Origin: Chloroflexota bacterium
GTDB lineage: Bacteria; Chloroflexota; Anaerolineae; Aggregatilineales; J027
Assembly: GCA_024434115.1 (NCBI GenBank)
Contig: QMIT01000001.1
Span: forward strand, 310,001 to 374,000
Direction of reading: 5' to 3'
DNA: 64,000 bases
Shown: positions 1-64,000 of the stretch, piece by piece
Layout: each line of letters starts with the position of its first letter
How positions within the stretch are numbered: position 1 is the first letter of the stretch
The notes under the pieces: generated by a model
The model's database searches: none
The model's input: the letters and a program-made list of their open reading frames with translations, nothing else
What the model was told of the DNA's origin: nothing
Made by a program: the position numbers and the translations under genes

Positions 1-507
1 ACTGGCCCGATGTTGAGCCAAGCGCAGGTCGAAATCTTGTCATATGATACAGGCGAAACTTTACACAATAAGTTGGCAGCGGTGGGTGGGCCATTGTTGG
101 TCAATACCCTGCGTGGATTTTTGAGTCATGACATTTTGCCGCAACAGCAAGAGGATACACTCTCGACCTATGCGCCGCGTATCAATAAAGAAGATGGCAA
201 AATCAATTGGGGTGATTCTGCGGTTGCGATTGATCGGCGGGTACGGGCGTTCAATCCATGGCCGGGTACATTTACTACCCTCAATGGGCAGACCTTAAAA
301 TTACATCTGGGAGTTCCGCTGGCTGGAAATCCGCATCAATTAAAGGCAGGCCAAATTTCGATTCATGATTCGGATGCGCCGCTGGTGATTGGCACAGGCG
401 AGGGCCGTTATGCCCCATCTCGTCTCCAATTGGAAGGGCGCAAGGCAATGGGCGTACTGGATTTCCTCAACGGAGTATCTGATATTGATGGGGTGATTTT
501 GGAATAG
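1..507 (+). CDS. fmt: Methionyl-tRNA formyltransferase, C-terminal part (5' end cut by window edge)
   Basis: Fmt formylates the amino group of initiator Met-tRNA in the cytoplasm. The reading frame is open from base 1, so only about the last 168 codons are present. The first residues read TGPMLSQ, matching the D-T-G-P motif near the end of the catalytic formyl-transferase fold. From about residue 45 the sequence enters the C-terminal tRNA-binding beta-barrel (APRINKEDGKINW, then RAFNPWPGTF), which is a strong Fmt signature. No start or catalytic N-x-H-x-S region is visible because it lies off the window. The downstream gene is on the opposite strand, so this is the end of its transcription unit. 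Confidence 0.93.
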   Translation, partial: TGPMLSQAQVEILSYDTGETLHNKLAAVGGPLLVNTLRGFLSHDILPQQQEDTLSTYAPRINKEDGKINWGDSAVAIDRRVRAFNPWPGTFTTLNGQTLKLHLGVPLAGNPHQLKAGQISIHDSDAPLVIGTGEGRYAPSRLQLEGRKAMGVLDFLNGVSDIDGVILE

Positions 508-545
508 AAATTGAGGGGAGGAATCACAAAATCCTCCCAGTTTAT

Positions 546-1496
546 TCATTCGGTAAAGAGGGCTTCCATTTTTTCCACAACATCGGTATTCAATCTAATA
601 TCAACCGACTTAAGCGTTTCTTCGAGTTGTTCAACACGGGTCGCCCCGGTGATCGCACTTGTTACGGCAGGGTCGCGCAATGTCCATGCGATGGCAAGCT
701 GGGAACGGGTTACGTTTAGTTCATCAGCAAGTGCCTTAAATTCTTTGACCCGTGCCACGACATCCCGATCACTGTCTAGCCAGCGATTGCGCAGCCACTC
801 CAATTGACCCAGACGGCTGTCCGCAGGTACGCCGTTGTCATATTTGCCAGTCAGCAAGCCGCTTGCCAATGGCGACCACACGACCAACCCCGCGCCATTT
901 TTCTTGGCAACGGGCAGCACATCGTCTTCAAATTTCTCGCGTACCAAGATGCTATATTGAGGCTGCTCGACCTGTGGTTTATAGAGATTGTATTTTTCGC
1001 AGAGATCAAAGGCGGCTTGGATTTGTGCCCCTGTCCATTCACTCGTTCCCCAATAGAGGATTTTGCCTTGATGAATGAGGTCATCCATTGCGCGGATGGT
1101 TTCTTCAAGCGGGGTGTCGTCGTCGTAGCGGTGACAGAAGTAGAGGTCGAGATAATCTGTGCCAATGCGCTGGAGCGACTTATGCACACTTTCCATGATG
1201 TGCTTGCGTGAAAGCCCTCGGTCATTGACGTCATCGCTCATCGGCCAGAAAAGTTTGGAGGAGATGACGAGGGTATGACGTGGAAACTGCGCCAAGACTT
1301 TACCCATCATACGTTCGGATTCACCATTCGCATAAACGTCGGCGATGTCGAAAAAGTTGACGCCTGCGGCATAGGCCCGTTCGATAATTTGGGTGGTGAT
1401 GTCTTGGTCTTTGACCAACTCCCCAAAGGTTGTCCACCCACCGAGACTGAGTGCGCTAATTTTTAATCCGGAGTTACCTAGACGCCGATATTGCAT
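546..1496 (-). CDS. Aldo/keto reductase (AKR, potassium-channel beta-subunit-like group)
   Basis: A 316-residue NADPH-dependent oxidoreductase of the AKR (beta/alpha)8 fold. The catalytic tetrad can be assigned: Asp in FFDIAD, Tyr in DVYANG, Lys in ISSKLFW and His in YFCHRYD. The stretch GTSEWTGAQI and the length fit the YghZ/Kv-beta-like subgroup; the substrate cannot be read from sequence. An in-frame extension upstream exists, but the start at 1496 (MQYRRLG) is preceded by AAGGGAG at good spacing, so the longer form is rejected. It is divergent from the His-rich HhH protein gene and convergent with fmt. Confidence 0.9.
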   Translation of the reverse strand: MQYRRLGNSGLKISALSLGGWTTFGELVKDQDITTQIIERAYAAGVNFFDIADVYANGESERMMGKVLAQFPRHTLVISSKLFWPMSDDVNDRGLSRKHIMESVHKSLQRIGTDYLDLYFCHRYDDDTPLEETIRAMDDLIHQGKILYWGTSEWTGAQIQAAFDLCEKYNLYKPQVEQPQYSILVREKFEDDVLPVAKKNGAGLVVWSPLASGLLTGKYDNGVPADSRLGQLEWLRNRWLDSDRDVVARVKEFKALADELNVTRSQLAIAWTLRDPAVTSAITGATRVEQLEETLKSVDIRLNTDVVEKMEALFTE

Positions 1497-1645
1497 GAAC
1501 AATGCTCCCTTGTGGTAGAAATTAGTGCCAAAAAGCTCAGTATAACACACAGATATTCGCAACTTCACGGGTGTTGTGGCAAAATGGAATTGTCTGCTAT
1601 CCATCTGAAAATTACACGGGATTTTGACTACCGGAGGGTAAACCC

Positions 1646-2557
1646 TTGGCTTTACACGACCCATTTAAACCTGAAGAATATTTGGTCGCGGCGGTTGGCG
1701 GTTTGGGCTTAACTGCGGCGATGGTTGGCGCGGCGATGTCGGTAATGGACGTTCGGCCTGATGACGCACGTATCGCGGTGTATGCTGGATTGGTCATTAT
1801 CGCAGGGGCGGTTGCCTTGTGGTTGGTGCTGCTTAAGCCGTGGCTCCAATTTGATGATTTAACAACACCCCATTTCACCGGACATCATCACGATCACGAC
1901 GAGGAGCATCATGACGAACACCATGAAGAGGGGCTGGGTGAGGGCTTGGCGACGGCATCCCCCGCTGAAGTCGCAATTGGCGTAGCTCAGGCGGCTCAAG
2001 TTGCCCATGATACCCACAAAGCACCTCCGGTAGCCCCTCAACCTAAAAATGCGAGCACCGATGATCTGACGATTATTGAAGGCATTGGCCCCAAGATTGC
2101 CGCTGCTTTGAGCAGTGCTGGCATCACAAGTTTTGCACAGGTCGCCGCCAAAACACCCGCCGAATTAGCCGACGCCGTTAAAGCCCAAAATATTGATCTG
2201 GTGGGTGACGCGAAGACATGGCCGCGTCAGGCTAAATTGGCTGCTGCGGGGGATGCGAATGGCCTTGAGGATTTGAAACGCCGCGTCAAAGAAGGCAAAG
2301 GGTATGATGATTTGACCATTCTAGAGGGGATTGGCCCGAAACTCCAACAATTGCTGCGGGACAATGGCATTATCTCATTTGCTGATTTGGCGGAGGCCGA
2401 TGTTGAGCATCTGCGTCACCTCGTTCGTGCCGCCAAGTTGCCGACTATGCCTGACACATGGCCCAAACAGGCCGCATTTCTAGCCAAGGGTGATTTAAAT
2501 GGCTTTGAGCAATATAAGAAACAACTTAAGGGTGGACGCGCAACATCATCCGACTAA
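1646..2557 (+). CDS. Membrane-anchored protein with His-rich segment and two helix-hairpin-helix repeats
   Basis: A 303-residue protein that appears to start at a TTG, because GGAGGG sits 7 bases upstream. Two hydrophobic helices (about residues 13-34 and 43-64) are followed by a His/Asp/Glu-rich stretch (about 80-94). Two homologous modules (about 139-215 and 221-295) follow, each opening with DDLT-I-EGIGPK and containing TWP(R/K)QA. The EGIGPK motif is the helix-hairpin-helix hairpin seen in DNA-binding and DUF4332-like proteins. Topology and ligand are unknown: HhH repeats usually bind DNA non-specifically, and the His cluster could bind divalent metal. No function is assigned. A strong terminator follows. 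Confidence 0.75.
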   Translation: MALHDPFKPEEYLVAAVGGLGLTAAMVGAAMSVMDVRPDDARIAVYAGLVIIAGAVALWLVLLKPWLQFDDLTTPHFTGHHHDHDEEHHDEHHEEGLGEGLATASPAEVAIGVAQAAQVAHDTHKAPPVAPQPKNASTDDLTIIEGIGPKIAAALSSAGITSFAQVAAKTPAELADAVKAQNIDLVGDAKTWPRQAKLAAAGDANGLEDLKRRVKEGKGYDDLTILEGIGPKLQQLLRDNGIISFADLAEADVEHLRHLVRAAKLPTMPDTWPKQAAFLAKGDLNGFEQYKKQLKGGRATSSD

Positions 2558-2643
2558 ATTGCTACTCCAAATTTCTTTGAAATATTGTCAGGCAAACAAT
2601 GGGCTTAAGGGCAATTGTTCGCACCACTGACCTAGAATCAGAG

Positions 2644-2669
2644 CAGGGGGCACTTCACCCCCTGTTTTT
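2644..2669 (+). terminator. Rho-independent terminator after the HhH membrane protein
   Basis: A perfect 7 bp stem (CAGGGGG / CCCCCTG) with a 7-base loop is followed by TTTTTATTTTT on the plus strand. It abuts the stop codon of the convergent formate/nitrite transporter gene and overlaps its end by about two bases. The minus-strand side has no T-run, so it serves mainly the plus-strand gene. Confidence 0.85.
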
Positions 2670-3510
2670 ATTTTTGTGGCCGTAGATAGACAAACCAATA
2701 GATGATGGCAACCATAACCGACCCGCCAATGATATTGCCAATGGTCACAGGCAGCAGGTTGTCCATCAGAAATGATTGAACTGTTAAATCTGATACACTC
2801 AATCCCTGAGCCGCCGTAAAATCGCTATCAAATTGTTTGATGAGCAGGGCAAAGGGGATGTAATACATATTGGCGATGCTGTGTTCAAACCCGGCACTGA
2901 CAAAAGCGGTGATGGGAAAGATGATCGCCATAATTTTGTCGGTGGTGCTGCGGGCACCATAGGTCAACCAGACGGCCACACACACCAGCGCGTTACACAT
3001 CATGCCGAGCGCAACGGCCTGTATAAACTCCAAATGGACTTTATCGTTGGCGATATTTAGGGCGGCTTTGCCAACTACGCCACCACCAGCCGCATATTGT
3101 TTGGTCAGGTACATCAGTCCGGCGGTCAGGATTGCCCCAACAAGATTGCCAGCGTAAACCAATACCCAATTTCGAATCAGTGCCTTAGTGCTGACCTTGC
3201 GACTGGCCCATGCCATCACGATCAGATTATTGCCCGTGAAAAGCTCACCTCCTGCGACGACGATCAAAATCAGGCCCAAAGAGAACACCAAACCTGCCAG
3301 TAAGCGAGTTACGCCGTAGGGCAAAATTCCAGCGGCCCCACTTACAGTCGTCGTGGCAAACACCGCACCGACAGCCACGAATCCGCCAGCCAGCAGCGCA
3401 AGCGTAAAGACCGAGGCGGCATCCATCCCCGCTTTCTTAATCCCCACTTGCTCGGCTCGTTTGGCAATATCAGGAGGGAGTAGCGCGTCAATTCCGTTTG
3501 ATTCGTTCAT
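2668..3510 (-). CDS. Formate/nitrite transporter family channel (FocA/NirC type)
   Basis: A 280-residue integral membrane protein of the FNT family, which forms pentameric channels for formate, nitrite or hydrosulfide in the inner membrane. Six hydrophobic helices are visible. Family signatures are GELFTGN (about residue 87) and GFEHSIANMYYIP (about 207), the latter carrying the conserved pore His. Substrate choice between formate, nitrite and bisulfide cannot be decided here, and no nitrite reductase or formate lyase gene lies nearby. The gene is downstream of malate dehydrogenase, with a terminator-like hairpin between them, so it may have its own promoter or depend on read-through. Confidence 0.9.
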   Translation of the reverse strand: MNESNGIDALLPPDIAKRAEQVGIKKAGMDAASVFTLALLAGGFVAVGAVFATTTVSGAAGILPYGVTRLLAGLVFSLGLILIVVAGGELFTGNNLIVMAWASRKVSTKALIRNWVLVYAGNLVGAILTAGLMYLTKQYAAGGGVVGKAALNIANDKVHLEFIQAVALGMMCNALVCVAVWLTYGARSTTDKIMAIIFPITAFVSAGFEHSIANMYYIPFALLIKQFDSDFTAAQGLSVSDLTVQSFLMDNLLPVTIGNIIGGSVMVAIIYWFVYLRPQK

Positions 3511-3532
3511 AGTCTCCTAAACCCTAACAGAA

Positions 3533-3562
3533 CAAAAAAGGACAGATGGTCAGCACCTGCCC
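3533..3562 (-). terminator. Terminator downstream of malate dehydrogenase
   Basis: On the minus strand a 9 bp stem (GGGCAGGTG / CATCTGTCC with two G-T pairs) and a 5-base loop are followed by six T. It lies between mdh and the focA-like gene, so it probably ends or attenuates mdh transcription. Confidence 0.75.
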
Positions 3563-3601
3563 TTGATAAATTTTCAATTTACTCACCATCGCGTCAGCGA
3601 A

Positions 3602-4588
3602 TTACATCATGGATTCTACGTCGGCGCGTTCTTCCAGTAGTTCCTTCTCAGTCGCTTTGATCTTCTCACGGGCATAGGCGCTCAGTTCCAAACCCGCGAC
3701 AATCTCATAGCTGCCATTGCCTTTGACGCGCAGGGGGAAGGAGAAAATCAGTCCTTCAGCAACACCATAGGGATTGCCATCGGACGGAATAGCGATACTT
3801 GTCCAATCGCCTGCCGGAGTGGGCTTTAGCAGACTGCGGACGGTATCAATCGCGGCATTGGCGGCACTGGCGGCAGAACTCTTGCCACGTGCATCAATGA
3901 TGGCCTTACCCCGCTGCTGCACGGTTTTCATGAAGTCACCTTCGAACCATGCCCGGTCAGTAATTGCTTGAGGAGCAGGCTTACCCTTCACCAGCGCATG
4001 TTCAAAATTGGGGAACTGGGTGGCGCTGTGGTTGCCCCACACAGCCAGATTGGTTACATCACCGACCAACACACCAGCTTTTTTGGCAATTTGCGTCTTG
4101 GCGCGGTTTTCATCGAGACGGGTCATGGCAAACCAACGATTGTGTGGAATATCGGGGGCATTCTTCATGCCGACGAGCGCGTTAGTATTGCAGGGATTCC
4201 CGACGACTAGAATCCGTACATCACTAGCGGCGTGGTCGTTCAAAGCACGACCCTGCCCGACAAAAATCTTGCCATTGTCCGACAGTAGTTCTTTACGTTC
4301 CATACCCGCAGTACGGGGTTTACTGCCGACCAAGAGTGCCCAGTTGGTATCCTTAAACGCGACGTTGGGGTCGTCGGTTGGGATAATGTCGTGTAGTAGG
4401 GGGAAAGCGCAGTCTTCCAATTCCATTACCACACCACGCAGGCCATCCATCGCTTGGGGGACTTCCAAAATCTGCAAAATGACAGGTTGGTCCGGGCCAA
4501 AGGTTTCACCATTAGCCAGACGGAACAACAGGCTGTAGCCAATTTGACCAGCCCCGCCTGTCACCGTTACACGGATTGGGGATTTCAC
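3602..4588 (-). CDS. mdh: Malate dehydrogenase
   Basis: A 328-residue cytoplasmic NAD-dependent enzyme interconverting malate and oxaloacetate in the TCA cycle. The N-terminus carries the Rossmann motif [11 protein letters not shown]. The substrate-binding Arg is in MTRLDENRA, and the catalytic His is in WGNHSATQ (about residue 186). Full-length similarity is to the cytosolic/Thermus-type MDH group rather than the LDH-like MDHs. It has its own terminator downstream. The gene upstream on the same strand ends about 106 bp before its start, leaving room for a promoter. Confidence 0.95.
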
Positions 4589-4694
4589 GGCAAATGCTCC
4601 TTGAGTTTATTGCATGTCGTTGCACATAGTTTTACCAGTCTACCGCGTTCCTTTTCGAAACAATAGGCCGTTCTACTTTAAATCTCTTGCAAAT

Positions 4695-5741
4695 TTACAC
4701 GCCAGATTTAAAGGTAGCCATGACTTCCCATTCGTCAATGGGCGTCTCCTCAGATTCGCGCTCCTCGATTTCTTCTTCGTCCAGCACCGGGGCACGCAGC
4801 AGTTCAATCGCTTCAACTGTCCACGTCTGCTCCTCAAAATTGCGCTGCAAAAAGCCTACTAGGGGCGGCAGGCGGTCAGGTGGGATGGTGGCTTTGATGG
4901 GGATGACAGCGCGGAAAGTAGCAGGGGCATCAGGTTCAGGCTGAATACTGGCGGCCAATTGGGTGGTGAGGGCATTTTGGGCTGCATGAAGGGCATCATT
5001 ATTTTCCAACCGCCACCCGACGATATAGGTTTGCGCCCCAACGACCTCACTATAAACGCGCTCAAGACCCGTTTTGATAGGTAGAAATTGGGTGGCCCAT
5101 TGGTCTAATATGCTGGCGATGGTGTGTGGTTGGTCGGTGCGAAAGGGAGCTTGCCATTGGAAGAGGCCACTATCGGGCAATCCCATATCTACGGCTTTGA
5201 GGGCGGCGCTAATCATGGCGTCAATCTCTGTTGGCAAAGTGGCCGCGATGCGATAACTATAGACTGGCGGCGTTTCTTCAATAGCCTCCGGTGTTGCAGA
5301 ATCAGCAGCAGGCGAACTTGTAACACCCCCTTCCTGAAGCAAGTCCGGCACACCATCCAAACTTTCACGCGGATTCGCATCCGGCTTAGGCAGGGTCAAC
5401 TCCTCGCTTGAGTCACGGGCATCCGCTACTGCTGGCAAATTGTCATTAGTGGAGGTTTGCGGCATGATTTTTTCGAGCGCACCGAGTGGCTCGGCTGCCC
5501 CTGCGCTGACGACTTTGGCTTCACCTTCGAGTTCATCATCGAGGCTGTCGAGGAGGGCTTGGGTCTTGCGATCTATCACCACCTCTTGCTGACTATCTAG
5601 CAGACTGTCGGAAATCTCATCACTCGCATGGTCGGTGGAGATGGGGCGAGGTTCATCACTTTGGATCATTGGCAGCTGATTATCTTCTTGGCCTGTTTTG
5701 CGACGGTCATTATCAGGACGAGGCATGTTGTCTTCTTGCAT
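4695..5741 (-). CDS. Uncharacterised acidic two-part protein
   Basis: Not recognised as a named family. The start at 5741 (MQEDNMPRP) is chosen because GGAGGGG lies 5 bases upstream; an in-frame TTG seven codons earlier is less likely. The first ~160 residues are polar, acidic and low-complexity, probably disordered. The last ~180 form a compact alpha/beta-looking domain (YSYRIAATLPTEIDAMI..., later FRAVIPIKATIPPDRLPPLVGFL). The order of elements resembles the 2H phosphoesterase (2'-5' RNA ligase-like) fold, but the two H-x-T/S catalytic motifs are not both present, so this is only a weak suggestion. It starts 25 bp after the YdjC-type deacetylase and is probably cotranscribed with it. Confidence 0.6.
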   Translation of the reverse strand: MQEDNMPRPDNDRRKTGQEDNQLPMIQSDEPRPISTDHASDEISDSLLDSQQEVVIDRKTQALLDSLDDELEGEAKVVSAGAAEPLGALEKIMPQTSTNDNLPAVADARDSSEELTLPKPDANPRESLDGVPDLLQEGGVTSSPAADSATPEAIEETPPVYSYRIAATLPTEIDAMISAALKAVDMGLPDSGLFQWQAPFRTDQPHTIASILDQWATQFLPIKTGLERVYSEVVGAQTYIVGWRLENNDALHAAQNALTTQLAASIQPEPDAPATFRAVIPIKATIPPDRLPPLVGFLQRNFEEQTWTVEAIELLRAPVLDEEEIEERESEETPIDEWEVMATFKSGV

Positions 5742-5766
5742 GGCGACCCCTCCAATGCTCAATTAC

Positions 5767-6624
5767 TTAATTTTCGGCAAATGCGGCAAAAGAAACGAGT
5801 TCGATGTTGAGGCGCTCAATGACCTCACGGGTGGCTGGGTGGGTCAAGGCATTGAGTTCACGCTGTTTTTGTTCACCATTGGTAATGAGAGGATCATCTT
5901 GGCGTCCGGGATGACACATGATTTCAACAGGGCGCTTGGTAAAAACAGTATCGGTAAGGATGTTGAGCAGATCTCCCAATGTGTTGTTCGGCGCGGCATA
6001 GCGGCTTTCAAAGGTAGCTGGATAGCGCGGAGCCGGACTATGGGCATAGGCCGCTTGAAGCTGTTGTTTGAGACCGAGGATAAATTCGGTTGGCATGAAG
6101 GGCATAAAAAATTGTAGCCCTGCAATGAGTTCCTCGTCTGAAACATTCAGATTGCTTTCACGCAGAGGCAAGCGATATTCGTCGGCAAGGGCGAGGGTGG
6201 CTTCGAGGGCGAGTGGGTGAATGAAGGCCATGTGGTAATGGGAATCTAGATGGGTTGGCGGACGCCCGGTAATCGAATTCAATCGTTCCAATTGGGCCGC
6301 GATTTCTTGGTACAGTTCGTCGCCATCAAATTTACTGGCTGCCGTGACCAATTTGTCCGGCAAAAAGAACTGTCCATTTTCATCAACGAGAGATGGAATC
6401 GCACTAGGGGGTAGAATGGGATGACCGTGTGTAAGGTTGATATGTAGGCCGATACCCAACTTGGGGGCTTCCTGCATAACCTGATGAAGGCCTTCTTCGG
6501 CATAAGGCATGTTGATCATAACCGTCGTAGAAGTGACGATGCCTTTTTGGTGAGCCTCAATTATGGCTGAATTGATACTAGGGGTATACCCAAAATCATC
6601 CGCATTAACAATCAGGGTTGGCAT
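5767..6624 (-). CDS. YdjC/ChbG family carbohydrate deacetylase (HpnK-like)
   Basis: A 285-residue metal-dependent deacetylase-like protein. Visible signatures are LIVNADDFGYTPS at the N-terminus (the Asp pair binds metal), DSHYHMAFIHP (about residue 125, metal His) and MCHPG near 235. ChbG removes an acetyl group from chitobiose, and HpnK members occur in hopanoid clusters. Here the substrate is unknown. It is first in a two-gene unit with the acidic protein downstream. It is divergent from the TPR gene, and the 225 bp between them must hold both promoters. Confidence 0.88.
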   Translation of the reverse strand: MPTLIVNADDFGYTPSINSAIIEAHQKGIVTSTTVMINMPYAEEGLHQVMQEAPKLGIGLHINLTHGHPILPPSAIPSLVDENGQFFLPDKLVTAASKFDGDELYQEIAAQLERLNSITGRPPTHLDSHYHMAFIHPLALEATLALADEYRLPLRESNLNVSDEELIAGLQFFMPFMPTEFILGLKQQLQAAYAHSPAPRYPATFESRYAAPNNTLGDLLNILTDTVFTKRPVEIMCHPGRQDDPLITNGEQKQRELNALTHPATREVIERLNIELVSFAAFAEN

Positions 6625-6684
6625 TCCATCCTCAATCTTGGTTCTTGCCTGCGTGGATTTTCTGTTAAATTTTGGTCAGAGTCT

Positions 6685-6714
6685 TTGTAAAAATCTAAAC
6701 TTGCTGTCTATAAT
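6685..6714 (+). promoter_or_regulatory. Candidate sigma-70-type promoter for the TPR gene
   Basis: A perfect TATAAT at 6709-6714 is preceded at 18 bp by TTGTAA (4 of 6 matches to TTGACA). Transcription would start near 6721, giving a leader of about 130 nt before the TPR gene start. This is consensus matching only. Confidence 0.4.
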
Positions 6715-6849
6715 CACTACCAACTTATTGAGCATATCCAATTTGGAGGGCGTTTAGCAACCACCAAATAAACGCAAACAACCTCTGAGCGTTGGAATGG
6801 GTAATACATCTAGAATTGAATAGTTTTATTCAGAAGCATGGGAGCCTCT

Positions 6850-7818
6850 ATGGTAGCTACACGGCCAATTTATGATAAAGAACCGACGCCGGAGTTTAAT
6901 GATCGGTGTTTAGCCATTCTACAACAGTGGCAGGCCGGGGCGCTTCCGTTTCAAGAAGCCTCACACCAACTGCACGAGATGGCAGAAGCGACGGGCGAAC
7001 ACCTAGCAAATCTCGGACGAGTGGAAATTCTGCTTGGGGTGATGCAGGGGTATCGCGGCAACCTCAACGTCTGTATTCAGCATTTTGAAAAAGCCCGTGA
7101 CCTGTTTGCCGAGGTCGGCAATGACCTGCGCGTTGTTAAATGTGACCTCAATCTAGGCGAGACCTATCGGCAAAAAGGCGATTTTGGTAAGGCGCGGGAG
7201 TTGTTTCAAGGGGTCTACGAAACCGCAACACAGCTAGGTGATATCCAACTCCAAGCAATGGCATTGGGTAATGCCGGGCAGATGCTGTTGAGTATGAAAC
7301 AGGTCGATGATGCCGAAGCCACGCTAAAAAACGCTATATCATTAGCGGCGCAGTGGCCTTCAGAATTTGCGAAAAGCCAAGCCGGATTTTTGTGTGAAGT
7401 CCATCATGCACTGGCCGTCGTTTATCTTTCGGCTAAACGGATGGAGCAGGCATTGGAACAGGCCCAAAACTCGCTGCATTATGCGCGGATTAGTCAGCAA
7501 CCGCTGAGTATCGGGTTCGCCAATCGAACCATGGGCGAAGTGATGGCGGGTTTTGATGTGATCCCGGCGGAACTACTGAATGAAGGTTTTTCGGCTGACC
7601 CCGGTGATTATTTCCGGGCCGCATTGGAAGCCTTTTCCGAAATTGATGCCCAAGGTGAACGTGCCCGCACCATGCACGCCCACGCCAAATCACTCGCCAA
7701 GCAAGGACGACGAATGGCTGCGGCCCGCATGTTGCAGCAGGCCATGTTGACGTTTGCAGAATTGGGTATGGTAGATGATTCGGCAAAAGCCGCTGAATCA
7801 CAGGCCGCGATTTTTTAA
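6850..7818 (+). CDS. TPR-repeat protein
   Basis: A 322-residue, probably cytoplasmic, helical-repeat protein. The start at 6850 is chosen because GGGAG sits 5 bases upstream; an ATG four codons earlier would bury that site. From about residue 70 onward, TPR-like pairs are readable (LGRVEILLGVMQGYRGNL, LNLGETYRQKGDFGKARELF, ALGNAGQMLLSMKQVDDAEA). They recall regulatory TPR modules such as those of MalT- or Rap-type proteins. There is no signal peptide, enzymatic domain or DNA-binding domain, so it is likely a protein-interaction scaffold. It stands alone between two minus-strand genes. Confidence 0.82.
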   Translation: MVATRPIYDKEPTPEFNDRCLAILQQWQAGALPFQEASHQLHEMAEATGEHLANLGRVEILLGVMQGYRGNLNVCIQHFEKARDLFAEVGNDLRVVKCDLNLGETYRQKGDFGKARELFQGVYETATQLGDIQLQAMALGNAGQMLLSMKQVDDAEATLKNAISLAAQWPSEFAKSQAGFLCEVHHALAVVYLSAKRMEQALEQAQNSLHYARISQQPLSIGFANRTMGEVMAGFDVIPAELLNEGFSADPGDYFRAALEAFSEIDAQGERARTMHAHAKSLAKQGRRMAAARMLQQAMLTFAELGMVDDSAKAAESQAAIF

Positions 7819-7826
7819 GCCGAGAT

Positions 7827-7855
7827 GAGGCGAGAACAAAAAGCACACTCGCCTC
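7827..7855. other. Perfect inverted repeat between convergent genes, no T-run
   Basis: GAGGCGAG and its exact complement CTCGCCTC are separated by 13 bases in the 50 bp gap between the TPR gene and the monooxygenase-like gene. It could act as a shared transcript-end hairpin, but neither side has the T-run of an intrinsic terminator. Confidence 0.4.
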
Positions 7856-7868
7856 TCTCCATAAACCT

Positions 7869-9278
7869 CTATCGCGTAACCTGACGGGTGATGACCGCCC
7901 CCAAACACATTTCGTCTTCTGTACCCTCCCCCCAAAAGATATAACGTAGATCATCGCCACGTGTATTGTCCCATACACAGGTGATGCGTACCGTGTCACC
8001 CCGTTTGAGCGACATTGGTTCTTGCAGAATATAACCCCCTTGCCAATGGAAATCCCAGTCGGGGATGTCCAAAATCACTTGTCCGTCCGATTCACCGGAG
8101 TTGCTTTCGATGCGGATGCTCTTGCCACGCAGGTGCATATGCGCCAAGACAGAAATCACTTCTAGGTTATAGGGGACAGGATATTCGCACGTGCTGGTGA
8201 CATTGGCAGCATCTTGGTGAAGATAATCGTCGAGTGAGTGATGGCACATATCCATCAAATCTGTCGGCCTGCGACCCGTTTGCTCGATCATGAGTCGGCG
8301 GGCAGTCGCACGATCACATTCCGGGTTGGTGGCGTCAGCAGGGCAGGGGATTTCAACCGGAGCATATAGGCTGTAGGTGGTCAGTGGCTGAATTTCAGCA
8401 TCGGCAGGAGCAAGTTGTAAAATCGCGCTGGTCTGGTCGGGCAGTGCGGCAGCCGAAAGGTTATAGTGGACTTGCATGATGATGAGGCCGCCTCCAATCA
8501 AACGAACGCCTGTACCCTCCGGGAAAATGGTGGGGAATGTACCGGGTGTCCATGAGCCAATGGAGTTTTCTAGGCCGCCGTCTACCCCAGCGACATCCGG
8601 CCCGCCAAAACACTGCCAACCCAATCCTTCATCTTGGGCATCGCGGCGTTCTGCCTGCGCACGTCCCCCACCTTCGATTTGATAGAGCAAGACATGATGC
8701 ACGACACTCGGCTGACCGGGCTGCACCGTGTAGGCGGTGACATAGCGATCTTCAGCGACTTGTGGATCAATTAGAAAACAACGGTAATCATCCCGCAGTG
8801 TTGCATCAGGGGTATACTCCGGCATGGTGAGCACGACATCTTGGCGAATGGAGGGGATTTCGGTGGGGACGACCTCGACTGTTTCGTTAGGATCGCCAAG
8901 TGGAGCATCGGCTCTAGCCCACTCTACCAGTAGCGTAATTTCTTCTTCAGTCAATTTGCGCTCATGTAACATAGCAGGGGATTCTGGCCCCGGCATCCAA
9001 GGCGGCATATCACCAACGGCGGCGGTCAGGGCGATTTTGGCCGAGTTTTCGACCACAGACTCCGGTGTATCGAGCGCGACAGTTCCTATCCCGCCTTCGG
9101 TATGACATATTAGACAATGCAGTGCGATGATGGGGACGATGTCGTGATAATAGGTGGGGGAACTGCCGGGGGGATGCGCCATTGAGGTGGTGGGTGTACC
9201 ACCCGAATGGCTACGAACGACCAACACACCCGCGAGTATCAATACCAGTAAGCCTAAATTTCGCCAATGTTTCAACAT
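7869..9278 (-). CDS. Exported protein with c-type heme site and copper type II monooxygenase-like domain
   Basis: A 469-residue protein with an N-terminal hydrophobic helix (about 8-22: signal peptide or anchor). Next is one heme c motif CLICH at residues 55-59. A domain with the His pattern of Cu2 ascorbate-dependent monooxygenases (PHM/DBM type) follows: VVHHVLLY, IIMQVHYN, LAHMHLRG and a late EMCLG. PHM-type enzymes hydroxylate with two copper centres; the heme part could deliver electrons. The enzymatic reaction here is unproven. It acts outside the cytoplasmic membrane. It follows the SUF cluster on the same strand but is separated from it by a terminator. Confidence 0.8.
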   Translation of the reverse strand: MLKHWRNLGLLVLILAGVLVVRSHSGGTPTTSMAHPPGSSPTYYHDIVPIIALHCLICHTEGGIGTVALDTPESVVENSAKIALTAAVGDMPPWMPGPESPAMLHERKLTEEEITLLVEWARADAPLGDPNETVEVVPTEIPSIRQDVVLTMPEYTPDATLRDDYRCFLIDPQVAEDRYVTAYTVQPGQPSVVHHVLLYQIEGGGRAQAERRDAQDEGLGWQCFGGPDVAGVDGGLENSIGSWTPGTFPTIFPEGTGVRLIGGGLIIMQVHYNLSAAALPDQTSAILQLAPADAEIQPLTTYSLYAPVEIPCPADATNPECDRATARRLMIEQTGRRPTDLMDMCHHSLDDYLHQDAANVTSTCEYPVPYNLEVISVLAHMHLRGKSIRIESNSGESDGQVILDIPDWDFHWQGGYILQEPMSLKRGDTVRITCVWDNTRGDDLRYIFWGEGTEDEMCLGAVITRQVTR

Positions 9279-9356
9279 AGACCCTCGATGAAAATACTAA
9301 ATTTGATATATGGATAGTAGCGCGAAATGGCTAAAAAAGTTGCGAGAATTATGCCA

Positions 9357-9384
9357 AGAAAAAACGGGCCATGTGTTGACCCGT
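9357..9384 (-). terminator. Terminator at the end of the suf operon
   Basis: On the minus strand a 7 bp stem (ACGGGTC / GGCCCGT, one G-T pair), a 7-base loop and six T directly follow the stop codon of the Rieske gene. It marks the likely 3' end of the suf transcript. Confidence 0.85.
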
Positions 9385-9723
9385 CTAATAAGGAGATTGA
9401 ACGTCAATCTGAATGGTGTTGCCCTCAATGCGGACAGGATAGCGCTTAATGGGGACTACCGCCGGAAAGGTCGGTTTGCCCGTCTTAAGTTCAAAGGTCG
9501 CGCCGTGCCGATCACACTCGATTTTAGGGTTATCGGCATCCTCGATCAGCATTCCTTCTGCCAATGGGCCGTCGTCATGGGTACACGCATCTTCAATGGC
9601 GTAGATCGTACCCCCCACATTAAATACCGCGATATAGTTTTCATCTACTGTGACCACGATGCGTTCACCGGGGGGAAGCTGCTCGGTGGTGGCAATTGTT
9701 CTGAAGTCGGACAAGTTAACCAA
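9385..9723 (-). CDS. Rieske [2Fe-2S] ferredoxin
   Basis: A 112-residue small soluble Rieske protein of the non-heme-oxygenase ferredoxin/NirD type. The cluster ligands are clear: C-T-H in DACTHDDGPL (about residue 48) and C-x-x-H in ECDRHGATF (about 69), two Cys and two His. There is no membrane helix, so it is a cytoplasmic electron carrier. It begins 6 bp after the Clp_N-M50 gene and is the last gene before the operon terminator. Small Rieske genes at the end of suf operons are known in several phyla; their role there is not settled, and acting as an electron donor for or client of SUF is plausible. Confidence 0.92.
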   Translation of the reverse strand: MVNLSDFRTIATTEQLPPGERIVVTVDENYIAVFNVGGTIYAIEDACTHDDGPLAEGMLIEDADNPKIECDRHGATFELKTGKPTFPAVVPIKRYPVRIEGNTIQIDVQSPY

Positions 9724-9729
9724 TCCTCT

Positions 9730-11175
9730 CTAATCTGTACTCCCAAAAATGGCATAAAATTGATTGAGACCTTCGCGCATCTCGTCGCGTTCAATGTCAA
9801 AATTTTCGGTCAAGGTGGCGGCCTGATTAGCAAATTCACGTCCCAAAGTGGAGCCTGTGCTATTGGTGGGCACACGAAGCATAAAAATGATCAATAACAG
9901 TGTGATGATACCCATAGGTCGTAGGCTTGCGGCAATATCTTCGGGTAAGAGAGGCTCGATAATGCCGAATCCATCTAATGGCGGAATAGGTAACAAATTG
10001 AGCATAATCGCCGTGACTTGGATAAACACTAGAGCAGCTAGGGGGTACCATAGGTTGCCCCGTTCACTCAATTGTTCTGGTGTCACCAACCCCAACCAAA
10101 AAGGCGCGGAAAAAACAATGGCGCAGATCAAATTGGCAAATGGCCCAGCGGCGGATACAGCACTGCCCCACCATTTGCTGCGAAGACGATGCCGTTCAAT
10201 ATAGACTGCCCCACCCGGAAGGCCGATGCCGCCTGCCAATAAGATGACAAGCGGGATAAAAATGCTTACAAGCGGATGGGTGTATTTAAGCGGATTCATG
10301 CTTAGATACCCTTTTTCGACCACTGTATGATCGCCACCGAAATAGGCTACTAACGCATGGGCAAACTCATGGAGGGTGAGTGAGATAATCCATCCCCCAA
10401 TCACAATCACAAGCGGCACCGTTACATCGGGCCTGATGACGGCTCCATAGGCGACCATCACCACAATGGCTAACCCTATTAAACCGATTTGCCACGTCGA
10501 AAGACCTGTACTACGTGATTGGGCCGTTGTTCGGCGTGGGGCGGGTCTGGCCGGGCGGGCAGCAGTCGTTGCGCTGGCGCGATTTCCTTGTAGTGCTGAA
10601 GTTGAACGGAGGGAGCTAATACCCCGTGCTTGTGAATTGGCATTAGACGGAATACCAAGCCCTGCAAAAACATCGGCGAACTCCCACGTGCTGGGTCGCC
10701 ATTTTTTGCTAAAAATACCCGATGGTTCTTCCACATTGGCTTGGACGTAGGCACGGATTTTCACAACATCGAATTTGGGAAGGTCTTTAAAAATATTTTC
10801 CAAAAAACCGCTAGGGCGCTCTAATACCCCCAACAGGATGTGACTGCTGCATAAAAAATTGTGCCCCATCTGATGGGCTTCGCGTCCCGCTTGGGCAAAA
10901 TTTAAGCGGGCCTCGCTGGTCAGCCCTTTGGTGGTATTGAGGGGTTCATCCCGAACAACGCTCAATTGATTGGTAACTGCCGCCGTCACTTCGTCAGCCG
11001 ACAGACCACCCACTTGAAGGGCTTGGCGTGCTAATTCATTGCTCAATATCCCGATCAACAAGTGTTCGCTATCCAAATAGGGATTGTGACGGGCGCGGGC
11101 TGTATTGACCGAGATTTCTAATGAATGTACGGCATCGGGCGTGAGTGCGTCCAAAAAGGTGCTACTCATCGTCAC
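9730..11175 (-). CDS. Clp_N domain - M50 zinc metalloprotease fusion, membrane protein
   Basis: A 481-residue protein joining two modules. Residues ~12-75 and ~86-148 are two Clp N-terminal repeats like those of ClpA/ClpC (SEHLLIGILSNE; SSHILLGVLERP). A Ser/Arg/Pro-rich linker (~175-225) leads to a multi-helix membrane domain. This carries HEFAH at 269-273 (zinc site) and NLLPIPPLDGF near 393-403 (third ligand), the hallmarks of site-2-type M50 intramembrane proteases. No AAA+ ATPase domain is present. Clp_N domains bind substrates or adaptors, so this may recruit proteins to a membrane protease; that is inference. The gene overlaps the end of sufU by 14 bp. Confidence 0.87.
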   Translation of the reverse strand: MTMSSTFLDALTPDAVHSLEISVNTARARHNPYLDSEHLLIGILSNELARQALQVGGLSADEVTAAVTNQLSVVRDEPLNTTKGLTSEARLNFAQAGREAHQMGHNFLCSSHILLGVLERPSGFLENIFKDLPKFDVVKIRAYVQANVEEPSGIFSKKWRPSTWEFADVFAGLGIPSNANSQARGISSLRSTSALQGNRASATTAARPARPAPRRTTAQSRSTGLSTWQIGLIGLAIVVMVAYGAVIRPDVTVPLVIVIGGWIISLTLHEFAHALVAYFGGDHTVVEKGYLSMNPLKYTHPLVSIFIPLVILLAGGIGLPGGAVYIERHRLRSKWWGSAVSAAGPFANLICAIVFSAPFWLGLVTPEQLSERGNLWYPLAALVFIQVTAIMLNLLPIPPLDGFGIIEPLLPEDIAASLRPMGIITLLLIIFMLRVPTNSTGSTLGREFANQAATLTENFDIERDEMREGLNQFYAIFGSTD

Positions 11176-11551
11176 CCGTCCAACGTTCTACATTATAGGC
11201 GGCAGCTTTGGCGACCTTGAGCGATAACAGGGCGCATTTGCGGCGGCTCATGGTGATTGGGATACCCAGTAATTCCATGACGTCATCGCTGGTGATGTGT
11301 TTGATTTCGTCGAGCGATTTGCCGATTAACTCATCACCTAAAATAGAGGCGGTGGCTTGGCTAATCAGACAACCTTGACCGTTCCAACCGACCCGCTGGA
11401 CGATGTTATGGTCGTCTACCTTGAGGGTCAATTCAAGCTGATCCCCGCACAAAGGATTTTCGTCTGCGGCGTGCAGTTGATAGTCGGGCAGCAACCCCCA
11501 ATTATGTGGATGCTGACCGTGATCTATGATGTTTTCTTGATAAAAATCCAT
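11162..11551 (-). CDS. sufU: SufU sulfur-transfer / Fe-S assembly protein
   Basis: A 129-residue IscU-fold protein. In Firmicutes-type SUF systems SufU is a zinc-dependent acceptor that takes persulfide sulfur from SufS. Visible zinc/sulfur ligands are Cys35 and Asp37 (PLCGD), Cys61 (GQGCLIS) and Cys106 (RRKCALL). The insertion before the third Cys typical of SufU versus IscU appears to be present. The start at 11551 (MDFYQENI) is preceded by a GAGG site; the longer reading frame runs into sufS. It begins 13 bp after sufS, so the genes are cotranscribed. Confidence 0.93.
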   Translation of the reverse strand: MDFYQENIIDHGQHPHNWGLLPDYQLHAADENPLCGDQLELTLKVDDHNIVQRVGWNGQGCLISQATASILGDELIGKSLDEIKHITSDDVMELLGIPITMSRRKCALLSLKVAKAAAYNVERWTGDDE

Positions 11552-11564
11552 GTTTCCCTCGCCC

Positions 11565-12821
11565 CTATTTCCGACTGAAACGTCGTTTGGCGACATAGAG
11601 CGCCTCTACCAGTTTATCCACTTCTGCTAAAGAATTGTAGAGGTAAAAACTGGCGCGGCTGGTGGCGGGGACATTGAAATGTTGATGCAGCGGCATGGCG
11701 CAGTGGTGTCCGGCGCGAACGGCAACCCCTTCGCTGTCTAAAATCTGAGCCATGTCATGGGCGTGGATGTCATCGAGGGTGAAGGTGGCAACTGAGCTAC
11801 GATAGGGGGCATCCGGGTTAAACAAACGCAAGCCGGGCACTTCGGCAAGGCGGTCATGCAAATAGTCGGTGATTTCCCGTTCATAGGCATGAACTCGATC
11901 CATGCCCAGATTGCTCAAATAATCTACGGCTGCACCCAACCCAATTCCTTCGGCGATGGCGGGTGTGCCGGCTTCAAATTTATAGGGCAGATCGTTGAAG
12001 GTTGAACCCTCCAGCGTGACGCGGCGAATCATATCTCCACCGCCCATCCACGGGGGCATGGCTTCGAGCAGGGATTTTTTGCCGTAGAGGATACCAAGCC
12101 CGGTTGGCCCGCACATTTTGTGCCCGCTGAAGGCATAAAAGTCCACATCGAGCGCTTGCACATCCACTGGCATATGCGGGACACTTTGCGCCCCGTCACC
12201 AATGGCAATCGCCCCGGCGGCATGGGCCAGACGCACAATCTCCGCCATCGGATTGATGGTACCCATGACGTTGCTGACGTGCATGATGCTGACGGCTTTG
12301 ACGGGTTCATCACGCAGAATTTGCTGATAGGCATCCATGTCTAGCCGAAAATCGGGCGTAACAGGGACATAACGAATCCGAAAGCCTTTTTCCTGCTGCA
12401 AGATGTGCCACGAGGTCAAATTAGCGTGGTGTTCCATCACACTCAAAACCACCACATCGTTCGGGCCGAGATTGACGCGACCCCATGTCTGCACAATCAA
12501 ATTCATGCTTTCGGTGGTGTTGCTAGTGAAGATCACTTCTTTGCGGGAAGCGGCATTGATAAAATTTTGGACTTTATCGCGTGCCCCTTCATAAAGCTCG
12601 GTGGCGGCTTCACTTAAAGCATGTACCCCCCGGTGGACATTGGCATGGGTGTGGCGATAATAGTGATTCATCGCCTCAATGACTTGGACGGGTTTTTGGC
12701 TGCTGGCGGCGCTGTCCAAAAAGACTAGCGGTTTGCCGGGATGAACTTCCTGATCCAGAATCGGAAAATCGGCCCGTACAGCGTCAATATCCCATGCGGT
12801 GGGGGGTGTTAATGTGGTCAT
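11565..12821 (-). CDS. sufS: Cysteine desulfurase SufS
   Basis: A 418-residue PLP enzyme that releases sulfur from cysteine as an enzyme persulfide for Fe-S assembly. The PLP Lys is K235 in FSGHKMCGPTG. The catalytic Cys is C374 in RAGHHCAMPLHQ, a short group II (SufS-type) active-site loop. It overlaps sufE by 4 bases (ATGA) upstream and precedes sufU by 13 bp. Having both known SufS partners in one operon is notable. Confidence 0.96.
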   Translation of the reverse strand: MTTLTPPTAWDIDAVRADFPILDQEVHPGKPLVFLDSAASSQKPVQVIEAMNHYYRHTHANVHRGVHALSEAATELYEGARDKVQNFINAASRKEVIFTSNTTESMNLIVQTWGRVNLGPNDVVVLSVMEHHANLTSWHILQQEKGFRIRYVPVTPDFRLDMDAYQQILRDEPVKAVSIMHVSNVMGTINPMAEIVRLAHAAGAIAIGDGAQSVPHMPVDVQALDVDFYAFSGHKMCGPTGLGILYGKKSLLEAMPPWMGGGDMIRRVTLEGSTFNDLPYKFEAGTPAIAEGIGLGAAVDYLSNLGMDRVHAYEREITDYLHDRLAEVPGLRLFNPDAPYRSSVATFTLDDIHAHDMAQILDSEGVAVRAGHHCAMPLHQHFNVPATSRASFYLYNSLAEVDKLVEALYVAKRRFSRK

Positions 12822-13276
12822 TCGGATTTCTGTTCCTTTTGCGTCAGGTCAGCAAAATATTTGAGCAGGGCGACCATGCCCAAGAGTCCTTCGCCCTTGC
12901 CCATTGAAATGCGTTTGCCAAACAGCCGAAACACAATATCATGCGGGATGGCCTTGATGGTTTCAGCTTTTTCGCCCATCAGTGACTCTTGTAAGATGGC
13001 AGCCAATGCCTTTGCCGATACCCCTTGCGGATTTTCGACGGCGAAATAGAAATTAATTCCGCCCTCCGCGTTAGGTTCGGTAAAAACATACGCCTCTGAC
13101 TCGCAGCGCTGAACACGATGATCTTCGGGGAAGGGACGCTGGGCAATGTAGCTGGGGACTTCTTGAAATCGGCTGCTGTAATCCAACAGAATCTCAGCCC
13201 GTCCATGTTCGTCAATGTCTTCGAACATCTCCATTACGTCGCGTAAGGTTTCGGGATATTCGCTGATGTCTGCCAT
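12818..13276 (-). CDS. sufE: SufE sulfur acceptor
   Basis: A 152-residue SufE-family protein that accepts persulfide from SufS and passes it to the SufBCD scaffold. The acceptor Cys is C58 in HRVQRCESEAYV. The N-terminal LRDVMEMFEDIDEHGRAEIL and the C-terminal helix GLLGMVALLKYF match the family. The gene sits between the rhodanese gene (15 bp upstream) and sufS (4-base ATGA overlap), suggesting translational coupling with sufS. Confidence 0.93.
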   Translation of the reverse strand: MADISEYPETLRDVMEMFEDIDEHGRAEILLDYSSRFQEVPSYIAQRPFPEDHRVQRCESEAYVFTEPNAEGGINFYFAVENPQGVSAKALAAILQESLMGEKAETIKAIPHDIVFRLFGKRISMGKGEGLLGMVALLKYFADLTQKEQKSE

Positions 13277-13291
13277 CTTTCATTCACCTTA

Positions 13292-14143
13292 CTATTTTTC
13301 GATTGGCACACCGACAGAATTACCCCATTCTGTCCAACTGCCATCATAGTTGCGTACAGTAGGATAACCGAGCAAGTAGGTCAGGACAAACCATGTATGC
13401 GCCGAACGTTCCCCGATGCGACAATAGGTGATGATATTTTGGCTGGGGGCGAATCCATTATCCTGTTCATAGAGGGCTTTGAGATCATCCGATGTCTTAA
13501 ACGTACCGTCGGATTGAACTGCTTTGCTCCAAGGAATACTTTTGGCACCGGGGATGTGTCCGGCCCGCAACGCACCCTCTTGGGGATAATCCGGCATGTG
13601 GGTCAACTCACCCTTAAATTCACCGGGGCTGCGCACATCAATCAAAGGCAGGTGGCCGTTGACATGGCTCAAGACCTGCTCACGGAAAGCACGCACTTTG
13701 TAGTCGGAGCGTTCTTGAGCGTGATAGTTTGAGGCGGGATAATGTGGCACTTCTTTGGTCAGTGGGCGCTGTTCTTCGACCCATTTGAGCCGTCCACCAT
13801 TCATAATCGCGGCGTTGGTGTGTCCGAATAATTGGAACACCCAGAACGCATAACACGCCCACCAATTGTTTTTATCCCCATAAAACACCACTTGGGTATT
13901 GTTGCTGATACCGTGTTTGGAGAGCAGGCTTTCAAAGGATTTGCGATCAAGATAATCACGGCGAACTTGGTCATTGAGGTCTGTTACCCAGTCAATCTGA
14001 ATCGCACCGGGGATATGACCGGAGGCATACAACAGGGGGTCTTCGTTAGATTCGACAATACGCACGGCGGGATCGTTTAAATGCTGTGCGACCCAATCCG
14101 TACTAACGAGCGCATCCGGGTGAGCATAGCCAGAATTCGACAT
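13292..14143 (-). CDS. Tandem-domain sulfurtransferase (rhodanese, thiosulfate or mercaptopyruvate type)
   Basis: A 283-residue protein of two rhodanese domains (about 10-130 and 150-280). Only the C-terminal domain has the active-site Cys, C241, in the loop CRIGERS. The CRxGxR pattern is usual for thiosulfate sulfurtransferases, whereas CG(S/T)GVT is usual for mercaptopyruvate enzymes, so the first is favoured. Its place inside the suf operon, between sufD and sufE, suggests it supplies or relays sulfane sulfur to cluster assembly. A hairpin lies between it and sufD. Confidence 0.9.
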
Positions 14144-14168
14144 GTTCGTTCTCCCTAGAAGGTATAAA

Positions 14169-14187
14169 GGCAGGTGAGTGACCTGCC
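14169..14187 (-). other. Intercistronic hairpin between sufD and the rhodanese gene
   Basis: A perfect 7 bp stem (GGCAGGT / ACCTGCC) with a 5-base loop. On the minus strand it is followed only by TTTATA, so it is a weak terminator at best and more likely an attenuator, processing or mRNA-stability element within the suf transcript. Confidence 0.5.
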
Positions 14188-14204
14188 CCTATAGATAACA
14201 ACCT

Positions 14205-15572
14205 TTATTTGTTTTTGGCGGTGTGCATTCCAAGTAATTTACGGTCTACGTCCGCCAGCAAGCGATTCTGCACATCCTCAAAAGGGATGCGCTCCAATAC
14301 GTCCCAGAAATAGCCGTTCAGGAACAGGCGCTCTGCCTCAATGCGAGGGACGCCGCGTGTCATGAGATAGAAGATGTATTCTTCTTCCATCTGCCCAACC
14401 GTCGCAGCATGAGTGCAGCGTACATCGTCGGCTTCAATCTCCAGACCGGGGATGCTGTCGGCACGGGCGGTGTCACTCATGAGCATATTGCGATTGGCTT
14501 GGAAGCCGTCGGCCTTAATTGCCCCCGGCATAACGCGGATATTGCCACGCCAAACACTGCGGGCTTCATCTTTGAGGGCGGCCTTGAATAGAAGATCGCT
14601 GGTGGTATGGGGGGCGCTGTGGGTTTGATAGGTATCGTGATCCAGCAGTTGTGTGCCATCGGCGAAGAACATGCCACTCATGCGACCCCATGCACCCTGT
14701 TCATCGAGCGAGATTTGCATGAATGACTTGGTGAGTTTGCTGCCCATGCTGCCCACAATCCAGTCGAGTTGACCATCACGGGAAACGTGACCCCGCCCAT
14801 GACTAAACTCGTACATGTTGTGGCCCCAGCTTTGCAGGCTGACATAACGCAAGTTGGCGGAGCGTCCAACCAATAACTCCGTCCCGCCGATATAGCTGGT
14901 ATGGCTATCACCTTCGGGGGAGAGGTATTCATGCAAAATGGTGGCCTGTGCGCCTTCTTCCAACACGATCAAGACATGGCCCAGCGTCGCGCCGATCTGT
15001 TCACTATAGAAGATGCTGTGCAGAGGGAGTTCGACCACCACATTACGTGGCACATAGATAAACAACCCGTGTGTCCATGCGGCGGCGTGCAGGGCGGCAA
15101 ATTTGCCCTCGGACGGTTTAAGGGCTTTTTGGAACAGATGCTTTTTCACCAGATCGCCATGATCGCGGATGGCCGTGTGTAAATCGGTGAAGACTACACC
15201 CTGCTTGGCGATTTTTTCATTCAATTCGCGGTGAACGAGTTTGCCATCTACCCACGCAATCAAGCCACCTTGCTCGTCGCCAATCAATGGGGCACGATTT
15301 TCGGCAGGGATATGTTCCACTGTCGCGCCATTGGGGACGGCATAATGTCCGGCGCTGTTCCAATTGATATGGCTGTAATCAGTGCGTCGCCACGCCTCAT
15401 CCCGTTGGTTCGGCATCGGCATGGATTCATAGACGGCCCATGCTTGCTGGCGGAGTTCAATGGCCCAATCAGGTTCGCCAGCAGCCCGCGCATGTTCCAG
15501 AATGGCTGACCATTGGAAGGGCGGGGCAGCAATTTCACGTTTGGCTCGGCGACTAACAGTTGTTGTCGTCAC
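14205..15572 (-). CDS. sufD: SufD, Fe-S scaffold subunit
   Basis: A 455-residue SufB/SufD-family protein. SufD pairs with SufB and the ATPase SufC to build and deliver Fe-S clusters in the cytoplasm. The central right-handed beta-helix region is recognisable (LEEGAQATILHEYLSPEG; FQANRNMLMSDTARADSIPGLEI), as is the C-terminal CTHAATVGQMEEEYIFYLMTRG. It follows sufB by about 80 bp. Assignment as SufD rather than a second SufB rests on gene order, greater divergence and the shorter N-terminal region compared with the neighbouring clear SufB. Confidence 0.93.
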   Translation of the reverse strand: MTTTTVSRRAKREIAAPPFQWSAILEHARAAGEPDWAIELRQQAWAVYESMPMPNQRDEAWRRTDYSHINWNSAGHYAVPNGATVEHIPAENRAPLIGDEQGGLIAWVDGKLVHRELNEKIAKQGVVFTDLHTAIRDHGDLVKKHLFQKALKPSEGKFAALHAAAWTHGLFIYVPRNVVVELPLHSIFYSEQIGATLGHVLIVLEEGAQATILHEYLSPEGDSHTSYIGGTELLVGRSANLRYVSLQSWGHNMYEFSHGRGHVSRDGQLDWIVGSMGSKLTKSFMQISLDEQGAWGRMSGMFFADGTQLLDHDTYQTHSAPHTTSDLLFKAALKDEARSVWRGNIRVMPGAIKADGFQANRNMLMSDTARADSIPGLEIEADDVRCTHAATVGQMEEEYIFYLMTRGVPRIEAERLFLNGYFWDVLERIPFEDVQNRLLADVDRKLLGMHTAKNK

Positions 15573-15610
15573 AGTTATTCATTACTCCAAAAGTTGATTT
15601 CCAATGCAAG

Positions 15611-15635
15611 AAGGGCGATTTTGCCAACCGCCCTT
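15611..15635 (-). other. Intercistronic hairpin between sufB and sufD
   Basis: A perfect 7 bp stem (AAGGGCG / CGCCCTT) with an 11-base loop in the 81 bp between the two genes. There is no proper T-run on the minus strand, so it is an attenuator or RNA-processing candidate rather than a full terminator. Confidence 0.45.
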
Positions 15636-15653
15636 GTGAAAACATGCTTAAAA

Positions 15654-17084
15654 TTAGCCAACACTGCCTTCTAACTGAATTTCGATGAGGCGGCGCAGTT
15701 CCAACGAGAATTCGATGGGCAGTTCTTTCGCCAAAGGCTCGATAAACCCATTCACCACCATGGTGTTGGCTTCAGCCTCGCTGAGACCACGACTCATCAG
15801 ATAGAACAACTGCTCCTCCCCAACCTTGCTGACACTGGCTTCGTGCCCAATCGTCACATCATTTTCTTCGACTTCGATGTAAGGATAGGTGTCGGAACGG
15901 CTTTCAGGATTCAGCAACAAGGCATCACAGACAACATTACTCCGCACGCCTGTCGCGCCTTCATGCACTTTCAGCAGGCCGCGATAGCTGGCCCGACCAT
16001 TGTCTTTGGAAATGGACTTGCTGATAATGCGGCTGGTGGTGTTAGGAGCGACATGCACGACCTTGCCGCCTGCGTCTTGATGTTGACCACTTCCCGCAAA
16101 GGCAATACTTAGCACTTCGCCGTGTGCGCCGGGTTCCAATAGATAGACCGCTGGATATTTCATGGTTACTTTGGAGCCGAGATTGGCGTCTACCCATTCC
16201 ATCGTGGCATTTTGATAGGCGACGGCGCGTTTGGTGACGAGATTGTAGACGTTGCTCGACCAGTTTTGAATGGTGGTATAGCGGCAACGCCCACCCTTTT
16301 TGACGATGATTTCGACCACCGCACTGTGTAGGCTGTCACTTGACCAAATGGGGGCGGTGCAGCCTTCGACATAATGGACAAATGCGCCTTCATCTACAAT
16401 GATGAGGGTACGCTCAAATTGACCCATATTTTCGGTGTTGATGCGGAAATAGGCCTGTAGCGGCAAATCTACATGCACCCCCGGCGGGACGTAAATGAAG
16501 CTGCCGCCCGACCAGACGGCGCTATTGAGGGCGGCAAACTTGTTGTCGGTGGGGGGGATGATGGTGCCGAAATATTCCTTGACCAATTCGGGGTGTTCAC
16601 GCAGACCCGAATCCATATCGAGGAACAACACACCCTTATTTTCAAGGTCTTCACGGACTTTGTGATAGACCATTTCGGATTCATATTGAGCGCCGACCCC
16701 ACTCAGGAATTTTTGCTCGGCTTCAGGAATGCCTAGCTTATCAAAAGTATCTTTGATTTCGCTTGGCACTTCGTCCCACGAACTTTCCTGTTTTTCAGTG
16801 GCTCGGACGTAGTAACGAATGTCGTCGAAATCAATACCCGTGAGGTCAGCACCCCATGATGGCATAGGTTTGCTCAAAAACGTGCGATAGGCGCGTACAC
16901 GAAATTCAGTCATCCATTCGGGTTCACCTTTGATGGCACTAATCCAGCGTACCACGTCTTCATTGAGTCCCTTGTCACGCTTGATGGCGTAAAAATCCTC
17001 TGGGTCGTGAAAGCCATATTTGGTGAGATATTCGTTGTTGAGGTGACGTAATGCCTGCTCTTCGGGTGTCAGCCGGTCACTCAT
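15654..17084 (-). CDS. sufB: SufB, Fe-S scaffold subunit
   Basis: A 476-residue scaffold on which nascent clusters are assembled. Family hallmarks include [36 protein letters not shown] with EGCTAP just before it, and the C-terminal [25 protein letters not shown]. The protein is well conserved over its whole length and matches the usual ~470-residue size. It starts 21 bp after sufC in the usual sufC-sufB-sufD order. Confidence 0.97.
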
Positions 17085-17105
17085 GTCCCAGTTCCTTTTC
17101 TCCGC

Positions 17106-17888
17106 TTATTCTTCGGTTGCTTCAACGCCATGTTTTTCAAAGAACGGCTTGTAACCTGCAAGTTCCACTTCTTCCGCTAATTCCGGCCCGCCGCTTTCGA
17201 CAATGCGCCCATCCATCATCAGGTGGATGTGCTGCGGTTGCAAATAATCTAACATGCGTTTGTAGTGGGTAATGACCAAAATGCCGAGATCAGGCCCTTT
17301 GAGTTTGTTCACCCCATCTGCCACAATGCGCAAGGCGTCAATATCGAGGCCGGAGTCGGTTTCGTCGAGAATGGCAACACGTGGCTCAAGTGTAGCAAGC
17401 TGCAAAATTTCGTTACGTTTCTTTTCGCCACCGGAGAAGCCTTCATTGAGATAGCGACCCGCGAATTTGTGGTCAATACCCAGCAAATCCATTTTTTGCG
17501 TCAGCAGTTTGCGAAATTGGGGAATGCTGATCCCTTGATCTTCGGGGTTCTGTGATTTACGGCGAGCATTGATGGCACTGCGCAGGAAATTGGCGACGGA
17601 GACGCCCGGCACGGCAACCGGGTATTGGAAGGCGAGGAATAGACCGAGGCGGCTGCGTTCGTCCGCTTCCATTTCCAAGACTTCTTCGCCATCAAAAATG
17701 ACCTGTCCCGCGTCTACCGTATAGGCGGGGTGGCCCATCAGCGCATAAGCCAGCGTACTTTTACCAGAGCCGTTTGGCCCCATCAGTGCGTGTGTCTCGC
17801 CTTGATTAATCGTCAGATTCACCCCTTTAAGAATCGGTGTGCCATTGATACTGACGTGTAGATTTCGGATTTCGAGGGTCGCACCCAT
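17106..17888 (-). CDS. sufC: SufC, Fe-S assembly ATPase
   Basis: A 260-residue ABC-type ATPase that drives the SufBCD scaffold. Walker A is GPNGSGKST at residues 37-45. The signature is the SufC-specific [12 protein letters not shown], and Walker B is [16 protein letters not shown]. It is the first gene of the minus-strand suf operon. The leader before it is about 150 nt and contains a 6 bp hairpin (17928-17944). AGGAGG lies about 12 bases before the ATG, a rather long spacing. Confidence 0.97.
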
Positions 17889-18050
17889 AATACTTGAAGT
17901 CCTCCTGAGATATTGGAAATTTAGTCAAACTCGCGTACCGAGTTGGGAATTTCTGTTGGGGAAACCTATCACTATGCCTTAATTTCGCGGAAAAGTATAC
18001 CAGCTTACCCAACATAAATCAATAAGTGAAAAATTCGTTCAACTAATTCT

Positions 18051-18080
18051 AATTTAGCACGCTGCTGCGTTATCTGTCAA
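18051..18080 (-). promoter_or_regulatory. Candidate suf operon promoter
   Basis: On the minus strand a perfect TTGACA (18080-18075) is followed after 18 bp by TAAATT (18056-18051, 4 of 6 to TATAAT). The -35 box forms one end of a palindrome shared with the divergent sufT promoter. Transcription would begin near 18045. Confidence 0.5.
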
Positions 18081-18110
18081 TAAGTTGAAAAAATATTCAA
18101 ATAATTGACA
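18075..18110. promoter_or_regulatory. Palindromic operator candidate shared by suf operon and sufT
   Basis: Two arms of 15 bases (TGTCAATAAGTTGAA and TTCAAATAATTGACA) flank a 6 bp AAAATA centre and are complementary at 13 of 15 positions. Each outer end is a TTGACA -35 box, one reading toward sufC and one toward sufT. A dimeric regulator bound here would cover both promoters at once. The regulator is not encoded in the window; SufR- or Rrf2-type Fe-S sensors are natural candidates, but the site matches no motif I can assign with certainty. Confidence 0.6.
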
Positions 18111-18133
18111 CATGGCTTGAGCAGTGGTAGACT
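18105..18133 (+). promoter_or_regulatory. Candidate sufT promoter
   Basis: A perfect TTGACA (18105-18110), 17 bp spacer and TAGACT (18128-18133, 4 of 6) preceded by TGG, giving an extended -10 (TGn). The start would be near 18140, about 30 bases before the gene. Confidence 0.6.
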
Positions 18134-18172
18134 GACCATAAGAGTGCCGGAAACTATTTGGAGCATTTTGTG

Positions 18173-18481
18173 ATGAGCGACGCCGTTCAAACGATGGAAG
18201 ATAAAGTTCGGGACGCCCTGCGCACGGTGGTTGACCCCGAAATTGGAATGGATGTTATTCAATTGGGCCTTGTCCGAAAAATTGATGTTAGCGAAAACCG
18301 CCTGCATCTGATTATGATTTTGACAACTCCCTTTTGCCCCTATGCACCCCAGTTAATGGAGCAGGTTCGCCGCACAGGTCAAACGGTGTCGGGCTTGATC
18401 ACGACCATCGAAATGGGCCTCGAAATTTGGGACCCCTCGATGATGGAAGAGGGTGCTGCCGATGATTGGGGACTATTTTAA
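18173..18481 (+). CDS. sufT: SufT-like MIP18 (DUF59) family protein
   Basis: A 102-residue protein of the MIP18/DUF59 family, whose bacterial SufT members support maturation of Fe-S proteins. Motifs seen are VVDPEIGMDVIQLGLVRKI, then LTTPFCPYAPQL, which contains the conserved Cys. The C-terminus ends in a tryptophan-containing ADDWGLF. The ATG at 18173 has GGAG 9 bases upstream; an in-frame TTG at 18158 would bury that site. It is divergent from sufC with a shared control palindrome, which supports a role with SUF. Confidence 0.85.
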   Translation: MSDAVQTMEDKVRDALRTVVDPEIGMDVIQLGLVRKIDVSENRLHLIMILTTPFCPYAPQLMEQVRRTGQTVSGLITTIEMGLEIWDPSMMEEGAADDWGLF

Positions 18482-18514
18482 AATTTTGACCGCATAACCA
18501 TAGCTTGGATGACG

Positions 18515-18548
18515 AAACAGGGCGGTCAAAGGCCCTGTTTTTGTTTGC
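18515..18548 (+). terminator. Terminator after sufT
   Basis: A perfect 9 bp stem (AAACAGGGC / GCCCTGTTT) with an 8-base loop runs into TTTTTGTTT. It is a clear intrinsic terminator for the monocistronic sufT transcript. Confidence 0.9.
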
Positions 18549-18576
18549 CTATTCCACAAATTAGACGAGGTGACCT

Positions 18577-19371
18577 ATGCGTGAATATACCTGTATTGTT
18601 GGATTAGATGAGCCTGAATCGAGCGTCTTACAACAGCGCTTAGATATGCCGATTATTGCCCACGATGTTTTGCCGGGGATGATGCTGAAAGACGGGCAGT
18701 TGTGGGTGGAGGGTGGACGCAGTGCGCGGATGCTGCCTGTCTCGAAAATGGTATTTCATGGCATTTTTGAAAACGACCTCGATTTTTTGACAGGCTTGGC
18801 ACTATGGGGTGGGCCATGTTTACCCAATGCACGAGCCATGATGGACTGCCGCCTAAAATTGCCGTGTTTGGTGCGGGCACTCGATTACACATGTTTTGGT
18901 GCCTCGCCGCGCGGTTATGTCGGGCCATATGTGCGCTTTGATTCGGAGACCGAACGGGTGGCGAAGTGGGGCAATTGGCATTGTGGGGAAAATAAAGCCC
19001 GTTTTACCGGGGTGTGGTCAAGCGAAAACCCGGCCATCATTGAGCATTATCTCAAGGGGCAGGCGGTGCGCGTCGTGGTCATAGGAGATCGTTATTGGCA
19101 AATTCGGTTAGAGGGCGATGATTGGTTAAAGTCTATTCACCATGCCGACGCCGCCTTTATGGAACTGGATGGGGAATTATTAGATGATACCCTCCATGTG
19201 CGGGACGGGTTTGGGTTAGAAATCATGGCGAATGATTATATAGTGGATGAGGATGGCAGCAAACACCTGCTGGAAGTCAACCATATCCCCAATGTTACGC
19301 GCTTCCCAGAAATATGGGAGACGTATTGCGATTATGTGGTGGATTGGATTCGATGTGACGGCGAAAACTAA
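18577..19371 (+). CDS. ATP-grasp-like protein of unknown substrate
   Basis: A 264-residue protein. The second half looks like the C-terminal part of an ATP-grasp ligase: an acidic/Asn metal site in HLLEVNHIPNVTRFPE (about 231-246), preceded by GLEIMANDYIVDEDG and by YLKGQAVRVVVIGDRYWQI, the usual strand before the ATP site. RimK/glutathione-synthetase-type enzymes make peptide-like bonds using ATP. The N-terminal part is short and matches nothing I recognise. It has neither a clear biosynthetic neighbour nor a signal peptide. Family membership is probable; reaction unknown. Confidence 0.6.
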   Translation: MREYTCIVGLDEPESSVLQQRLDMPIIAHDVLPGMMLKDGQLWVEGGRSARMLPVSKMVFHGIFENDLDFLTGLALWGGPCLPNARAMMDCRLKLPCLVRALDYTCFGASPRGYVGPYVRFDSETERVAKWGNWHCGENKARFTGVWSSENPAIIEHYLKGQAVRVVVIGDRYWQIRLEGDDWLKSIHHADAAFMELDGELLDDTLHVRDGFGLEIMANDYIVDEDGSKHLLEVNHIPNVTRFPEIWETYCDYVVDWIRCDGEN

Positions 19372-19450
19372 CCTTCTAATAACCCTAAATTTGGGGCTGT
19401 AGATGGTTGTCAGAAATATGTTAGGATGTTTTAAAAGCTCTTAAATTGCG

Positions 19451-19479
19451 TTGAACAACAAAACAGAGGGCCTTATACT
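19451..19479 (+). promoter_or_regulatory. Candidate promoter for selD
   Basis: TTGAAC (5 of 6 to TTGACA), exactly 17 bp, then TATACT (5 of 6 to TATAAT). The expected start is about 20 bases before the GTG start codon of selD, giving a short leader. Confidence 0.65.
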
Positions 19480-19506
19480 CCTCTTAATCAATAGAGGTAT
19501 GATCAC

Positions 19507-20565
19507 GTGACATTATTTTCAACCAACATCATTAAATTAACGAGCCTAGCAGGGGCAGCGGGTTGTGCTGCCAAGTTGGGAGCAGGTGATCTATCGGAAG
19601 TCGCTTTTCCGTTGGGACAGCTCTTCGATAGTGCTGCCCATCCCAATTTAATGGTGGGGCTGGCTGAACCCGATGACGCTGCGGTCTATAAACTAAACGA
19701 CACGCAAGCGATTATCAGTACCACTGATTTTTTCCCACCTGTAGTAGATGACCCCTATTGGTTTGGGGCCATTGCTGCCGCCAATGCTATGAGCGATGTC
19801 TATGCAATGGGTGGCGAGGTGTTAATGGCGATTAACCTATGTGCCTTTCCCGCCAGCCTTGACCTTGCCATTCTGGGTGAGATTTTGCGGGGCGGGGCGG
19901 AAAAAGTACGTGAGGCTGGGGCGGTTGTTGCGGGTGGGCATACCATTATGGATAACGAGCCGAAATATGGCTTGGCCGTAACGGGAGTGGTGCATCCTGA
20001 CCGCGTATTGACCAAAGGTGGTGCGCAATCTGGTGACGCCTTGATTTTGACCAAACCACTTGGAGCAGGGGTGATTACGACGGCTCTTAAACAGGGCAAA
20101 GCCCATGATAACCATGTGGAAAACGCCATGCGGATTATGGCAATGCTCAATCGTGCAGCAGCACAGGCGGCCCAACAAATAGGTGTTCATGCCATGACCG
20201 ATGTGACGGGTTACAGCTTGTTGGGTCATGGGCGAGAAATGGCTAATCTGAGCGGGGTTAATCTGCATATCCATCCTGAATCGCTCCAATGGATGGACGG
20301 CGTATGGGACTATGCGGAACAGAACATCTTCCCCGGTGGGATGGGCCGCAATCGTGGCTTTTATGGTAAATGGGTACAGTTTGCGGACAGCATTGATGAG
20401 ATAACCCGCAAATTGTTGTTTGACCCACAAACGTCGGGCGGCTTGCTCATCGCGGTGGGAAGCGAACAGGCCGATTTTCTGCTAAAGACTCTAGCACAAC
20501 AGGGGATCAATGGTCAGCGTATAGGAGAAGTGACAGAGGGTGATGGTCTGATAGTCGTTGATTAG
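19507..20565 (+). CDS. selD: Selenide, water dikinase (selenophosphate synthetase)
   Basis: A 352-residue enzyme that makes selenophosphate from selenide and ATP, the selenium donor for selenocysteine or 2-selenouridine. The AIRS-type fold is clear: STTDFFPPVVDDPYWFGAIA binds metal and ATP, followed by NAMSDVYAMGG and AGGHTIMDNEPKYG. The N-terminal loop reads AAGCAAK: Cys20 aligns with the catalytic Cys17 of E. coli and Lys23 with Lys20, but the second Cys of the family's G-C-G-C-K is Ala22. The start is GTG; an out-of-frame ATG 8 bases before runs into TGA. No selA, selB, tRNA-Sec or selU is in the window. Confidence 0.93.
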   Translation: MTLFSTNIIKLTSLAGAAGCAAKLGAGDLSEVAFPLGQLFDSAAHPNLMVGLAEPDDAAVYKLNDTQAIISTTDFFPPVVDDPYWFGAIAAANAMSDVYAMGGEVLMAINLCAFPASLDLAILGEILRGGAEKVREAGAVVAGGHTIMDNEPKYGLAVTGVVHPDRVLTKGGAQSGDALILTKPLGAGVITTALKQGKAHDNHVENAMRIMAMLNRAAAQAAQQIGVHAMTDVTGYSLLGHGREMANLSGVNLHIHPESLQWMDGVWDYAEQNIFPGGMGRNRGFYGKWVQFADSIDEITRKLLFDPQTSGGLLIAVGSEQADFLLKTLAQQGINGQRIGEVTEGDGLIVVD

Positions 20566-20614
20566 GGTGCGTGCCTGTGGGTTATGATAGGCGCTGCCAA
20601 AAAGGGACGGGGCA

Positions 20615-21079
20615 ATGAATATACAAGAGCTTGGGATCGTCAATGAGATATTTGTGACAAGCCGACCAGACGGAAACTCGATTATTGTTGGGGGAACCCT
20701 TTTGACCACCCCCAATGAGGATTCCAATAAATGGACGCGGGTTTTGAGCCATCGTGCCGGTCAAATTTTATGGTATCGTCTCACACTGCTTCTGTTTCCA
20801 GAGCGTGCCTCGGAGGTGACGGCCCGTGTTTCTACTGCGCCGCTTCGCCCAACCGGGAGCCTGCCATCTGTGACAACGCATGTTGAGGTAGCCGCCGCAC
20901 AAGATGATACCTATCACATCAAAGGCACGGCGGGTGACGATAGATGGATTGTAACGGTTAATGGGATGGAAATTCGTCGGATGTGGGCTGCGCTCGATGT
21001 GGCACTGTATCCAGCGGGCTGGGAAGGTGGGGAGCGAGATACTTCTCGATTACCCAAACCCCGTCAGAGTTATCAATAA
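20615..21079 (+). CDS. Hypothetical protein, 154 residues
   Basis: Not recognised. A soluble protein with alternating hydrophobic residues suggesting mostly beta structure (IFVTSRPDGNSIIVGGTLLT; WIVTVNGMEIRRMWAALDVALY) and no signal peptide, Cys cluster or catalytic motif. It begins 50 bp after selD on the same strand and may be read with it; a good intrinsic terminator follows. The coding character is like its neighbours, so it is probably real. No function is proposed. Confidence 0.65.
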   Translation: MNIQELGIVNEIFVTSRPDGNSIIVGGTLLTTPNEDSNKWTRVLSHRAGQILWYRLTLLLFPERASEVTARVSTAPLRPTGSLPSVTTHVEVAAAQDDTYHIKGTAGDDRWIVTVNGMEIRRMWAALDVALYPAGWEGGERDTSRLPKPRQSYQ

Positions 21080-21112
21080 TTATCAAATCTGGCCTTATAG
21101 GGTTTTCAAAAG

Positions 21113-21134
21113 ACGGGCTAAGGCTCGTTTTTTG
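21113..21134 (+). terminator. Terminator after the selD / hypothetical unit
   Basis: A 6 bp stem (ACGGGC / GCTCGT with one G-T pair), a 4-base loop and TTTTTT, 34 bases past the stop codon. Confidence 0.75.
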
Positions 21135-21283
21135 TTTGAATTTGTTCCATAATTATTAGGCGGTTACATCGGCAAAACCCTCACAATTCAATTTGTGCAA
21201 AGTGCTGATTGAATTAGACGGGCTTGTACAAAATTCCGAAAATTAATTCTCCCCTATAGCTATGAAGTGAACTATAAACCATA

Positions 21284-21901
21284 ATGAAAATATTGGCAGT
21301 GAGTGATAATCGGCAACCACAGTTTTTAAATAGTGAGTTTTTGAAACAGCACTACGGCCATGTAGAAATGTTAATCAGTTGTGGTGACATGGACCCGGAT
21401 TATTTAGATTTTATCGCGTCCATTTTGTCACTACCGCTGTATTATGTAAAAGGCAACCACGATCATCAATATACCTCTGAGACACCCGGCGGTATTGATC
21501 TCAATATGCGAACTGCCGAGTATAAAGGGGTGGTGATGGCAGGAATGCAAGGGTCTATACGCTATAACAAAGGTGATTTGCAGTATTCAGAGCTTGAAAT
21601 GACGTCAAGAGTGCTCCGTATGATGCCGGGGCTGCTGGCACGACGGATGGTAAAGGGTTATGGAGTTGATATTTTTGCAGCCCACAGTCCACCCCGCCAT
21701 ATCAATGATGGGAAAGATTATGCCCACCGGGGTTTCCGTGCTTTTCGATGGTTAATTCGTTGGGGACAACCGCGTTACTTAATTCATGGTCATGTTGATC
21801 TATACGATCAGCGTGTCCCCCGCGAAGCTCAATTTTTGAAGACGAGTGTCGTTAACATTAATCCAAGTCGAGTAATTACCATCGAGGACGAAGCGGTCTA
21901 G
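21284..21901 (+). CDS. Calcineurin-like metallophosphoesterase
   Basis: A 205-residue two-metal phosphoesterase fold. The order of motifs is conserved: ILAVSDN (Asp8; the usual D-x-H is D-N-R here), CGDMD (Asp35), GNHDH (57-61), AAHSPPRH (about 125) and IHGHVD (about 165). The loss of the first-motif His is a mild departure from YfcE-type enzymes. It ends 13 bp before the ParB-like gene and is almost certainly cotranscribed with it. The substrate is unknown; a nucleic-acid-related role is possible given its partner. Confidence 0.85.
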   Translation: MKILAVSDNRQPQFLNSEFLKQHYGHVEMLISCGDMDPDYLDFIASILSLPLYYVKGNHDHQYTSETPGGIDLNMRTAEYKGVVMAGMQGSIRYNKGDLQYSELEMTSRVLRMMPGLLARRMVKGYGVDIFAAHSPPRHINDGKDYAHRGFRAFRWLIRWGQPRYLIHGHVDLYDQRVPREAQFLKTSVVNINPSRVITIEDEAV

Positions 21902-21914
21902 GAAGGTGAACCTA

Positions 21915-22784
21915 ATGAACGATATGGACGCTCAAGATGCGGTGCTTAATTCCGCCGCACAACGCGATTTCGCTGATGCGCGTATGAAGGCTTTTTGGCA
22001 GGGAATTTGGTCGCTCGTCAATCGCAAACCGAATGAACTGCTCGATTTTGAGGAAGTCAAACAAAAATTGCGGCTAGAGGGCGGAGAGCGTTGGCTCGGC
22101 CTACAAAATATTCCCCTCGACAAAATTGTCGGGAGTGTGGGACGCTACAATGACTTTACCCGTTCCTTCTTACCACGCAAAAGTGTAGATGAAGATCGCT
22201 GGCGTCGGGTCAATGCGCTGGCACGCGGGGCCTATGGGTTGCCGCCCATTGAAACCTATAAGATTGGGGATGTTTACTTTGTCATTGATGGCAATCATCG
22301 TGTATCGGTAGCCCGTCAATTAAAAGCCAAAACGATTGAAGCCTACGTGCGGGAGATTCCGACGCCTGTTTCAATTGACCCGGATGACACCCCAGAGGAG
22401 ATTTTTCTTAAGGGGGCATACGCAGAGTTTTTGCGCCGGACGCGGTTAAATTTGGTTCGACCCAACAGCGACGTACTGTTGACTGAGCCGGGGTATTATC
22501 CGCAAATTTTAGAGCATATTGATGCCCATCGCTATTTCAAAGGGATAGATGAAGATCGGGAAGTCCCCTACGAGGAAGCCGTGCCTAGTTGGTATGATAA
22601 CGTGTATTTGCCAATGATTGAGGCCATCCGCAAATATGACCTGCTGCGTGAATTCCCTGACCGTACCGAAGCCGATCTTTATGTGTGGTTAATTCGCCAT
22701 CAGGGAGCACTGCGTGATAACTATGGTGGGGAGTGGCTGTCGGCGGAAGAAACGGCCCGCGATTTCGCCGCCAAATTATCATAA
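21915..22784 (+). CDS. ParB-like N-domain protein (DUF4032-like)
   Basis: A 289-residue protein with a ParB/sulfiredoxin-like module at about 65-145. It reads LQNIPLDKIVGSVGRYNDF, then GDVYFVIDGNHRVSVARQL, where DGNHR (126-130) is the nucleotide-binding motif of the fold. The C-terminal half is helical and ends with WLIRHQGALRDNYGGEW. No helix-turn-helix of chromosomal ParB is visible, so it is not a partition protein; it resembles the DUF4032 group. The ATG at 21915 with GGAAGG 8 bases upstream is preferred over the GTG at 21906. It is paired with the phosphoesterase upstream. Confidence 0.75.
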   Translation: MNDMDAQDAVLNSAAQRDFADARMKAFWQGIWSLVNRKPNELLDFEEVKQKLRLEGGERWLGLQNIPLDKIVGSVGRYNDFTRSFLPRKSVDEDRWRRVNALARGAYGLPPIETYKIGDVYFVIDGNHRVSVARQLKAKTIEAYVREIPTPVSIDPDDTPEEIFLKGAYAEFLRRTRLNLVRPNSDVLLTEPGYYPQILEHIDAHRYFKGIDEDREVPYEEAVPSWYDNVYLPMIEAIRKYDLLREFPDRTEADLYVWLIRHQGALRDNYGGEWLSAEETARDFAAKLS

Positions 22785-22840
22785 AATTACAAATTGGGGG
22801 GTGACAATCCTTCAATATTGTGTTATATTAAACATCGTAT

Positions 22841-22914
22841 GGTGGCTATCGTCTAGCGGTTAAGACATCTCACTGTGGATGAGAGGAGCGTGGGTTCGAA
22901 TCCCACTAGCCACC
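22841..22914 (+). tRNA. tRNA-His (GTG anticodon)
   Basis: The cloverleaf folds cleanly: GTGGCTA pairs with TAGCCAC as acceptor stem. The extra G before it (22841) pairs with the last C, the G-1:C73 identity element of tRNA-His. The anticodon loop is CTGTGGA between TCTCA and TGAGA, and the T arm is GTGGG-TTCGAAT-CCCAC. CCA is not encoded. It follows the ParB-like gene by 56 bp. Confidence 0.97.
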
Positions 22915-22924
22915 CTAGAAAAAA

Positions 22925-22951
22925 GACCCTTCTGCATGAGGGGTCTTTTTA
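22925..22951. terminator. Bidirectional terminator after tRNA-His
   Basis: An 8 bp stem (GACCCTTC / GAGGGGTC, one T-G pair) with loop TGCAT, preceded by AAAA and followed by TTTTT, so both strands show a T-run. It ends the tRNA transcript and that of the convergent SRPBCC gene. Confidence 0.88.
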
Positions 22952-24385
22952 TTTTTGTGACTCGGTCTGGCTGTTATTATTGGCCGCATCTGGCGCAACG
23001 GGTGGTCGTACCTTTAGGCGACGTTGGCGCTGACGCAATCTCAATCCGGCATTGGGGCGCTGTGGGACGCGGGCAAAAGTTTTGATCGTGCCGCTGGCAC
23101 TATGGGGCAGGGGGGGTTCAGTCGCCGCTAACCAAGCATCTAATGGGGTCAGACGCGAAGTAGTCTGGGTTGGCGATACGGTCACAACAGGTTCTTTGAT
23201 CGTTTCTGGCAGGGCAGACGGAATAGGTGGTTCTGATTTTGGCGTTTCTGTTGCCGAAGGTGGCTCGTCAGCAGGCCGACTCATGCCAAAGACTTCCCAA
23301 ATACTCACTTCCCCAGTATCTAGCTTGCCTGTTGGTGGAGGCAAATCGGGTCGTGGCGGGTTCTCGCGTTCGACTTCTTCGGCAATTGGACGCAGCGGGG
23401 GTTTTGAGACTTTGGCAGTGGTAAAAGCCGCCTTCAGTTCATCCGATTTCGCTGGATCAACAGACGGCGTGGTAGGTTTGAGAGGTGGTATCGGTTCAGC
23501 ATCCCTTTTCGCGGGTGGTTCCTTGGATGCCGGAGGGGTGGGGGACTGTCCAACCACGACTGCTGGATTGGGCCGTGTATCCTCATTCTCTTCGGCAGGC
23601 GGCACACTCACGACGGGAAGTTCTTGGCTCTTGCGCGTGTTGGGTTTTTCCGTTGGCAGCGGCGTCATCAGGGCTTCAACGATAAATGATGGCGGCGCTA
23701 CCGGACGGATACTCGGTGTGTCGTCGGGTTTGATAGGCGGCTCGACAATACCCAAGCTGTTGCTGGTTGTTTGGGCGGGCTGTGTTGGTGTACTCGACTG
23801 AGGCGGGCTAGGCGCTTCGACAATCGGCGTTCCGGGGGGTGTCTGCTGTTGGGCGGTCAATTTTGCGCCATATTCCTGACGTGAATTCGCATCCGGGCTA
23901 GGGCGCACCCCTACTTTTTCGCGGTATTGCTCGTCAACCTTGACCCCCATACCCTCAATATAACGGCGTAATTGACGTAGGCTTTCGGCGGAGGCCTTTT
24001 CGAGTTTGCGACGGCGGCGGCGGTTGCCTAATAATTTCCCGAATGGGCCGCGGGTCTCAAAGGAAATTGTCCATTGCACAATCGTGCCATCAGGGGTAGG
24101 TTGCAAACGCAGGCGGGCCGTGTAACTTTTGAACATATTCGCCCCATCTATCAGGCGATATTCATAACCCAGCCCATCATACCAAGCGATGGTTTCTTCA
24201 ATGATGTCTTTGCCCTTATCAGGGGTGATGCGGCGGCGCATTCCCACACCATCAGCGCGGGTGCTGAGGAGAGACACCGCTTTACAATCCTGCCGCCAGC
24301 GGGGGAGTTGACTGTGATTGGCGATGACGCTCCATACAACTTGAATGGGCGCGGGGACTAAAATGCGCTGATCAATCAGCGTCAC
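22949..24385 (-). CDS. SRPBCC-fold protein with long Pro-rich C-terminal tail
   Basis: The first ~150 residues look like a START/SRPBCC (polyketide cyclase-like) domain: ILVPAPIQVVWSVIANHSQL, LPRWRQDC, then TIVQWTISFETRGPFGKLLG, ending in a basic RRRRRK run. This fold binds lipids or hydrophobic ligands. The remaining ~310 residues are Pro/Glu/Thr-rich, low-complexity and probably disordered, with a basic C-terminus. The start is uncertain: GTG at 24385 with AGGA upstream is preferred, and TTG at 24403 is also in frame. It follows the DUF3307 gene closely and is likely cotranscribed with it. Confidence 0.75.
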   Translation of the reverse strand: MTLIDQRILVPAPIQVVWSVIANHSQLPRWRQDCKAVSLLSTRADGVGMRRRITPDKGKDIIEETIAWYDGLGYEYRLIDGANMFKSYTARLRLQPTPDGTIVQWTISFETRGPFGKLLGNRRRRRKLEKASAESLRQLRRYIEGMGVKVDEQYREKVGVRPSPDANSRQEYGAKLTAQQQTPPGTPIVEAPSPPQSSTPTQPAQTTSNSLGIVEPPIKPDDTPSIRPVAPPSFIVEALMTPLPTEKPNTRKSQELPVVSVPPAEENEDTRPNPAVVVGQSPTPPASKEPPAKRDAEPIPPLKPTTPSVDPAKSDELKAAFTTAKVSKPPLRPIAEEVERENPPRPDLPPPTGKLDTGEVSIWEVFGMSRPADEPPSATETPKSEPPIPSALPETIKEPVVTVSPTQTTSRLTPLDAWLAATEPPLPHSASGTIKTFARVPQRPNAGLRLRQRQRRLKVRPPVAPDAANNNSQTESQK

Positions 24386-24424
24386 GAGAAAAATCCTATC
24401 CAATAATTTCTTCTAAAACACCCT

Positions 24425-25111
24425 CTAAATATATCCTAAAATCTTCCATAATCCCAACCCCAAAACAACACTCAGCAAAAAACCAGCCACAACCTCGGTC
24501 ATTTGACTGCGATTGTGCCAGATGGGTTGCCCCTCTTGTTTGGATTTCCACAGGCGTGGGAAGAGGCATACTAATGCGGGGATGATGGCAAATGAGCCAA
24601 GCCCCCCAACCAAGAACAAGATAGCCGTGCGCTCGACATAGCCCCACAAGGCCCAGCGTTTTGTATAGGCCCGTAGACTGGGATAGTTGGCAATGAGGGT
24701 AATTTCAAAAAACCGCGTCACCATGATAAAAGAACTGGCAAAAATATACAGAAATAGTTCAAAATCACTCGGTTCGGGGTTAAGTCGGTTGCCCACAATC
24801 CATTGGACAATCAAAATCCCGGCCAGATGAAAGAGTTGGTCAATGAAGTAGAAAGCGACACCATTGGTAGGAAAACGTCGTGTAATGCGGATTTTGCCGG
24901 AATCTTGCAGAATATGCTCAATCGAAAGTATCGTCAGCGGGATAAACACCACATCCCAATAGCGATAGAGAACCAGTAAGGATGTGACCCAGAAAGTCCC
25001 GCCATGTAAAATAAGGCCGGCCCAGCCTTTGGTTTTCATCCGCACGACCCAATTGGTTTGCAGCACATAATCGGTCAATAAGTGGGTAAAAATCAGGTGG
25101 GGAACCAACAC
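24425..25111 (-). CDS. DUF3307-family membrane protein
   Basis: A 228-residue integral membrane protein with about six hydrophobic segments. The N-terminal LIFTHLLTDYVLQTNWVV with K-x-K-GWAGLILHG, and YFIDQLFHLAGILIV later, match the DUF3307 pattern (HLLxDFxLQ; DQxxH). The function of the family is unknown. The start is a GTG with GGAG 8 bases upstream. The downstream SRPBCC gene begins about 40 bp later on the same strand. Confidence 0.8.
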   Translation of the reverse strand: MLVPHLIFTHLLTDYVLQTNWVVRMKTKGWAGLILHGGTFWVTSLLVLYRYWDVVFIPLTILSIEHILQDSGKIRITRRFPTNGVAFYFIDQLFHLAGILIVQWIVGNRLNPEPSDFELFLYIFASSFIMVTRFFEITLIANYPSLRAYTKRWALWGYVERTAILFLVGGLGSFAIIPALVCLFPRLWKSKQEGQPIWHNRSQMTEVVAGFLLSVVLGLGLWKILGYI

Positions 25112-25268
25112 ATTCGTTGCTCCAAAAGTGACATAATAAAATTGCTCTATCTATTTAGTCGCTGGTGTGGCGGGTCTGTGCTACACTAAATCCGCATTGT
25201 ACCATTAATTAACTTTCTGAGCCGCAGTCTTTTACAGGAATACCCGTTATCAAACAAGAGTCTAACTG

Positions 25269-25517
25269 ATGCCCGGCCCTTCCATTGTTTTTGGTTTTAT
25301 AATCGCTACCCTCTATGGCTCGATTTTTCACTTTATAACGGGAGGGGATGCGCGGCGATTGGCGGTGTTTTTATTAGCCAGTTGGATCGGTTTTGCTCTG
25401 GGCCACATCACGGGTGATCTCTTGAATATCAACTTTTTGGATATTGGCTCACTCAATATGTTGAATGCGACTCTTGGTTCTGTCGTGGCTCTTGTCGTGG
25501 CCCGATTCTTAACCTGA
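25269..25517 (+). CDS. Small membrane protein, 82 residues
   Basis: No named family recognised. Three hydrophobic segments (about 5-22, 29-45 and 62-80) almost fill the protein, with a short charged loop GGDARR between the first two. It is the first of three tightly spaced plus-strand genes for small membrane proteins. Spacing to the next gene is 12 bp, so they are probably one operon. The shared context suggests a joint envelope role, not otherwise definable. Confidence 0.75.
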   Translation: MPGPSIVFGFIIATLYGSIFHFITGGDARRLAVFLLASWIGFALGHITGDLLNINFLDIGSLNMLNATLGSVVALVVARFLT

Positions 25518-25529
25518 TGGGGACAGTCT

Positions 25530-26093
25530 ATGCCTGAAAACAATACTACCGCCAAAGCGGATGAGACCAACAATTCGACGCCCAACGGCGCTGATTCTGT
25601 ATCCGAAGAACCTAAGGGATTTTTCAAGAATCGGGGATGGCAATTCTATGTTGTTTTGGGAATTGGTGGAGTCATTGCCATTCTGTTCATCACCTTGATG
25701 ATTGCAGGGATCATCGGATATGCATCTGGCAAAACATCCGACACAGCATCGGCGGTTGCGATTGTCCGCGATCTGTTTATTATCCTGTTGACCCTTGAAG
25801 GTATTCTCATCGGGGTAGCGCTCATTGTGTTGATCGTTCAACTCGCCAAACTCGTCAATATTCTTCAAAATGAGATTCAACCGATTGTGGACAGCGCACA
25901 GGAAGCCGTCAGTACAGTTAAGGGTACGGCGGAATTTATGAGCAAAAACGTCACGACCCCGGCCATCAAAGCGAGTAGCTATCTCGCAGGGGCAAGGGCT
26001 TTTATACGCGAGATGAGGGCCATTAGCCGCTTGACCAAACCAACCTCATCCAAAGGGGTTTCACGTTCAGAGTCGGATCAGGCCTCAAATTAG
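25530..26093 (+). CDS. Membrane protein with two TM helices and amphipathic C-terminal helix
   Basis: A 187-residue protein: a disordered Thr/Asn-rich N-terminus (~1-40), TM helices at about 45-70 and 85-110, then a long helical segment (NILQNEIQPIVDSAQEAV onward) of the sort seen in DUF948/YtxH neighbours. The end is basic and Ser-rich. No enzymatic motif is seen. It sits between the 82-residue membrane protein and the YtxH-like gene, 11 bp before the latter, consistent with a three-gene operon. Confidence 0.75.
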   Translation: MPENNTTAKADETNNSTPNGADSVSEEPKGFFKNRGWQFYVVLGIGGVIAILFITLMIAGIIGYASGKTSDTASAVAIVRDLFIILLTLEGILIGVALIVLIVQLAKLVNILQNEIQPIVDSAQEAVSTVKGTAEFMSKNVTTPAIKASSYLAGARAFIREMRAISRLTKPTSSKGVSRSESDQASN

Positions 26094-26104
26094 GGAAGGG
26101 CCAC

Positions 26105-26413
26105 ATGGAAAATCAAGCACCAGTAAATCAGCCGAATGATACCCCCACTTTTGTAGTAGGGATGATGATGGGGTTTGTGGTCGGCGGTGTTCTCGCTGTG
26201 TGGATGGCCCCGCGCAGTGGTAGAAAAACCCGCAATGAGATTCGCCATAATGTCATTACCCTGCGTCTGCGGGCAGGCAATTCAGTGAAGCAGGTCGTCG
26301 AGAAGGTGCAGGGAGAAAGCGTCGAGGATTCGATTGAGCAAGGCAAGGCTATCGCCCATCAGAAAAAGGCCGCCTTAGCCGAACAGGTTAATGGCAATAA
26401 CAAAAAAGGATAA
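26105..26413 (+). CDS. YtxH-like membrane-anchored protein
   Basis: A 102-residue protein with one glycine-rich TM helix (VGMMMGFVVGGVLAVWMAP, about 18-37) directly followed by RSGRKTRNEIR. That gives the G-x-x-x-G helix plus P-x-S-G-x-x-(T/L)-R pattern of YtxH/gas-vesicle-related anchors. A charged helical tail follows. Family members are stress-linked in Bacillus, but mechanism is unknown. AGGGAAGGG precedes the ATG. The convergent carbamoyltransferase gene ends 12 bp away. Confidence 0.8.
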   Translation: MENQAPVNQPNDTPTFVVGMMMGFVVGGVLAVWMAPRSGRKTRNEIRHNVITLRLRAGNSVKQVVEKVQGESVEDSIEQGKAIAHQKKAALAEQVNGNNKKG

Positions 26414-26425
26414 CTGTGTGGCTAA

Positions 26426-27331
26426 CTAACCTTTTGCTGCCACCATTTCCATAATCGCGTTTTGACTGTGGAGCAGATATTCTTTTGCGGCGTAGTTCTG
26501 GCATAATGGCGAGCGCATGGCCCCGGCAGAGACCTCTTCGCCGCGTGTAACAGGTGGACAGGGCAGAAACAACGAAGTCGCTTTAAGTTGAGAGAGATGT
26601 TTTTCTGTAATTTGATAGGGCAAGAACAAGGCACAAATCTGTTCTTTGGTCATGCTGTCATTGGGTTTGGGCCAACAATCGGTATAGACCAAATCGGCAT
26701 CGGCAATAACTGATTCTAAATCCGTAATACAGCTTATTGACCCCATTGCTTGGCTGTTCAATTCAGCAATTACACTTGGGTTGGCAAGGAATTTTTCTGG
26801 TGCAACCTGCGTCACCTGAATCGGGAAACGGGCGGCGGCCTCGAACCAACTCATCCCCAGATTACTCACCTCACCCACGAATACCACCTTTAACCCATCA
26901 AGACTGCCCCGATAACGCCGAATGAACTGCAAATCCCCCATTATTTCACAGGGGTGGCTGAAATTTGTGCGGGCATTGATTACGGGAATGCGGGTGTGTT
27001 CGGCAAGATAAATCAAGTCTTCATGACGGGCGGCCCGGACAACCAGTAACGTAAACCAGTTCTCCAGATAATAGCCGATGTCCTCCAGCGGTTCCTGCAC
27101 GCCCAAATCACCGGGGATATAGGCGACTTGCCCGCCCATTGCCCGTGCCCCAATCTCGAAAGCGAGGCGATTGCGAAAACCTTGTCCCAAAAACCACAGA
27201 CCCATTTGGTGGTTGGACAGGGCAGGGGGCATTCGATTTTGTTTCCATAGGCTACGCAGCACATCGGCCCGATACAAAATCTGGACGAGTTCTTGATGAG
27301 TATAGTCCAATAGGGAAATAAAATCTTTCAA
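26426..27331 (-). CDS. Divergent aspartate/ornithine carbamoyltransferase-family protein
   Basis: A 301-residue protein with the two-domain carbamoyltransferase layout: LLDYTHQELVQIL at the N-terminus, HPCEIMGDLQFIRRY near 126 (canonical HP[T/C]Q) and RGEEVS near the end. The carbamoyl-phosphate loop S-T-R-T-R is replaced by G-F-R-N-R (51-55), keeping both Arg. The catalytic H-C-L-P region reads P-C-P-P. It may be an OTCase variant, a transcarbamoylase with another acceptor, or a non-catalytic paralogue. It starts at TTG after a G-rich Shine-Dalgarno and lies 23 bp after nnr. No other arginine or pyrimidine gene is near. Confidence 0.75.
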   Translation of the reverse strand: MKDFISLLDYTHQELVQILYRADVLRSLWKQNRMPPALSNHQMGLWFLGQGFRNRLAFEIGARAMGGQVAYIPGDLGVQEPLEDIGYYLENWFTLLVVRAARHEDLIYLAEHTRIPVINARTNFSHPCEIMGDLQFIRRYRGSLDGLKVVFVGEVSNLGMSWFEAAARFPIQVTQVAPEKFLANPSVIAELNSQAMGSISCITDLESVIADADLVYTDCWPKPNDSMTKEQICALFLPYQITEKHLSQLKATSLFLPCPPVTRGEEVSAGAMRSPLCQNYAAKEYLLHSQNAIMEMVAAKG

Positions 27332-27354
27332 CCTTCGCCCCCTGTGAAAACGAA

Positions 27355-29073
27355 TTACTGAGTGATCGCGGCAAGGGCTTTGGGCAAGGCTTCTAGCACG
27401 TCGCTGGCAATAACACTGGCTGCGGTGAAATGACTTCCTTCGGCGGCTTCTTCACCTGCATAGCCATGCAGCCATGCCCCGGCAATTGCGGCTTTGGCAG
27501 GTTCAACCCCCTGCGCCAATAGGCTTACGATCACCCCGGCCAATACGTCGCCTGTTCCAGCGGTGGCAAGAGCGCTAGTGGCAAAGGGCAGCAACGTGAC
27601 ATGCCCGTTCGGTTCGGCAACGGCGGTGAATGCCCCTTTGAGCACCACCACCGCGTTCCATTCTTGGGCATACTTCGCGGCAAGGCTGACCCGGTTGGCC
27701 TGCACCTGTTCAATGGCACTTGGCCCCTTTTCTTCATCTTTGAGACCCGCTAACCGCGCAAATTCAGCGGGGTGCGGGGTCAGGATGGTATTAGGGGGAA
27801 GCAGCATCCACCAGTCGGAAATTTCCGCCAACAAGTTGAGGCCATCGGCGTCAATCACCATTGGGGGCAATTTGACCTGATCTTTAGCTTCGACGGCTTT
27901 GGGTTCTTCTGGTACATTGAAACGGAAACCAATGTGTTTTTGCATGGCGGGATGCTGCGGTTTGCCAGATTGCAACACCAATTCGATAAATCGCTTGGCG
28001 CTGTCTTCGGTGCTGAACCCCGGCCCCATCAAGAGGGCATCATATTGCTCGATTTCTTCACGCAGAATCGGCACGGCATTTTCGTGGACGACTCCCATTT
28101 CATGCGGCAGCAGCAACCATGTCGCTTCTGGCAGCATTGCAGCAAGAGTGGGAATGATGGCTTGGGGTGCGCCAATGGTCACCAACCCCGCTCCGGCTCG
28201 ATAGGCAGCTTTGCCCGCGAGATAGGCCGCACCGATGTAGTTAAGGCTACCCGCAATGACCATCGCCTTGCCAAATGTGCCTTTGTGTGAATTGCGCTTG
28301 CGAACGGGTAGGGCACTTTTGACGAATTCGCTATCCGCCAAATCGAGACCGACGTTCACCAATTCGGGCAAAGCTTGCGGCAGGCCGATATCGGCAATCA
28401 CCAATTCGCCAACTGCTTCCGCACCGGGAAAAATGAAGAGACCAGACTTGGCGGCTGCAAAAGTGACGGTGACATCGGCATGGAGGGCCAAAGGATCAAG
28501 TTCACCCGTATCACAATTCAATCCGCTAGGGCAATCGCAGGCGATGATGATCGGCTTTTGATTCGGGGCGGCGCTTCCGGCAGGATTCACAATGGTGGGG
28601 CGTTCAGCAGATTGGTTTATCGCAGCGTGGACTTGAGTTAATAATGTGGCGGCATTGCCTTCAATGGGCAGCCGTGCCCCGATGCCAAAGAGAGCATCCA
28701 CAATGAAATCCGTATCAGCGATCAACTCATGCAGACCCTGAAACTTATTTTTGGCATCACTGGGATAATCCGCGAATGTGACGCCTGCTTCTTGGGCAGC
28801 TTTGGTAAGGGGATCGGTCTTTTTGCGGGTTTCAAGCAGGTAGGCTGTCACGTTGGCCCCAACCTCGCTGGCGAGATATTTAGCTGCGACTAGGCCATCT
28901 CCACCATTGTTCCCCGGCCCAACCAAGATCAAAATGTTGGCGCCGCTGTAAGGGATTTGTTCAGCTAGGCCATGCCCCGCTAAGTCCATCATTGCAGCAT
29001 ACGAATGCCCTGCTTTGTCGGCGGCTTCTTCAATCGCCCGCATCTCGGCAACCGATACGATCTTAATTCCCAT
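27355..29073 (-). CDS. nnr: Bifunctional NAD(P)HX epimerase / ADP-dependent dehydratase
   Basis: A 572-residue metabolite-repair enzyme that restores hydrated NADH and NADPH. The N-terminal YjeF_N epimerase (about 1-245) carries LVGPGNNGGDGLVAAKYL. The C-terminal ribokinase-fold dehydratase (about 260-570) carries NSHKGTFGKAMVIAGS and GTGDVLAGVIVSLLAQG. Stretches such as NPAGSAAPNQKP make it a little longer than the ~500-residue norm. Its ATG overlaps the stop of the epimerase gene by one base (TAATG), indicating translational coupling. Confidence 0.95.
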   Translation of the reverse strand: MGIKIVSVAEMRAIEEAADKAGHSYAAMMDLAGHGLAEQIPYSGANILILVGPGNNGGDGLVAAKYLASEVGANVTAYLLETRKKTDPLTKAAQEAGVTFADYPSDAKNKFQGLHELIADTDFIVDALFGIGARLPIEGNAATLLTQVHAAINQSAERPTIVNPAGSAAPNQKPIIIACDCPSGLNCDTGELDPLALHADVTVTFAAAKSGLFIFPGAEAVGELVIADIGLPQALPELVNVGLDLADSEFVKSALPVRKRNSHKGTFGKAMVIAGSLNYIGAAYLAGKAAYRAGAGLVTIGAPQAIIPTLAAMLPEATWLLLPHEMGVVHENAVPILREEIEQYDALLMGPGFSTEDSAKRFIELVLQSGKPQHPAMQKHIGFRFNVPEEPKAVEAKDQVKLPPMVIDADGLNLLAEISDWWMLLPPNTILTPHPAEFARLAGLKDEEKGPSAIEQVQANRVSLAAKYAQEWNAVVVLKGAFTAVAEPNGHVTLLPFATSALATAGTGDVLAGVIVSLLAQGVEPAKAAIAGAWLHGYAGEEAAEGSHFTAASVIASDVLEALPKALAAITQ

Positions 29074-30068
29074 TACTTTTTTGTCTCCTTTGGTTTCCAG
29101 ACACCAATCTCACGATACCATGCCAGCGTCTCACGCACGCCATCCCGAAAAGGGGTTGGCTCAAAACCAAGTTCGCGCTGGGCTTTGGCGGTGGATACGC
29201 GCCAGTTATTAAAAATATACGACCTCAAGGTGATTGGGTAGTAGGGTTCGCGGCCCGTAATATAACCCAGTCCGGTTAACAAGCGGGCGAATGGAATCAT
29301 GATAGAGCCGGGGAAGTATAAACGGAAGGCCGAAATCCCGGCTTCCTCCGCCAGTATCTCATCTACCTCGCGGTGGTGTAAATATTGACTGCAAATGTTG
29401 TAAATCTCACCGGGGCGGCCTTTCTCAACTGCCAAGATGACGGATTTGGCAACATCTTTGATATAGGCTGGGAAGGTAATCAGCTTGCCGCCATTGACCC
29501 CGACAGGCAGGCCGCGCAGGGGGTCTTCAAAAAACAGACGATTAAAGGCATAACGACCATAAGGGCCATAAAACGCACCGGGGCGCAGGATGACGACAGG
29601 CAATTCTTTTTCTGTGTAATGGCGCAACGCCAATTGTTCAGCAGCATACTTGGAACGTTGATAAGCGTCCATTGGATGAGCCGGGTGCGTTTCGTCAATT
29701 TCATGGGTGGATTCGGGCTTACCGATGACCACAATCGTCGAAATGTGGACGAATTTTTGCACTCCCGCCGCCAGTGCCGCATCCATCACATTGTTGGAGC
29801 CTTGCACATTGGTTCGTTCAAACTGTTCTTGTTTGCCCCAAAATCGAAAACGCCCCGCGCCATGTACCACAAAACGACAGCCCTGCGCGGCCTCAAACAT
29901 GGCATTACGGTCTGTGACATCGGCATGGACGATTTCGACAGGCAGGTCTTTTAGCCAAACATGTTCGTCGGGATGGCGGGTAACGACCCGTACATGATAA
30001 CCCGATGCAACCAACATCGGCAGCAGATTGTGACCGAGAAATCCAGTCCCCCCTGTGACTAGAATCAT
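29073..30068 (-). CDS. NAD-dependent epimerase/dehydratase (extended SDR, HpnA-like)
   Basis: A 331-residue extended short-chain dehydrogenase. The N-terminal TGGTGFLGHNL binds NAD(P). The catalytic Tyr/Lys pair is in AYQRSKYAAE (about 143-152), and a Thr in HISTIVVIG stands at the Ser/Thr position. It resembles dihydroflavonol-4-reductase-like and hopanoid-associated sugar epimerases; the substrate is unknown. It is coupled to nnr by a one-base overlap and follows the membrane-anchored unknown by 15 bp. Confidence 0.88.
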   Translation of the reverse strand: MILVTGGTGFLGHNLLPMLVASGYHVRVVTRHPDEHVWLKDLPVEIVHADVTDRNAMFEAAQGCRFVVHGAGRFRFWGKQEQFERTNVQGSNNVMDAALAAGVQKFVHISTIVVIGKPESTHEIDETHPAHPMDAYQRSKYAAEQLALRHYTEKELPVVILRPGAFYGPYGRYAFNRLFFEDPLRGLPVGVNGGKLITFPAYIKDVAKSVILAVEKGRPGEIYNICSQYLHHREVDEILAEEAGISAFRLYFPGSIMIPFARLLTGLGYITGREPYYPITLRSYIFNNWRVSTAKAQRELGFEPTPFRDGVRETLAWYREIGVWKPKETKK

Positions 30069-30083
30069 AGAATGTCTATCTTT

Positions 30084-30731
30084 TTAGTCGTCGCGCCCGG
30101 AATGGGGGGGCAGGGTAAGATGGAGCTTGTCCAATGGGCCATCAATTGCCAATGGGCCATAATGGGCCGGGAGTTCTTGAATATATTCCGCGATTTTCCA
30201 GCGGCGGACATGAGTATCATATTCCATTCTATAGACGATGACCGTATCTTCCAAATGTTGCGTATGCACCCGCCGTTTTGACCAATAGTGATAGGTTGCC
30301 AGACGGCGCTCGGTTTGATAATCCAATAAAATGCAGGCAAGACCGTCATCTGCAAAATAACGCACCCGCACCCGATGATCGGCACGCAAAATATCAATGA
30401 GCCGGAGGGTATCCTGACGCAGACGGGCATCAATCGTCGTGCGTTGATTTCTCAGAAACGCACCAGTCATATATTTATCAAGGTCACGTGCATACGACAC
30501 ATACCCTTTGGGCAGGGTATTGATGGCGTACTGCACCCCTTCCAGATAATGTTGTACCACTTGATCTATCACTTCCGTCGGGGCAATCCATTCACTCTTA
30601 TGACGTTGGCCGGGGTTGGCCCGCCGCATTTTATCCAGCCATGGCGTAAGTTCACTTTGGCTAGAGGCGGCTAAAAAGCCAAGCACGATTGCTATCACGA
30701 TAAGGCCGATAATAAACAGCGCCCAGATCAT
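30084..30731 (-). CDS. Membrane-anchored protein of unknown function
   Basis: A 215-residue protein with one N-terminal TM helix (about 2-21) and a soluble domain of about 190 residues. The soluble part mixes helices (EVIDQVVQHYLEGVQYAINT) with a strand-rich half (RVRVRYFADDGLACILLDYQ; YDTHVRRWKIAEYIQELPA). I do not recognise the family. An ATG with AGGAAC 6 bases upstream is used. It lies 42 bp after the pseudo-receiver gene in the same unit. Confidence 0.7.
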   Translation of the reverse strand: MIWALFIIGLIVIAIVLGFLAASSQSELTPWLDKMRRANPGQRHKSEWIAPTEVIDQVVQHYLEGVQYAINTLPKGYVSYARDLDKYMTGAFLRNQRTTIDARLRQDTLRLIDILRADHRVRVRYFADDGLACILLDYQTERRLATYHYWSKRRVHTQHLEDTVIVYRMEYDTHVRRWKIAEYIQELPAHYGPLAIDGPLDKLHLTLPPHSGRDD

Positions 30732-30773
30732 GATTTGTTCCTATAAAACTAGCACATCTTCTATTTTAGCGTT

Positions 30774-31781
30774 TCATACCATTAATGTCGTGTATTGGTT
30801 CAATACCCGCCAAATTTTGCGCCGAATACGCTCAGGATAAACGGGTTTCATGACAAAATCCACCGCATTTGCAACATTAAAGGCCAATGTCCGGTCTTTA
30901 TCGGTATCCAAAGTGTTCAGAATCAAAATTGGGATGCGCGAGAGTTCGGGGTCGTTCCGCACCGCTGCCACCACTTTATAGCCGTGCATATCCGGCATAT
31001 CGAGGCTAACAAGCAGTAAGGCTGGGTCAACATCTTGGAGCAGGGCGAGGGCCTCTTGGACAGTGAACGCCGAAACCATTTCTTGCCCCAATGCTTCAAC
31101 TACTTCACGCACGGTGGTGTGGGTTTCTATTTCGTGATCTACACAAATCACCGTTTGTAGTTTAATCTTGGGTTCCAATTTTCGGACAAGAGGATGGTTG
31201 GGAATGTCACTAAATAGGCGACCCGACACCAGCATGGGCAGTTCTTGGGCATTAAAACGCACCGCCTCCACCTTGAGTTTTGCCCCTAAATTAGTTAAGG
31301 CGGGCATGACCAATGTTTCAGCGTCTTCCGCCGAACCCAACCGTGAGAATGGCTCATCATGAGCGTGGATGATAATGACGTTGTTTTGACGCTCCGAAGC
31401 CCGATAGCGGTCTGCAAGCCCAATTTCATCCAACCGTTCCTGCACGACTTCCAATTGACTGACATCTAGGCCCGTTTGCACGAAATAATAAACGGCCACC
31501 CCCAATGTCTTTTGTAGGGTACTAGTGGGGACGACAATCTCACTCTGAGGATCTTCGTGCAGCCAAACAAATGAATCATCATAACGGTCTATGACGCCCT
31601 GAGCTTTGAGGAGTTCAAGTTCCAAATCCTCGATTTCAAAGCTGATGTCAAGACTGCTGTAGGTGCGTTCTGCCCCGGTGAGGAGTTCTTGGACACGATC
31701 CATGCCACGCTGTACCACCCATGTGCCATCCTCTAGGGTGAAAAAATAGTGGCGTGGAATTGGGGCAGAACGCGAGTTCAA
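30774..31781 (-). CDS. Response-regulator-like protein with degenerate receiver domain
   Basis: A 335-residue protein: an N-terminal ~200-residue region of unknown type and a C-terminal receiver fold (about 208-335). Key receiver residues have changed. The phospho-acceptor position is Ser259 (SLDMPDMHG, where D-L-x-M-P is usual), the acidic pair is D-H (VICVDHE), and the conserved Thr is Asn289. The Lys is kept (VMKP, Lys312). Phosphorylation in the classic way is therefore unlikely. The start is TTG with GGAGG 6 bases upstream, overlapping the ATPase stop by four bases (TTGA), so the two are coupled. Confidence 0.85.
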   Translation of the reverse strand: MNSRSAPIPRHYFFTLEDGTWVVQRGMDRVQELLTGAERTYSSLDISFEIEDLELELLKAQGVIDRYDDSFVWLHEDPQSEIVVPTSTLQKTLGVAVYYFVQTGLDVSQLEVVQERLDEIGLADRYRASERQNNVIIIHAHDEPFSRLGSAEDAETLVMPALTNLGAKLKVEAVRFNAQELPMLVSGRLFSDIPNHPLVRKLEPKIKLQTVICVDHEIETHTTVREVVEALGQEMVSAFTVQEALALLQDVDPALLLVSLDMPDMHGYKVVAAVRNDPELSRIPILILNTLDTDKDRTLAFNVANAVDFVMKPVYPERIRRKIWRVLNQYTTLMV

Positions 31782-33124
31782 TTACTGCCTCCGGTGGTAA
31801 CGGGCTTGTATTCACCCGATAGATTCACAAAGTAGGCGTCGGCGGCTTTATCAATCAAATCTTTGGTCAATTGGGGCGGGCGATTGAGATAACGGGCGAT
31901 GTCTAGTAATTGGTCAAGGATGTCACGTGGATGAACGGAACGCAGCGGGCGGTTATATTTCAGATACCACTCTTGGATGAGATAGGCCAGCGCTTTTTCA
32001 TCATAGGGCACACGCTTGACTTGGCACATACGTTTAAAGATTTCACGGAACTGCTCAAAGGTGGGGTCGCCAATCTCAATCTTGTGCGGAATACGGCGTA
32101 GAAAGGCCTCGTCCACTAGATTGGCGGGTGGGAGGTTAGTGCTAAACACAATCAGCACGTTAAAGGGGATTTCAATTTTCCGTCCGGTGCTGAGAGTCAA
32201 GAAGTCAATGCGGCTTTCCAGCGGGACGATCCAGCGGTTCAACAGGTCTTGAGGACGCATTTGTTGGCGACCAAAGTCGTCAATGAAGAACATGCCGCAG
32301 TTGGCTTTGAGTTGGAAGGGTGCTTCGTAATATTTGTTGATGGGGTCGTATACAAGATCAAGCCCTGCCATCGTCAATTCACCGCCGACCATAATGACCG
32401 GGCGCTTGATTTTGATCCAACGCGGGTCACGTCGGACGCCCGTTTGGGTGCGGTTGATTTCTTCGGGTATTTCGACAATTTCATGATTGACGTTATCGTA
32501 GACACGAATTACCTGACCATCTACATCAATCGCATAGGGCAGCCACAAATCTTCGCCCAACACAAAACGGGCGGCGCGGGTGGCAAAAGTGGTCTTCCCA
32601 TTTCCGGGTGGGCCGTGCATAAAAATGGCTTTGCCAGAGTTGATGGCCGGGCCGATTTTGTCTAGCATGGTGTCCCCGACAACCAAATCCTCAAAGGCTT
32701 TGACCAGTCCTTCGCGCTGCACCAATGGGCGATTGTACTGTGCCTTGACCGCATAGACATATTGGGCCAATGTAACCGGACACGGGCCAGCATACATATT
32801 GCGTTCAGTGGCTTCTTGGGCTTTGGACGAACCTTTTTGGGAAATGAGGTATTCGTAGGAGGCTTCACTGATACCCGCCGCACCACGTACCTCAATCCAT
32901 TTTTCGCGCTTCATAAAATCAATCACGCGATCCACGACGCCGGTGTACGGCAAACACATTCGGTCAGCAAGCTGCTGTCCACTGAGATAACCTGAAAAAT
33001 AAATCGTCTTAATGGCAAGGTCGGTCAAGATACCCATGTTTAATCCGGTATCTTCTACCGTCCGCATGGCTGGCGGATTCCATTGTTTTTTAGCGCCAAG
33101 CGAACCTGTTCCGGGTGAACTCAT
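31778..33124 (-). CDS. AAA+ ATPase with N-terminal winged-helix-like region
   Basis: A 448-residue ATPase. Walker A is GPPGNGKT (171-178), Walker B MFFIDD (278-283), sensor-1 Asn in FSTNLPP (about 330) and an Arg pair in FLRRIPHK (about 343). Residues ~35-95 look like a winged helix (SGQQLADRMCLPYTGVVDRV; MKREKWIEVRG). It resembles MoxR/RuvB-like remodelling ATPases but lacks the usual VWA partner. It follows the aminotransferase by 24 bp and overlaps the pseudo-receiver gene. The tight coupling suggests the two products act together. Confidence 0.87.
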   Translation of the reverse strand: MSSPGTGSLGAKKQWNPPAMRTVEDTGLNMGILTDLAIKTIYFSGYLSGQQLADRMCLPYTGVVDRVIDFMKREKWIEVRGAAGISEASYEYLISQKGSSKAQEATERNMYAGPCPVTLAQYVYAVKAQYNRPLVQREGLVKAFEDLVVGDTMLDKIGPAINSGKAIFMHGPPGNGKTTFATRAARFVLGEDLWLPYAIDVDGQVIRVYDNVNHEIVEIPEEINRTQTGVRRDPRWIKIKRPVIMVGGELTMAGLDLVYDPINKYYEAPFQLKANCGMFFIDDFGRQQMRPQDLLNRWIVPLESRIDFLTLSTGRKIEIPFNVLIVFSTNLPPANLVDEAFLRRIPHKIEIGDPTFEQFREIFKRMCQVKRVPYDEKALAYLIQEWYLKYNRPLRSVHPRDILDQLLDIARYLNRPPQLTKDLIDKAADAYFVNLSGEYKPVTTGGSN

Positions 33125-33148
33125 TGGCGACTCTCCTGTGTAATGGGT

Positions 33149-34351
33149 TTATGATGGCTGGACAGCAGATGATAAATATTCAAAAAATCGTGCGCTGTCC
33201 TCTTGGTTATTATAGCAATGTAGCGACAGACGCAAAAATGGATGGCCCGCCGCATCCAAATGTCTGACTGTCGGGATGTCGTGGTCGCCTAGATATTTCA
33301 CAATGCGATCTGTCTCTTCGGTGGTTTTGGCGACCTTAAACGTCACAATCGAACCGTGCAGGGCGGGGTCGCGTGGCGTGAGGATTTCATAACCGCGTGC
33401 ATCCAACTCATCCATAAAATGCCCCGCCAATTGGGTGGTATGGGCATCAATACTGGATATGCCAAGTTCATTGATAAGTGAGAGGCTACTGACGACGGTG
33501 AAAATCCCCGGCACATTAAACGTTCCGGTCATAAACCGTAATGCCCCTTGACGCGGGGTCATGTCGTATTTAAGCCAATGTTCCCATCCCTCCACGTTAT
33601 TGCCACCCACAAATGAGGGCTGCATTCTTTCGGCGATTTCGGGATGGATATATAAAAAGCCAATCCCGGTCAGGGCCAGTAGTGATTTTTGCCCGCCACA
33701 GGCCAAAATATCAATATTCATGGCCTGTACATCAATCGGGATATGCCCGATGGATTGGATCGCATCTACCGAAAATAAGATACCCCGTTCCCGACAATAC
33801 GCACCGAGGGCTGCCAAATCCGCGCGTGCCCCAGTGAAAAATTGCAGCGAACTCACGGTGACCAAGCGCGTATTTTGATCTATGGCGGCGTCTAGTGCTT
33901 CGACGGTCAATGTCCCATTTTGCGGGGGGATGATTTTGCATGTTACGCCTTGTCGTTCGAGGGCCATCCAAGGATAGGCGTTGGCAGGAAATTCGACATC
34001 GCAAAAAATGATATTGTCGCCGGGACGCCAATCAATCGCACCTGCTACCAGATTAAACGCGAGAGAATTGCTTTGCACTGGGCAGATGTCGGAGGCATGT
34101 TCGGCATTGATATATGCCCTAAGTTCATGATGAAAACGTTCCAACATCGGTATGGCGTCTGTGCCAAAAAATTTACTGGCATTATGAGCCATGCGGTCAA
34201 CCGCATATTGTGTGGCGCGGCGGCTGCGTTCGGGCAAGGGGGAGATGCCCGCATGGTTGAGGTAGGTCACGGTCTCAGTTAATGGGAATTCGTCGCGGCG
34301 GAGGGCAGTAATATCATATTTTACAGGGTTGTTCTGGATGGATAAAATCAA
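33149..34351 (-). CDS. Class V aminotransferase (cysteine desulfurase / isopenicillin-N-epimerase-like)
   Basis: A 400-residue PLP enzyme of fold type I. The PLP Lys lies in DILACGGQKSLLALTGIGFL, preceded by the PLP-binding FSVDAIQSIGHIPIDVQAM. The N-terminal VTYLNHAGISPLPERS is typical of the group. There is no SufS/NifS-type catalytic Cys loop near the C-terminus, so it is probably not a desulfurase for SUF. The TTG at 34351 is chosen because AAGGAG sits exactly 7 bases upstream; the longer frame to 34423 adds an unlikely hydrophobic leader. It is the first gene of the minus-strand ATPase operon and divergent from the TIR gene. Confidence 0.85.
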   Translation of the reverse strand: MILSIQNNPVKYDITALRRDEFPLTETVTYLNHAGISPLPERSRRATQYAVDRMAHNASKFFGTDAIPMLERFHHELRAYINAEHASDICPVQSNSLAFNLVAGAIDWRPGDNIIFCDVEFPANAYPWMALERQGVTCKIIPPQNGTLTVEALDAAIDQNTRLVTVSSLQFFTGARADLAALGAYCRERGILFSVDAIQSIGHIPIDVQAMNIDILACGGQKSLLALTGIGFLYIHPEIAERMQPSFVGGNNVEGWEHWLKYDMTPRQGALRFMTGTFNVPGIFTVVSSLSLINELGISSIDAHTTQLAGHFMDELDARGYEILTPRDPALHGSIVTFKVAKTTEETDRIVKYLGDHDIPTVRHLDAAGHPFLRLSLHCYNNQEDSARFFEYLSSAVQPS

Positions 34352-34468
34352 AAGATATCTCCTTGAAGTTCGCCTAAATATGCTAAAAATGCTTGAATCC
34401 GGATAGAATTGTAGCGACATCACTAAAATTGTCTATCATAATGCCTTTTATTGAACGCGAGGGTACAA

Positions 34469-35293
34469 GTGGGTAGCTCAGTTTTCGTCAGTTATGCTCG
34501 AGAGAATGAGGAATTCGTACTAACTTTGGTCAATGACTTGCGATCTCAAAATATCGCAGTTTGGGTAGATCAGCACGATATTTTGCCCGGTCAGAAATGG
34601 GACATGGCAATTGAGGAAGCATTGTCACAATCTTCACACTTTCTGTTTGTGATGTCGAATGCTTCAGTTAATTCTCAAAATGTACGAGATGAACTTGATT
34701 TTGCTTTGGAAGCGGGCAAGATAATTATTCCTATCCTCCTTGATGATTGTAATCGCCCATTGCGTATCAGACGAATTCAATACATTGATTTTAGGATGGA
34801 TTACATTAGAGCTTTGGATCACTTAATGACTTTATTGAAAGATCAAAACGCAACTCTGACAGTTAATCGTGAAGAGTTAAGTGAAAAATTATATGATTTC
34901 AGTGGTCTCTGGGCGCACAACAGCGAATGGACTTATGGCAGGCTTGAGGTAATGTTTCTAAAACAAAAGGGCAACGTTATCATTGGCTTTTATGATAGAG
35001 GGCATGAAGATAAGTTAGGTATATACGTAGGCGAACTTGAGAATAGCGTAGTTCTAAAATACAAATGGATGTGGCTAGACAGGACATTGAATGGTGCTGG
35101 GTATATGATTTTTTCGCCATTTGAAAAGCGACTTACCCAACACTGGTGGTTCACTGATCAAAAGCCCGATGATACAAATCAAGAAGTGTTTCGATATCTC
35201 TCAGACAAACCCCCTGCTTGGTTTCAGGAGGGTGATTTCGAAAGATATAAAGATAGTTTTGAGTTGCTTGCTGGCTACAAAGTAGATTTATGA
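34469..35293 (+). CDS. TIR-domain protein with C-terminal beta-rich domain
   Basis: A 274-residue protein. Residues 1-125 form a TIR domain: SVFVSYARENEEFVLTLVND, VWVDQHDILPGQKWDMAIEE, HFLFVMSNASVNSQNVRDEL; Glu75 is at the position of the NADase catalytic Glu. Residues ~143-270 look like a small beta-barrel (SGLWAHNSEW, GNVIIGFYDRG, KYKWMWLDRTLNGAGYMIF), with a G-x-W start recalling calycin folds; that is inference. The GTG at 34469 has GAGGG 5 bases upstream. The gene is visibly AT-richer than its neighbours (about 37-40% GC in sampled lines), suggesting transfer. TIR proteins often signal or deplete NAD in defence; no partner gene is recognised. Confidence 0.85.
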   Translation: MGSSVFVSYARENEEFVLTLVNDLRSQNIAVWVDQHDILPGQKWDMAIEEALSQSSHFLFVMSNASVNSQNVRDELDFALEAGKIIIPILLDDCNRPLRIRRIQYIDFRMDYIRALDHLMTLLKDQNATLTVNREELSEKLYDFSGLWAHNSEWTYGRLEVMFLKQKGNVIIGFYDRGHEDKLGIYVGELENSVVLKYKWMWLDRTLNGAGYMIFSPFEKRLTQHWWFTDQKPDDTNQEVFRYLSDKPPAWFQEGDFERYKDSFELLAGYKVDL

Positions 35294-35472
35294 CCAATCC
35301 TCGACTCACTTTTTAAATTGATTAAAGACTCTATCGTCATGCAAAATTTTCCTTCGTTGTCAGCCAAGAGTTGAGCTTGCGCCATTGATTTTAACGCGCT
35401 GCTCTGATATAACCTAAACTGCCTTTATCCACAGGGGGATATTCATCGGTAACTTTATCTTGAGAGGTCATT

Positions 35473-36102
35473 ATGATCGAGCATATCCATTGGTTAGGAC
35501 ATGCCAGTTTTCGCATTGACGGGCCGACCTGCATCTATATTGACCCCTTCCGTATTCCTGCTGATTGCCCGCCTGCTGATGTTATTTTGCTCACGCATGA
35601 ACATTACGATCACTGCTCACCCTCTGACATTGATCGCATCCTCGTATCCCACACTCGCATTATTGGAGGAGAGGGCGTTGCCGAATTCTTAAAAGATGAA
35701 TACCCAGTGATGGTGCTGCGGCATTGGCAGAGCGTGAATGTGGGTCGGGCCAACATCAAAGCTGTTCCTGCCTACACTTATACCAATCATCATCCGGCGG
35801 CGCGGGGTGATCTCGGCTTTGTCATTGCAATGAACTTTCAGGACATCTACTATGCCGGGGATACCGATTTCGTTGCGGAACTTAAGCGCGTGCGCTGTGA
35901 CATTGCCATTCTGCCTGTCAGTGGTAAAGACGGCATTATGACAATGGATAGCGCCAAAGACCTCGTAAAAACGATGCGCCCCAAATATGTCATCCCAAGT
36001 CATTTTGGCTCGGTAGAAGGCGGCACACTCTTAGATGCGAAAGCATTAGAGACTGCCCTAAGTGACTTGGCAAAAGTGGTCTGGTTACAGGCAACGGTCT
36101 AG
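35473..36102 (+). CDS. MBL-fold metal-dependent hydrolase (UlaG-like)
   Basis: A 209-residue metallo-beta-lactamase-fold protein. The zinc motif is THEHYDH (41-47), and further ligands are in YAGDTDF (Asp, about 135) and IPSHFGS (His, about 177). Short single-domain members of this UlaG/UPF0173-like group hydrolyse phosphoester, lactone or other substrates. The specific one is unknown. It reads toward the phosphodiesterase gene, and the two stop codons share the same CTAG. Confidence 0.88.
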   Translation: MIEHIHWLGHASFRIDGPTCIYIDPFRIPADCPPADVILLTHEHYDHCSPSDIDRILVSHTRIIGGEGVAEFLKDEYPVMVLRHWQSVNVGRANIKAVPAYTYTNHHPAARGDLGFVIAMNFQDIYYAGDTDFVAELKRVRCDIAILPVSGKDGIMTMDSAKDLVKTMRPKYVIPSHFGSVEGGTLLDAKALETALSDLAKVVWLQATV

Positions 36103-36641
36103 GCTAAGTCTGCCAAGTTAACCAAACGCCCCATGTGCGTGTTGGGGTCATAAATCCCGAAAGTTGCTACCCCCGTGCCGGGATTGGTCATTTCCAACAG
36201 CGTGCCGGGGTTCATGCTCAAAACATTGCCCACCAACTCGACTTTGGCGATGTGATTATGACCATAGAACACCACATCATAATCCCCGCATTTGACCAAC
36301 GCCTCCACCAATTTGGGGGCCGTGCCATGATAGACCGCAATACGCTTGCCATATTCATTCAGCGACAAAAAGACATCTTCTATCGTGAGGCGTAATCCGG
36401 CATCTTTAACCTGAGCGCCAACGCTGCGATGTCCCCATTTTTCGCCATCGTTATTCCCAAAAACTCCATACAGCGGCGCATTGAGTTTGGTGAAGTAGCG
36501 CAGGGTAAAGGGCGCGACCCAATCGCCACAATGGATGACCAAGCCGACCTGCTGGGCATTGAAATAGGCCACTACCTGATCGAGATAATGCACTTGGTCA
36601 TGGGAATCGGACAGAACGCCAATGAGGGGATAAGAAGTCAT
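36099..36641 (-). CDS. YfcE/MJ0936-type phosphodiesterase
   Basis: A 180-residue calcineurin-like phosphodiesterase with an intact motif set: LSDSHD (12-15), HCGDW (about 37), FGNNDG (about 62), VYHGT (about 103) and FYGHNH (about 125). This family hydrolyses phosphodiesters such as bis-pNPP with Mn or Ni, and physiological substrates are mostly unknown. The sequence MNPGTLLEM near the end is the usual MNPGS element. It is 65 bp downstream of clpX, beyond a terminator. Confidence 0.9.
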   Translation of the reverse strand: MTSYPLIGVLSDSHDQVHYLDQVVAYFNAQQVGLVIHCGDWVAPFTLRYFTKLNAPLYGVFGNNDGEKWGHRSVGAQVKDAGLRLTIEDVFLSLNEYGKRIAVYHGTAPKLVEALVKCGDYDVVFYGHNHIAKVELVGNVLSMNPGTLLEMTNPGTGVATFGIYDPNTHMGRLVNLADLA

Positions 36642-36655
36642 TTTAGAGGTCTCCT

Positions 36656-36686
36656 GAAATAAAAAGGACGGTTGTTTAGACCGCCC
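36656..36686 (-). terminator. Terminator after clpX
   Basis: On the minus strand GGGCGGT and ACCGTCC pair with one mismatch around a 7-base loop, followed by TTTTTATTT. It lies 21 bases past the clpX stop. Confidence 0.7.
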
Positions 36687-36706
36687 TCTGATAATTTGAG
36701 AATGTT

Positions 36707-37993
36707 TTAGGCCGCCGAAGCGGTTTCAAGTTCTAGGCCGTTGTCTGTCCACTTCAGGGTCGTGCCTTTGGTGTCCACAATCACAGGCCGGGATTCATGG
36801 CGAACGGCTTCTTCGGTGACGACGACTTTGGCGATGTTTTTGGTAGAGGGGATTTCAAACATCACATCCAGCAAGACGCTTTCCAAAATCCCGCGTAGGC
36901 TACGTGCGCCCGTTTCATACTTCATGGCGAGTTCGGCGGCGGCGCGGAGGGCCTCGTCGGTGAAGGATAATTCGACATTATCTAGCGCGAAAAGGCTTTG
37001 ATACTGCTTAATTAGGGCGTTCTTGGGTTCTTGCAGCACACGAATCAGTGCATCTACTTCTAGTGGTTCGATATGGCACAAAACAGGGAGACGTCCCACC
37101 AGTTCGGGAATTAAGCCGAATTCCATCAGGTCATCGGCCCGAATGTGCTTCAATACATCCGATTTGTTGCCAGAACCGCTGGAGCCGCTGGTCGAGCCAA
37201 AACCCATCGCGCCTTTCACACCGATACGATCCGCAATCACTTCTTCGACGCCGGAGAAGGTTCCCCCACAGATGAACAGGATGTTGTCCGTGTTGATCTG
37301 GATGAATTCTTGATGGGGATGTTTACGGCCACCCTGCGGCGGTACATTCGCCAGCGTCCCCTCAATAATTTTGAGGAGCGCCTGCTGGACGCCTTCACCA
37401 CTTACATCACGGGTGATAGAGGGGTTATCACCGCTCTTGCGGGCGATCTTATCAATTTCGTCAATGTAGATGATACCTTTTTCGGCGCGGCTGATGTCAA
37501 AGTCGGCGGCTTGGATGAGGCGCAGTAGGATATTTTCTACATCCTCACCTACATAACCCGCTTCCGTGAGGGCAGTAGCATCGGCGATGCAGAACGGCAC
37601 ATCCAGCAGGCGGGCCAGCGTTTGGGCCAGCAGTGTTTTCCCGCAACCGGTTGGCCCAACAATCAAGATGTTGCTTTTTTCGATTTCAACATCATTGAAA
37701 TTGCCGCCAGAATTGATCCGTTTGTAATGATTATAGACCGCTACACTGAGAATGCGTTTGGCGCGGTTCTGCCCAATGACATAATCATCCAGATATTTTT
37801 GAATCTCACGCGGCGTCGGAATAGACTCGATGTGAAATTCACTGGTGGTTACTTCCTGACTGAGGATGTGTTCACACAGGCGTACACATTCATCACAAAT
37901 GAATACACCGTCTGGCCCTGCAATCAGGCGATTAACTTCATCAGGCGATTTGCCGCAAAACGAGCAACGCGGCGGCCCACTTTCCTTGTTCAT
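36707..37993 (-). CDS. clpX: ClpX, ATPase subunit of ClpXP protease
   Basis: A 428-residue AAA+ unfoldase that feeds proteins into ClpP. The N-terminal zinc-binding domain has Cys10, Cys13, Cys33 and Cys36 ([14 protein letters not shown]). Walker A is GPTGCGKT, Walker [11 protein letters not shown], followed by the pore loop GEGVQQ. The ClpP-binding loop is present around [20 protein letters not shown] and differs from the usual IGF tripeptide region only as far as I can judge by eye. It begins 8 bp after clpP ends, so the two are cotranscribed. Confidence 0.97.
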
Positions 37994-38001
37994 GTTGGTA
38001 T

Positions 38002-38625
38002 CTATTTGTGATTTGTCTTAGCTGGCGGTTCGAGAATGGTGTCAATCAAGCCATATTCCAAAGCCTGTTGAGCAGTCAAATACACGTCACGATCCGTATC
38101 TTGTTCGATACGTTCCAGTGGTTGACCCGTCGTTTCTACAAAGATGCGGTTCAGCAGATCGCGCTGACGCAGAATTTCGCGGGCCTGAATTTCGATGTCG
38201 GTTGCCTGACCACCACCGCCGGATTGCCATGGTTGGTGCATATGGATGGTCGCATTGGGCAGGGCCATACGACGACCTTTGGTGCCACCCGTTAACAGGA
38301 CGGTGCCAAAGCTGGCGGTCAACCCGACAGCAACGGTGCGGATGGGATTGGTAATTGAGCGCATGGTATCCAGAATTGCCAGACCGGAATAGATCACACC
38401 GCCGGGGCAGTTGATATAAATCTGGATTTCTTTTTCAGGGTCTTGCTGATTCAGATAGAGCAGTTGGGCCACAATCAAGTTGGCGATTTGGTCATGGATC
38501 GCGGAGCCAAGAATGATGATACGTTCCTTCAAGAGCAGTGAATAAATATCGTAGGCCCGTTCACCACGCCCACTCTGCTCGATGACCATCGGAATAACAC
38601 CATTATAGATTTGCGTTGGGTTCAT
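38002..38625 (-). CDS. clpP: ClpP protease subunit
   Basis: A 207-residue serine protease that forms the barrel of ClpXP. The catalytic Ser105 lies in [10 protein letters not shown] (usual GQAASMG), the catalytic His130 in IHMHQP and the Asp in DTDRDVYL (about 179). Length and the EYGLIDTI end are normal for the family. It follows trigger factor by about 100 bp and precedes clpX by 8 bp, the common tig-clpP-clpX order. Confidence 0.97.
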
Positions 38626-38728
38626 ATGTCGTCTACCGCGTCGCTGCTGTCGTGATCACACGAGCAACCCTCGACGCTTTTCTCCCTTTCTTGTTGATAC
38701 CCTATAGACACTCTAACGTTACATCACC

Positions 38729-40222
38729 TTACTCAGTGGCTTCGCTGGCGGCGCTCTCAGCAACTTCGGCGGTTTCTTCAGCCAGCCCGGTGGTAGATTC
38801 ATTTTGGCCCGCGTCGGTCTCATCTGGGTCATTTGCGGGATTCAACCCTTTAGCAATGTCAATCAGGCGGCGGATGGTGCGCTGCGATACAAGGTCAATG
38901 GCAAGATTGCGCCGATTTTCATCTTGGTACAAATATTGACGGAACATCTCGCTTTGAGCACCAAATTGCTCAAGTCGTTTTTCAATTTCAGCATCAACAG
39001 CGGCGTCATCCACCGTCAAACCTTCTTGATTCGCCAGTTCGCTCATGATAAGGGAGCGGCGCAACCGATCAACCGCCCGTTCACTATACTCTTGACGGAA
39101 TTCATGTTCGGACTTGTTAATGAGCTTGAGATAATCAGTCAAGGGCACACCCACACGCTGACGCAGATTTTGATCAACGTCGTTGAGCATGTCATCAATG
39201 TAGTCTTCCAGCATCAAATTGGGATAGGTGATTTCGGCGGTTTCCAACAGTTTATCAACGGCCTTGACGAAATATTCTTCGTCCGCCATGCTGACCATTG
39301 CTTCGCGCAGATCTACGCGCAATTTGTCACGCAGACCATCCAAGGTCTTCACTTCGCCGTTGGTGGCAAGTTCTGCCAGAAAATCGTCTTTACCCGGCAG
39401 CGTCATGCTTTCGACTTTGTTAATGGTGATTTCAAAATTGACAGGACGGCCCGCCAGTTCCTTATTTTCTTCATCTTCAGGGATGCTGAGGGAGAATGAT
39501 TTTACCTCTTCTTCAGCCAGACCTACCAACTGTGCCGAAAATTCGGGCAGCAAATCACGCTTGGGGTCTTCACGCAAAATCACTTCATAATTGGTCTCGT
39601 CTATGAATACTTCGGCGTGATCATGATCGTGGTCATGGTCATGTTCTTCGCCCTCGGCATGTTCATGGTCGTGATCGTGGACATGGCCCTTGCTGTCGGC
39701 AAAAACACCCTGAATCTTGAGCATCACCTTATCCCCCATTTGGGCGGGGCGTCCGGCGGTTTCGGCCACAGCCAGTGTTTCACGGGTGCGATCTACTGCA
39801 TTTTCGACCGCTTCTTCCGTGACCTCAGGTTCATTATAGTCGAGGCGCAGCGCGCGATAGTCCCCTAGTTTGACTTCGGGGCGCTTGGGCACAATGAAGG
39901 TCAGGGTTAGCCCATCTTCTACGTTAAGGTCAGTAATCTCACCCGCTGCATATGGTTGAATACCACTTTCGTCGAGGGCTTTGCCATAAATATCGTCGCC
40001 AATATCTTCAATGGCTTCACGAATCAATCCCTCACGGCCCACCAAATTGAGTACCACATGATACGGGGCTTTGCCGGGACGGAAACCGGGAATGCGTAAC
40101 TCTTTTGAGACTTTGCGGGCGGCCCCACGCATGGCCTGTTCGACCCGTTCGGGGTCAACCTTCACCTTGAGTTGCGCGGTATGATCAGCGAGGTGTTCGA
40201 CTTGCAGTTCCAACGTTTGCAA
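38729..40222 (-). CDS. tig: Trigger factor with His-rich insertion in the PPIase domain
   Basis: A 497-residue ribosome-associated chaperone, longer than the usual ~430-450. The N-terminal ribosome-binding signature GFRPGKAPYHVV is at 46-57. The FKBP-type PPIase domain spans about 155-250, and the helical C-terminal arms follow to ~470. The PPIase domain contains an insertion at about 177-205 with 10 His among 24 residues, mixed with Asp and Glu (39614-39685). An acidic disordered tail ends the protein. It sits upstream of clpP on the same strand. Confidence 0.96.
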   Translation of the reverse strand: MQTLELQVEHLADHTAQLKVKVDPERVEQAMRGAARKVSKELRIPGFRPGKAPYHVVLNLVGREGLIREAIEDIGDDIYGKALDESGIQPYAAGEITDLNVEDGLTLTFIVPKRPEVKLGDYRALRLDYNEPEVTEEAVENAVDRTRETLAVAETAGRPAQMGDKVMLKIQGVFADSKGHVHDHDHEHAEGEEHDHDHDHDHAEVFIDETNYEVILREDPKRDLLPEFSAQLVGLAEEEVKSFSLSIPEDEENKELAGRPVNFEITINKVESMTLPGKDDFLAELATNGEVKTLDGLRDKLRVDLREAMVSMADEEYFVKAVDKLLETAEITYPNLMLEDYIDDMLNDVDQNLRQRVGVPLTDYLKLINKSEHEFRQEYSERAVDRLRRSLIMSELANQEGLTVDDAAVDAEIEKRLEQFGAQSEMFRQYLYQDENRRNLAIDLVSQRTIRRLIDIAKGLNPANDPDETDAGQNESTTGLAEETAEVAESAASEATE

Positions 40223-40262
40223 TCCTTAAAAATGGGGTCTATTGTCTGTTAATAGATTCAGT

Positions 40263-40268
40263 ATTATA
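40263..40268 (-). promoter_or_regulatory. Possible -10 box for trigger factor
   Basis: A perfect TATAAT on the minus strand about 40 bases before the tig start. No good -35 hexamer is seen at 16-18 bp, so the assignment is weak. Confidence 0.3.
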
Positions 40269-40371
40269 CACGTCCTGTAAAGGGGTATCTAGCGCGATTT
40301 TGCGTTCTGATAAACTTTTTATATTGAGGGGAATTGGGTTAAAAGAGGGCCTGAATAGGGTAGAAAAAGTT

Positions 40372-40456
40372 TGGTGCGGAAGGTGGGACTCGAACCCACA
40401 CGGATTACTCCACATGATCCTAAGTCATGCGCGTCTGCCAATTCCGCCACTCCCGC
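40372..40456 (-). tRNA. tRNA-Leu (TAG anticodon), CCA encoded
   Basis: On the minus strand the acceptor arm GCGGGAG pairs with CTTCCGC. The anticodon loop is CTTAGGA (anticodon TAG, reading CTA/CTN Leu). A long variable arm follows, as expected for a class II tRNA, then the T arm GTGGG-TTCGAGT-CCCAC. The 3' end ACCA is encoded. It lies between tig and the hybrid kinase gene on the same strand. Confidence 0.97.
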
Positions 40457-40518
40457 GTGACTGTGTAAGTAACACTATAGCAGAAAGCCCTGTCCCTGTC
40501 TAGGCTGATAGACCCGTC

Positions 40519-41751
40519 CTAGATGCTGTCAGAATCTAGATCCGCGATTGGTAGCAGCAACGAAAAAGTGCTGCCTTGCTTGGGGCGACTTTTCAGTTCA
40601 ATATCGCTGCCCATCCCGCGTGCCAACATGCGGGCCAATGCCAGACCAACCCCCGCGCCGTTATAGCGTTTGGCTGTGCCGCTGTCTACTTGGAAAAACG
40701 GCTCAAAGATTCTTTCCTGATATTGTTTGGGAACGCCAATCCCCTCATCTTTGACACTGACGCGCACAAACGAATGCCCTAGATGATTTTCAAGGCTTGT
40801 AAAGATATAGACTGGGGTATCATTCGGGCTGAATTTGAGGGCATTATCGAGCAGCAAGATTAAAATGCGAGAGACGGCACGGCGATCCGCAAATACAGGT
40901 AAGATTTCTTCTGGCACAAACTGGACGCGCCTAAAATCGTCGCGGTGTGACCAACTGCGGCGCAAATTATTGATGGCTTGATGGATGGCATCATTAAGCA
41001 TGGTTGGACTGGGTTTGAGATTTTCGACTAGATGTAGTTCCGAAATGTTACTTACCAGTTCTTCCATGCGGGTGACGGCCCCGGTTGCCATGCGGGCAAT
41101 CGTCTGATCACGCTCAAAACTTGACACCTCTTTAATCACTTCCACCAGCATCGAGACTGCCGTCTTGATTTGCAGCATGGGCGTCCGTAATTCATGATTG
41201 ACGCTTTCCATGATGTGATTTTTTAAGACCTCGGCTTGTTGGGCCATCTCAAGGGCGCGTTCCAATTCTTCGTTTCTTTTGCGTAGGTCTTCGGTTAGAT
41301 CGTGATTTTTCTGGATCAGGTCGTCTAATTGAAATTTCGTCCGCAGCAGGGCCTGTACGCGCAGCAGCAGGTCTTTCTCTACAACAGGTTTACGCAAATA
41401 GTCGTCCGCACCCGAAAGCATCCCGGCCAGCCGCTGGCGTTCCGCTTCGACTTCCGTTACGACAATGACAGGCAAATAACCCAACGAGGCATCACCGCGA
41501 ATCCGTTGGCAGACTGCAAGACCATCTAAATCGGGCATGGAGAGGTCAAGGATTACCAAATCGGGGTGCAAGTGAAAGATGATTTCGAGCGCATTGCTAC
41601 CGCTATAAGCCACGCTGACCTTATACCCCATCCGTTCCATATAGGCTTGTAAATTGTGAGCTTCTTTGGGGTCATCATCCACAATGACAAGATGAGGCGG
41701 CTCATCACGAATTACAGCATCCTCTAGGCTTGTGGCAACTACTTGTACCAT
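40519..41751 (-). CDS. Hybrid protein: receiver domain followed by histidine kinase
   Basis: A 410-residue cytoplasmic signalling protein. The receiver (about 19-135) is intact, with VDDD, Asp69 in LDLSMPD, Thr99 and Lys121 (RKP). A coiled-coil linker (~140-175) leads to a HisKA domain with His186 in VNHELRTP. A HATPase_c domain follows, with N-box LLDNALKFSP, G1 DEGIGVP and G2 GAGVGLALA. The order receiver-then-kinase suggests it takes its input from another kinase. No partner regulator is adjacent. Confidence 0.93.
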   Translation of the reverse strand: MVQVVATSLEDAVIRDEPPHLVIVDDDPKEAHNLQAYMERMGYKVSVAYSGSNALEIIFHLHPDLVILDLSMPDLDGLAVCQRIRGDASLGYLPVIVVTEVEAERQRLAGMLSGADDYLRKPVVEKDLLLRVQALLRTKFQLDDLIQKNHDLTEDLRKRNEELERALEMAQQAEVLKNHIMESVNHELRTPMLQIKTAVSMLVEVIKEVSSFERDQTIARMATGAVTRMEELVSNISELHLVENLKPSPTMLNDAIHQAINNLRRSWSHRDDFRRVQFVPEEILPVFADRRAVSRILILLLDNALKFSPNDTPVYIFTSLENHLGHSFVRVSVKDEGIGVPKQYQERIFEPFFQVDSGTAKRYNGAGVGLALARMLARGMGSDIELKSRPKQGSTFSLLLPIADLDSDSI

Positions 41752-41858
41752 GTCATTAACCTTGTAACCATGCGCGAATTTAGAGCGTGTATTGTATGCC
41801 GAAAAATTTTCGTTGGAAAACGATACCCCTAACGTACTCCTTTTCGTTTGAAAATGGC

Positions 41859-43085
41859 TTATTCACACTTACCAAGTGTTTGGCAAAGTTGGTTAATATG
41901 CAGGCGATCATGTCGGGCGGTGAAGGATGCCATTTCCAAAAAGTTAGTTGGGCCAAACACACTATGTCGCGCTGGACGCCCCCACGCCTCGGCTGATAGG
42001 CCATTGAGCAAATCCAACGTGATGGCTCGCTCGGCTGCGAATTCAAGGGCAACTTTTGTTCCATCCAATCCTTGTAATTGCTGCTCACCGGGGCGGGGCG
42101 GGGAAGGTGGTGGAACGAGAAAAGGATCATCTTCGCGTAAAATCCGTTCCAGACGGGGCCTCTGCACGCGGGATTCACTATCGCGTAGATGCACCACAAT
42201 TTCCATTGGCGACCATTCATTTGGGTCAGGTCGTTGATGCCAATAGCGATTCGGGATTTCGCTGACCATACCCAACAAGGCGCTGATATTACCCATCATA
42301 CGCGGGGCGATTTGGTTTGGTACAAGTGGTTTGGGGATTAGGTCTTGCAGCCAATTTTCTTCGGTGACGAGTCGGAAAAAATCGGCGAGTGTGCCTTCAC
42401 CATCCGGCTGTACAGATTCTTGGCGAATATCTAGGGTTTCATTATGGTGATTGCGAATCCAAAAGGTGTTGAGGCCCGCCTGTGATGCCCCTACCATATC
42501 GTTGGCCCAATCGTCCCCAACCATGACCGCTTCATCGGGTTCAAAACCGAGCCGTGTCAGAATCTCCTCATAATAATGGGGCCACGGCTTGGAATAGTGC
42601 ATATTGTCCAACGAGGTCACAAACCAGAAGCCCGTTTCTGGTATTGGCAGACAAGCCCATGCGAGTCGTTGTTCTACTGCCTGATGCTGAAAAAGGGGAT
42701 TGGTAGCGACGGCGACGGCATACCGATGATCCAATAGCCATTTAACCACGAGCGGTGCTGTCTCAATAGGAGTCGTTACCTGCTTCAGTGATGGATGCAC
42801 TTTTTCAAAAAAGGTTTTCATTAAATCTTGGTGATCGGCAAGTGAAAGGCCAGTGACCTCGTGAAAGGCTGCATAAAAGACCTCTGAATTCAGCCGCAGC
42901 GGGTCGCAATTTTTGATGACGCTGCGAATCCCATTAATAATCCCGGCCTCCAATTGATCCACCGTCAAAGTAGGAAAGGCTTCTGTCAACAAAGGTAGCA
43001 AGGCTTTTTTGTAGTGTTGGACAAATTCATTGGCAGGATTGGTCAGCAGGGTGTCATCCAAATCAAACAGGATGGCTTTAATCAT
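41859..43085 (-). CDS. HAD-type hydrolase fused to a DinB-like domain
   Basis: A 408-residue protein with two parts. The N-terminal ~235 residues are a HAD phosphatase: MIKAILFDLDDTLL (nucleophile Asp and +2 Asp), VATNPLF (motif II) and VMVGDDWANDMVGA (motif IV). The C-terminal ~150 residues match the DinB/YfiT four-helix metal-binding fold: WSPMEIVVHLRDSESRV, then FLEMASFTARHDRLHINQL, with His at the expected places. The start MIKAILF (43085) is preferred over the MTT form three codons upstream. It overlaps the end of the Cys-rich gene by a few bases. Confidence 0.87.
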   Translation of the reverse strand: MIKAILFDLDDTLLTNPANEFVQHYKKALLPLLTEAFPTLTVDQLEAGIINGIRSVIKNCDPLRLNSEVFYAAFHEVTGLSLADHQDLMKTFFEKVHPSLKQVTTPIETAPLVVKWLLDHRYAVAVATNPLFQHQAVEQRLAWACLPIPETGFWFVTSLDNMHYSKPWPHYYEEILTRLGFEPDEAVMVGDDWANDMVGASQAGLNTFWIRNHHNETLDIRQESVQPDGEGTLADFFRLVTEENWLQDLIPKPLVPNQIAPRMMGNISALLGMVSEIPNRYWHQRPDPNEWSPMEIVVHLRDSESRVQRPRLERILREDDPFLVPPPSPPRPGEQQLQGLDGTKVALEFAAERAITLDLLNGLSAEAWGRPARHSVFGPTNFLEMASFTARHDRLHINQLCQTLGKCE

Positions 43086-43437
43086 CGTTGTCATCCTGTT
43101 CTAGCGCCTGTGCGAATAGTTTTAACCCCGGACGCTCCTCATTGCATTTTGGACAGCCGACGTAGGGGTCTTCGATAGAGATGTCATGCCGATCACACCA
43201 CGCCTGCACCAGCATTTTGCGTCCAAATCCTAGCAGGGTCTGTTTAATGGTCAGTTCCATTTTAAGGTAGGGGCTGGCATTGGCCCGCAAAATCTCTGGC
43301 ACAGGACACTTGGCACAATATTCAGGTTTCCAATGGGCCGAGACTTCACTTTTGGGAATACGGCATTCTTCAACCTCACGCCCACGAAAATAGTCACTGT
43401 AGTAAAAGGCACATTCACGGCCATCGGGTGTTCTCAT
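43078..43437 (-). CDS. Cys-rich small protein, possible zinc ribbon
   Basis: A 119-residue protein with several Cys placed in pairs: YCAKCPVP (about 41-44), then WCDRHDIS and GCPKCNEE (about 80-97), as in zinc- or Fe-S-binding modules. Other Cys are in RECAFYY and EECRIP near the N-terminus. The family is not recognised. The last codons overlap the HAD-DinB start, suggesting coupled translation. It lies downstream of efp, beyond that gene's terminator. Confidence 0.7.
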   Translation of the reverse strand: MRTPDGRECAFYYSDYFRGREVEECRIPKSEVSAHWKPEYCAKCPVPEILRANASPYLKMELTIKQTLLGFGRKMLVQAWCDRHDISIEDPYVGCPKCNEERPGLKLFAQALEQDDNDD

Positions 43438-43500
43438 GGCAGCTTTTTATCCTCCCCGAAAAATTCGCTCGTACCAATATAACGAATCACCGCGTCTCTG

Positions 43501-43532
43501 AGCAAAAACAAAGAGGCATTGACTGCCCCTTT
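43501..43532 (-). terminator. Terminator after efp
   Basis: On the minus strand AAAGGGGCA pairs with TGCCTCTTT (one G-T) around a 5-base loop, followed by GTTTTTGC. It lies about 38 bases past the efp stop. Confidence 0.7.
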
Positions 43533-43569
43533 GCTTACATTTCTATACGCTGGAAGTGAAAAGTTGGAT

Positions 43570-44127
43570 TTAAACGCGGGTGACGTAGCTGCCGTCTTCG
43601 GTCTTGATGCGGATTTTATCGCCGACATTCACGAACAGCGGCACCATCACCTCAAGGCCCGTCTGCGTTTTTACCCTCTTGTTGGCGTTGGTGGCGGTAT
43701 CGCCAGCTATCGCCATTTCAGCGTCTACAATTTCATGCTCAACAGTGCTGGGCAGTGCATAGTCAATGATTTCATCCTGCCATTGGTTCAAGACCAACTT
43801 CAGACCTTCAATGAGATAGAGGTAGTCGTCGCCAAAAATATCGCGGCGTAGATGGGGTTGGTCATAGGTTTCCAAGTCCATAAAGGTCAGAAACTGATCG
43901 TCAGCATACAGATATTCGACTTCACGGCCTTCTACCCGGATATCTTCTACCCGGTCACCAGAGCCAAAGGTCATGGTTGTCACCGAGCCGCTGCGAAGGT
44001 TGCGGACGGTGGTGCGAATGGTCGCATTGCCACGCCCCGGTTTGTGATGGTGATAGTCAAGCACTTTATAAATTTCGTCATCCAAAGTAAAGGTCGTGCC
44101 CTTACGTAGTTGATTCACGTCAATCAT
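43570..44127 (-). CDS. efp: Elongation factor P
   Basis: A 185-residue translation factor that relieves ribosome stalling at polyproline. The KOW domain is N-terminal; the modification-site loop reads HHKPGRGNA (the Lys at about residue 33). The OB domains follow, ending with GDKIRIKTEDGSYVTRV, a typical EF-P C-terminus. Many proteins in this window are proline-rich, so EF-P dependence would be natural. No efp-modifying gene (epmA, ymfI) is seen nearby. Confidence 0.97.
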   Translation of the reverse strand: MIDVNQLRKGTTFTLDDEIYKVLDYHHHKPGRGNATIRTTVRNLRSGSVTTMTFGSGDRVEDIRVEGREVEYLYADDQFLTFMDLETYDQPHLRRDIFGDDYLYLIEGLKLVLNQWQDEIIDYALPSTVEHEIVDAEMAIAGDTATNANKRVKTQTGLEVMVPLFVNVGDKIRIKTEDGSYVTRV

Positions 44128-44220
44128 GGGATTTTCAATTATGCCCTTAGGTTTGATTTTTGCGTTGCGGATTTTATTATAGCAAAAGGGAAGTCAGGGG
44201 CGTCAAGGCCGATTTGTGCG

Positions 44221-44275
44221 AAAAAACAAGGAGCCGGGGGGAATTTGCATCAAGTGAGTCCCCGTCCCCCGGCCC
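44221..44275 (-). terminator. Terminator for the gene pair upstream of efp
   Basis: GCCGGGGG and CCCCCGGC (44233-44273) form a perfect GC-rich 8 bp stem with a long loop that can pair further. On the minus strand it is followed by TCCTTGTTTTTT. It lies in the 207 bp gap between the DinG-associated membrane protein and efp; the rest of the gap shows nothing else recognisable. Confidence 0.6.
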
Positions 44276-44334
44276 TACGTTATATATACCTAATCATGGA
44301 TTAAAAGGTTCAACCGCTGGGGAAAATGCGCTTC

Positions 44335-44832
44335 CTAACGCCTTGTTCCTTCTAATGGAGGGCGATCATAGGCCGCCAATAGACCATCCAATAGTAGCCG
44401 ATAGATGCGCCGTTCGATGACAAAGAACGTTGCACCTACCACTGGAACTACGGCACAGGCCACAATGATGAGCAGTGTCCATGTAAAATGGGGTGGGGGC
44501 CAACGCGGGATTTGCAGGGCGACCCAATAGGGAAACAGCAAGGAGATAAACGTCAAAGGCCAGCCGATACCCCGTGAAACAAAGACCACCCGCGAAAGTT
44601 GTTCGTGCCCTTCGACTTTTTCAAAGTGCCCTTCAAGACGTGTTAAAAAGGGCCGAATCCACTCGTTTTTCTCCCAACCCTGAATCGCCAACACAAAACG
44701 ACGACGGGCATCGGCTTTTCCGGCTAGGTTCGTTTCAAGTCCAACACTGCCGGGGCCACGTTTGACAAATTCTTCGACATACCGATCACGGGTCGCTTCA
44801 ATTGGCATTTCAACCACGAAACTATTACGCAC
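44335..44832 (-). CDS. Membrane protein with two TM helices, downstream of DinG
   Basis: A 165-residue protein not recognised as a family. The N-terminal ~85 residues are soluble and charged; TM helices lie at about 87-107 and 117-138. A short basic tail follows. The GTG start overlaps the last codons of the dinG-like gene by 8 bases, so the two are translated together. Why a membrane protein should be coupled to a helicase is unclear. Confidence 0.7.
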   Translation of the reverse strand: MRNSFVVEMPIEATRDRYVEEFVKRGPGSVGLETNLAGKADARRRFVLAIQGWEKNEWIRPFLTRLEGHFEKVEGHEQLSRVVFVSRGIGWPLTFISLLFPYWVALQIPRWPPPHFTWTLLIIVACAVVPVVGATFFVIERRIYRLLLDGLLAAYDRPPLEGTRR

Positions 44833-47635
44833 GTTTCATCCAGTCCTTTGCTGCCAGCGGTAGTTTCGCTAATGGGCCACGTTGAATGGTGCATTCGGGC
44901 AAACTCTCAATGAAATGCTTGCCATAACGTTTGCTGGTGATACGGCTGTCGAAAATAGCCACGACACCCCGATCCGTTTTGCGCCGGATTAGCCGTCCGA
45001 AGCCTTGTCGGAAGCGCAGGATGGCTTCGGGGAGGGCATATTCCAAAAAGCTGTTTTCAAACGTCTCTGAGCGGGCGGCGAAAATCGGGTCGGTCGGGAC
45101 ATTAAATGGCAGGCGGGAGATCACAAGCGCCTGTAAATCGTCGCCCGGTAGGTCAATACCTTCCCAGAAGGAGCGTGTACCCAGCAGTACAGCTTTTTCG
45201 CTGGATTTGAAGCTGTCAATGAGCAGTTGACGGCTGCTGCCGCTGGTCTGGTCAAAGACGGTAATGCCTCCCAACGCAAGACGGGCGGTGATGGCTTGGG
45301 CGGTCTGACGCAATTGGGTATAGCTGGTAAACAAGCCCAGTAAGCGACCATCCAGTGCGCTGGCAAGTTCAATAATGCCACGTTCAACCATCAATTGATA
45401 GTCGTTGCGATCGTTAATCGGGTCGGCCATATCGGTTGGGATATAGAGCAGTGTCGAACTTTTATAGTCGAAGGGTGATTCTACGGTCAACTCATCCACT
45501 TCCGACGGGGCGGCGTCCAAGCGTTCGCGCAAGTAGTCAAATGACCCGGCAGTGCTGAGGGTGGCGCTGGTCAAAACGACGCATTCTTTTGGCTCCCACA
45601 GATGCTGTTGAATCAGTGGCCCAACATGCAATGGGGCGGCATTGATAGACACATAATCATCACTGGGGTTGACCTCGCACCAATAAATTGTATTGGGTAG
45701 GGGGTTATCGGTGAATTGCTCAAGCTGTTGATGGATGCTTTGCAGATGGCGGGCAGCGGTTTGAGTGCTGCTGAGAATGTCCTCATAATCTATGATTTCA
45801 TACTCTTCGAGGGTCGCTAATGCTCGTGCGATGTTTTCCATCGCTTTGCTGATGACGCTGGTGAACTCACTTAGATTTGACCAGACCCGCTGCACTTCGC
45901 CCCAATCCTCGCGGTCACGCGATTGGTCGGTGATGCGGACATTGACGAAATACTCACTGCCTTGAAACTCATCATTACTGCGTAGGAACAGCACCAGTGT
46001 GTAGAAATATTGGTCAACATGGTGGCTCATGGCCTTGACCGCATCGGCCACGCTTCGCACATATTCTTTGATTTGGGAATTCTTGCGCTCTGGGATTTTG
46101 TCTTTGATGGCGTTAAGAATATCGGACAACAGGCCCTTTTTCATATCACCCAGATCAGCAAAACGGCGGCGTAGGCCATTTCGATCTAGCTGCGACGACA
46201 AGCCATCGGTGGTGGCGGCTTCCAAATGATGCCCTTCATCAATCACTAGATAACGATAATCCGGCAAGACCCGGTTGCCGATGTTGACATCGCTCAACAG
46301 CAGGGCATGGTTGACGACCAAGACATGCGCGGCTTCGGCCTGCTGGCGGGCTTTATAAAATGGACAAGCGCCCCCCATTTGTGATTCACAGCGATTCAGT
46401 GTGCAGCCTTCATCTTGGGCGGAGAGGCGTGCCCATGTTTTTTCTTCGGCAGGTCCCCGCAGCGTAATTTCGCCACGATCCCCGGTGTCGGATTCCAACA
46501 GCCACACCAAGATTTTCGCCAACATGCGCAGTTCTTCGGTGGAGGTGGGTGAACGACGGCGCACGGTATGAAGGCGGCGAGGACACAGATAATTACTGCG
46601 CCCTTTGACCACCGACATCTCGAAGGGCACATCCAAGACATTTTGCAGAGTGGGTAGGTCTTTGTTGACCAGTTGATCTTGCAGGGCAATCGTCGCGGTT
46701 GAGATCACAACCCGTTCGTTATTCGTGAAGGCCCAATAGATAGCAGGAATCGAATAGGCGATACTTTTGCCCGTGCCTGTGGGGGCCTCGATCATCAGAT
46801 GATTGCCTTTGTTGAAGGCCTGTGTAATGGCCCGCAGCATATCCACTTGGGGTCGGCGGCTTTCGTACCCGTCAACTTTTTGTGAGAGCAGCCCACCGGG
46901 TTCGATGAGTGAACCCAATGTTTTGGGGTTTAGGTCAGTGCGATCATCGTTGGGCTTGAGCCGTTTCCAGCCTTTTTCGGCTTTTTTGAACGGCCCTGCG
47001 TCCAATTCAGATTCATTCTGCTGCTCAACCAGCGTGGTTTTGATACGCAAATTAAGCGCCTCAATGAATGGGGCTTTGGCGTTCCATTGCAAATCCTGTG
47101 ATGCTTGCACGATCTCTTTAAGGGTCGCCAGCGGGAGGGTGAGCAATTTTTCCCACAAATGCTGGTACAGATTGACCGTCGCTATCGCATCATCTAAGGC
47201 GCGGTGGGCATTGGTGAGGTCTTGCAGATTCAGATACTCGGTCAGACTGGTGAGATTGTAACGGGGCGCGGTTGGGAACAGCACCGCCGCCAATTCATAG
47301 GTGTCAATGGCGGTGTTGGTCTCGGCAAGGCGATACCGCTTTAGGAAACCCAGATCAAATTCGACACGGTGGCCCATCACTGGGCTAGTACCAATGAATT
47401 GGCCTAACTCATCCAGAATTTCGCGGACGGTTGGCGCACCATGTAAATCATCATCGTTGATGCCTGTAATCGCCGTGACACGTGGCGGAATTGGGATACC
47501 GGGGTCTACAAGTGTACTAAAGGTTTCAAGGATTTTGCCATCAACTGATCGGACTGCTCCCACCTCAATGATTAGGTCGGTTGTGGGGTCTAGCCCTGTG
47601 GTTTCAAGGTCGAGCGTGACGATCTCACCACGCAT
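44825..47635 (-). CDS. dinG: DinG-type Fe-S helicase with N-terminal DEDD exonuclease domain
   Basis: A 936-residue protein. Residues 1-170 are a DnaQ-like 3'-5' exonuclease (TLDLETTGLDP; GHRVEFDLGFL; AHRALDDA). The rest is an XPD/DinG superfamily 2 helicase: Walker A EAPTGTGKS (about 282), DEAH-type box VIDEGHH, and four Cys (YLCPRR, GCTLNRC, GACPFY) that would hold a 4Fe-4S cluster. The layout matches the Firmicutes-type DinG with exonuclease. The start at 47635 (MRGEIV) is preferred because GGAG sits 6 bases before; longer in-frame starts lack a site. The cluster may depend on the SUF system encoded earlier in the window. Confidence 0.94.
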   Translation of the reverse strand: MRGEIVTLDLETTGLDPTTDLIIEVGAVRSVDGKILETFSTLVDPGIPIPPRVTAITGINDDDLHGAPTVREILDELGQFIGTSPVMGHRVEFDLGFLKRYRLAETNTAIDTYELAAVLFPTAPRYNLTSLTEYLNLQDLTNAHRALDDAIATVNLYQHLWEKLLTLPLATLKEIVQASQDLQWNAKAPFIEALNLRIKTTLVEQQNESELDAGPFKKAEKGWKRLKPNDDRTDLNPKTLGSLIEPGGLLSQKVDGYESRRPQVDMLRAITQAFNKGNHLMIEAPTGTGKSIAYSIPAIYWAFTNNERVVISTATIALQDQLVNKDLPTLQNVLDVPFEMSVVKGRSNYLCPRRLHTVRRRSPTSTEELRMLAKILVWLLESDTGDRGEITLRGPAEEKTWARLSAQDEGCTLNRCESQMGGACPFYKARQQAEAAHVLVVNHALLLSDVNIGNRVLPDYRYLVIDEGHHLEAATTDGLSSQLDRNGLRRRFADLGDMKKGLLSDILNAIKDKIPERKNSQIKEYVRSVADAVKAMSHHVDQYFYTLVLFLRSNDEFQGSEYFVNVRITDQSRDREDWGEVQRVWSNLSEFTSVISKAMENIARALATLEEYEIIDYEDILSSTQTAARHLQSIHQQLEQFTDNPLPNTIYWCEVNPSDDYVSINAAPLHVGPLIQQHLWEPKECVVLTSATLSTAGSFDYLRERLDAAPSEVDELTVESPFDYKSSTLLYIPTDMADPINDRNDYQLMVERGIIELASALDGRLLGLFTSYTQLRQTAQAITARLALGGITVFDQTSGSSRQLLIDSFKSSEKAVLLGTRSFWEGIDLPGDDLQALVISRLPFNVPTDPIFAARSETFENSFLEYALPEAILRFRQGFGRLIRRKTDRGVVAIFDSRITSKRYGKHFIESLPECTIQRGPLAKLPLAAKDWMKRA

Positions 47636-47794
47636 CCAATGCTCCATTCTAGTGTAATGAGAGGCGCAGAGTGATATTATAGCACAGTTGGTCGGATGCT
47701 TGTACTGTGTCTCAGTTGATGTTATCCTGCTAAATAGGACACCAAAACACAGCCTCATTGACAATAGATGATCTCCCAAATTAGGAGTTTCTAC

Positions 47795-50700
47795 ATGAGC
47801 GACTTAACAGGGCGTACTCTCGGAAAATATGAACTGGTGGAGCGCCTCGGACGTGGTGGTATGGCCGATGTTTATAAAGCCATTCAGCGCGGCATGGAGC
47901 GTTTTGTCGCCGTCAAGGTGATGCACGGACACCTTGCCGAATCCGAAGATTTTGTGGTGCGCTTCAAACGCGAGGCCCAAAGCGTCGGCAATTTGCGTCA
48001 CCCGCACATCGTCCAAGTGATTGATTTTGATGTCGAAGGCGATGTGTATTACATGGTGATGGAATATATTAAGGGCGGCACGCTAAAAACCTATATTCAG
48101 CAAAAAGGTGCGCTGCCTGTTGATGAAGCCCTGCGTGTGACCGGACAGCTATCCGATGCACTGGCCTACGCCCATCAGAATGGCATGATTCACCGCGACA
48201 TCAAACCTGCCAATGTGATGTTTACCGACAACAGTTTTACCCATCCCGTCCTGACCGATTTTGGCATTGCGCGGATTTTGGGCCAATCTGGGATTACCAT
48301 GAGTGGGGCTTTTATCGGTACACCCGCCTATATGAGTCCTGAAGCGGGGCGGGGGACCAAAGTGGATGAGCGATCCGATATCTATAGCATGGGGATTATG
48401 CTGTATGAGATGGTGACCGGCACAGTCCCCTACGATGCCGATACACCCTTTGCCATTGTGATGAAACATATTAATGACCCTCTGCCTTCCCCCCGCCGCT
48501 TTAATGTGAACTTGCCAAATGCGGTAGAAGTCGTCGTATTAAAGGCCTTATCCAAAGACCCGGAAGATCGTTATCAGACAGCGGGTGATCTACGCAAGGC
48601 TGTCCAAAAAGCCCGCGAAGATGCCAAAGCCGAAGCGCCAACGGCAGATAGTCACAAATTATCTACAGCAGTCGGTGGCAAATCGTCTACCGAGATGCCG
48701 ACTTATATACCGGATACCTCCAGTAGCAAAGAACTGCCGACCATCAGCCCACAACATTCCGCCGCTATACCAGATACGTTTGCCAAAGAGAAAACACAAC
48801 CTCCGGTAGCAGCCGCCAGACCTAGGATTCCCTATATGCTTTGGGGTGGGGCGGCCTTGATCTTGGCCGTGGTGGCGATTGCCGCGATATTGGTGTTTGG
48901 TGGTGGTGACGATGGCGGCGATGAGAAGGATGTTAGTGTCCCAATCCCGACCAATACCACTGAAGCAGAGGTAGGCCTGCCCCCAACGCCGTCTGCCGAA
49001 CCCACCGAGGCCATCACCGAGATCGCTACCGAAGCGGGAACCGGGCCATCTGGCGTAACTGAAATTGCCACCGAAGCGGGGCCACAACCAACCGTGTTTG
49101 CCGGGGTGATGACCACCGAGGCTCCCCCACCCCCCACTGTTCCAGTCTCACAGACTCAGGTTGGAATTGTCCCGACGGTTGATTTGGATGCGTCCAGCGG
49201 TACGGGTGGCAACCCCGACAACCCTCCATCCGCAACAGAACCCGTGATGGCACCGCCTGCCAATGCAGAGAGTGAAGGCCGTTATACAAAGTTTGTGCCC
49301 GATGACGACCCAGCAGTGATTGAGCTTGCCAATACCATTGATGCTTTGGATTTCACGCAAGGGGTAGATGCGGCTTTTGCGCTCACGGAAACGGCCTTGC
49401 AGACCTACCCCGGCAATCCGATTTTATTAACGCTGCGTTCGGGCTACTTACTGCGGTTGAATCGAGACCCTGAAGCCCTAGCCGATGCTGAACAGGCGGT
49501 TGCGGATTTCCCAGAGCATCCAGCAGGCTATTTGGCCCTCGCCAATTACTACTATGGTTCAGATGATTATGACTATGAAGTCGCTTTTCAAAATGTCGAA
49601 AGGGCTTTAAGCCTTGCCCCTGATAATCGCACGACAGTATTTATCTATGGGCTGGCCCTGCTGGGTCAATCTCGGCAGGATGAAGCCATTGAGCAATTTA
49701 ACCGTGCCGAGGAGTTAGGCGCTCCGTTAGTTGAAGTCCTTTCACGACGCACAGATGCTTACTGGCAAAAGGGCGATTATGCCTTAGCGAGTGTTGACCT
49801 TGAACGCTTATTAGAAATCCAAGAGACCCCTGAAATTCGCTACAATTTGGCTGGCGCATATTTGTTGACAGCCCGTCCAGAGGATGCCCTACAAGTCATT
49901 GAAGAGGGCTTTGAGTTTTATGATACCGAGCCGCGTTATTATGCCAATGCCGCCTATGTAGCGCATTCGGCTGGTGATGGTGAGCAAGCTGAAGAATGGG
50001 CAAACACGGCCCTCGCTTTGGATGGTGATATGACCATTGCCCGCTATGTGCTGGGGCTGTTGGTCTTTAGTCGAGATGAGTTTGAAGCCGCTGAAGCCCG
50101 TTTCCAAGAAGTCGCCGACGCCGAAAATCAAAATTATGAATATCCCTATTTGAATCCGACGTTTGACCGCTATTTATCCCTTGATCAAGCCCGTACAGCC
50201 CGCGCATTGGGCAAGGTTGATGAGGCGCTTGAGTTCTATCAAATGACAATAGACGATACGGGTTGGTGGTGGGAGATACCCTATTTGGAGCAGGCCAGCC
50301 TGTTTGTAGAACAAGAGAATTGGGATGCTGCCGCTAGGGATTTCCGAGAGGCTTACCGGATAACGGAAGGTTTTGATTCACACGCAAAAGTGGTTGAGGC
50401 ACTGATGGCCCAACCGGTAGAGGTCATTCGAACCGTCATCCGTCAGTGGATCGAGGAGGATGGCAACTACGATTTGGCCCATGATTTTGCCGCCGAAGCC
50501 GAGGCAAAGTTTACAGATGACCATTTCTTGCTTTTTTACATGGCCGAAGTACACGTGCTGCGCGAGGAATATGATGCCGCGCTGGAAGAAGGCCAGTATC
50601 TAGTCGAAACTGCTCCTGACAGCCCACTCGGTTATTTGGTGATGGCACATTACTATCGCCGGACTGAACAGGACAGCGACGAGCAAATGCTGGCCTATGC

Positions 50701-51547
50701 TCAACAGGCGATTGATCGTGCGCCTGAAGACCCCATTATCGCCCTTGAGTATGCTCGTATCCTTAATGATGCCGATCTGGGTGACGCGGTGATTGAGGCT
50801 TATTATGATGCTGAGGAACTTGGGGCAGATCGGGCAGTCGTGTTGGATGAGCGCTCCAATTATGCGGCTCAGATCGGTGATCTTGATCAGGCCATCGAAG
50901 ACCTCTTGGCGCTCATGCAAATTTGGACAGACGACCCCTATCTCGTGACGCGCTTGGCAGGGTACCATCTGCGAGATGATGATCTTGAATCCGCTGTGGA
51001 TTTAGCCATCCAATACCAAAACATCGAGATGAGTGAAGAAACCACTAGCAACTATTACCCTGATCTGGCATTCATTGCGTGGTTGGATGAAGACCCCGAC
51101 CTCGCAAGGGCTTTCCTCAATCGGGTGAATGTGGGCTATCGGGAAGAGCCAAAGGTCATTTTGATGAACGGGCTACTTTTGCAATTAGATGGGCAATATG
51201 AGGAGTCCAACGCCCTATTGGAGTCGCTCCTAGAGGTTGAAGTGTGGGAGTATGATTATCCATTTTTCAATCCCGAGTTTGAACATTCCCTTGACCTCGA
51301 AATCGCCCGGAATTATGTTGCACTCGACCAACCTGATGATGCTATTGCTGCATATCGGCGTGCGCTAGAGCGCTATTATGGCTGGCTAACGCCGCGCCTT
51401 GAACTGGCCGATGTGTTGATTGAGATGGGCGATATTGAAGGGGCACGTGCTGAACTGCTCATCGCATTGGACTTGGCCGAGGATGAGGAAATGCAGGAAA
51501 CTATCCGACAGAAAATTGTTGAACTTGGCCCTGCGCCTGCAAACTAA
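47795..51547 (+). CDS. Ser/Thr protein kinase fused to a very long TPR-like region
   Basis: A 1250-residue bitopic protein. The cytoplasmic kinase (about 11-275) is complete: P-loop GRGGMADV, Lys41, HRDIKPANV, DFGIA, PAYMSPE. A disordered linker leads to one TM helix (about 347-367), then a Thr/Pro-rich spacer (to ~500) and about 750 residues of helical TPR-like repeats outside the membrane (PEALADAEQAVADFPEHPAG; DALQVIEEGFEFYDTEPRYY). No PASTA domains are present. The repeats may sense a protein or envelope ligand; that is inference. The start at 47795 has AGGAG 7 bases upstream. The next gene is a lipoprotein 20 bp downstream. Confidence 0.93.
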   Translation: MSDLTGRTLGKYELVERLGRGGMADVYKAIQRGMERFVAVKVMHGHLAESEDFVVRFKREAQSVGNLRHPHIVQVIDFDVEGDVYYMVMEYIKGGTLKTYIQQKGALPVDEALRVTGQLSDALAYAHQNGMIHRDIKPANVMFTDNSFTHPVLTDFGIARILGQSGITMSGAFIGTPAYMSPEAGRGTKVDERSDIYSMGIMLYEMVTGTVPYDADTPFAIVMKHINDPLPSPRRFNVNLPNAVEVVVLKALSKDPEDRYQTAGDLRKAVQKAREDAKAEAPTADSHKLSTAVGGKSSTEMPTYIPDTSSSKELPTISPQHSAAIPDTFAKEKTQPPVAAARPRIPYMLWGGAALILAVVAIAAILVFGGGDDGGDEKDVSVPIPTNTTEAEVGLPPTPSAEPTEAITEIATEAGTGPSGVTEIATEAGPQPTVFAGVMTTEAPPPPTVPVSQTQVGIVPTVDLDASSGTGGNPDNPPSATEPVMAPPANAESEGRYTKFVPDDDPAVIELANTIDALDFTQGVDAAFALTETALQTYPGNPILLTLRSGYLLRLNRDPEALADAEQAVADFPEHPAGYLALANYYYGSDDYDYEVAFQNVERALSLAPDNRTTVFIYGLALLGQSRQDEAIEQFNRAEELGAPLVEVLSRRTDAYWQKGDYALASVDLERLLEIQETPEIRYNLAGAYLLTARPEDALQVIEEGFEFYDTEPRYYANAAYVAHSAGDGEQAEEWANTALALDGDMTIARYVLGLLVFSRDEFEAAEARFQEVADAENQNYEYPYLNPTFDRYLSLDQARTARALGKVDEALEFYQMTIDDTGWWWEIPYLEQASLFVEQENWDAAARDFREAYRITEGFDSHAKVVEALMAQPVEVIRTVIRQWIEEDGNYDLAHDFAAEAEAKFTDDHFLLFYMAEVHVLREEYDAALEEGQYLVETAPDSPLGYLVMAHYYRRTEQDSDEQMLAYAQQAIDRAPEDPIIALEYARILNDADLGDAVIEAYYDAEELGADRAVVLDERSNYAAQIGDLDQAIEDLLALMQIWTDDPYLVTRLAGYHLRDDDLESAVDLAIQYQNIEMSEETTSNYYPDLAFIAWLDEDPDLARAFLNRVNVGYREEPKVILMNGLLLQLDGQYEESNALLESLLEVEVWEYDYPFFNPEFEHSLDLEIARNYVALDQPDDAIAAYRRALERYYGWLTPRLELADVLIEMGDIEGARAELLIALDLAEDEEMQETIRQKIVELGPAPAN

Positions 51548-51567
51548 TTACGGAAAGGGACATCTAC

Positions 51568-52302
51568 TTGAAAGGGAATTATTATCGGCTTTCAGCAACC
51601 TTCTGGGGGATGGTATTGCTGCTGTTGGTAGGGTTGACCGCGTGTAAAGAGGATAAATCAAAGAACGAGGACGATGTATCGGGGGTGCAAGTGGCAACGC
51701 CGATACCGAATACCCCGCAGCAGGTGATTACCGTCGTGGTGACGCGCACGCCCACGCCCATGATTACCCCCAGCATCACCCCTACGCTCGATTTCCCAGC
51801 TTATCGGGTAGCGGGTACTTGGTATTTGTATATCCGCTTTGACCTTAACAACACGGCCATCGTGCAGCAGTTGGGGTATTCGGCAACCGCCACCCTTGAG
51901 GTCACAGATTATGCGGTGGTGACAGGATCGGGCATGTTGATGCCAGTTCCCTTTGACCCCGCCTGCGAAATTCGCTCGTTAGACGCGGAAGGACTTGCGT
52001 TTAAAATGCAGGGTTCGTTGCGACCAGACGGCGAGCGGATTTTAATGGATGTGGAGATCACCCCAACTAACTATTCGGCAGTGGAAAATTATGAGGTGCG
52101 CTGCCCATCTGATAATGGCGAATGGCGCACGGTTTCCCAACCAAATTTGATTTGGCCTGTCCTATCTCAGACGGAACGCACCAAATATACCTTTGATCTA
52201 ACCCAGTCGAGTTATACAGTTACCTTTACAGAGGACATCGCCGCGCGAACAGGCAACGTGATTAAAGGACTGCTGTCGGCGGAATTGATTAGTTTGCAGT
52301 AG
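51568..52302 (+). CDS. Lipoprotein of unknown function
   Basis: A 244-residue exported lipoprotein. The signal peptide ends in the lipobox LTAC with Cys26, followed by a charged and Thr/Pro-rich spacer (TPTPMITPSITPT). The mature domain (about 75-240) is beta-rich (YRVAGTWYLYIRFDLNNTAI; YTFDLTQSSYTVTFTED) and not recognised. The start is TTG with GGAAAGGGA upstream. It follows the kinase gene by 20 bp, so it is likely cotranscribed and may function with the kinase's external TPR region. Confidence 0.78.
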   Translation: MKGNYYRLSATFWGMVLLLLVGLTACKEDKSKNEDDVSGVQVATPIPNTPQQVITVVVTRTPTPMITPSITPTLDFPAYRVAGTWYLYIRFDLNNTAIVQQLGYSATATLEVTDYAVVTGSGMLMPVPFDPACEIRSLDAEGLAFKMQGSLRPDGERILMDVEITPTNYSAVENYEVRCPSDNGEWRTVSQPNLIWPVLSQTERTKYTFDLTQSSYTVTFTEDIAARTGNVIKGLLSAELISLQ

Positions 52303-52350
52303 GGGATGGCACAGGGTCATCCCAACACATTCGGGCACGACGACCCTCTC

Positions 52351-53934
52351 CTACCAGCTAATTTGATTGATCGGGTCTTCCCGCCCAACGTTCGCCCGTC
52401 GTTCGGCCCCCAGTTTATCATTGACCATATAGCCCTGATATTCGGCGTTTGGATAGCCCATCACTGTCCACCCACTTAATACTAGGGGGGGAATAGTGAC
52501 GCCTTTGGGACATCTATCACATGTCACCGGGATCCATTCGCCGTTATAGCGCCGCCCAAAATGCAGATGGGTACCTGTTGAATAACCCCCTTCACAGGAG
52601 GGGTGGCCGAGTTTGTCGCCTGTTTCGACCCGTGTGCCCGGTTTGACGACGTCCTGACTTGAGATATGTAGGTAGATGGCTGTCCATCCGGTGTGTTCAT
52701 TCCCATCGCCGTCGAGATCGAGGATAACATAGCCTTCCCCGCTTCGGGCAACGACGCCGGGGGCGACGGCAGTTACCCAATGAATCGAGATGTAACAATA
52801 GCCTTGTTGTGCAACCAACTCGTCCGATGGGGTGGGGGGTGCAAAGTCAACTGAAGCCCATGCGCTGCCAGAGTTATAGCCGCCATGTGGCCCACCTGTA
52901 AAATACCATGTCTCGCCTTGTCCAAACGGGAACATGAGGGTGGGTTGCTGCAAATTATCGGGCACGAGCGGCTCGACTGCGGTGCGGAATGGGTCGCCGA
53001 ACAGCGCTAAATACGTCTGGAAAAAACCCTGTTCGCTGATATCTATCTGATATTGGGCCGGGGTGCTGAATTGCGAGAAGAAGAATTGAACGGCAACGGT
53101 TCCCGCGTTTAACTCCGGGGCAAAGGTCACAAGCGTACCGTCCGCGAAATTGCTGGTCTCTAGTCCACGATATTTCCAGCTATAGTAGCCCGCGTTCAAA
53201 GCGTTTGCCGCCGCTAACAACTGCCGCCATAGGCCAACACGATCTAACGAAATGATGCCCATCGGGTAATTTTGCTGATCTTCAGGTGGGTTGGGATCGG
53301 ATAACCAGCCGCTTTGATATTCGATTAGAGCCAATAACAAACGTGGATTGACACTGTAATCAAGTGCCACCTGATTAACGAGTTCAACCCCACTCCACAA
53401 TTCCCCGCTGATTTCTTCGGAATAGACCCGTAGAAAACCGGGTTTCAATTTGACATAGGCCGCGACATCGAAATCTTTCACCGCAGGGCTGTAGACCAAT
53501 TCACTGTCGGGGATAGTCTTGAAGTTGGAACTTGGCGGGGGGGGCGCACTGGTATTGGCCGGAATCCGCAAAACCTGACCCACTTCCAATATGTCGGGAT
53601 TCGTTAAGCCATTCAGTGACATAATGGCTTGGGCAGTTGTGCCAAAGCGTGCCGCAATGACATTTAGAGTATCACCCGATTGCACGGTATAGCTTTGTTC
53701 GCCACCTCCGCCAGAGGCCGCTACCGCCACCGGAGTGTCAAATCGGGCCGGATTGGGGGTTGGCTTGATGGGGGTATCGGTTGGTGCACTGGATGTCTCA
53801 GTTGGCAGCAGCACACCACCGGGAAAAGTTGCCGTAACATACACGACCTTTTCCGAACCGGGTCGGGTGCAAGCCAAGATTGCGGCTACCAGACCAATCG
53901 CCGCCAGTAAGATGTAAAAAGATCGTTTTCCCAC
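52351..53934 (-). CDS. Lipoprotein with LysM and M23 peptidase domains
   Basis: A 527-residue exported protein, lipobox ILAC (Cys22), then a Thr/Pro-rich linker. One LysM peptidoglycan-binding domain lies at about 82-126 (YTVQSGDTLNVIAARFGTT). A helical middle domain (about 165-330) follows, then an M23/LytM-type domain (about 345-490). That domain has its zinc-site elements in GGPHGGYN...SVDFA, YLHIS and GTHLHFGR. It probably cuts or binds peptidoglycan cross-links at the cell surface. The start codon is GTG. It ends the unit that begins with the SdpI-like and esterase genes. Confidence 0.92.
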   Translation of the reverse strand: MGKRSFYILLAAIGLVAAILACTRPGSEKVVYVTATFPGGVLLPTETSSAPTDTPIKPTPNPARFDTPVAVAASGGGGEQSYTVQSGDTLNVIAARFGTTAQAIMSLNGLTNPDILEVGQVLRIPANTSAPPPPSSNFKTIPDSELVYSPAVKDFDVAAYVKLKPGFLRVYSEEISGELWSGVELVNQVALDYSVNPRLLLALIEYQSGWLSDPNPPEDQQNYPMGIISLDRVGLWRQLLAAANALNAGYYSWKYRGLETSNFADGTLVTFAPELNAGTVAVQFFFSQFSTPAQYQIDISEQGFFQTYLALFGDPFRTAVEPLVPDNLQQPTLMFPFGQGETWYFTGGPHGGYNSGSAWASVDFAPPTPSDELVAQQGYCYISIHWVTAVAPGVVARSGEGYVILDLDGDGNEHTGWTAIYLHISSQDVVKPGTRVETGDKLGHPSCEGGYSTGTHLHFGRRYNGEWIPVTCDRCPKGVTIPPLVLSGWTVMGYPNAEYQGYMVNDKLGAERRANVGREDPINQISW

Positions 53935-53941
53935 TATTCCA

Positions 53942-54949
53942 CTACTCGCTCAATGCTTTGACTATCTTCGGAAACGCCACATCATACCGATAACTCGTAT
54001 CGCGGTGGCCGTCTGGAAATTCCTCATAAGTATGGATGATGCCATACTGGTCAAGTTTACGATGCAGTAGCCGTGAACCGACCTGCAATTGATATTCATC
54101 ATAACGCCCGACCTCGATAAAAACGCTTTTCATGGTTTTCAACGCGGTCTGATATTCTGAGCGGTCAATCATGCGAACCGGGTCGAATTGTAGCCATCGT
54201 TCCCATACTTCGGGGATAATCGCTCCCGTTTCAAGGTCAATCGGTGGATCAAAGCCCAATGGTGAGGCTGGATTGGTCGCATAGGCCATTGACTGCATCA
54301 CGGTATGAATCGCTTCCCAAAACGCCCCGTTCTTAGGCTGAATTGCGGGGATACGGGTGATGAATTCTTCAATCCCGCCCCATTTTTCAAGTTGTTGATG
54401 GAAATGCGACAGTCCGGGTATCGCGGTGTATTCCCAATACATATCACCTGCCCGACAGCCAATCGCCCCAAAAACATCCGGGTGCTGCATGGCATTTACC
54501 AACGCCCCATACCCACCGCTACTGTGACCTAAAATGCCACGATGTTCCCGACCCGCCAATGTGCGATAGGTGGCATCCACTAGCGGCACCAGTTCGTCAA
54601 CCAAATAGCTAGAATAGTTTCCAATTGCCGAATCCAGATACTGCGATCCTCCAAATCGTGTCCAAGCGTCTGGCAGGGCCACAATGGCAGGCGGCATTTG
54701 TCCGGTGCGGATTAGGCGGTCAAGGCGCTGCGGCAGGGTCTCATCCCATTGATTCCAGCTAATATGATAATAACTGGTTCGCCCATGACTGCTCAACAGA
54801 AAACAGACGGGATACCGCCGTTCGGTCTGCTCATCATAACCAGCCGGAACATAGACCGTCAATTCGCGTTGATGTGGGTCGCCAAGCCGATTACCCTTGA
54901 GGGCTGTGCTTTCAATCGGCAGTAGATCAATTCGGCTAGGGCTTGTCAT
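53942..54949 (-). CDS. Esterase of the esterase-D / Fes-like alpha/beta-hydrolase group
   Basis: A 335-residue alpha/beta hydrolase of the PF00756 kind. The nucleophile Ser143 lies in GHSSGGYGAL, the oxyanion region in PVCFLLSSHG, and the catalytic His near the C-terminus is probably in FPDGHRDTSYR. No signal peptide is seen, so it is likely cytoplasmic. Substrates of this group include formylglutathione, mycolates and siderophore esters; none is indicated here. Its ATG overlaps the stop of the SdpI-like gene (ATGA), and the LysM/M23 gene starts 7 bp after it. Confidence 0.88.
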   Translation of the reverse strand: MTSPSRIDLLPIESTALKGNRLGDPHQRELTVYVPAGYDEQTERRYPVCFLLSSHGRTSYYHISWNQWDETLPQRLDRLIRTGQMPPAIVALPDAWTRFGGSQYLDSAIGNYSSYLVDELVPLVDATYRTLAGREHRGILGHSSGGYGALVNAMQHPDVFGAIGCRAGDMYWEYTAIPGLSHFHQQLEKWGGIEEFITRIPAIQPKNGAFWEAIHTVMQSMAYATNPASPLGFDPPIDLETGAIIPEVWERWLQFDPVRMIDRSEYQTALKTMKSVFIEVGRYDEYQLQVGSRLLHRKLDQYGIIHTYEEFPDGHRDTSYRYDVAFPKIVKALSE

Positions 54950-55311
54950 GGACGAGTTTTATCCTTATGGGGATAGGTGCGTAGGAAATTCCAGCACAGG
55001 GTCAGCAAAATGACGATTCCAAGCAGTGTGACCATTAACATCACACTACTATAACCATCCACCGTAATGTCTGGTATAAGCGCCGCTAAAAATGCTGCTA
55101 TCACAATCACCGCGCCATAGACGAGCAGCAATCGTCCTGAATAGGCATTGGCATCATACCACAAATCAGCATCGCGCAGGGTGCTTGGGGTACGGAAGCC
55201 ATACCACCCATTGGGTTTGATGCGTCGCTGCATTAACGGAATCGCCAGCGCAACTAACAAAAGGCCCATTCCCACAAACATCACCATAAGGAGAGTCATC
55301 GAAGGCTCCAT
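54946..55311 (-). CDS. SdpI-family membrane protein
   Basis: A 121-residue membrane protein with three hydrophobic segments (about 5-24, 57-78 and 87-110). The SdpI-type motif RRIKPNGWYGFRTPSTLRD is between the first and second segments. SdpI gives immunity to the SdpC toxin in Bacillus and also acts in signalling; here no sdpC gene is present, so only the family is claimed. It is translationally coupled to the esterase gene. Confidence 0.85.
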   Translation of the reverse strand: MEPSMTLLMVMFVGMGLLLVALAIPLMQRRIKPNGWYGFRTPSTLRDADLWYDANAYSGRLLLVYGAVIVIAAFLAALIPDITVDGYSSVMLMVTLLGIVILLTLCWNFLRTYPHKDKTRP

Positions 55312-55397
55312 CCACTACGACGTTCTCTTAATTATTGGATTTGGGTTGTACCTTGTCAATGCTATCCCTTTACGGTAAGATGTTGCCCGCCGAATTT

Positions 55398-55469
55398 AGT
55401 GATAACTCATCACTTTCCGTCCGGTACCCAAAGCCTGTTTTGCTTAAACCGGACAAACCCAAGGGAAGG
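55398..55469 (+). promoter_or_regulatory. Structured leader of rpsF (possible S6:S18 autoregulatory RNA)
   Basis: Two hairpins precede rpsF: AGTGAT/ATCACT (55398-55414), and a perfect 7 bp GTCCGGT/ACCGGAC stem (55419-55454) enclosing an inner AAGC/GCTT stem. The second ends just before the ribosome-binding site AAGGGAAGG. Leaders that bind the S6:S18 complex are known in many bacteria; whether this one has the conserved CCG-bearing bulge cannot be confirmed by eye. Confidence 0.45.
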
Positions 55470-55476
55470 AAAACCT

Positions 55477-55767
55477 ATGAAACGAGCTTACGAAATACCG
55501 TATGTTGTGCCGACTGGTATTCCTGATGCTGAACAAAAAGGCATCATTGAGAAGGTTGCGCATTGGCTGACGGATGCGGGGGGTGAAATCAAAAACACCA
55601 ACCACTGGGGTCGCCGCCGTCTGGCCTATCCAATTGGTACCAACCGCGAAGGCTATTATGTGCTGCTTGAGGTGGAAATTGAACCCAAAGCAGTGGATGA
55701 ATTTCAACGCAAGATGAACATCGAAGCCAATATCCTGCGTTATTTGGTGGTACGCAAGGATGAATGA
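55477..55767 (+). CDS. rpsF: Ribosomal protein S6
   Basis: A 96-residue small-subunit protein, a partner of S18 on the platform of the 30S. The start MKRAYEIPYVV, the NHWGRRRLAYPI motif and YVLLEVE all match S6. The ATG at 55477 has AAGGGAAGGA upstream; the reading frame extends further 5' but without a good start. It opens the rpsF-ssb-rpsR unit. Confidence 0.97.
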   Translation: MKRAYEIPYVVPTGIPDAEQKGIIEKVAHWLTDAGGEIKNTNHWGRRRLAYPIGTNREGYYVLLEVEIEPKAVDEFQRKMNIEANILRYLVVRKDE

Positions 55768-55850
55768 TCGGGTTGGTGGTTGAAAGACCCCAGTCCGTGA
55801 ATTTGTAGAGTGCATCCCGTCCAAATGTATGAGTTGAAACGGTGAATGAC

Positions 55851-56252
55851 ATGGCCCGAGGACTCAATAAAGTCATGATTATAGGCCATTTGGGGCGCGA
55901 CCCGGAAATGCGTTACACCCCCAGTGGTCGTCCTGTCACCAGTTTTAATGTTGCCACCACCCGCACGTGGACTTCGTATGAAGGTGAACGGCGTGAAGAA
56001 ACCGAATGGTTTAATGTGGTGGCATGGGGGCCTCTCGCCGAAATCTGCAATACCCATCTTAGCAAGAATCAGCAGGTCTACATTGAAGGTCGGCTACAAA
56101 CACGCGGGTGGGAAGATGAAGAAGGCAAGCGGCACTATCGCACGGAATTGGTGGCCCAAGAAATGATCATACTCGGTGACCGTGTTGGCCCCCGTTTTAC
56201 CCAACATCAGGAAGATTATCCTGAAGGGGATGACGAAAGCTATGGCTTTTAG
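55851..56252 (+). CDS. ssb: Single-stranded DNA-binding protein
   Basis: A 133-residue OB-fold protein (MARGLNKVMIIGHLGRDPEM; TEWFNVVAWG) for replication and repair. The OB domain fills residues 1-110. The C-terminal tail is short, acidic and ends in DDESYGF rather than the usual DDDIPF, although the terminal Phe is kept. The ATG at 55851 is preferred over a GTG three codons upstream. The position between rpsF and rpsR is the standard bacterial arrangement. Confidence 0.95.
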   Translation: MARGLNKVMIIGHLGRDPEMRYTPSGRPVTSFNVATTRTWTSYEGERREETEWFNVVAWGPLAEICNTHLSKNQQVYIEGRLQTRGWEDEEGKRHYRTELVAQEMIILGDRVGPRFTQHQEDYPEGDDESYGF

Positions 56253-56325
56253 GCTGTGGCCCCAAAAAAGCACTAAGCCCGCAGCGATGCGGTCAATCAA
56301 TTAAATACTAGAGGAGTATATTCAC

Positions 56326-56691
56326 ATGAGTGACGATCCACGTCAGCGTGACGATATGGATGATTTTGCGGAAGAGCGCCGTCGCCCGCGTCGGCCTGAT
56401 TTTGATGATATGGATGACGGTGATGATGATGTCCGCGAACCCAGTCGGTTTTCGGGTGGCGCACGCCGTCGGAAGGGTTGCCCATTCCTCGTGGATGGCA
56501 AATGCAACATTGATTACAAAGACGTCGAGACGTTGCGTCGTTATCTGACGGATTCGGGCAAGATTCGTCCGCGTCGTCAAACCGGGGCCTGTGCCAAGTG
56601 TCAACGGGCGTTGGCGCTGGCGATTAAACGTGCCCGTCATTTGGCGTTGCTGCCCTATGCACCGCAGCATACCAACAGTAGTCGTGGTTAA
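56326..56691 (+). CDS. rpsR: Ribosomal protein S18 with acidic N-terminal extension
   Basis: A 121-residue S18; the core (about 47-121) fits the usual ~75-residue protein ([38 protein letters not shown]). A ~46-residue N-terminal extension rich in Asp and Arg is unusual. Four Cys (52, 60, 89 and 92) are arranged as in zinc-binding C+ forms of ribosomal proteins. GAGGAG precedes the ATG. rplI (L9), which normally follows rpsR, is not present; the next gene is a PPIase. Confidence 0.93.
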
Positions 56692-56751
56692 GTTGTAAAA
56701 ATTCTTTGGGGATAGAGTGACTGTCCCCCTTTTTTGTGCCTACGAGGAATT

Positions 56752-58182
56752 ATGAGCAAAAAGGATACAACGGCTCGTGCCCGTAAGGTGCGCGAACAAG
56801 AGTTAAAGGCCCGCCGTTCAAGGGCCGAGCAAGAGCATTACATTCAGCGCATTGTGTTGGTTGTCGCGGCGTTTGGTTTTGGGATCGCGGCATTAATTCT
56901 GGTTTACGCGCTGACCAACGACTATGTGTTCGTGCCTAGACAAACCATAACGACGGTGAATGGCACGGAGATCAAGACCAGCGATTTCCAAGAACGGGTG
57001 AAGACCGAACGGTGGTTTATTGCCAATGAAATTCGGAGTTACGCCTCGGTTGTTGGCGTAGATCAAGCTGTCGAACAGTATGGCAACGACATTTTGGCCC
57101 TGCGCGAACCCTCCCTGTTTGGTGGGCAGGTGCTGGACGATATGGAATTACAGGTGCTCTTGGAAAAAGAAGCCGAAGCACGTGGGATTGAAATTGACCG
57201 TGCGGCCATTGATGCGGCGGTAGATCAGTATGTGGCGTCGTTTTTGGTGAATCAACTGACTCCTACCCCTAGCCCGTCCGCGACGGAGCCAACCACACCG
57301 ACCTCCACACCGATTATTACCTCAACAGCTTCAAACACACCAACCATTACCAACACGCCGACTGAAACCATCCAGCCGACAGCGGAAGGCTGTACAGAGG
57401 GCCAAACGGATTGCCCGACAGTGACACCCCTGCCGACCAATACCCTGACCCTGACGCCAACCCCGACATTGGAACAGACCTATACACCGACACCAAGCGA
57501 TACCCCTGTCGCACCAGACGACATCCGTTCAACTGTCACCAAATTGGAAAACAGCTTCTATGATGACGCCAACGAAGTTGCCGAGATTGATCGGGATGCG
57601 GTGCGTGATATTTTCACATTGCGTGCCTTACGAACAGCCTTGCTCGAAGATGTGACCAAAGACCAGCCTACACAAGAAGTGTGGGTCAATGCTCGTCACA
57701 TTCTGATTCAAGTCCCTGAAGACCCGGCCCGTGTCTTTACAGCCGAAACCTGCGATTCTGAAGAATGGGCACCCTTTAAACAGGAAGCCGAGCAGGTCTT
57801 GGCGGCTTTGAATGCGGGCGAACCCTTCGCAGCGTTGGCGCAGGCGGTTTCGGATGATGGCAGCGGCGCAAATGGCGGTGGTCTGGGTTGGAGTGCCAGC
57901 AGTGGTTATGTGCCCGAATTCAAAACGGCGGTTGATACTGCCGACATCGGTGCAATTGTTGGCCCGGTCTGCTCACAATTTGGCTTCCATGTAATTCAGG
58001 TGATGGAGCGTGAACTGCGCGATATTACGAGCAGCCAATTGCAGCAAAATCGCAGTACGGCCTATCAAGCATGGGAAACCGATCTGGTTGCCAATGCTGA
58101 CATTCAGCGCCGTGACGATTGGGAAGACCGCACACCCAGCGACCCCAGTTATAACGATCTGTTGGGTAATGTCTTCCAATAA
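56752..58182 (+). CDS. Parvulin-type peptidyl-prolyl isomerase, membrane-anchored (SurA/PrsA-like)
   Basis: A 476-residue exported folding factor. A basic N-terminus and one TM helix (about 35-57) give an inside-out anchor. A SurA_N-like helical region (about 65-165) follows. A Thr/Pro/Ser-rich insert (about 166-260) separates it from the rest. The rotamase domain (about 310-435) has NARHILIQV, ALAQAVSDDGSGANGGGLGW and FGFHVIQV. It probably helps fold proteins outside the membrane. The ATG at 56752 has GAGGAA upstream, and an intrinsic terminator follows the gene. Confidence 0.92.
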   Translation: MSKKDTTARARKVREQELKARRSRAEQEHYIQRIVLVVAAFGFGIAALILVYALTNDYVFVPRQTITTVNGTEIKTSDFQERVKTERWFIANEIRSYASVVGVDQAVEQYGNDILALREPSLFGGQVLDDMELQVLLEKEAEARGIEIDRAAIDAAVDQYVASFLVNQLTPTPSPSATEPTTPTSTPIITSTASNTPTITNTPTETIQPTAEGCTEGQTDCPTVTPLPTNTLTLTPTPTLEQTYTPTPSDTPVAPDDIRSTVTKLENSFYDDANEVAEIDRDAVRDIFTLRALRTALLEDVTKDQPTQEVWVNARHILIQVPEDPARVFTAETCDSEEWAPFKQEAEQVLAALNAGEPFAALAQAVSDDGSGANGGGLGWSASSGYVPEFKTAVDTADIGAIVGPVCSQFGFHVIQVMERELRDITSSQLQQNRSTAYQAWETDLVANADIQRRDDWEDRTPSDPSYNDLLGNVFQ

Positions 58183-58205
58183 ATCTTGATCGGGTAAAAA
58201 ATCAG

Positions 58206-58240
58206 CAGCGTACATTCGATGTGCGCTGTTTTTATTTTTG
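58206..58240 (+). terminator. Terminator after the PPIase gene
   Basis: A 10 bp stem (CAGCGTACAT / ATGTGCGCTG, one T-G) with a 3-base TCG loop and TTTTTATTTTT. It is among the strongest intrinsic terminators in the window. Confidence 0.93.
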
Positions 58241-58317
58241 CGGGTAGGTGGCACGCGCTATAATTGCCCGCTGTTATCCATTTTAAAATCTCACCATTTT
58301 AGGAGTTGGACGGAAAA

Positions 58318-59019
58318 ATGAGTCCACAAGAGACACGCGAAGGTCTTGCTGAAGCACTGGGCACATTTATGCTGGTTTTGGTCGGGGCAGGTGCGCTGGC
58401 AATGTCCCCCGGCAATGTGGTTGCCATAGCATTGGCACACGGGCTAATTTTGGCCGCTATCGTAGCGACCTATGGGCATATTTCTGGCGCACACGTCAAT
58501 CCTGCTGTGACACTTGGTCTGCTAGTGGGGGGGAAAATTGGCCCACGCAAAGCCGTCATCTATTGGGTGGCCCAGATTGCGGGTGGGTTGCTGGCGGCGG
58601 TTGTGCTGCGGATTGCACTGCCAAGTGGTCAGGCGGGTGTAAGCACACTCGGACAAACAGCACCGGGTTCAGGTGTGACCACTGGACAGTTAATCTTGAT
58701 TGAAGCCATTATCACCTTCTTCTTGGTCGGAACGGTCTATCAGGCATCGGTCTATAATAAGGGTGGTGCTGCGACCCCGGTTTTAATCGGTTTCACCCTT
58801 GCGGCAGCAATCCTCCTTGCTGGCCCATTGACCGGCGGTTCGGCGAATTTTGCGCGGACACTTGGCCCTGCTTTGGTTGCAAAAGATACCCAAGACCTCG
58901 GCGAAGTGCTGCAATATGCCATTGGGATTTTAGGCGGTGGTGCGCTGGCGGGGTTGCTGCACGGCGATCTGTTTGCGCTGCGTGAAGAACCCAAGCCTCC
59001 TGCTGCCAAGAAGCGCTAA
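58318..59019 (+). CDS. MIP-family channel (aquaporin/glycerol facilitator-like)
   Basis: A 233-residue six-helix channel. The first half-helix motif is canonical: ISGAHVNPAVTLG with NPA at 61-63. The second reads GGSANFARTLGPA: NPA has become NFA (177-179), while the Arg of the selectivity filter (180) is kept. The N-terminal EALGTFMLVLVGAGA is typical of the family. Water or small neutral solutes are the likely substrates. The start at ATG 58318 is assumed; an upstream TTG at 58306 lies too close to AGGAG. Confidence 0.9.
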   Translation: MSPQETREGLAEALGTFMLVLVGAGALAMSPGNVVAIALAHGLILAAIVATYGHISGAHVNPAVTLGLLVGGKIGPRKAVIYWVAQIAGGLLAAVVLRIALPSGQAGVSTLGQTAPGSGVTTGQLILIEAIITFFLVGTVYQASVYNKGGAATPVLIGFTLAAAILLAGPLTGGSANFARTLGPALVAKDTQDLGEVLQYAIGILGGGALAGLLHGDLFALREEPKPPAAKKR

Positions 59020-59031
59020 TTTCCATCCAGT

Positions 59032-60051
59032 ATGCGATTACTCATTTGGGGCGCGAGTCCATTGGGGGGATGGCTCGCGGCCCGATTGCACCAAGCTCAA
59101 CATGACGTTATCTGGTTAGCCGATACACCACTCCCATTTCCATTGACAGGTGATTTCGAGTTGGTGTCGGGTCAAGCACATCAGAAAGTAATCGGGCTAC
59201 GGGTGTTGACTGAACCACACGAGGCGCTTAGTCCCCTGCCCGAATGGGTGATTTTTGCCATGCCAGCTTGGGGATTGAGCAGTGCCTTGACCACACTTGC
59301 CATGACCGCTGCCCCCGAAAAATTACCCCATGTGTTATCCTTACAACCCGGAATCGGCAGCCTCGAAAAATTAACCAGCCTCTTAGGGCCAGAAAAATCG
59401 CTGCGGGCCGTGATTACGCGCGAATTTACGTGGCATGATACCTCCGTTATAACTAATGGAGCAGGTGGTTTTGTCGTCAGTGAGCATCCCCAAGCCGCAT
59501 TTATCGGTGAATTGCTGCAACAGGCAGGGCTGGGAAAACCGCGAACCGCCCCGGCTGATTCATTGGGATGGAGTGATGCTTTTTGGCGGCTTCATGCCAA
59601 TGCTCTTCCCACTTTGCTGAATATTGCCCCTGCCAGCGTTTATGACGACCCCGATGTTTGGCAGCTTGAATATCGCCAATTGCGTGAGGCGATCATGGTG
59701 ATTGACCGTCTAAACATCAATCTGGTGAATCTGCCGGGAGTTCATGTGCCGCATTTGGCATGGCTGGTTCAATTACTGCCTCCACGCTGGTTGGCTAAAG
59801 TTTTGAAACGGCGGGTTTGTCCGCCAAGCCTACGTGCTGACATGGAGCACAAATCGGGGCATAGTGACGCCGCCTATCTCAATGGGGCGGTAGCGCAGGC
59901 AGCCTATGGATTACAACTCCCTGCGCCCGTCAATCATGTATTGGCGCTAAGTGTAACCGATGTGGCGGAGGGCCGAATCCAATGGTCACATTTTCACAAT
60001 AATCTGGACTACCTGCAAACCCTCATTCGAGTGGCTTCGCGCCATATCTAG
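59032..60051 (+). CDS. Ketopantoate reductase-like (ApbA/PanE family) protein
   Basis: A 339-residue NADP-binding protein. The N-terminal MRLLIWGASPLGGWLAARL is a Rossmann motif (G-x-x-x-x-G), and the C-terminal half is the helical ApbA_C domain. The conserved catalytic Lys of PanE would be expected around residue 175; I cannot place it with confidence, so catalysis as a 2-dehydropantoate reductase is uncertain. It lies 12 bp after the MIP channel gene and may be cotranscribed. Confidence 0.75.
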   Translation: MRLLIWGASPLGGWLAARLHQAQHDVIWLADTPLPFPLTGDFELVSGQAHQKVIGLRVLTEPHEALSPLPEWVIFAMPAWGLSSALTTLAMTAAPEKLPHVLSLQPGIGSLEKLTSLLGPEKSLRAVITREFTWHDTSVITNGAGGFVVSEHPQAAFIGELLQQAGLGKPRTAPADSLGWSDAFWRLHANALPTLLNIAPASVYDDPDVWQLEYRQLREAIMVIDRLNINLVNLPGVHVPHLAWLVQLLPPRWLAKVLKRRVCPPSLRADMEHKSGHSDAAYLNGAVAQAAYGLQLPAPVNHVLALSVTDVAEGRIQWSHFHNNLDYLQTLIRVASRHI

Positions 60052-60148
60052 TTCCCCCAAATCCCTTAAACGGTATGGCATGACGCCTGAGTATCGTCTA
60101 TACTTAATCAAATTGTGATTTGAATAGTTTAGGAGAATTTCAATACTC

Positions 60149-60481
60149 ATGGAAAAAGCAACCTCTATCCAGCAGGTTTTTGACGCAATGCCCAGCCGTT
60201 TTAACGCCAATGCTGCTTCTGGCGTAGATGCCATTTTTCAGTTTGACCTGACGGGTGACAACGCGGCGAAGTATTGGGTTAAGATTGCCAATCAGCAGAT
60301 GGAACTGCACGAGGGTGAAACTGGCAACCCAACAATTACCGTGATTTCAAGCGCCGATGACTATCTTAAGATGGTGAATGGCGAACTTTCAGCCATGTCT
60401 GCGTTTATGGCTGGCAAAATCAAGGTCAAGGGTAATATGGGCTTGGCGATGAAACTGCAAAGCATTTTTGGCTTGGGTTGA
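60149..60481 (+). CDS. SCP2 sterol-carrier-like protein
   Basis: A 110-residue single-domain SCP2 fold that binds lipids or acyl-CoA in a hydrophobic pocket. It reads VDAIFQFDLTGDNAAKYWVK and then PTITVISSADDYLKMVNGE, typical of the family. No other domain is fused. It lies ~97 bp after the ketopantoate-reductase-like gene, with AGGAG 13 bases before the ATG (long spacing). The ligand is unknown. Confidence 0.9.
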   Translation: MEKATSIQQVFDAMPSRFNANAASGVDAIFQFDLTGDNAAKYWVKIANQQMELHEGETGNPTITVISSADDYLKMVNGELSAMSAFMAGKIKVKGNMGLAMKLQSIFGLG

Positions 60482-60494
60482 TTCAAAATGACCG

Positions 60495-60515
60495 GGGCGG
60501 CCCCCGAGGTCGCCC
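60495..60515. terminator. GC-rich hairpin between convergent genes
   Basis: GGGCGGCC and GGTCGCCC form an 8 bp stem (one G-T) around a 5-base loop in the gap between the SCP2 gene and the convergent thioredoxin-fold gene. A convincing T-run is lacking on both sides, so terminator function is uncertain. Confidence 0.4.
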
Positions 60516-60532
60516 AAGCAGTCAAAACTAAC

Positions 60533-61393
60533 TTATTGAGACGTGACTTCTTCCGTTGCCTCTGTTTCGCCTCCACTCGCTTCTGCTGGCGTGGCTTGGT
60601 CACTATAAAACACAATCACATCACGCAGGCGACTGCTAATTAGCATTCCCTCTTCAGCCGCTGTGTGTCCTTGTCCCTTTGTGTCAACGATGAGTATTGG
60701 GGTGCGCTGCAAGTTTAACACACTACCGCCAAACGCCGCGTTGAGGGCTGTCACCAATTCAGGGGAGGCTTTTCCAGTTATCCATGTAAACTGCTCGGTG
60801 GATTCAAATCCCTGCCCCTCGGCCCATGCTGTAAGATCATCAAGTTCATCCAACGGGCTAACATTGAGATTAAGGTAGACCACTTCATAGGCCACACCAT
60901 CAAGGCGGAACTGCCGATCGGTTTCACGAGCAAACGCTAGCTGCTCTTGACAGGGTATGCAGTCCAACGACATCGGCAGCAGAACGATAATCTTGCCCTC
61001 AAAACTGCGTAATGATTCCTCCTGACCATCAATGGTGGTGAAGCGCACGTCCAACCAATTCCCCGGATAAACAATGTTGCCGAGAATATCATTCTCTGGG
61101 GCGTCAGTGGCTGTCGGGGGTGGTTGAGGGCTACGCAGTCGAATGGGGGCTTGCGTTGGTGGCGCTATGGAGGTTTGATAAGCACTTAGGGTTTGTTCAA
61201 AGGATTGGGTGGCATTAGCAACAGCATTACGGGTCGCGGCTTGTTGGGTTTCACCCAATTGCACGGCATTATCGAGGACATTGAGAGTGCGGCGTGGGCC
61301 GGGCGTTGGATCATCATCCCCCAAACATGCGACCAATGTCAGCATCAACAGGGTGATGACTGCCCCAATTGAAAGGAATCTGGTTATCCGCAT
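60533..61393 (-). CDS. Thioredoxin-fold lipoprotein
   Basis: A 286-residue exported protein. The signal peptide ends in the lipobox LVAC with Cys23, then a Thr/Pro-rich linker (to ~100). The second half is a redoxin/thioredoxin-like domain: the C-x-x-C is CIPC at 145-148 in PMSLDCIPCQEQL, where W-C-x-x-C is usual, followed by YEVVYLNLNVS. A Pro-containing loop near RTPILIVDTKG acts as the expected cis-Pro region. It could serve in disulfide exchange or peroxide reduction outside the cell membrane. The start at 61393 has GGGAGAG upstream. Confidence 0.87.
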   Translation of the reverse strand: MRITRFLSIGAVITLLMLTLVACLGDDDPTPGPRRTLNVLDNAVQLGETQQAATRNAVANATQSFEQTLSAYQTSIAPPTQAPIRLRSPQPPPTATDAPENDILGNIVYPGNWLDVRFTTIDGQEESLRSFEGKIIVLLPMSLDCIPCQEQLAFARETDRQFRLDGVAYEVVYLNLNVSPLDELDDLTAWAEGQGFESTEQFTWITGKASPELVTALNAAFGGSVLNLQRTPILIVDTKGQGHTAAEEGMLISSRLRDVIVFYSDQATPAEASGGETEATEEVTSQ

Positions 61394-61415
61394 GGTTCTC
61401 TCCCGCAAATTGTGG

Positions 61416-63266
61416 TCAGCGCACCTGCACCGTCCCGATAATGAGATACTCTATAGCACCATCTGTCAGAATGTGCAAGATTTGCCCATCGGCAGAGTTG
61501 TACACTTTGACGGCCAATGGATAGTCGCCGCGTGGCAAATCTTCAGGAATTTCCAGCGTATGACTGTCCAGCACCACCTGATTGGGCGTCCAAGTATGGG
61601 TGGGGGATTGTCCATTTTGTGGGGCACTATCGTGTTGAGCGCGAAGGACACCATCACTATCGAGCAAGAATACGGAGACGCTGTAACTAATGGTGGGAGT
61701 TTCGGCGGCGCTCCACCATAAACTGACGGTTAATGTGTCTCCCCGCCTTACCTCAAAGGCCGATTTGACACGGTGCAGCCGGATGGAATCGCCAAAAATC
61801 CCCAAAACCTCATCGCTTGTCGGCAGGCGATCATAATGATACCAGTCAATCGGCGCACCCAGATGATAAAAACGGCGACTGGCGGTCTGGGTATAGCCAT
61901 AATTTTGATAGGTGCTGTCCATTTCGTATGGCCCATCACCCCAATAGGCCACCCAGAAGCCGTTATTGTCCTGAAGTATATCTTGCACTGGCCCTTGAAA
62001 ATAGATGCCGTAGTCAATGCGCCATTGATTCAGCGAAATGATCTGTGTGTCAGGGGGTAAATAGCGCCGCAGGTAATAACCGAGAGCTTTGTCCCCGCCG
62101 CGCACATCCATTAAAACGGGTTCACCTGTCGGATAATTTTGGGCGACATAACGTGCCATAGCCCGCCAATCGGGTTGTACATAGCGCGAATCGGTACTGG
62201 CAAGCCCATTCACCAATACCAACACCGCAAGAATAACACGTCCGGGTGGACGAAAAGACACGATGCCATGCCCGGCGAGAATGGCAATGGGCAGCAGCAG
62301 CAGGGCCAGATTGCGATCTGTCAGCACTGTCACCATCGGATAGACCCCAATCGAAATGGCAATCGGCACCCCCAACCATAACACCGGATACCACACAGCG
62401 GGGGATTGATTCCATTGCAGGTGATTTTTGAATGCTAGGCTGCCGACCAATATCAATCCAATACCCAAGATGACGGGTCTACCTAAATAATCAACGGCTA
62501 GGGTATCGGCGGTCTCCCACGACAGGGACATGGAATGGAGGATGCCTTCGGGCCGAATCAATAGTTGATGGACAGCGACAATGGCCCAAGGCGTGAAGGC
62601 CAGCAATGATAGACCCATGATGCCCATTAATTGTCCGATGCGACGGCGCGGACGCAGCACCAGCGCGGCGTAGATGACCTGAACCGGCAAGATGAGGGCA
62701 GTGTAATAATGGGTATAGACACCCGCGATGATGAGCACGGCATAAAGCAGCGTGCGTCGGCGGTTCGGGTTTTCCAGCCATAATAGAAATACGAAACTGC
62801 TGGCGGCCATCCACATAAAGGCAAGCGGGTAATGCCGTACCTCCTGTGAAAGCAAGATATGTTTGTCAGCAATCGCCAAGACCAATCCCGCCGCAATTCC
62901 GGCAGAAGGTGAGAACAACTTACGCCCAATCCGGTCTACCAGTGCAACCGTCAAAAGGGCCGGACAGACCGCCCAAAAGCGCATCGGGATTTCGCCGTCC
63001 CCCGCGACCTGCCGCCATGCACTCAGTGTTATGAAATACAATGGAGGGTGTAAATCATCTACTAAATTGCGGGTGACAAGCGCCAGACTGCTGGGTTCGG
63101 AAAATTCGACTGACCAACCTTCATCCCCCCATAAGCCATTTGCGTCAAGATGGTGTATACGCAGGTATGCTGCCAAAAGCAGAACCAACACAGAACCAAG
63201 CAGGGCCAGTCGTGATGGTAATTTTTCTGAGTCTAGTTTTCTGATATTTCGCTTAAACTTTAACAT
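61416..63266 (-). CDS. GT39-type membrane glycosyltransferase
   Basis: A 616-residue protein with about 10-12 TM helices. The N-terminal loop after TM1 reads HHLDANGLWGDEGWSVEF, in which D-E is the catalytic acidic pair of GT-C dolichyl-phosphate mannosyltransferases (PMT/ArnT, RgtA types). The soluble C-terminal ~200 residues are outside the membrane. These enzymes transfer a sugar from a lipid carrier to an envelope acceptor; which one is unknown. An ATG at 63266 is assumed; an in-frame GTG at 63302 overlaps the divergent gene. It is cotranscribed with the thioredoxin-fold gene (22 bp apart). Confidence 0.85.
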   Translation of the reverse strand: MLKFKRNIRKLDSEKLPSRLALLGSVLVLLLAAYLRIHHLDANGLWGDEGWSVEFSEPSSLALVTRNLVDDLHPPLYFITLSAWRQVAGDGEIPMRFWAVCPALLTVALVDRIGRKLFSPSAGIAAGLVLAIADKHILLSQEVRHYPLAFMWMAASSFVFLLWLENPNRRRTLLYAVLIIAGVYTHYYTALILPVQVIYAALVLRPRRRIGQLMGIMGLSLLAFTPWAIVAVHQLLIRPEGILHSMSLSWETADTLAVDYLGRPVILGIGLILVGSLAFKNHLQWNQSPAVWYPVLWLGVPIAISIGVYPMVTVLTDRNLALLLLPIAILAGHGIVSFRPPGRVILAVLVLVNGLASTDSRYVQPDWRAMARYVAQNYPTGEPVLMDVRGGDKALGYYLRRYLPPDTQIISLNQWRIDYGIYFQGPVQDILQDNNGFWVAYWGDGPYEMDSTYQNYGYTQTASRRFYHLGAPIDWYHYDRLPTSDEVLGIFGDSIRLHRVKSAFEVRRGDTLTVSLWWSAAETPTISYSVSVFLLDSDGVLRAQHDSAPQNGQSPTHTWTPNQVVLDSHTLEIPEDLPRGDYPLAVKVYNSADGQILHILTDGAIEYLIIGTVQVR

Positions 63267-63292
63267 ATCGAGTTGTGATGGAAAGGAATATT

Positions 63293-64000
63293 GTGGTGAC
63301 ACCTGAATCTTATCGTAACCCTGCTCGTCAACGCCGCCTTATCATACCAGCACTTCTGGCGGTATGGGGATTGTTATTCTCCGTGCTGTTGGCGGTTAAT
63401 TTGACCGCATCTGCTCAGGGGGGCATAGCCACGACCCCTACACCCTTTGGCGATGACTGGTATACGCAAACCACTCAATGGGATTTGCCCTATTATTTAC
63501 CCGGCACCGGCGAGGGTGATGCCACATGGACGGTCAGCGAAAGCGAATTTGAGAGTTATTATCCTAACGGGTTTAGTTTTTCGACGGTTGCCACCAGCGA
63601 CAAGGGGGAGATCGTCCAAGCCTCGGTCATTTGGTCGCATGTTCCCGGTAAGCTGACCCGACGCGATGCTGAAATTGACACTCGAACGGGTTATGTCTCG
63701 ATGCGCTGGCGTCCTGATGAATCCTTACCCCCATGGGTCGCTGTCAATTTCTATTGGAGTTTTGCCGATAGTGAGGGCAATCGCTATCGCACCGACTGGA
63801 TTTTGGGCAATGAGTATGCGGATTCCGGCGATGAATGGGAGCGCACTGAATCCGATGATGTGATTGTTTATATCCAATCAGGCCTGCCAGAGGAAATCTT
63901 GGATTTGACAGTCGCCGCCGTAGCCGAACAAAAGGATACCTATATTTCTGCATGGGGGGAACCGCTGCCCTATATTCCGCGTGTCATTCTCTTTTCCAAC
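63293..64000 (+). CDS. Exported protein, N-terminal part (3' end cut by window edge)
   Basis: The frame is open to the window end (236 codons, no stop). A basic N-terminus (ESYRNPARQRRL) and one hydrophobic helix (about 16-37), followed by LTASAQGG, form a signal peptide. The rest looks beta-rich, with motifs ESEFESYYPNGFSF and ESLPPWVAVNFYWSF, later WGEPLPYIPRVILFSN. This resembles the region before a gluzincin peptidase domain in similar exported proteins, but no HExxH is in view, so the function stays open. GTG at 63293 or 63296 follows AAAGGA; ATG at 63278 is also in frame. Confidence 0.7.
   Translation, partial: MVTPESYRNPARQRRLIIPALLAVWGLLFSVLLAVNLTASAQGGIATTPTPFGDDWYTQTTQWDLPYYLPGTGEGDATWTVSESEFESYYPNGFSFSTVATSDKGEIVQASVIWSHVPGKLTRRDAEIDTRTGYVSMRWRPDESLPPWVAVNFYWSFADSEGNRYRTDWILGNEYADSGDEWERTESDDVIVYIQSGLPEEILDLTVAAVAEQKDTYISAWGEPLPYIPRVILFSN

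Follow-up and report, generated by a model that had tools for sequence, protein, structure and literature searches.

In the 64-kb stretch of DNA analysed here (the window), the suf operon for iron-sulfur cluster assembly and the sufT gene are transcribed away from each other across a 284-bp intergenic region, which raises the question of whether one regulator controls both units and to which family it belongs. We consider it likely that this region carries two operators of the SufR family, one for the promoter of the suf operon and one for that of sufT, and that they act by the repression mechanism set out below.

The operon lies on the minus strand and begins with sufC (17106..17888; TIGR01978, 349 bits), which is followed by sufB (15654..17084; TIGR01980), sufD (14205..15572; TIGR01981), a rhodanese/mercaptopyruvate sulfurtransferase-like gene (13292..14143; PF00581), a sufE-like gene (12818..13276; PF02657), the cysteine desulfurase gene sufS (11565..12821; TIGR01979) and a sufU-like gene (11162..11596), whose match to TIGR01994 (83 bits) is below the cut-off of 92.5. 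On the plus strand, sufT (18173..18481) encodes a DUF59/FeS_assembly_P protein of 102 aa (PF01883, 62.5 bits). Two genes past sufT, an open frame at 19507-20565 resembles, by eye, selenophosphate synthase (selD).

Dyads and promoters between sufC and sufT

A first-pass annotation of this DNA had described a palindrome with arms paired at 13 of 15 positions around a 6-bp AT centre and with a perfect, outward-facing TTGACA at each end, and both features were confirmed in the letters of 18075-18110, which read TGTCAATAAGTTGAA-AAAATA-TTCAAATAATTGACA. This 36-bp element (18075..18110, no strand assigned), referred to as site 2, is a predicted SufR-type operator whose right end is the -35 box of sufT. 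The dyad exceeds chance expectation: of 2000 shuffles of the intergenic region (284 bp) that preserved dinucleotides, 4 yielded an equally good one, and no other inverted repeat of this quality (15-nt arms, at least 13 paired positions, loop of 0-12) was found in the 64-kb window. The palindrome also persists where the annotation had proposed to look for it, in relatives that share this gene pair: in five genomes of the genus it is identical at 36 of 36 positions, and the 21-bp stretch between the conserved blocks is identical at 10 of 21. An Rfam search of 17850-18200 gave no match. A SufR-family repressor that senses Fe-S clusters very probably binds at this palindrome.

The promoter of sufT (18105..18133, plus strand) is as the annotation described it, with TTGACA at 18105-18110, a 17-bp spacer and TAGACT at 18128-18133, and it is conserved in relatives. 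For sufC, a -10 box 18 bp from the opposite end of the palindrome had been proposed. Such a box exists (TAAATT, 18051-18056, with TTGACA at 18075-18080; 18051..18080, minus strand) and is a possible second sufC promoter, but it is probably not the main one. The probable preferred promoter, as read from the DNA, is located at 17994..18022 (minus strand), where TTGATT (18017-18022) is separated by 17 bp from an extended -10 box, TATACT (17994-17999), with TGG upstream of it. This promoter is homologous to the TTGACA-18-TATACT promoter of a sister genus (L006), and its TATACT is homologous to the -10 box of sufC throughout the order, which is TATACT or TATAAT.

Exactly at this better sufC promoter lies a second dyad, which was absent from the first-pass annotation. 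Site 1 (18021..18048, no strand assigned), which reads AATAAGTGAAAAATTCGTTCAACTAATT against AATAAGTTGAAAAAATATTCAAATAATT, repeats the dyad core in diverged form and overlaps the sufC -35 box. The block surrounding it (18015-18053) is identical at 38 of 39 positions in the five genomes of the genus. Because site 1 overlaps the better sufC promoter, the window's genus has a separate site for each promoter.

The position of site 1 bears on a variant that is compatible with SufR, namely that in this genome, too, both units are transcribed from the two -35 boxes of a single palindrome. Site 2 still spans 36 bp and ends in TTGACA on either side, and the genus also conserves the -10-like TAAATT at a distance of 18 bp; however, TAAATT is a weaker -10 box than the TATACT at 17994, which has homologues at sufC in the sister genus and the order, and the second dyad coincides with that TATACT promoter, making the single-palindrome arrangement rather unlikely here. 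The reading with two operators, one per promoter, is therefore preferred.

Distribution of the dyad among relatives

In nearly all readable genomes of the order, sufT is divergent from sufC. In 17 genomes from three families (f3, f7 and f8), a SufR-family gene, designated SufR-1, is located between sufC and sufT and is transcribed toward sufT. These genomes have a single dyad with both outward -35 boxes, whose outer ends lie 36 bp apart in 16 of the 17 and 38 bp apart in the remaining one; the consensus of the 17 is GTCAATAAnnnnGATnnnnATCnnnnTTATTGAC, and the promoter spacers are 17 bp, except for three of 18. The annotated arrangement, one palindrome carrying both -35 boxes, is thus literally true of these relatives, since their single dyad carries both, and it also applies to some other genomes; the window's genus has two sites, one per promoter. 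Compact single dyads were found in many genomes without SufR-1 as well, and two separated sites were found in others, including the window's genus and the sister genus. Most lineages that have no SufR-like gene have kept both promoters and lost the dyad. In two genomes (G140 and G151; loci L100 and L109) the linked SufR-1 matches over its DNA-binding half only, and is perhaps a decaying or HTH-only regulator.

Co-occurrence of the dyad with SufR genes was examined in family f6, in which the dyad core adjoining the sufC -35 box was scored by an anchored matrix. Among f6 genomes that are at least 90% complete, the core was present in 22 of 32 with SufR-2, the second SufR-like gene described below, vs 3 of 34 without it (Fisher 5e-7), these figures reflecting few independent losses. 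Inner dyad symmetry alone was found in 20 of 53 genomes with SufR vs 1 of 43 without (p<=0.05), and in only 6 of the 17 SufR-1 genomes; the matrix anchored at the sufC -35 box separates genomes with and without SufR better than inner symmetry does. In genus g46, the 27 SufR-less genomes that are at least 90% complete have TTGACA-17-TATACT-like promoters on both sides and no dyad, and the only g46 genome with SufR-2 (G098), which has Rrf2 genes as well, has a dyad at each of the two promoters and another in the leader of SufR-2. Running counter to this association, genomes that keep the dyad and in which no SufR-like gene was detected are G044, G052 and G077 (all at least 90% complete) and G001.

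A further element was observed in the suf leaders of f6. A leader of about 70 nt upstream of sufC (loci L018-L040 and L115-L134) contains a conserved GG[GT]TA-n11-TTTAAC...ATTAAA element, which was not seen in the window's genus and which could be a cis-acting RNA; in g46 this element is a clean hairpin, GUCGGUUA-n11-UUAACCGAC.

The same distribution bears on whether a Fur-family regulator (Fur, PerR or Zur) could bind the AT-rich GAT-n4-ATC dyad. The order-wide core, AATnATGATnnnnATCATnATT, is similar in composition to a Fur box, and Fur-family genes are found in nearly all genomes. However, 151 of the 154 genomes have them, the dyad-less g46 genomes among these, so that the presence of Fur does not track the site; furthermore, the gap between the half-sites is 4 rather than 1, and the dyad recurs at SufR genes. 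Regulation by a Fur-family protein is considered quite improbable.

A candidate SufR-like regulator and the genome-wide sites

SufR-1 is absent from the window's genome (G000, 5.28 Mb). The one SufR-like gene of this genome, SufR-2, lies at G000:C1:191156 onward, 119 kb outside the window, and is directly followed by a gene for an A-type Fe-S carrier (PF01521). The SufR-2 protein is similar to TIGR02702 over its full length (E 1e-19, residues 5-210 of 219) and has an N-terminal winged HTH that scores above the Pfam cut-offs for HTH_20/HTH_5; a profile search of solved structures returned weak HTH matches only. Since its 71 bits are under the equivalog cut-off of TIGR02702 for cyanobacterial SufR (178.8 bits), the protein is filed as SufR-like and not as the cyanobacterial equivalog; this cut-off was reached in none of the 154 genomes, SufR-1 being below it too. 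SufR-1 and SufR-2 form two separate clades with support of 100/100. A SufR-2 of the Anaerolineae type was also found in JAHHHY010000001.1 (L284), which is titled Pleurocapsa minor, a title that is probably wrong.

Three cysteines of SufR-2, C165-x12-C178-x27-C206, are invariant in alignment A1, and the C-x12-C-x27-C spacing is present in 17 of 17 SufR-1 and 38 of 44 SufR-2 sequences. Of the six other SufR-2 sequences, four from f3 have a second gap one residue longer and that of G132 has a longer first gap; the sixth, from G041, was shortened by the alignment yet has the cysteines. This spacing is that of C203, C216 and C244 of Rv1460, the SufR of Mycobacterium tuberculosis, which are required for its function (PMC6034842).

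The first-pass annotation had predicted an Fe-S or redox regulator and suggested a search for a gene of the SufR or Rrf2 type. The prediction of an Fe-S regulator is supported and its SufR branch is represented by SufR-2; the Rrf2 branch fared differently, as a search of the window's genome returned no Rrf2 gene at E<=1e-10. IscR, an Rrf2-type protein, controls such genes in Proteobacteria, and Rrf2 genes are present in some relatives, among them G001, G004 and G098. An IscR-like protein controlling suf and sufT is nevertheless scarcely probable at all, because G002, G003 and the listed dyad-bearing f2 genomes have no Rrf2 gene at the same threshold either; the window's genome has one marginal match, of 30.5 bits, in a 319-codon frame.

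The dyad is found at the gene of the proposed regulator itself. In the window's genome the SufR-2 leader carries AATTAGTTGAA-n6-TACAAAGAATT between the -10 box and the start codon, and in f6 the SufR-2 dyads mostly follow right after the -10 box. A half-site matrix built from the suf sites of f3-f8 only detected the dyad upstream of SufR-2 in 33 of 45 regions vs 8 of 45 in the reversed control (p<=0.05). Matrices from other families, including that from the SufR-1 genomes, gave no score to the window's sites or to its SufR-2 leader because the dyad sequence has drifted in this genus, and the association of dyad and SufR-2 suggested for the window's genus rests on a genus pattern that was written after those sites were seen.

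When the five genomes of the genus were searched with this pattern, allowing up to 3 mismatches, five sites were found in the 5.28 Mb of the window's genome and none with the reversed pattern. Two are at suf/sufT, including the site 2 core (18079-18106); a search for the motif elsewhere, which the annotation had suggested, thus added three, one in the leader of SufR-2, one at mnmA and one at a siroheme cluster. Most sister genomes have matches at the orthologous positions. The pattern was written with the suf and SufR-2 sites in view, and the mnmA and siroheme sites emerged unasked.

The mnmA dyad (L220 3083-3110; G000:C1:548082-548109) ends two bases short of the start codon of mnmA and follows a TTGACC-17-TACTAT promoter; a gene for a NifS/IscS-type cysteine desulfurase is adjacent. 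Matching sites are present in all five genus genomes. The siroheme dyad, at L240 (G000:C1:36842-36869) and also at L221, L223 and L224, is upstream of the first gene of a cluster that encodes a CysG N-terminal protein, a CbiX-like chelatase and uroporphyrinogen-III methyltransferase.

The positions of these sites are informative about an explanation that involves no repressor, in which the AT-rich palindrome is an UP element common to two back-to-back promoters. AT-rich DNA just upstream of two good -35 boxes has the look of an UP element, and most dyad-less genomes keep both promoters, yet SufR-2 leaders have the dyad on the downstream side of the -10 box, and at mnmA it adjoins the start codon, positions from which an UP element cannot act. 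With the exact 36/38-bp spacing, the dyad symmetry and the tracking of the dyad with SufR genes also against it, this explanation is improbable.

A model of regulation and its relation to known SufR systems

In characterized systems the cluster-loaded SufR dimer represses and cluster loss derepresses (PMC6034842, PMC8593673, PMC13421787). By analogy, we infer that a homodimeric, Fe-S-cluster-binding winged-helix repressor of the SufR family reads both operators. When Fe-S clusters are sufficient, the loaded dimer would cover each -35 region and block RNA polymerase; under iron limitation or oxidative stress the cluster would be lost or changed and the dimer released, and expression of suf, of sufT and of the regulator gene itself would rise together. 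In the window's genome the regulator would be the unlinked SufR-2, whose leader bears a matching dyad. In the SufR-1-linked relatives one 36-bp dyad would serve both promoters, because its ends are the two -35 boxes. The dimer site shared by suf and sufT that the first-pass annotation envisaged is supported by the conserved dyads of relatives with this gene pair, to which a dimer is predicted to bind; the window's genus has two such sites, one per promoter.

A close parallel is the sufR/sufBCDS locus of Synechocystis, which likewise has a divergent arrangement with two intergenic SufR sites, one per promoter, autoregulation, and a regulator combining an HTH with a C-terminal Cys cluster (PMC6034842, PMC7058544). 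In contrast to Synechocystis, the operator here is an AT-rich dyad of 34-36 bp in place of CAAC-N6-GTTG, the gene that diverges from suf is sufT, whether or not sufR accompanies it, and the window's predicted regulator is unlinked and lies beside an A-type carrier gene. The published CAAC-N6-GTTG motif is absent from the suf/sufT region of the window, and was found in 1 of 113 suf/sufT intergenic regions and in none of 45 SufR-2 upstream regions. Rv1460 shares the C-x12-C-x27-C ligand spacing (PMC6034842) and the control of suf, but the M. tuberculosis sufR is the first gene of the suf operon rather than a divergent neighbour. In Streptomyces avermitilis and Corynebacterium glutamicum the SufR site likewise coincides in part with promoter elements of sufR itself (PMC11995493), but it is CAAC-N6-GTTG (GAAC-N6-GTTG in C. 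glutamicum) and sufR is inside the suf operon. Escherichia coli IscR provides a similar Fe-S-sensing feedback on cluster assembly genes through a different protein family, Rrf2, for which the window's genome gave no match at the threshold above.

The literature search found no paper on SufR in Chloroflexota, and SufR control of tRNA thiolation (mnmA) or siroheme synthesis was not reported in the papers searched. SufR had been regarded as limited to cyanobacteria and some actinobacteria. There is about an even chance that these Chloroflexota have an Fe-S regulon of the SufR type that uses an operator class of its own, in which the ends of one 36-bp dyad are the two divergent -35 boxes, and two ancient SufR-like paralogues, of which the linked one was lost in several families and the unlinked one, tied to the A-type carrier, took over the same operator, the regulon reaching mnmA and siroheme synthesis in the window's genus.

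A repressor at the palindrome would let these uncultured Chloroflexota switch their iron-sulfur-cluster factory on and off. The SufR-like system is seen across an order, with a clear operator and a small, coherent predicted regulon. The natural losses separate promoter from operator, and synthetic DNA makes the operator accessible to in vitro tests even though the organisms are uncultured. The DUF59 protein SufT would gain a direct regulatory tie to suf.
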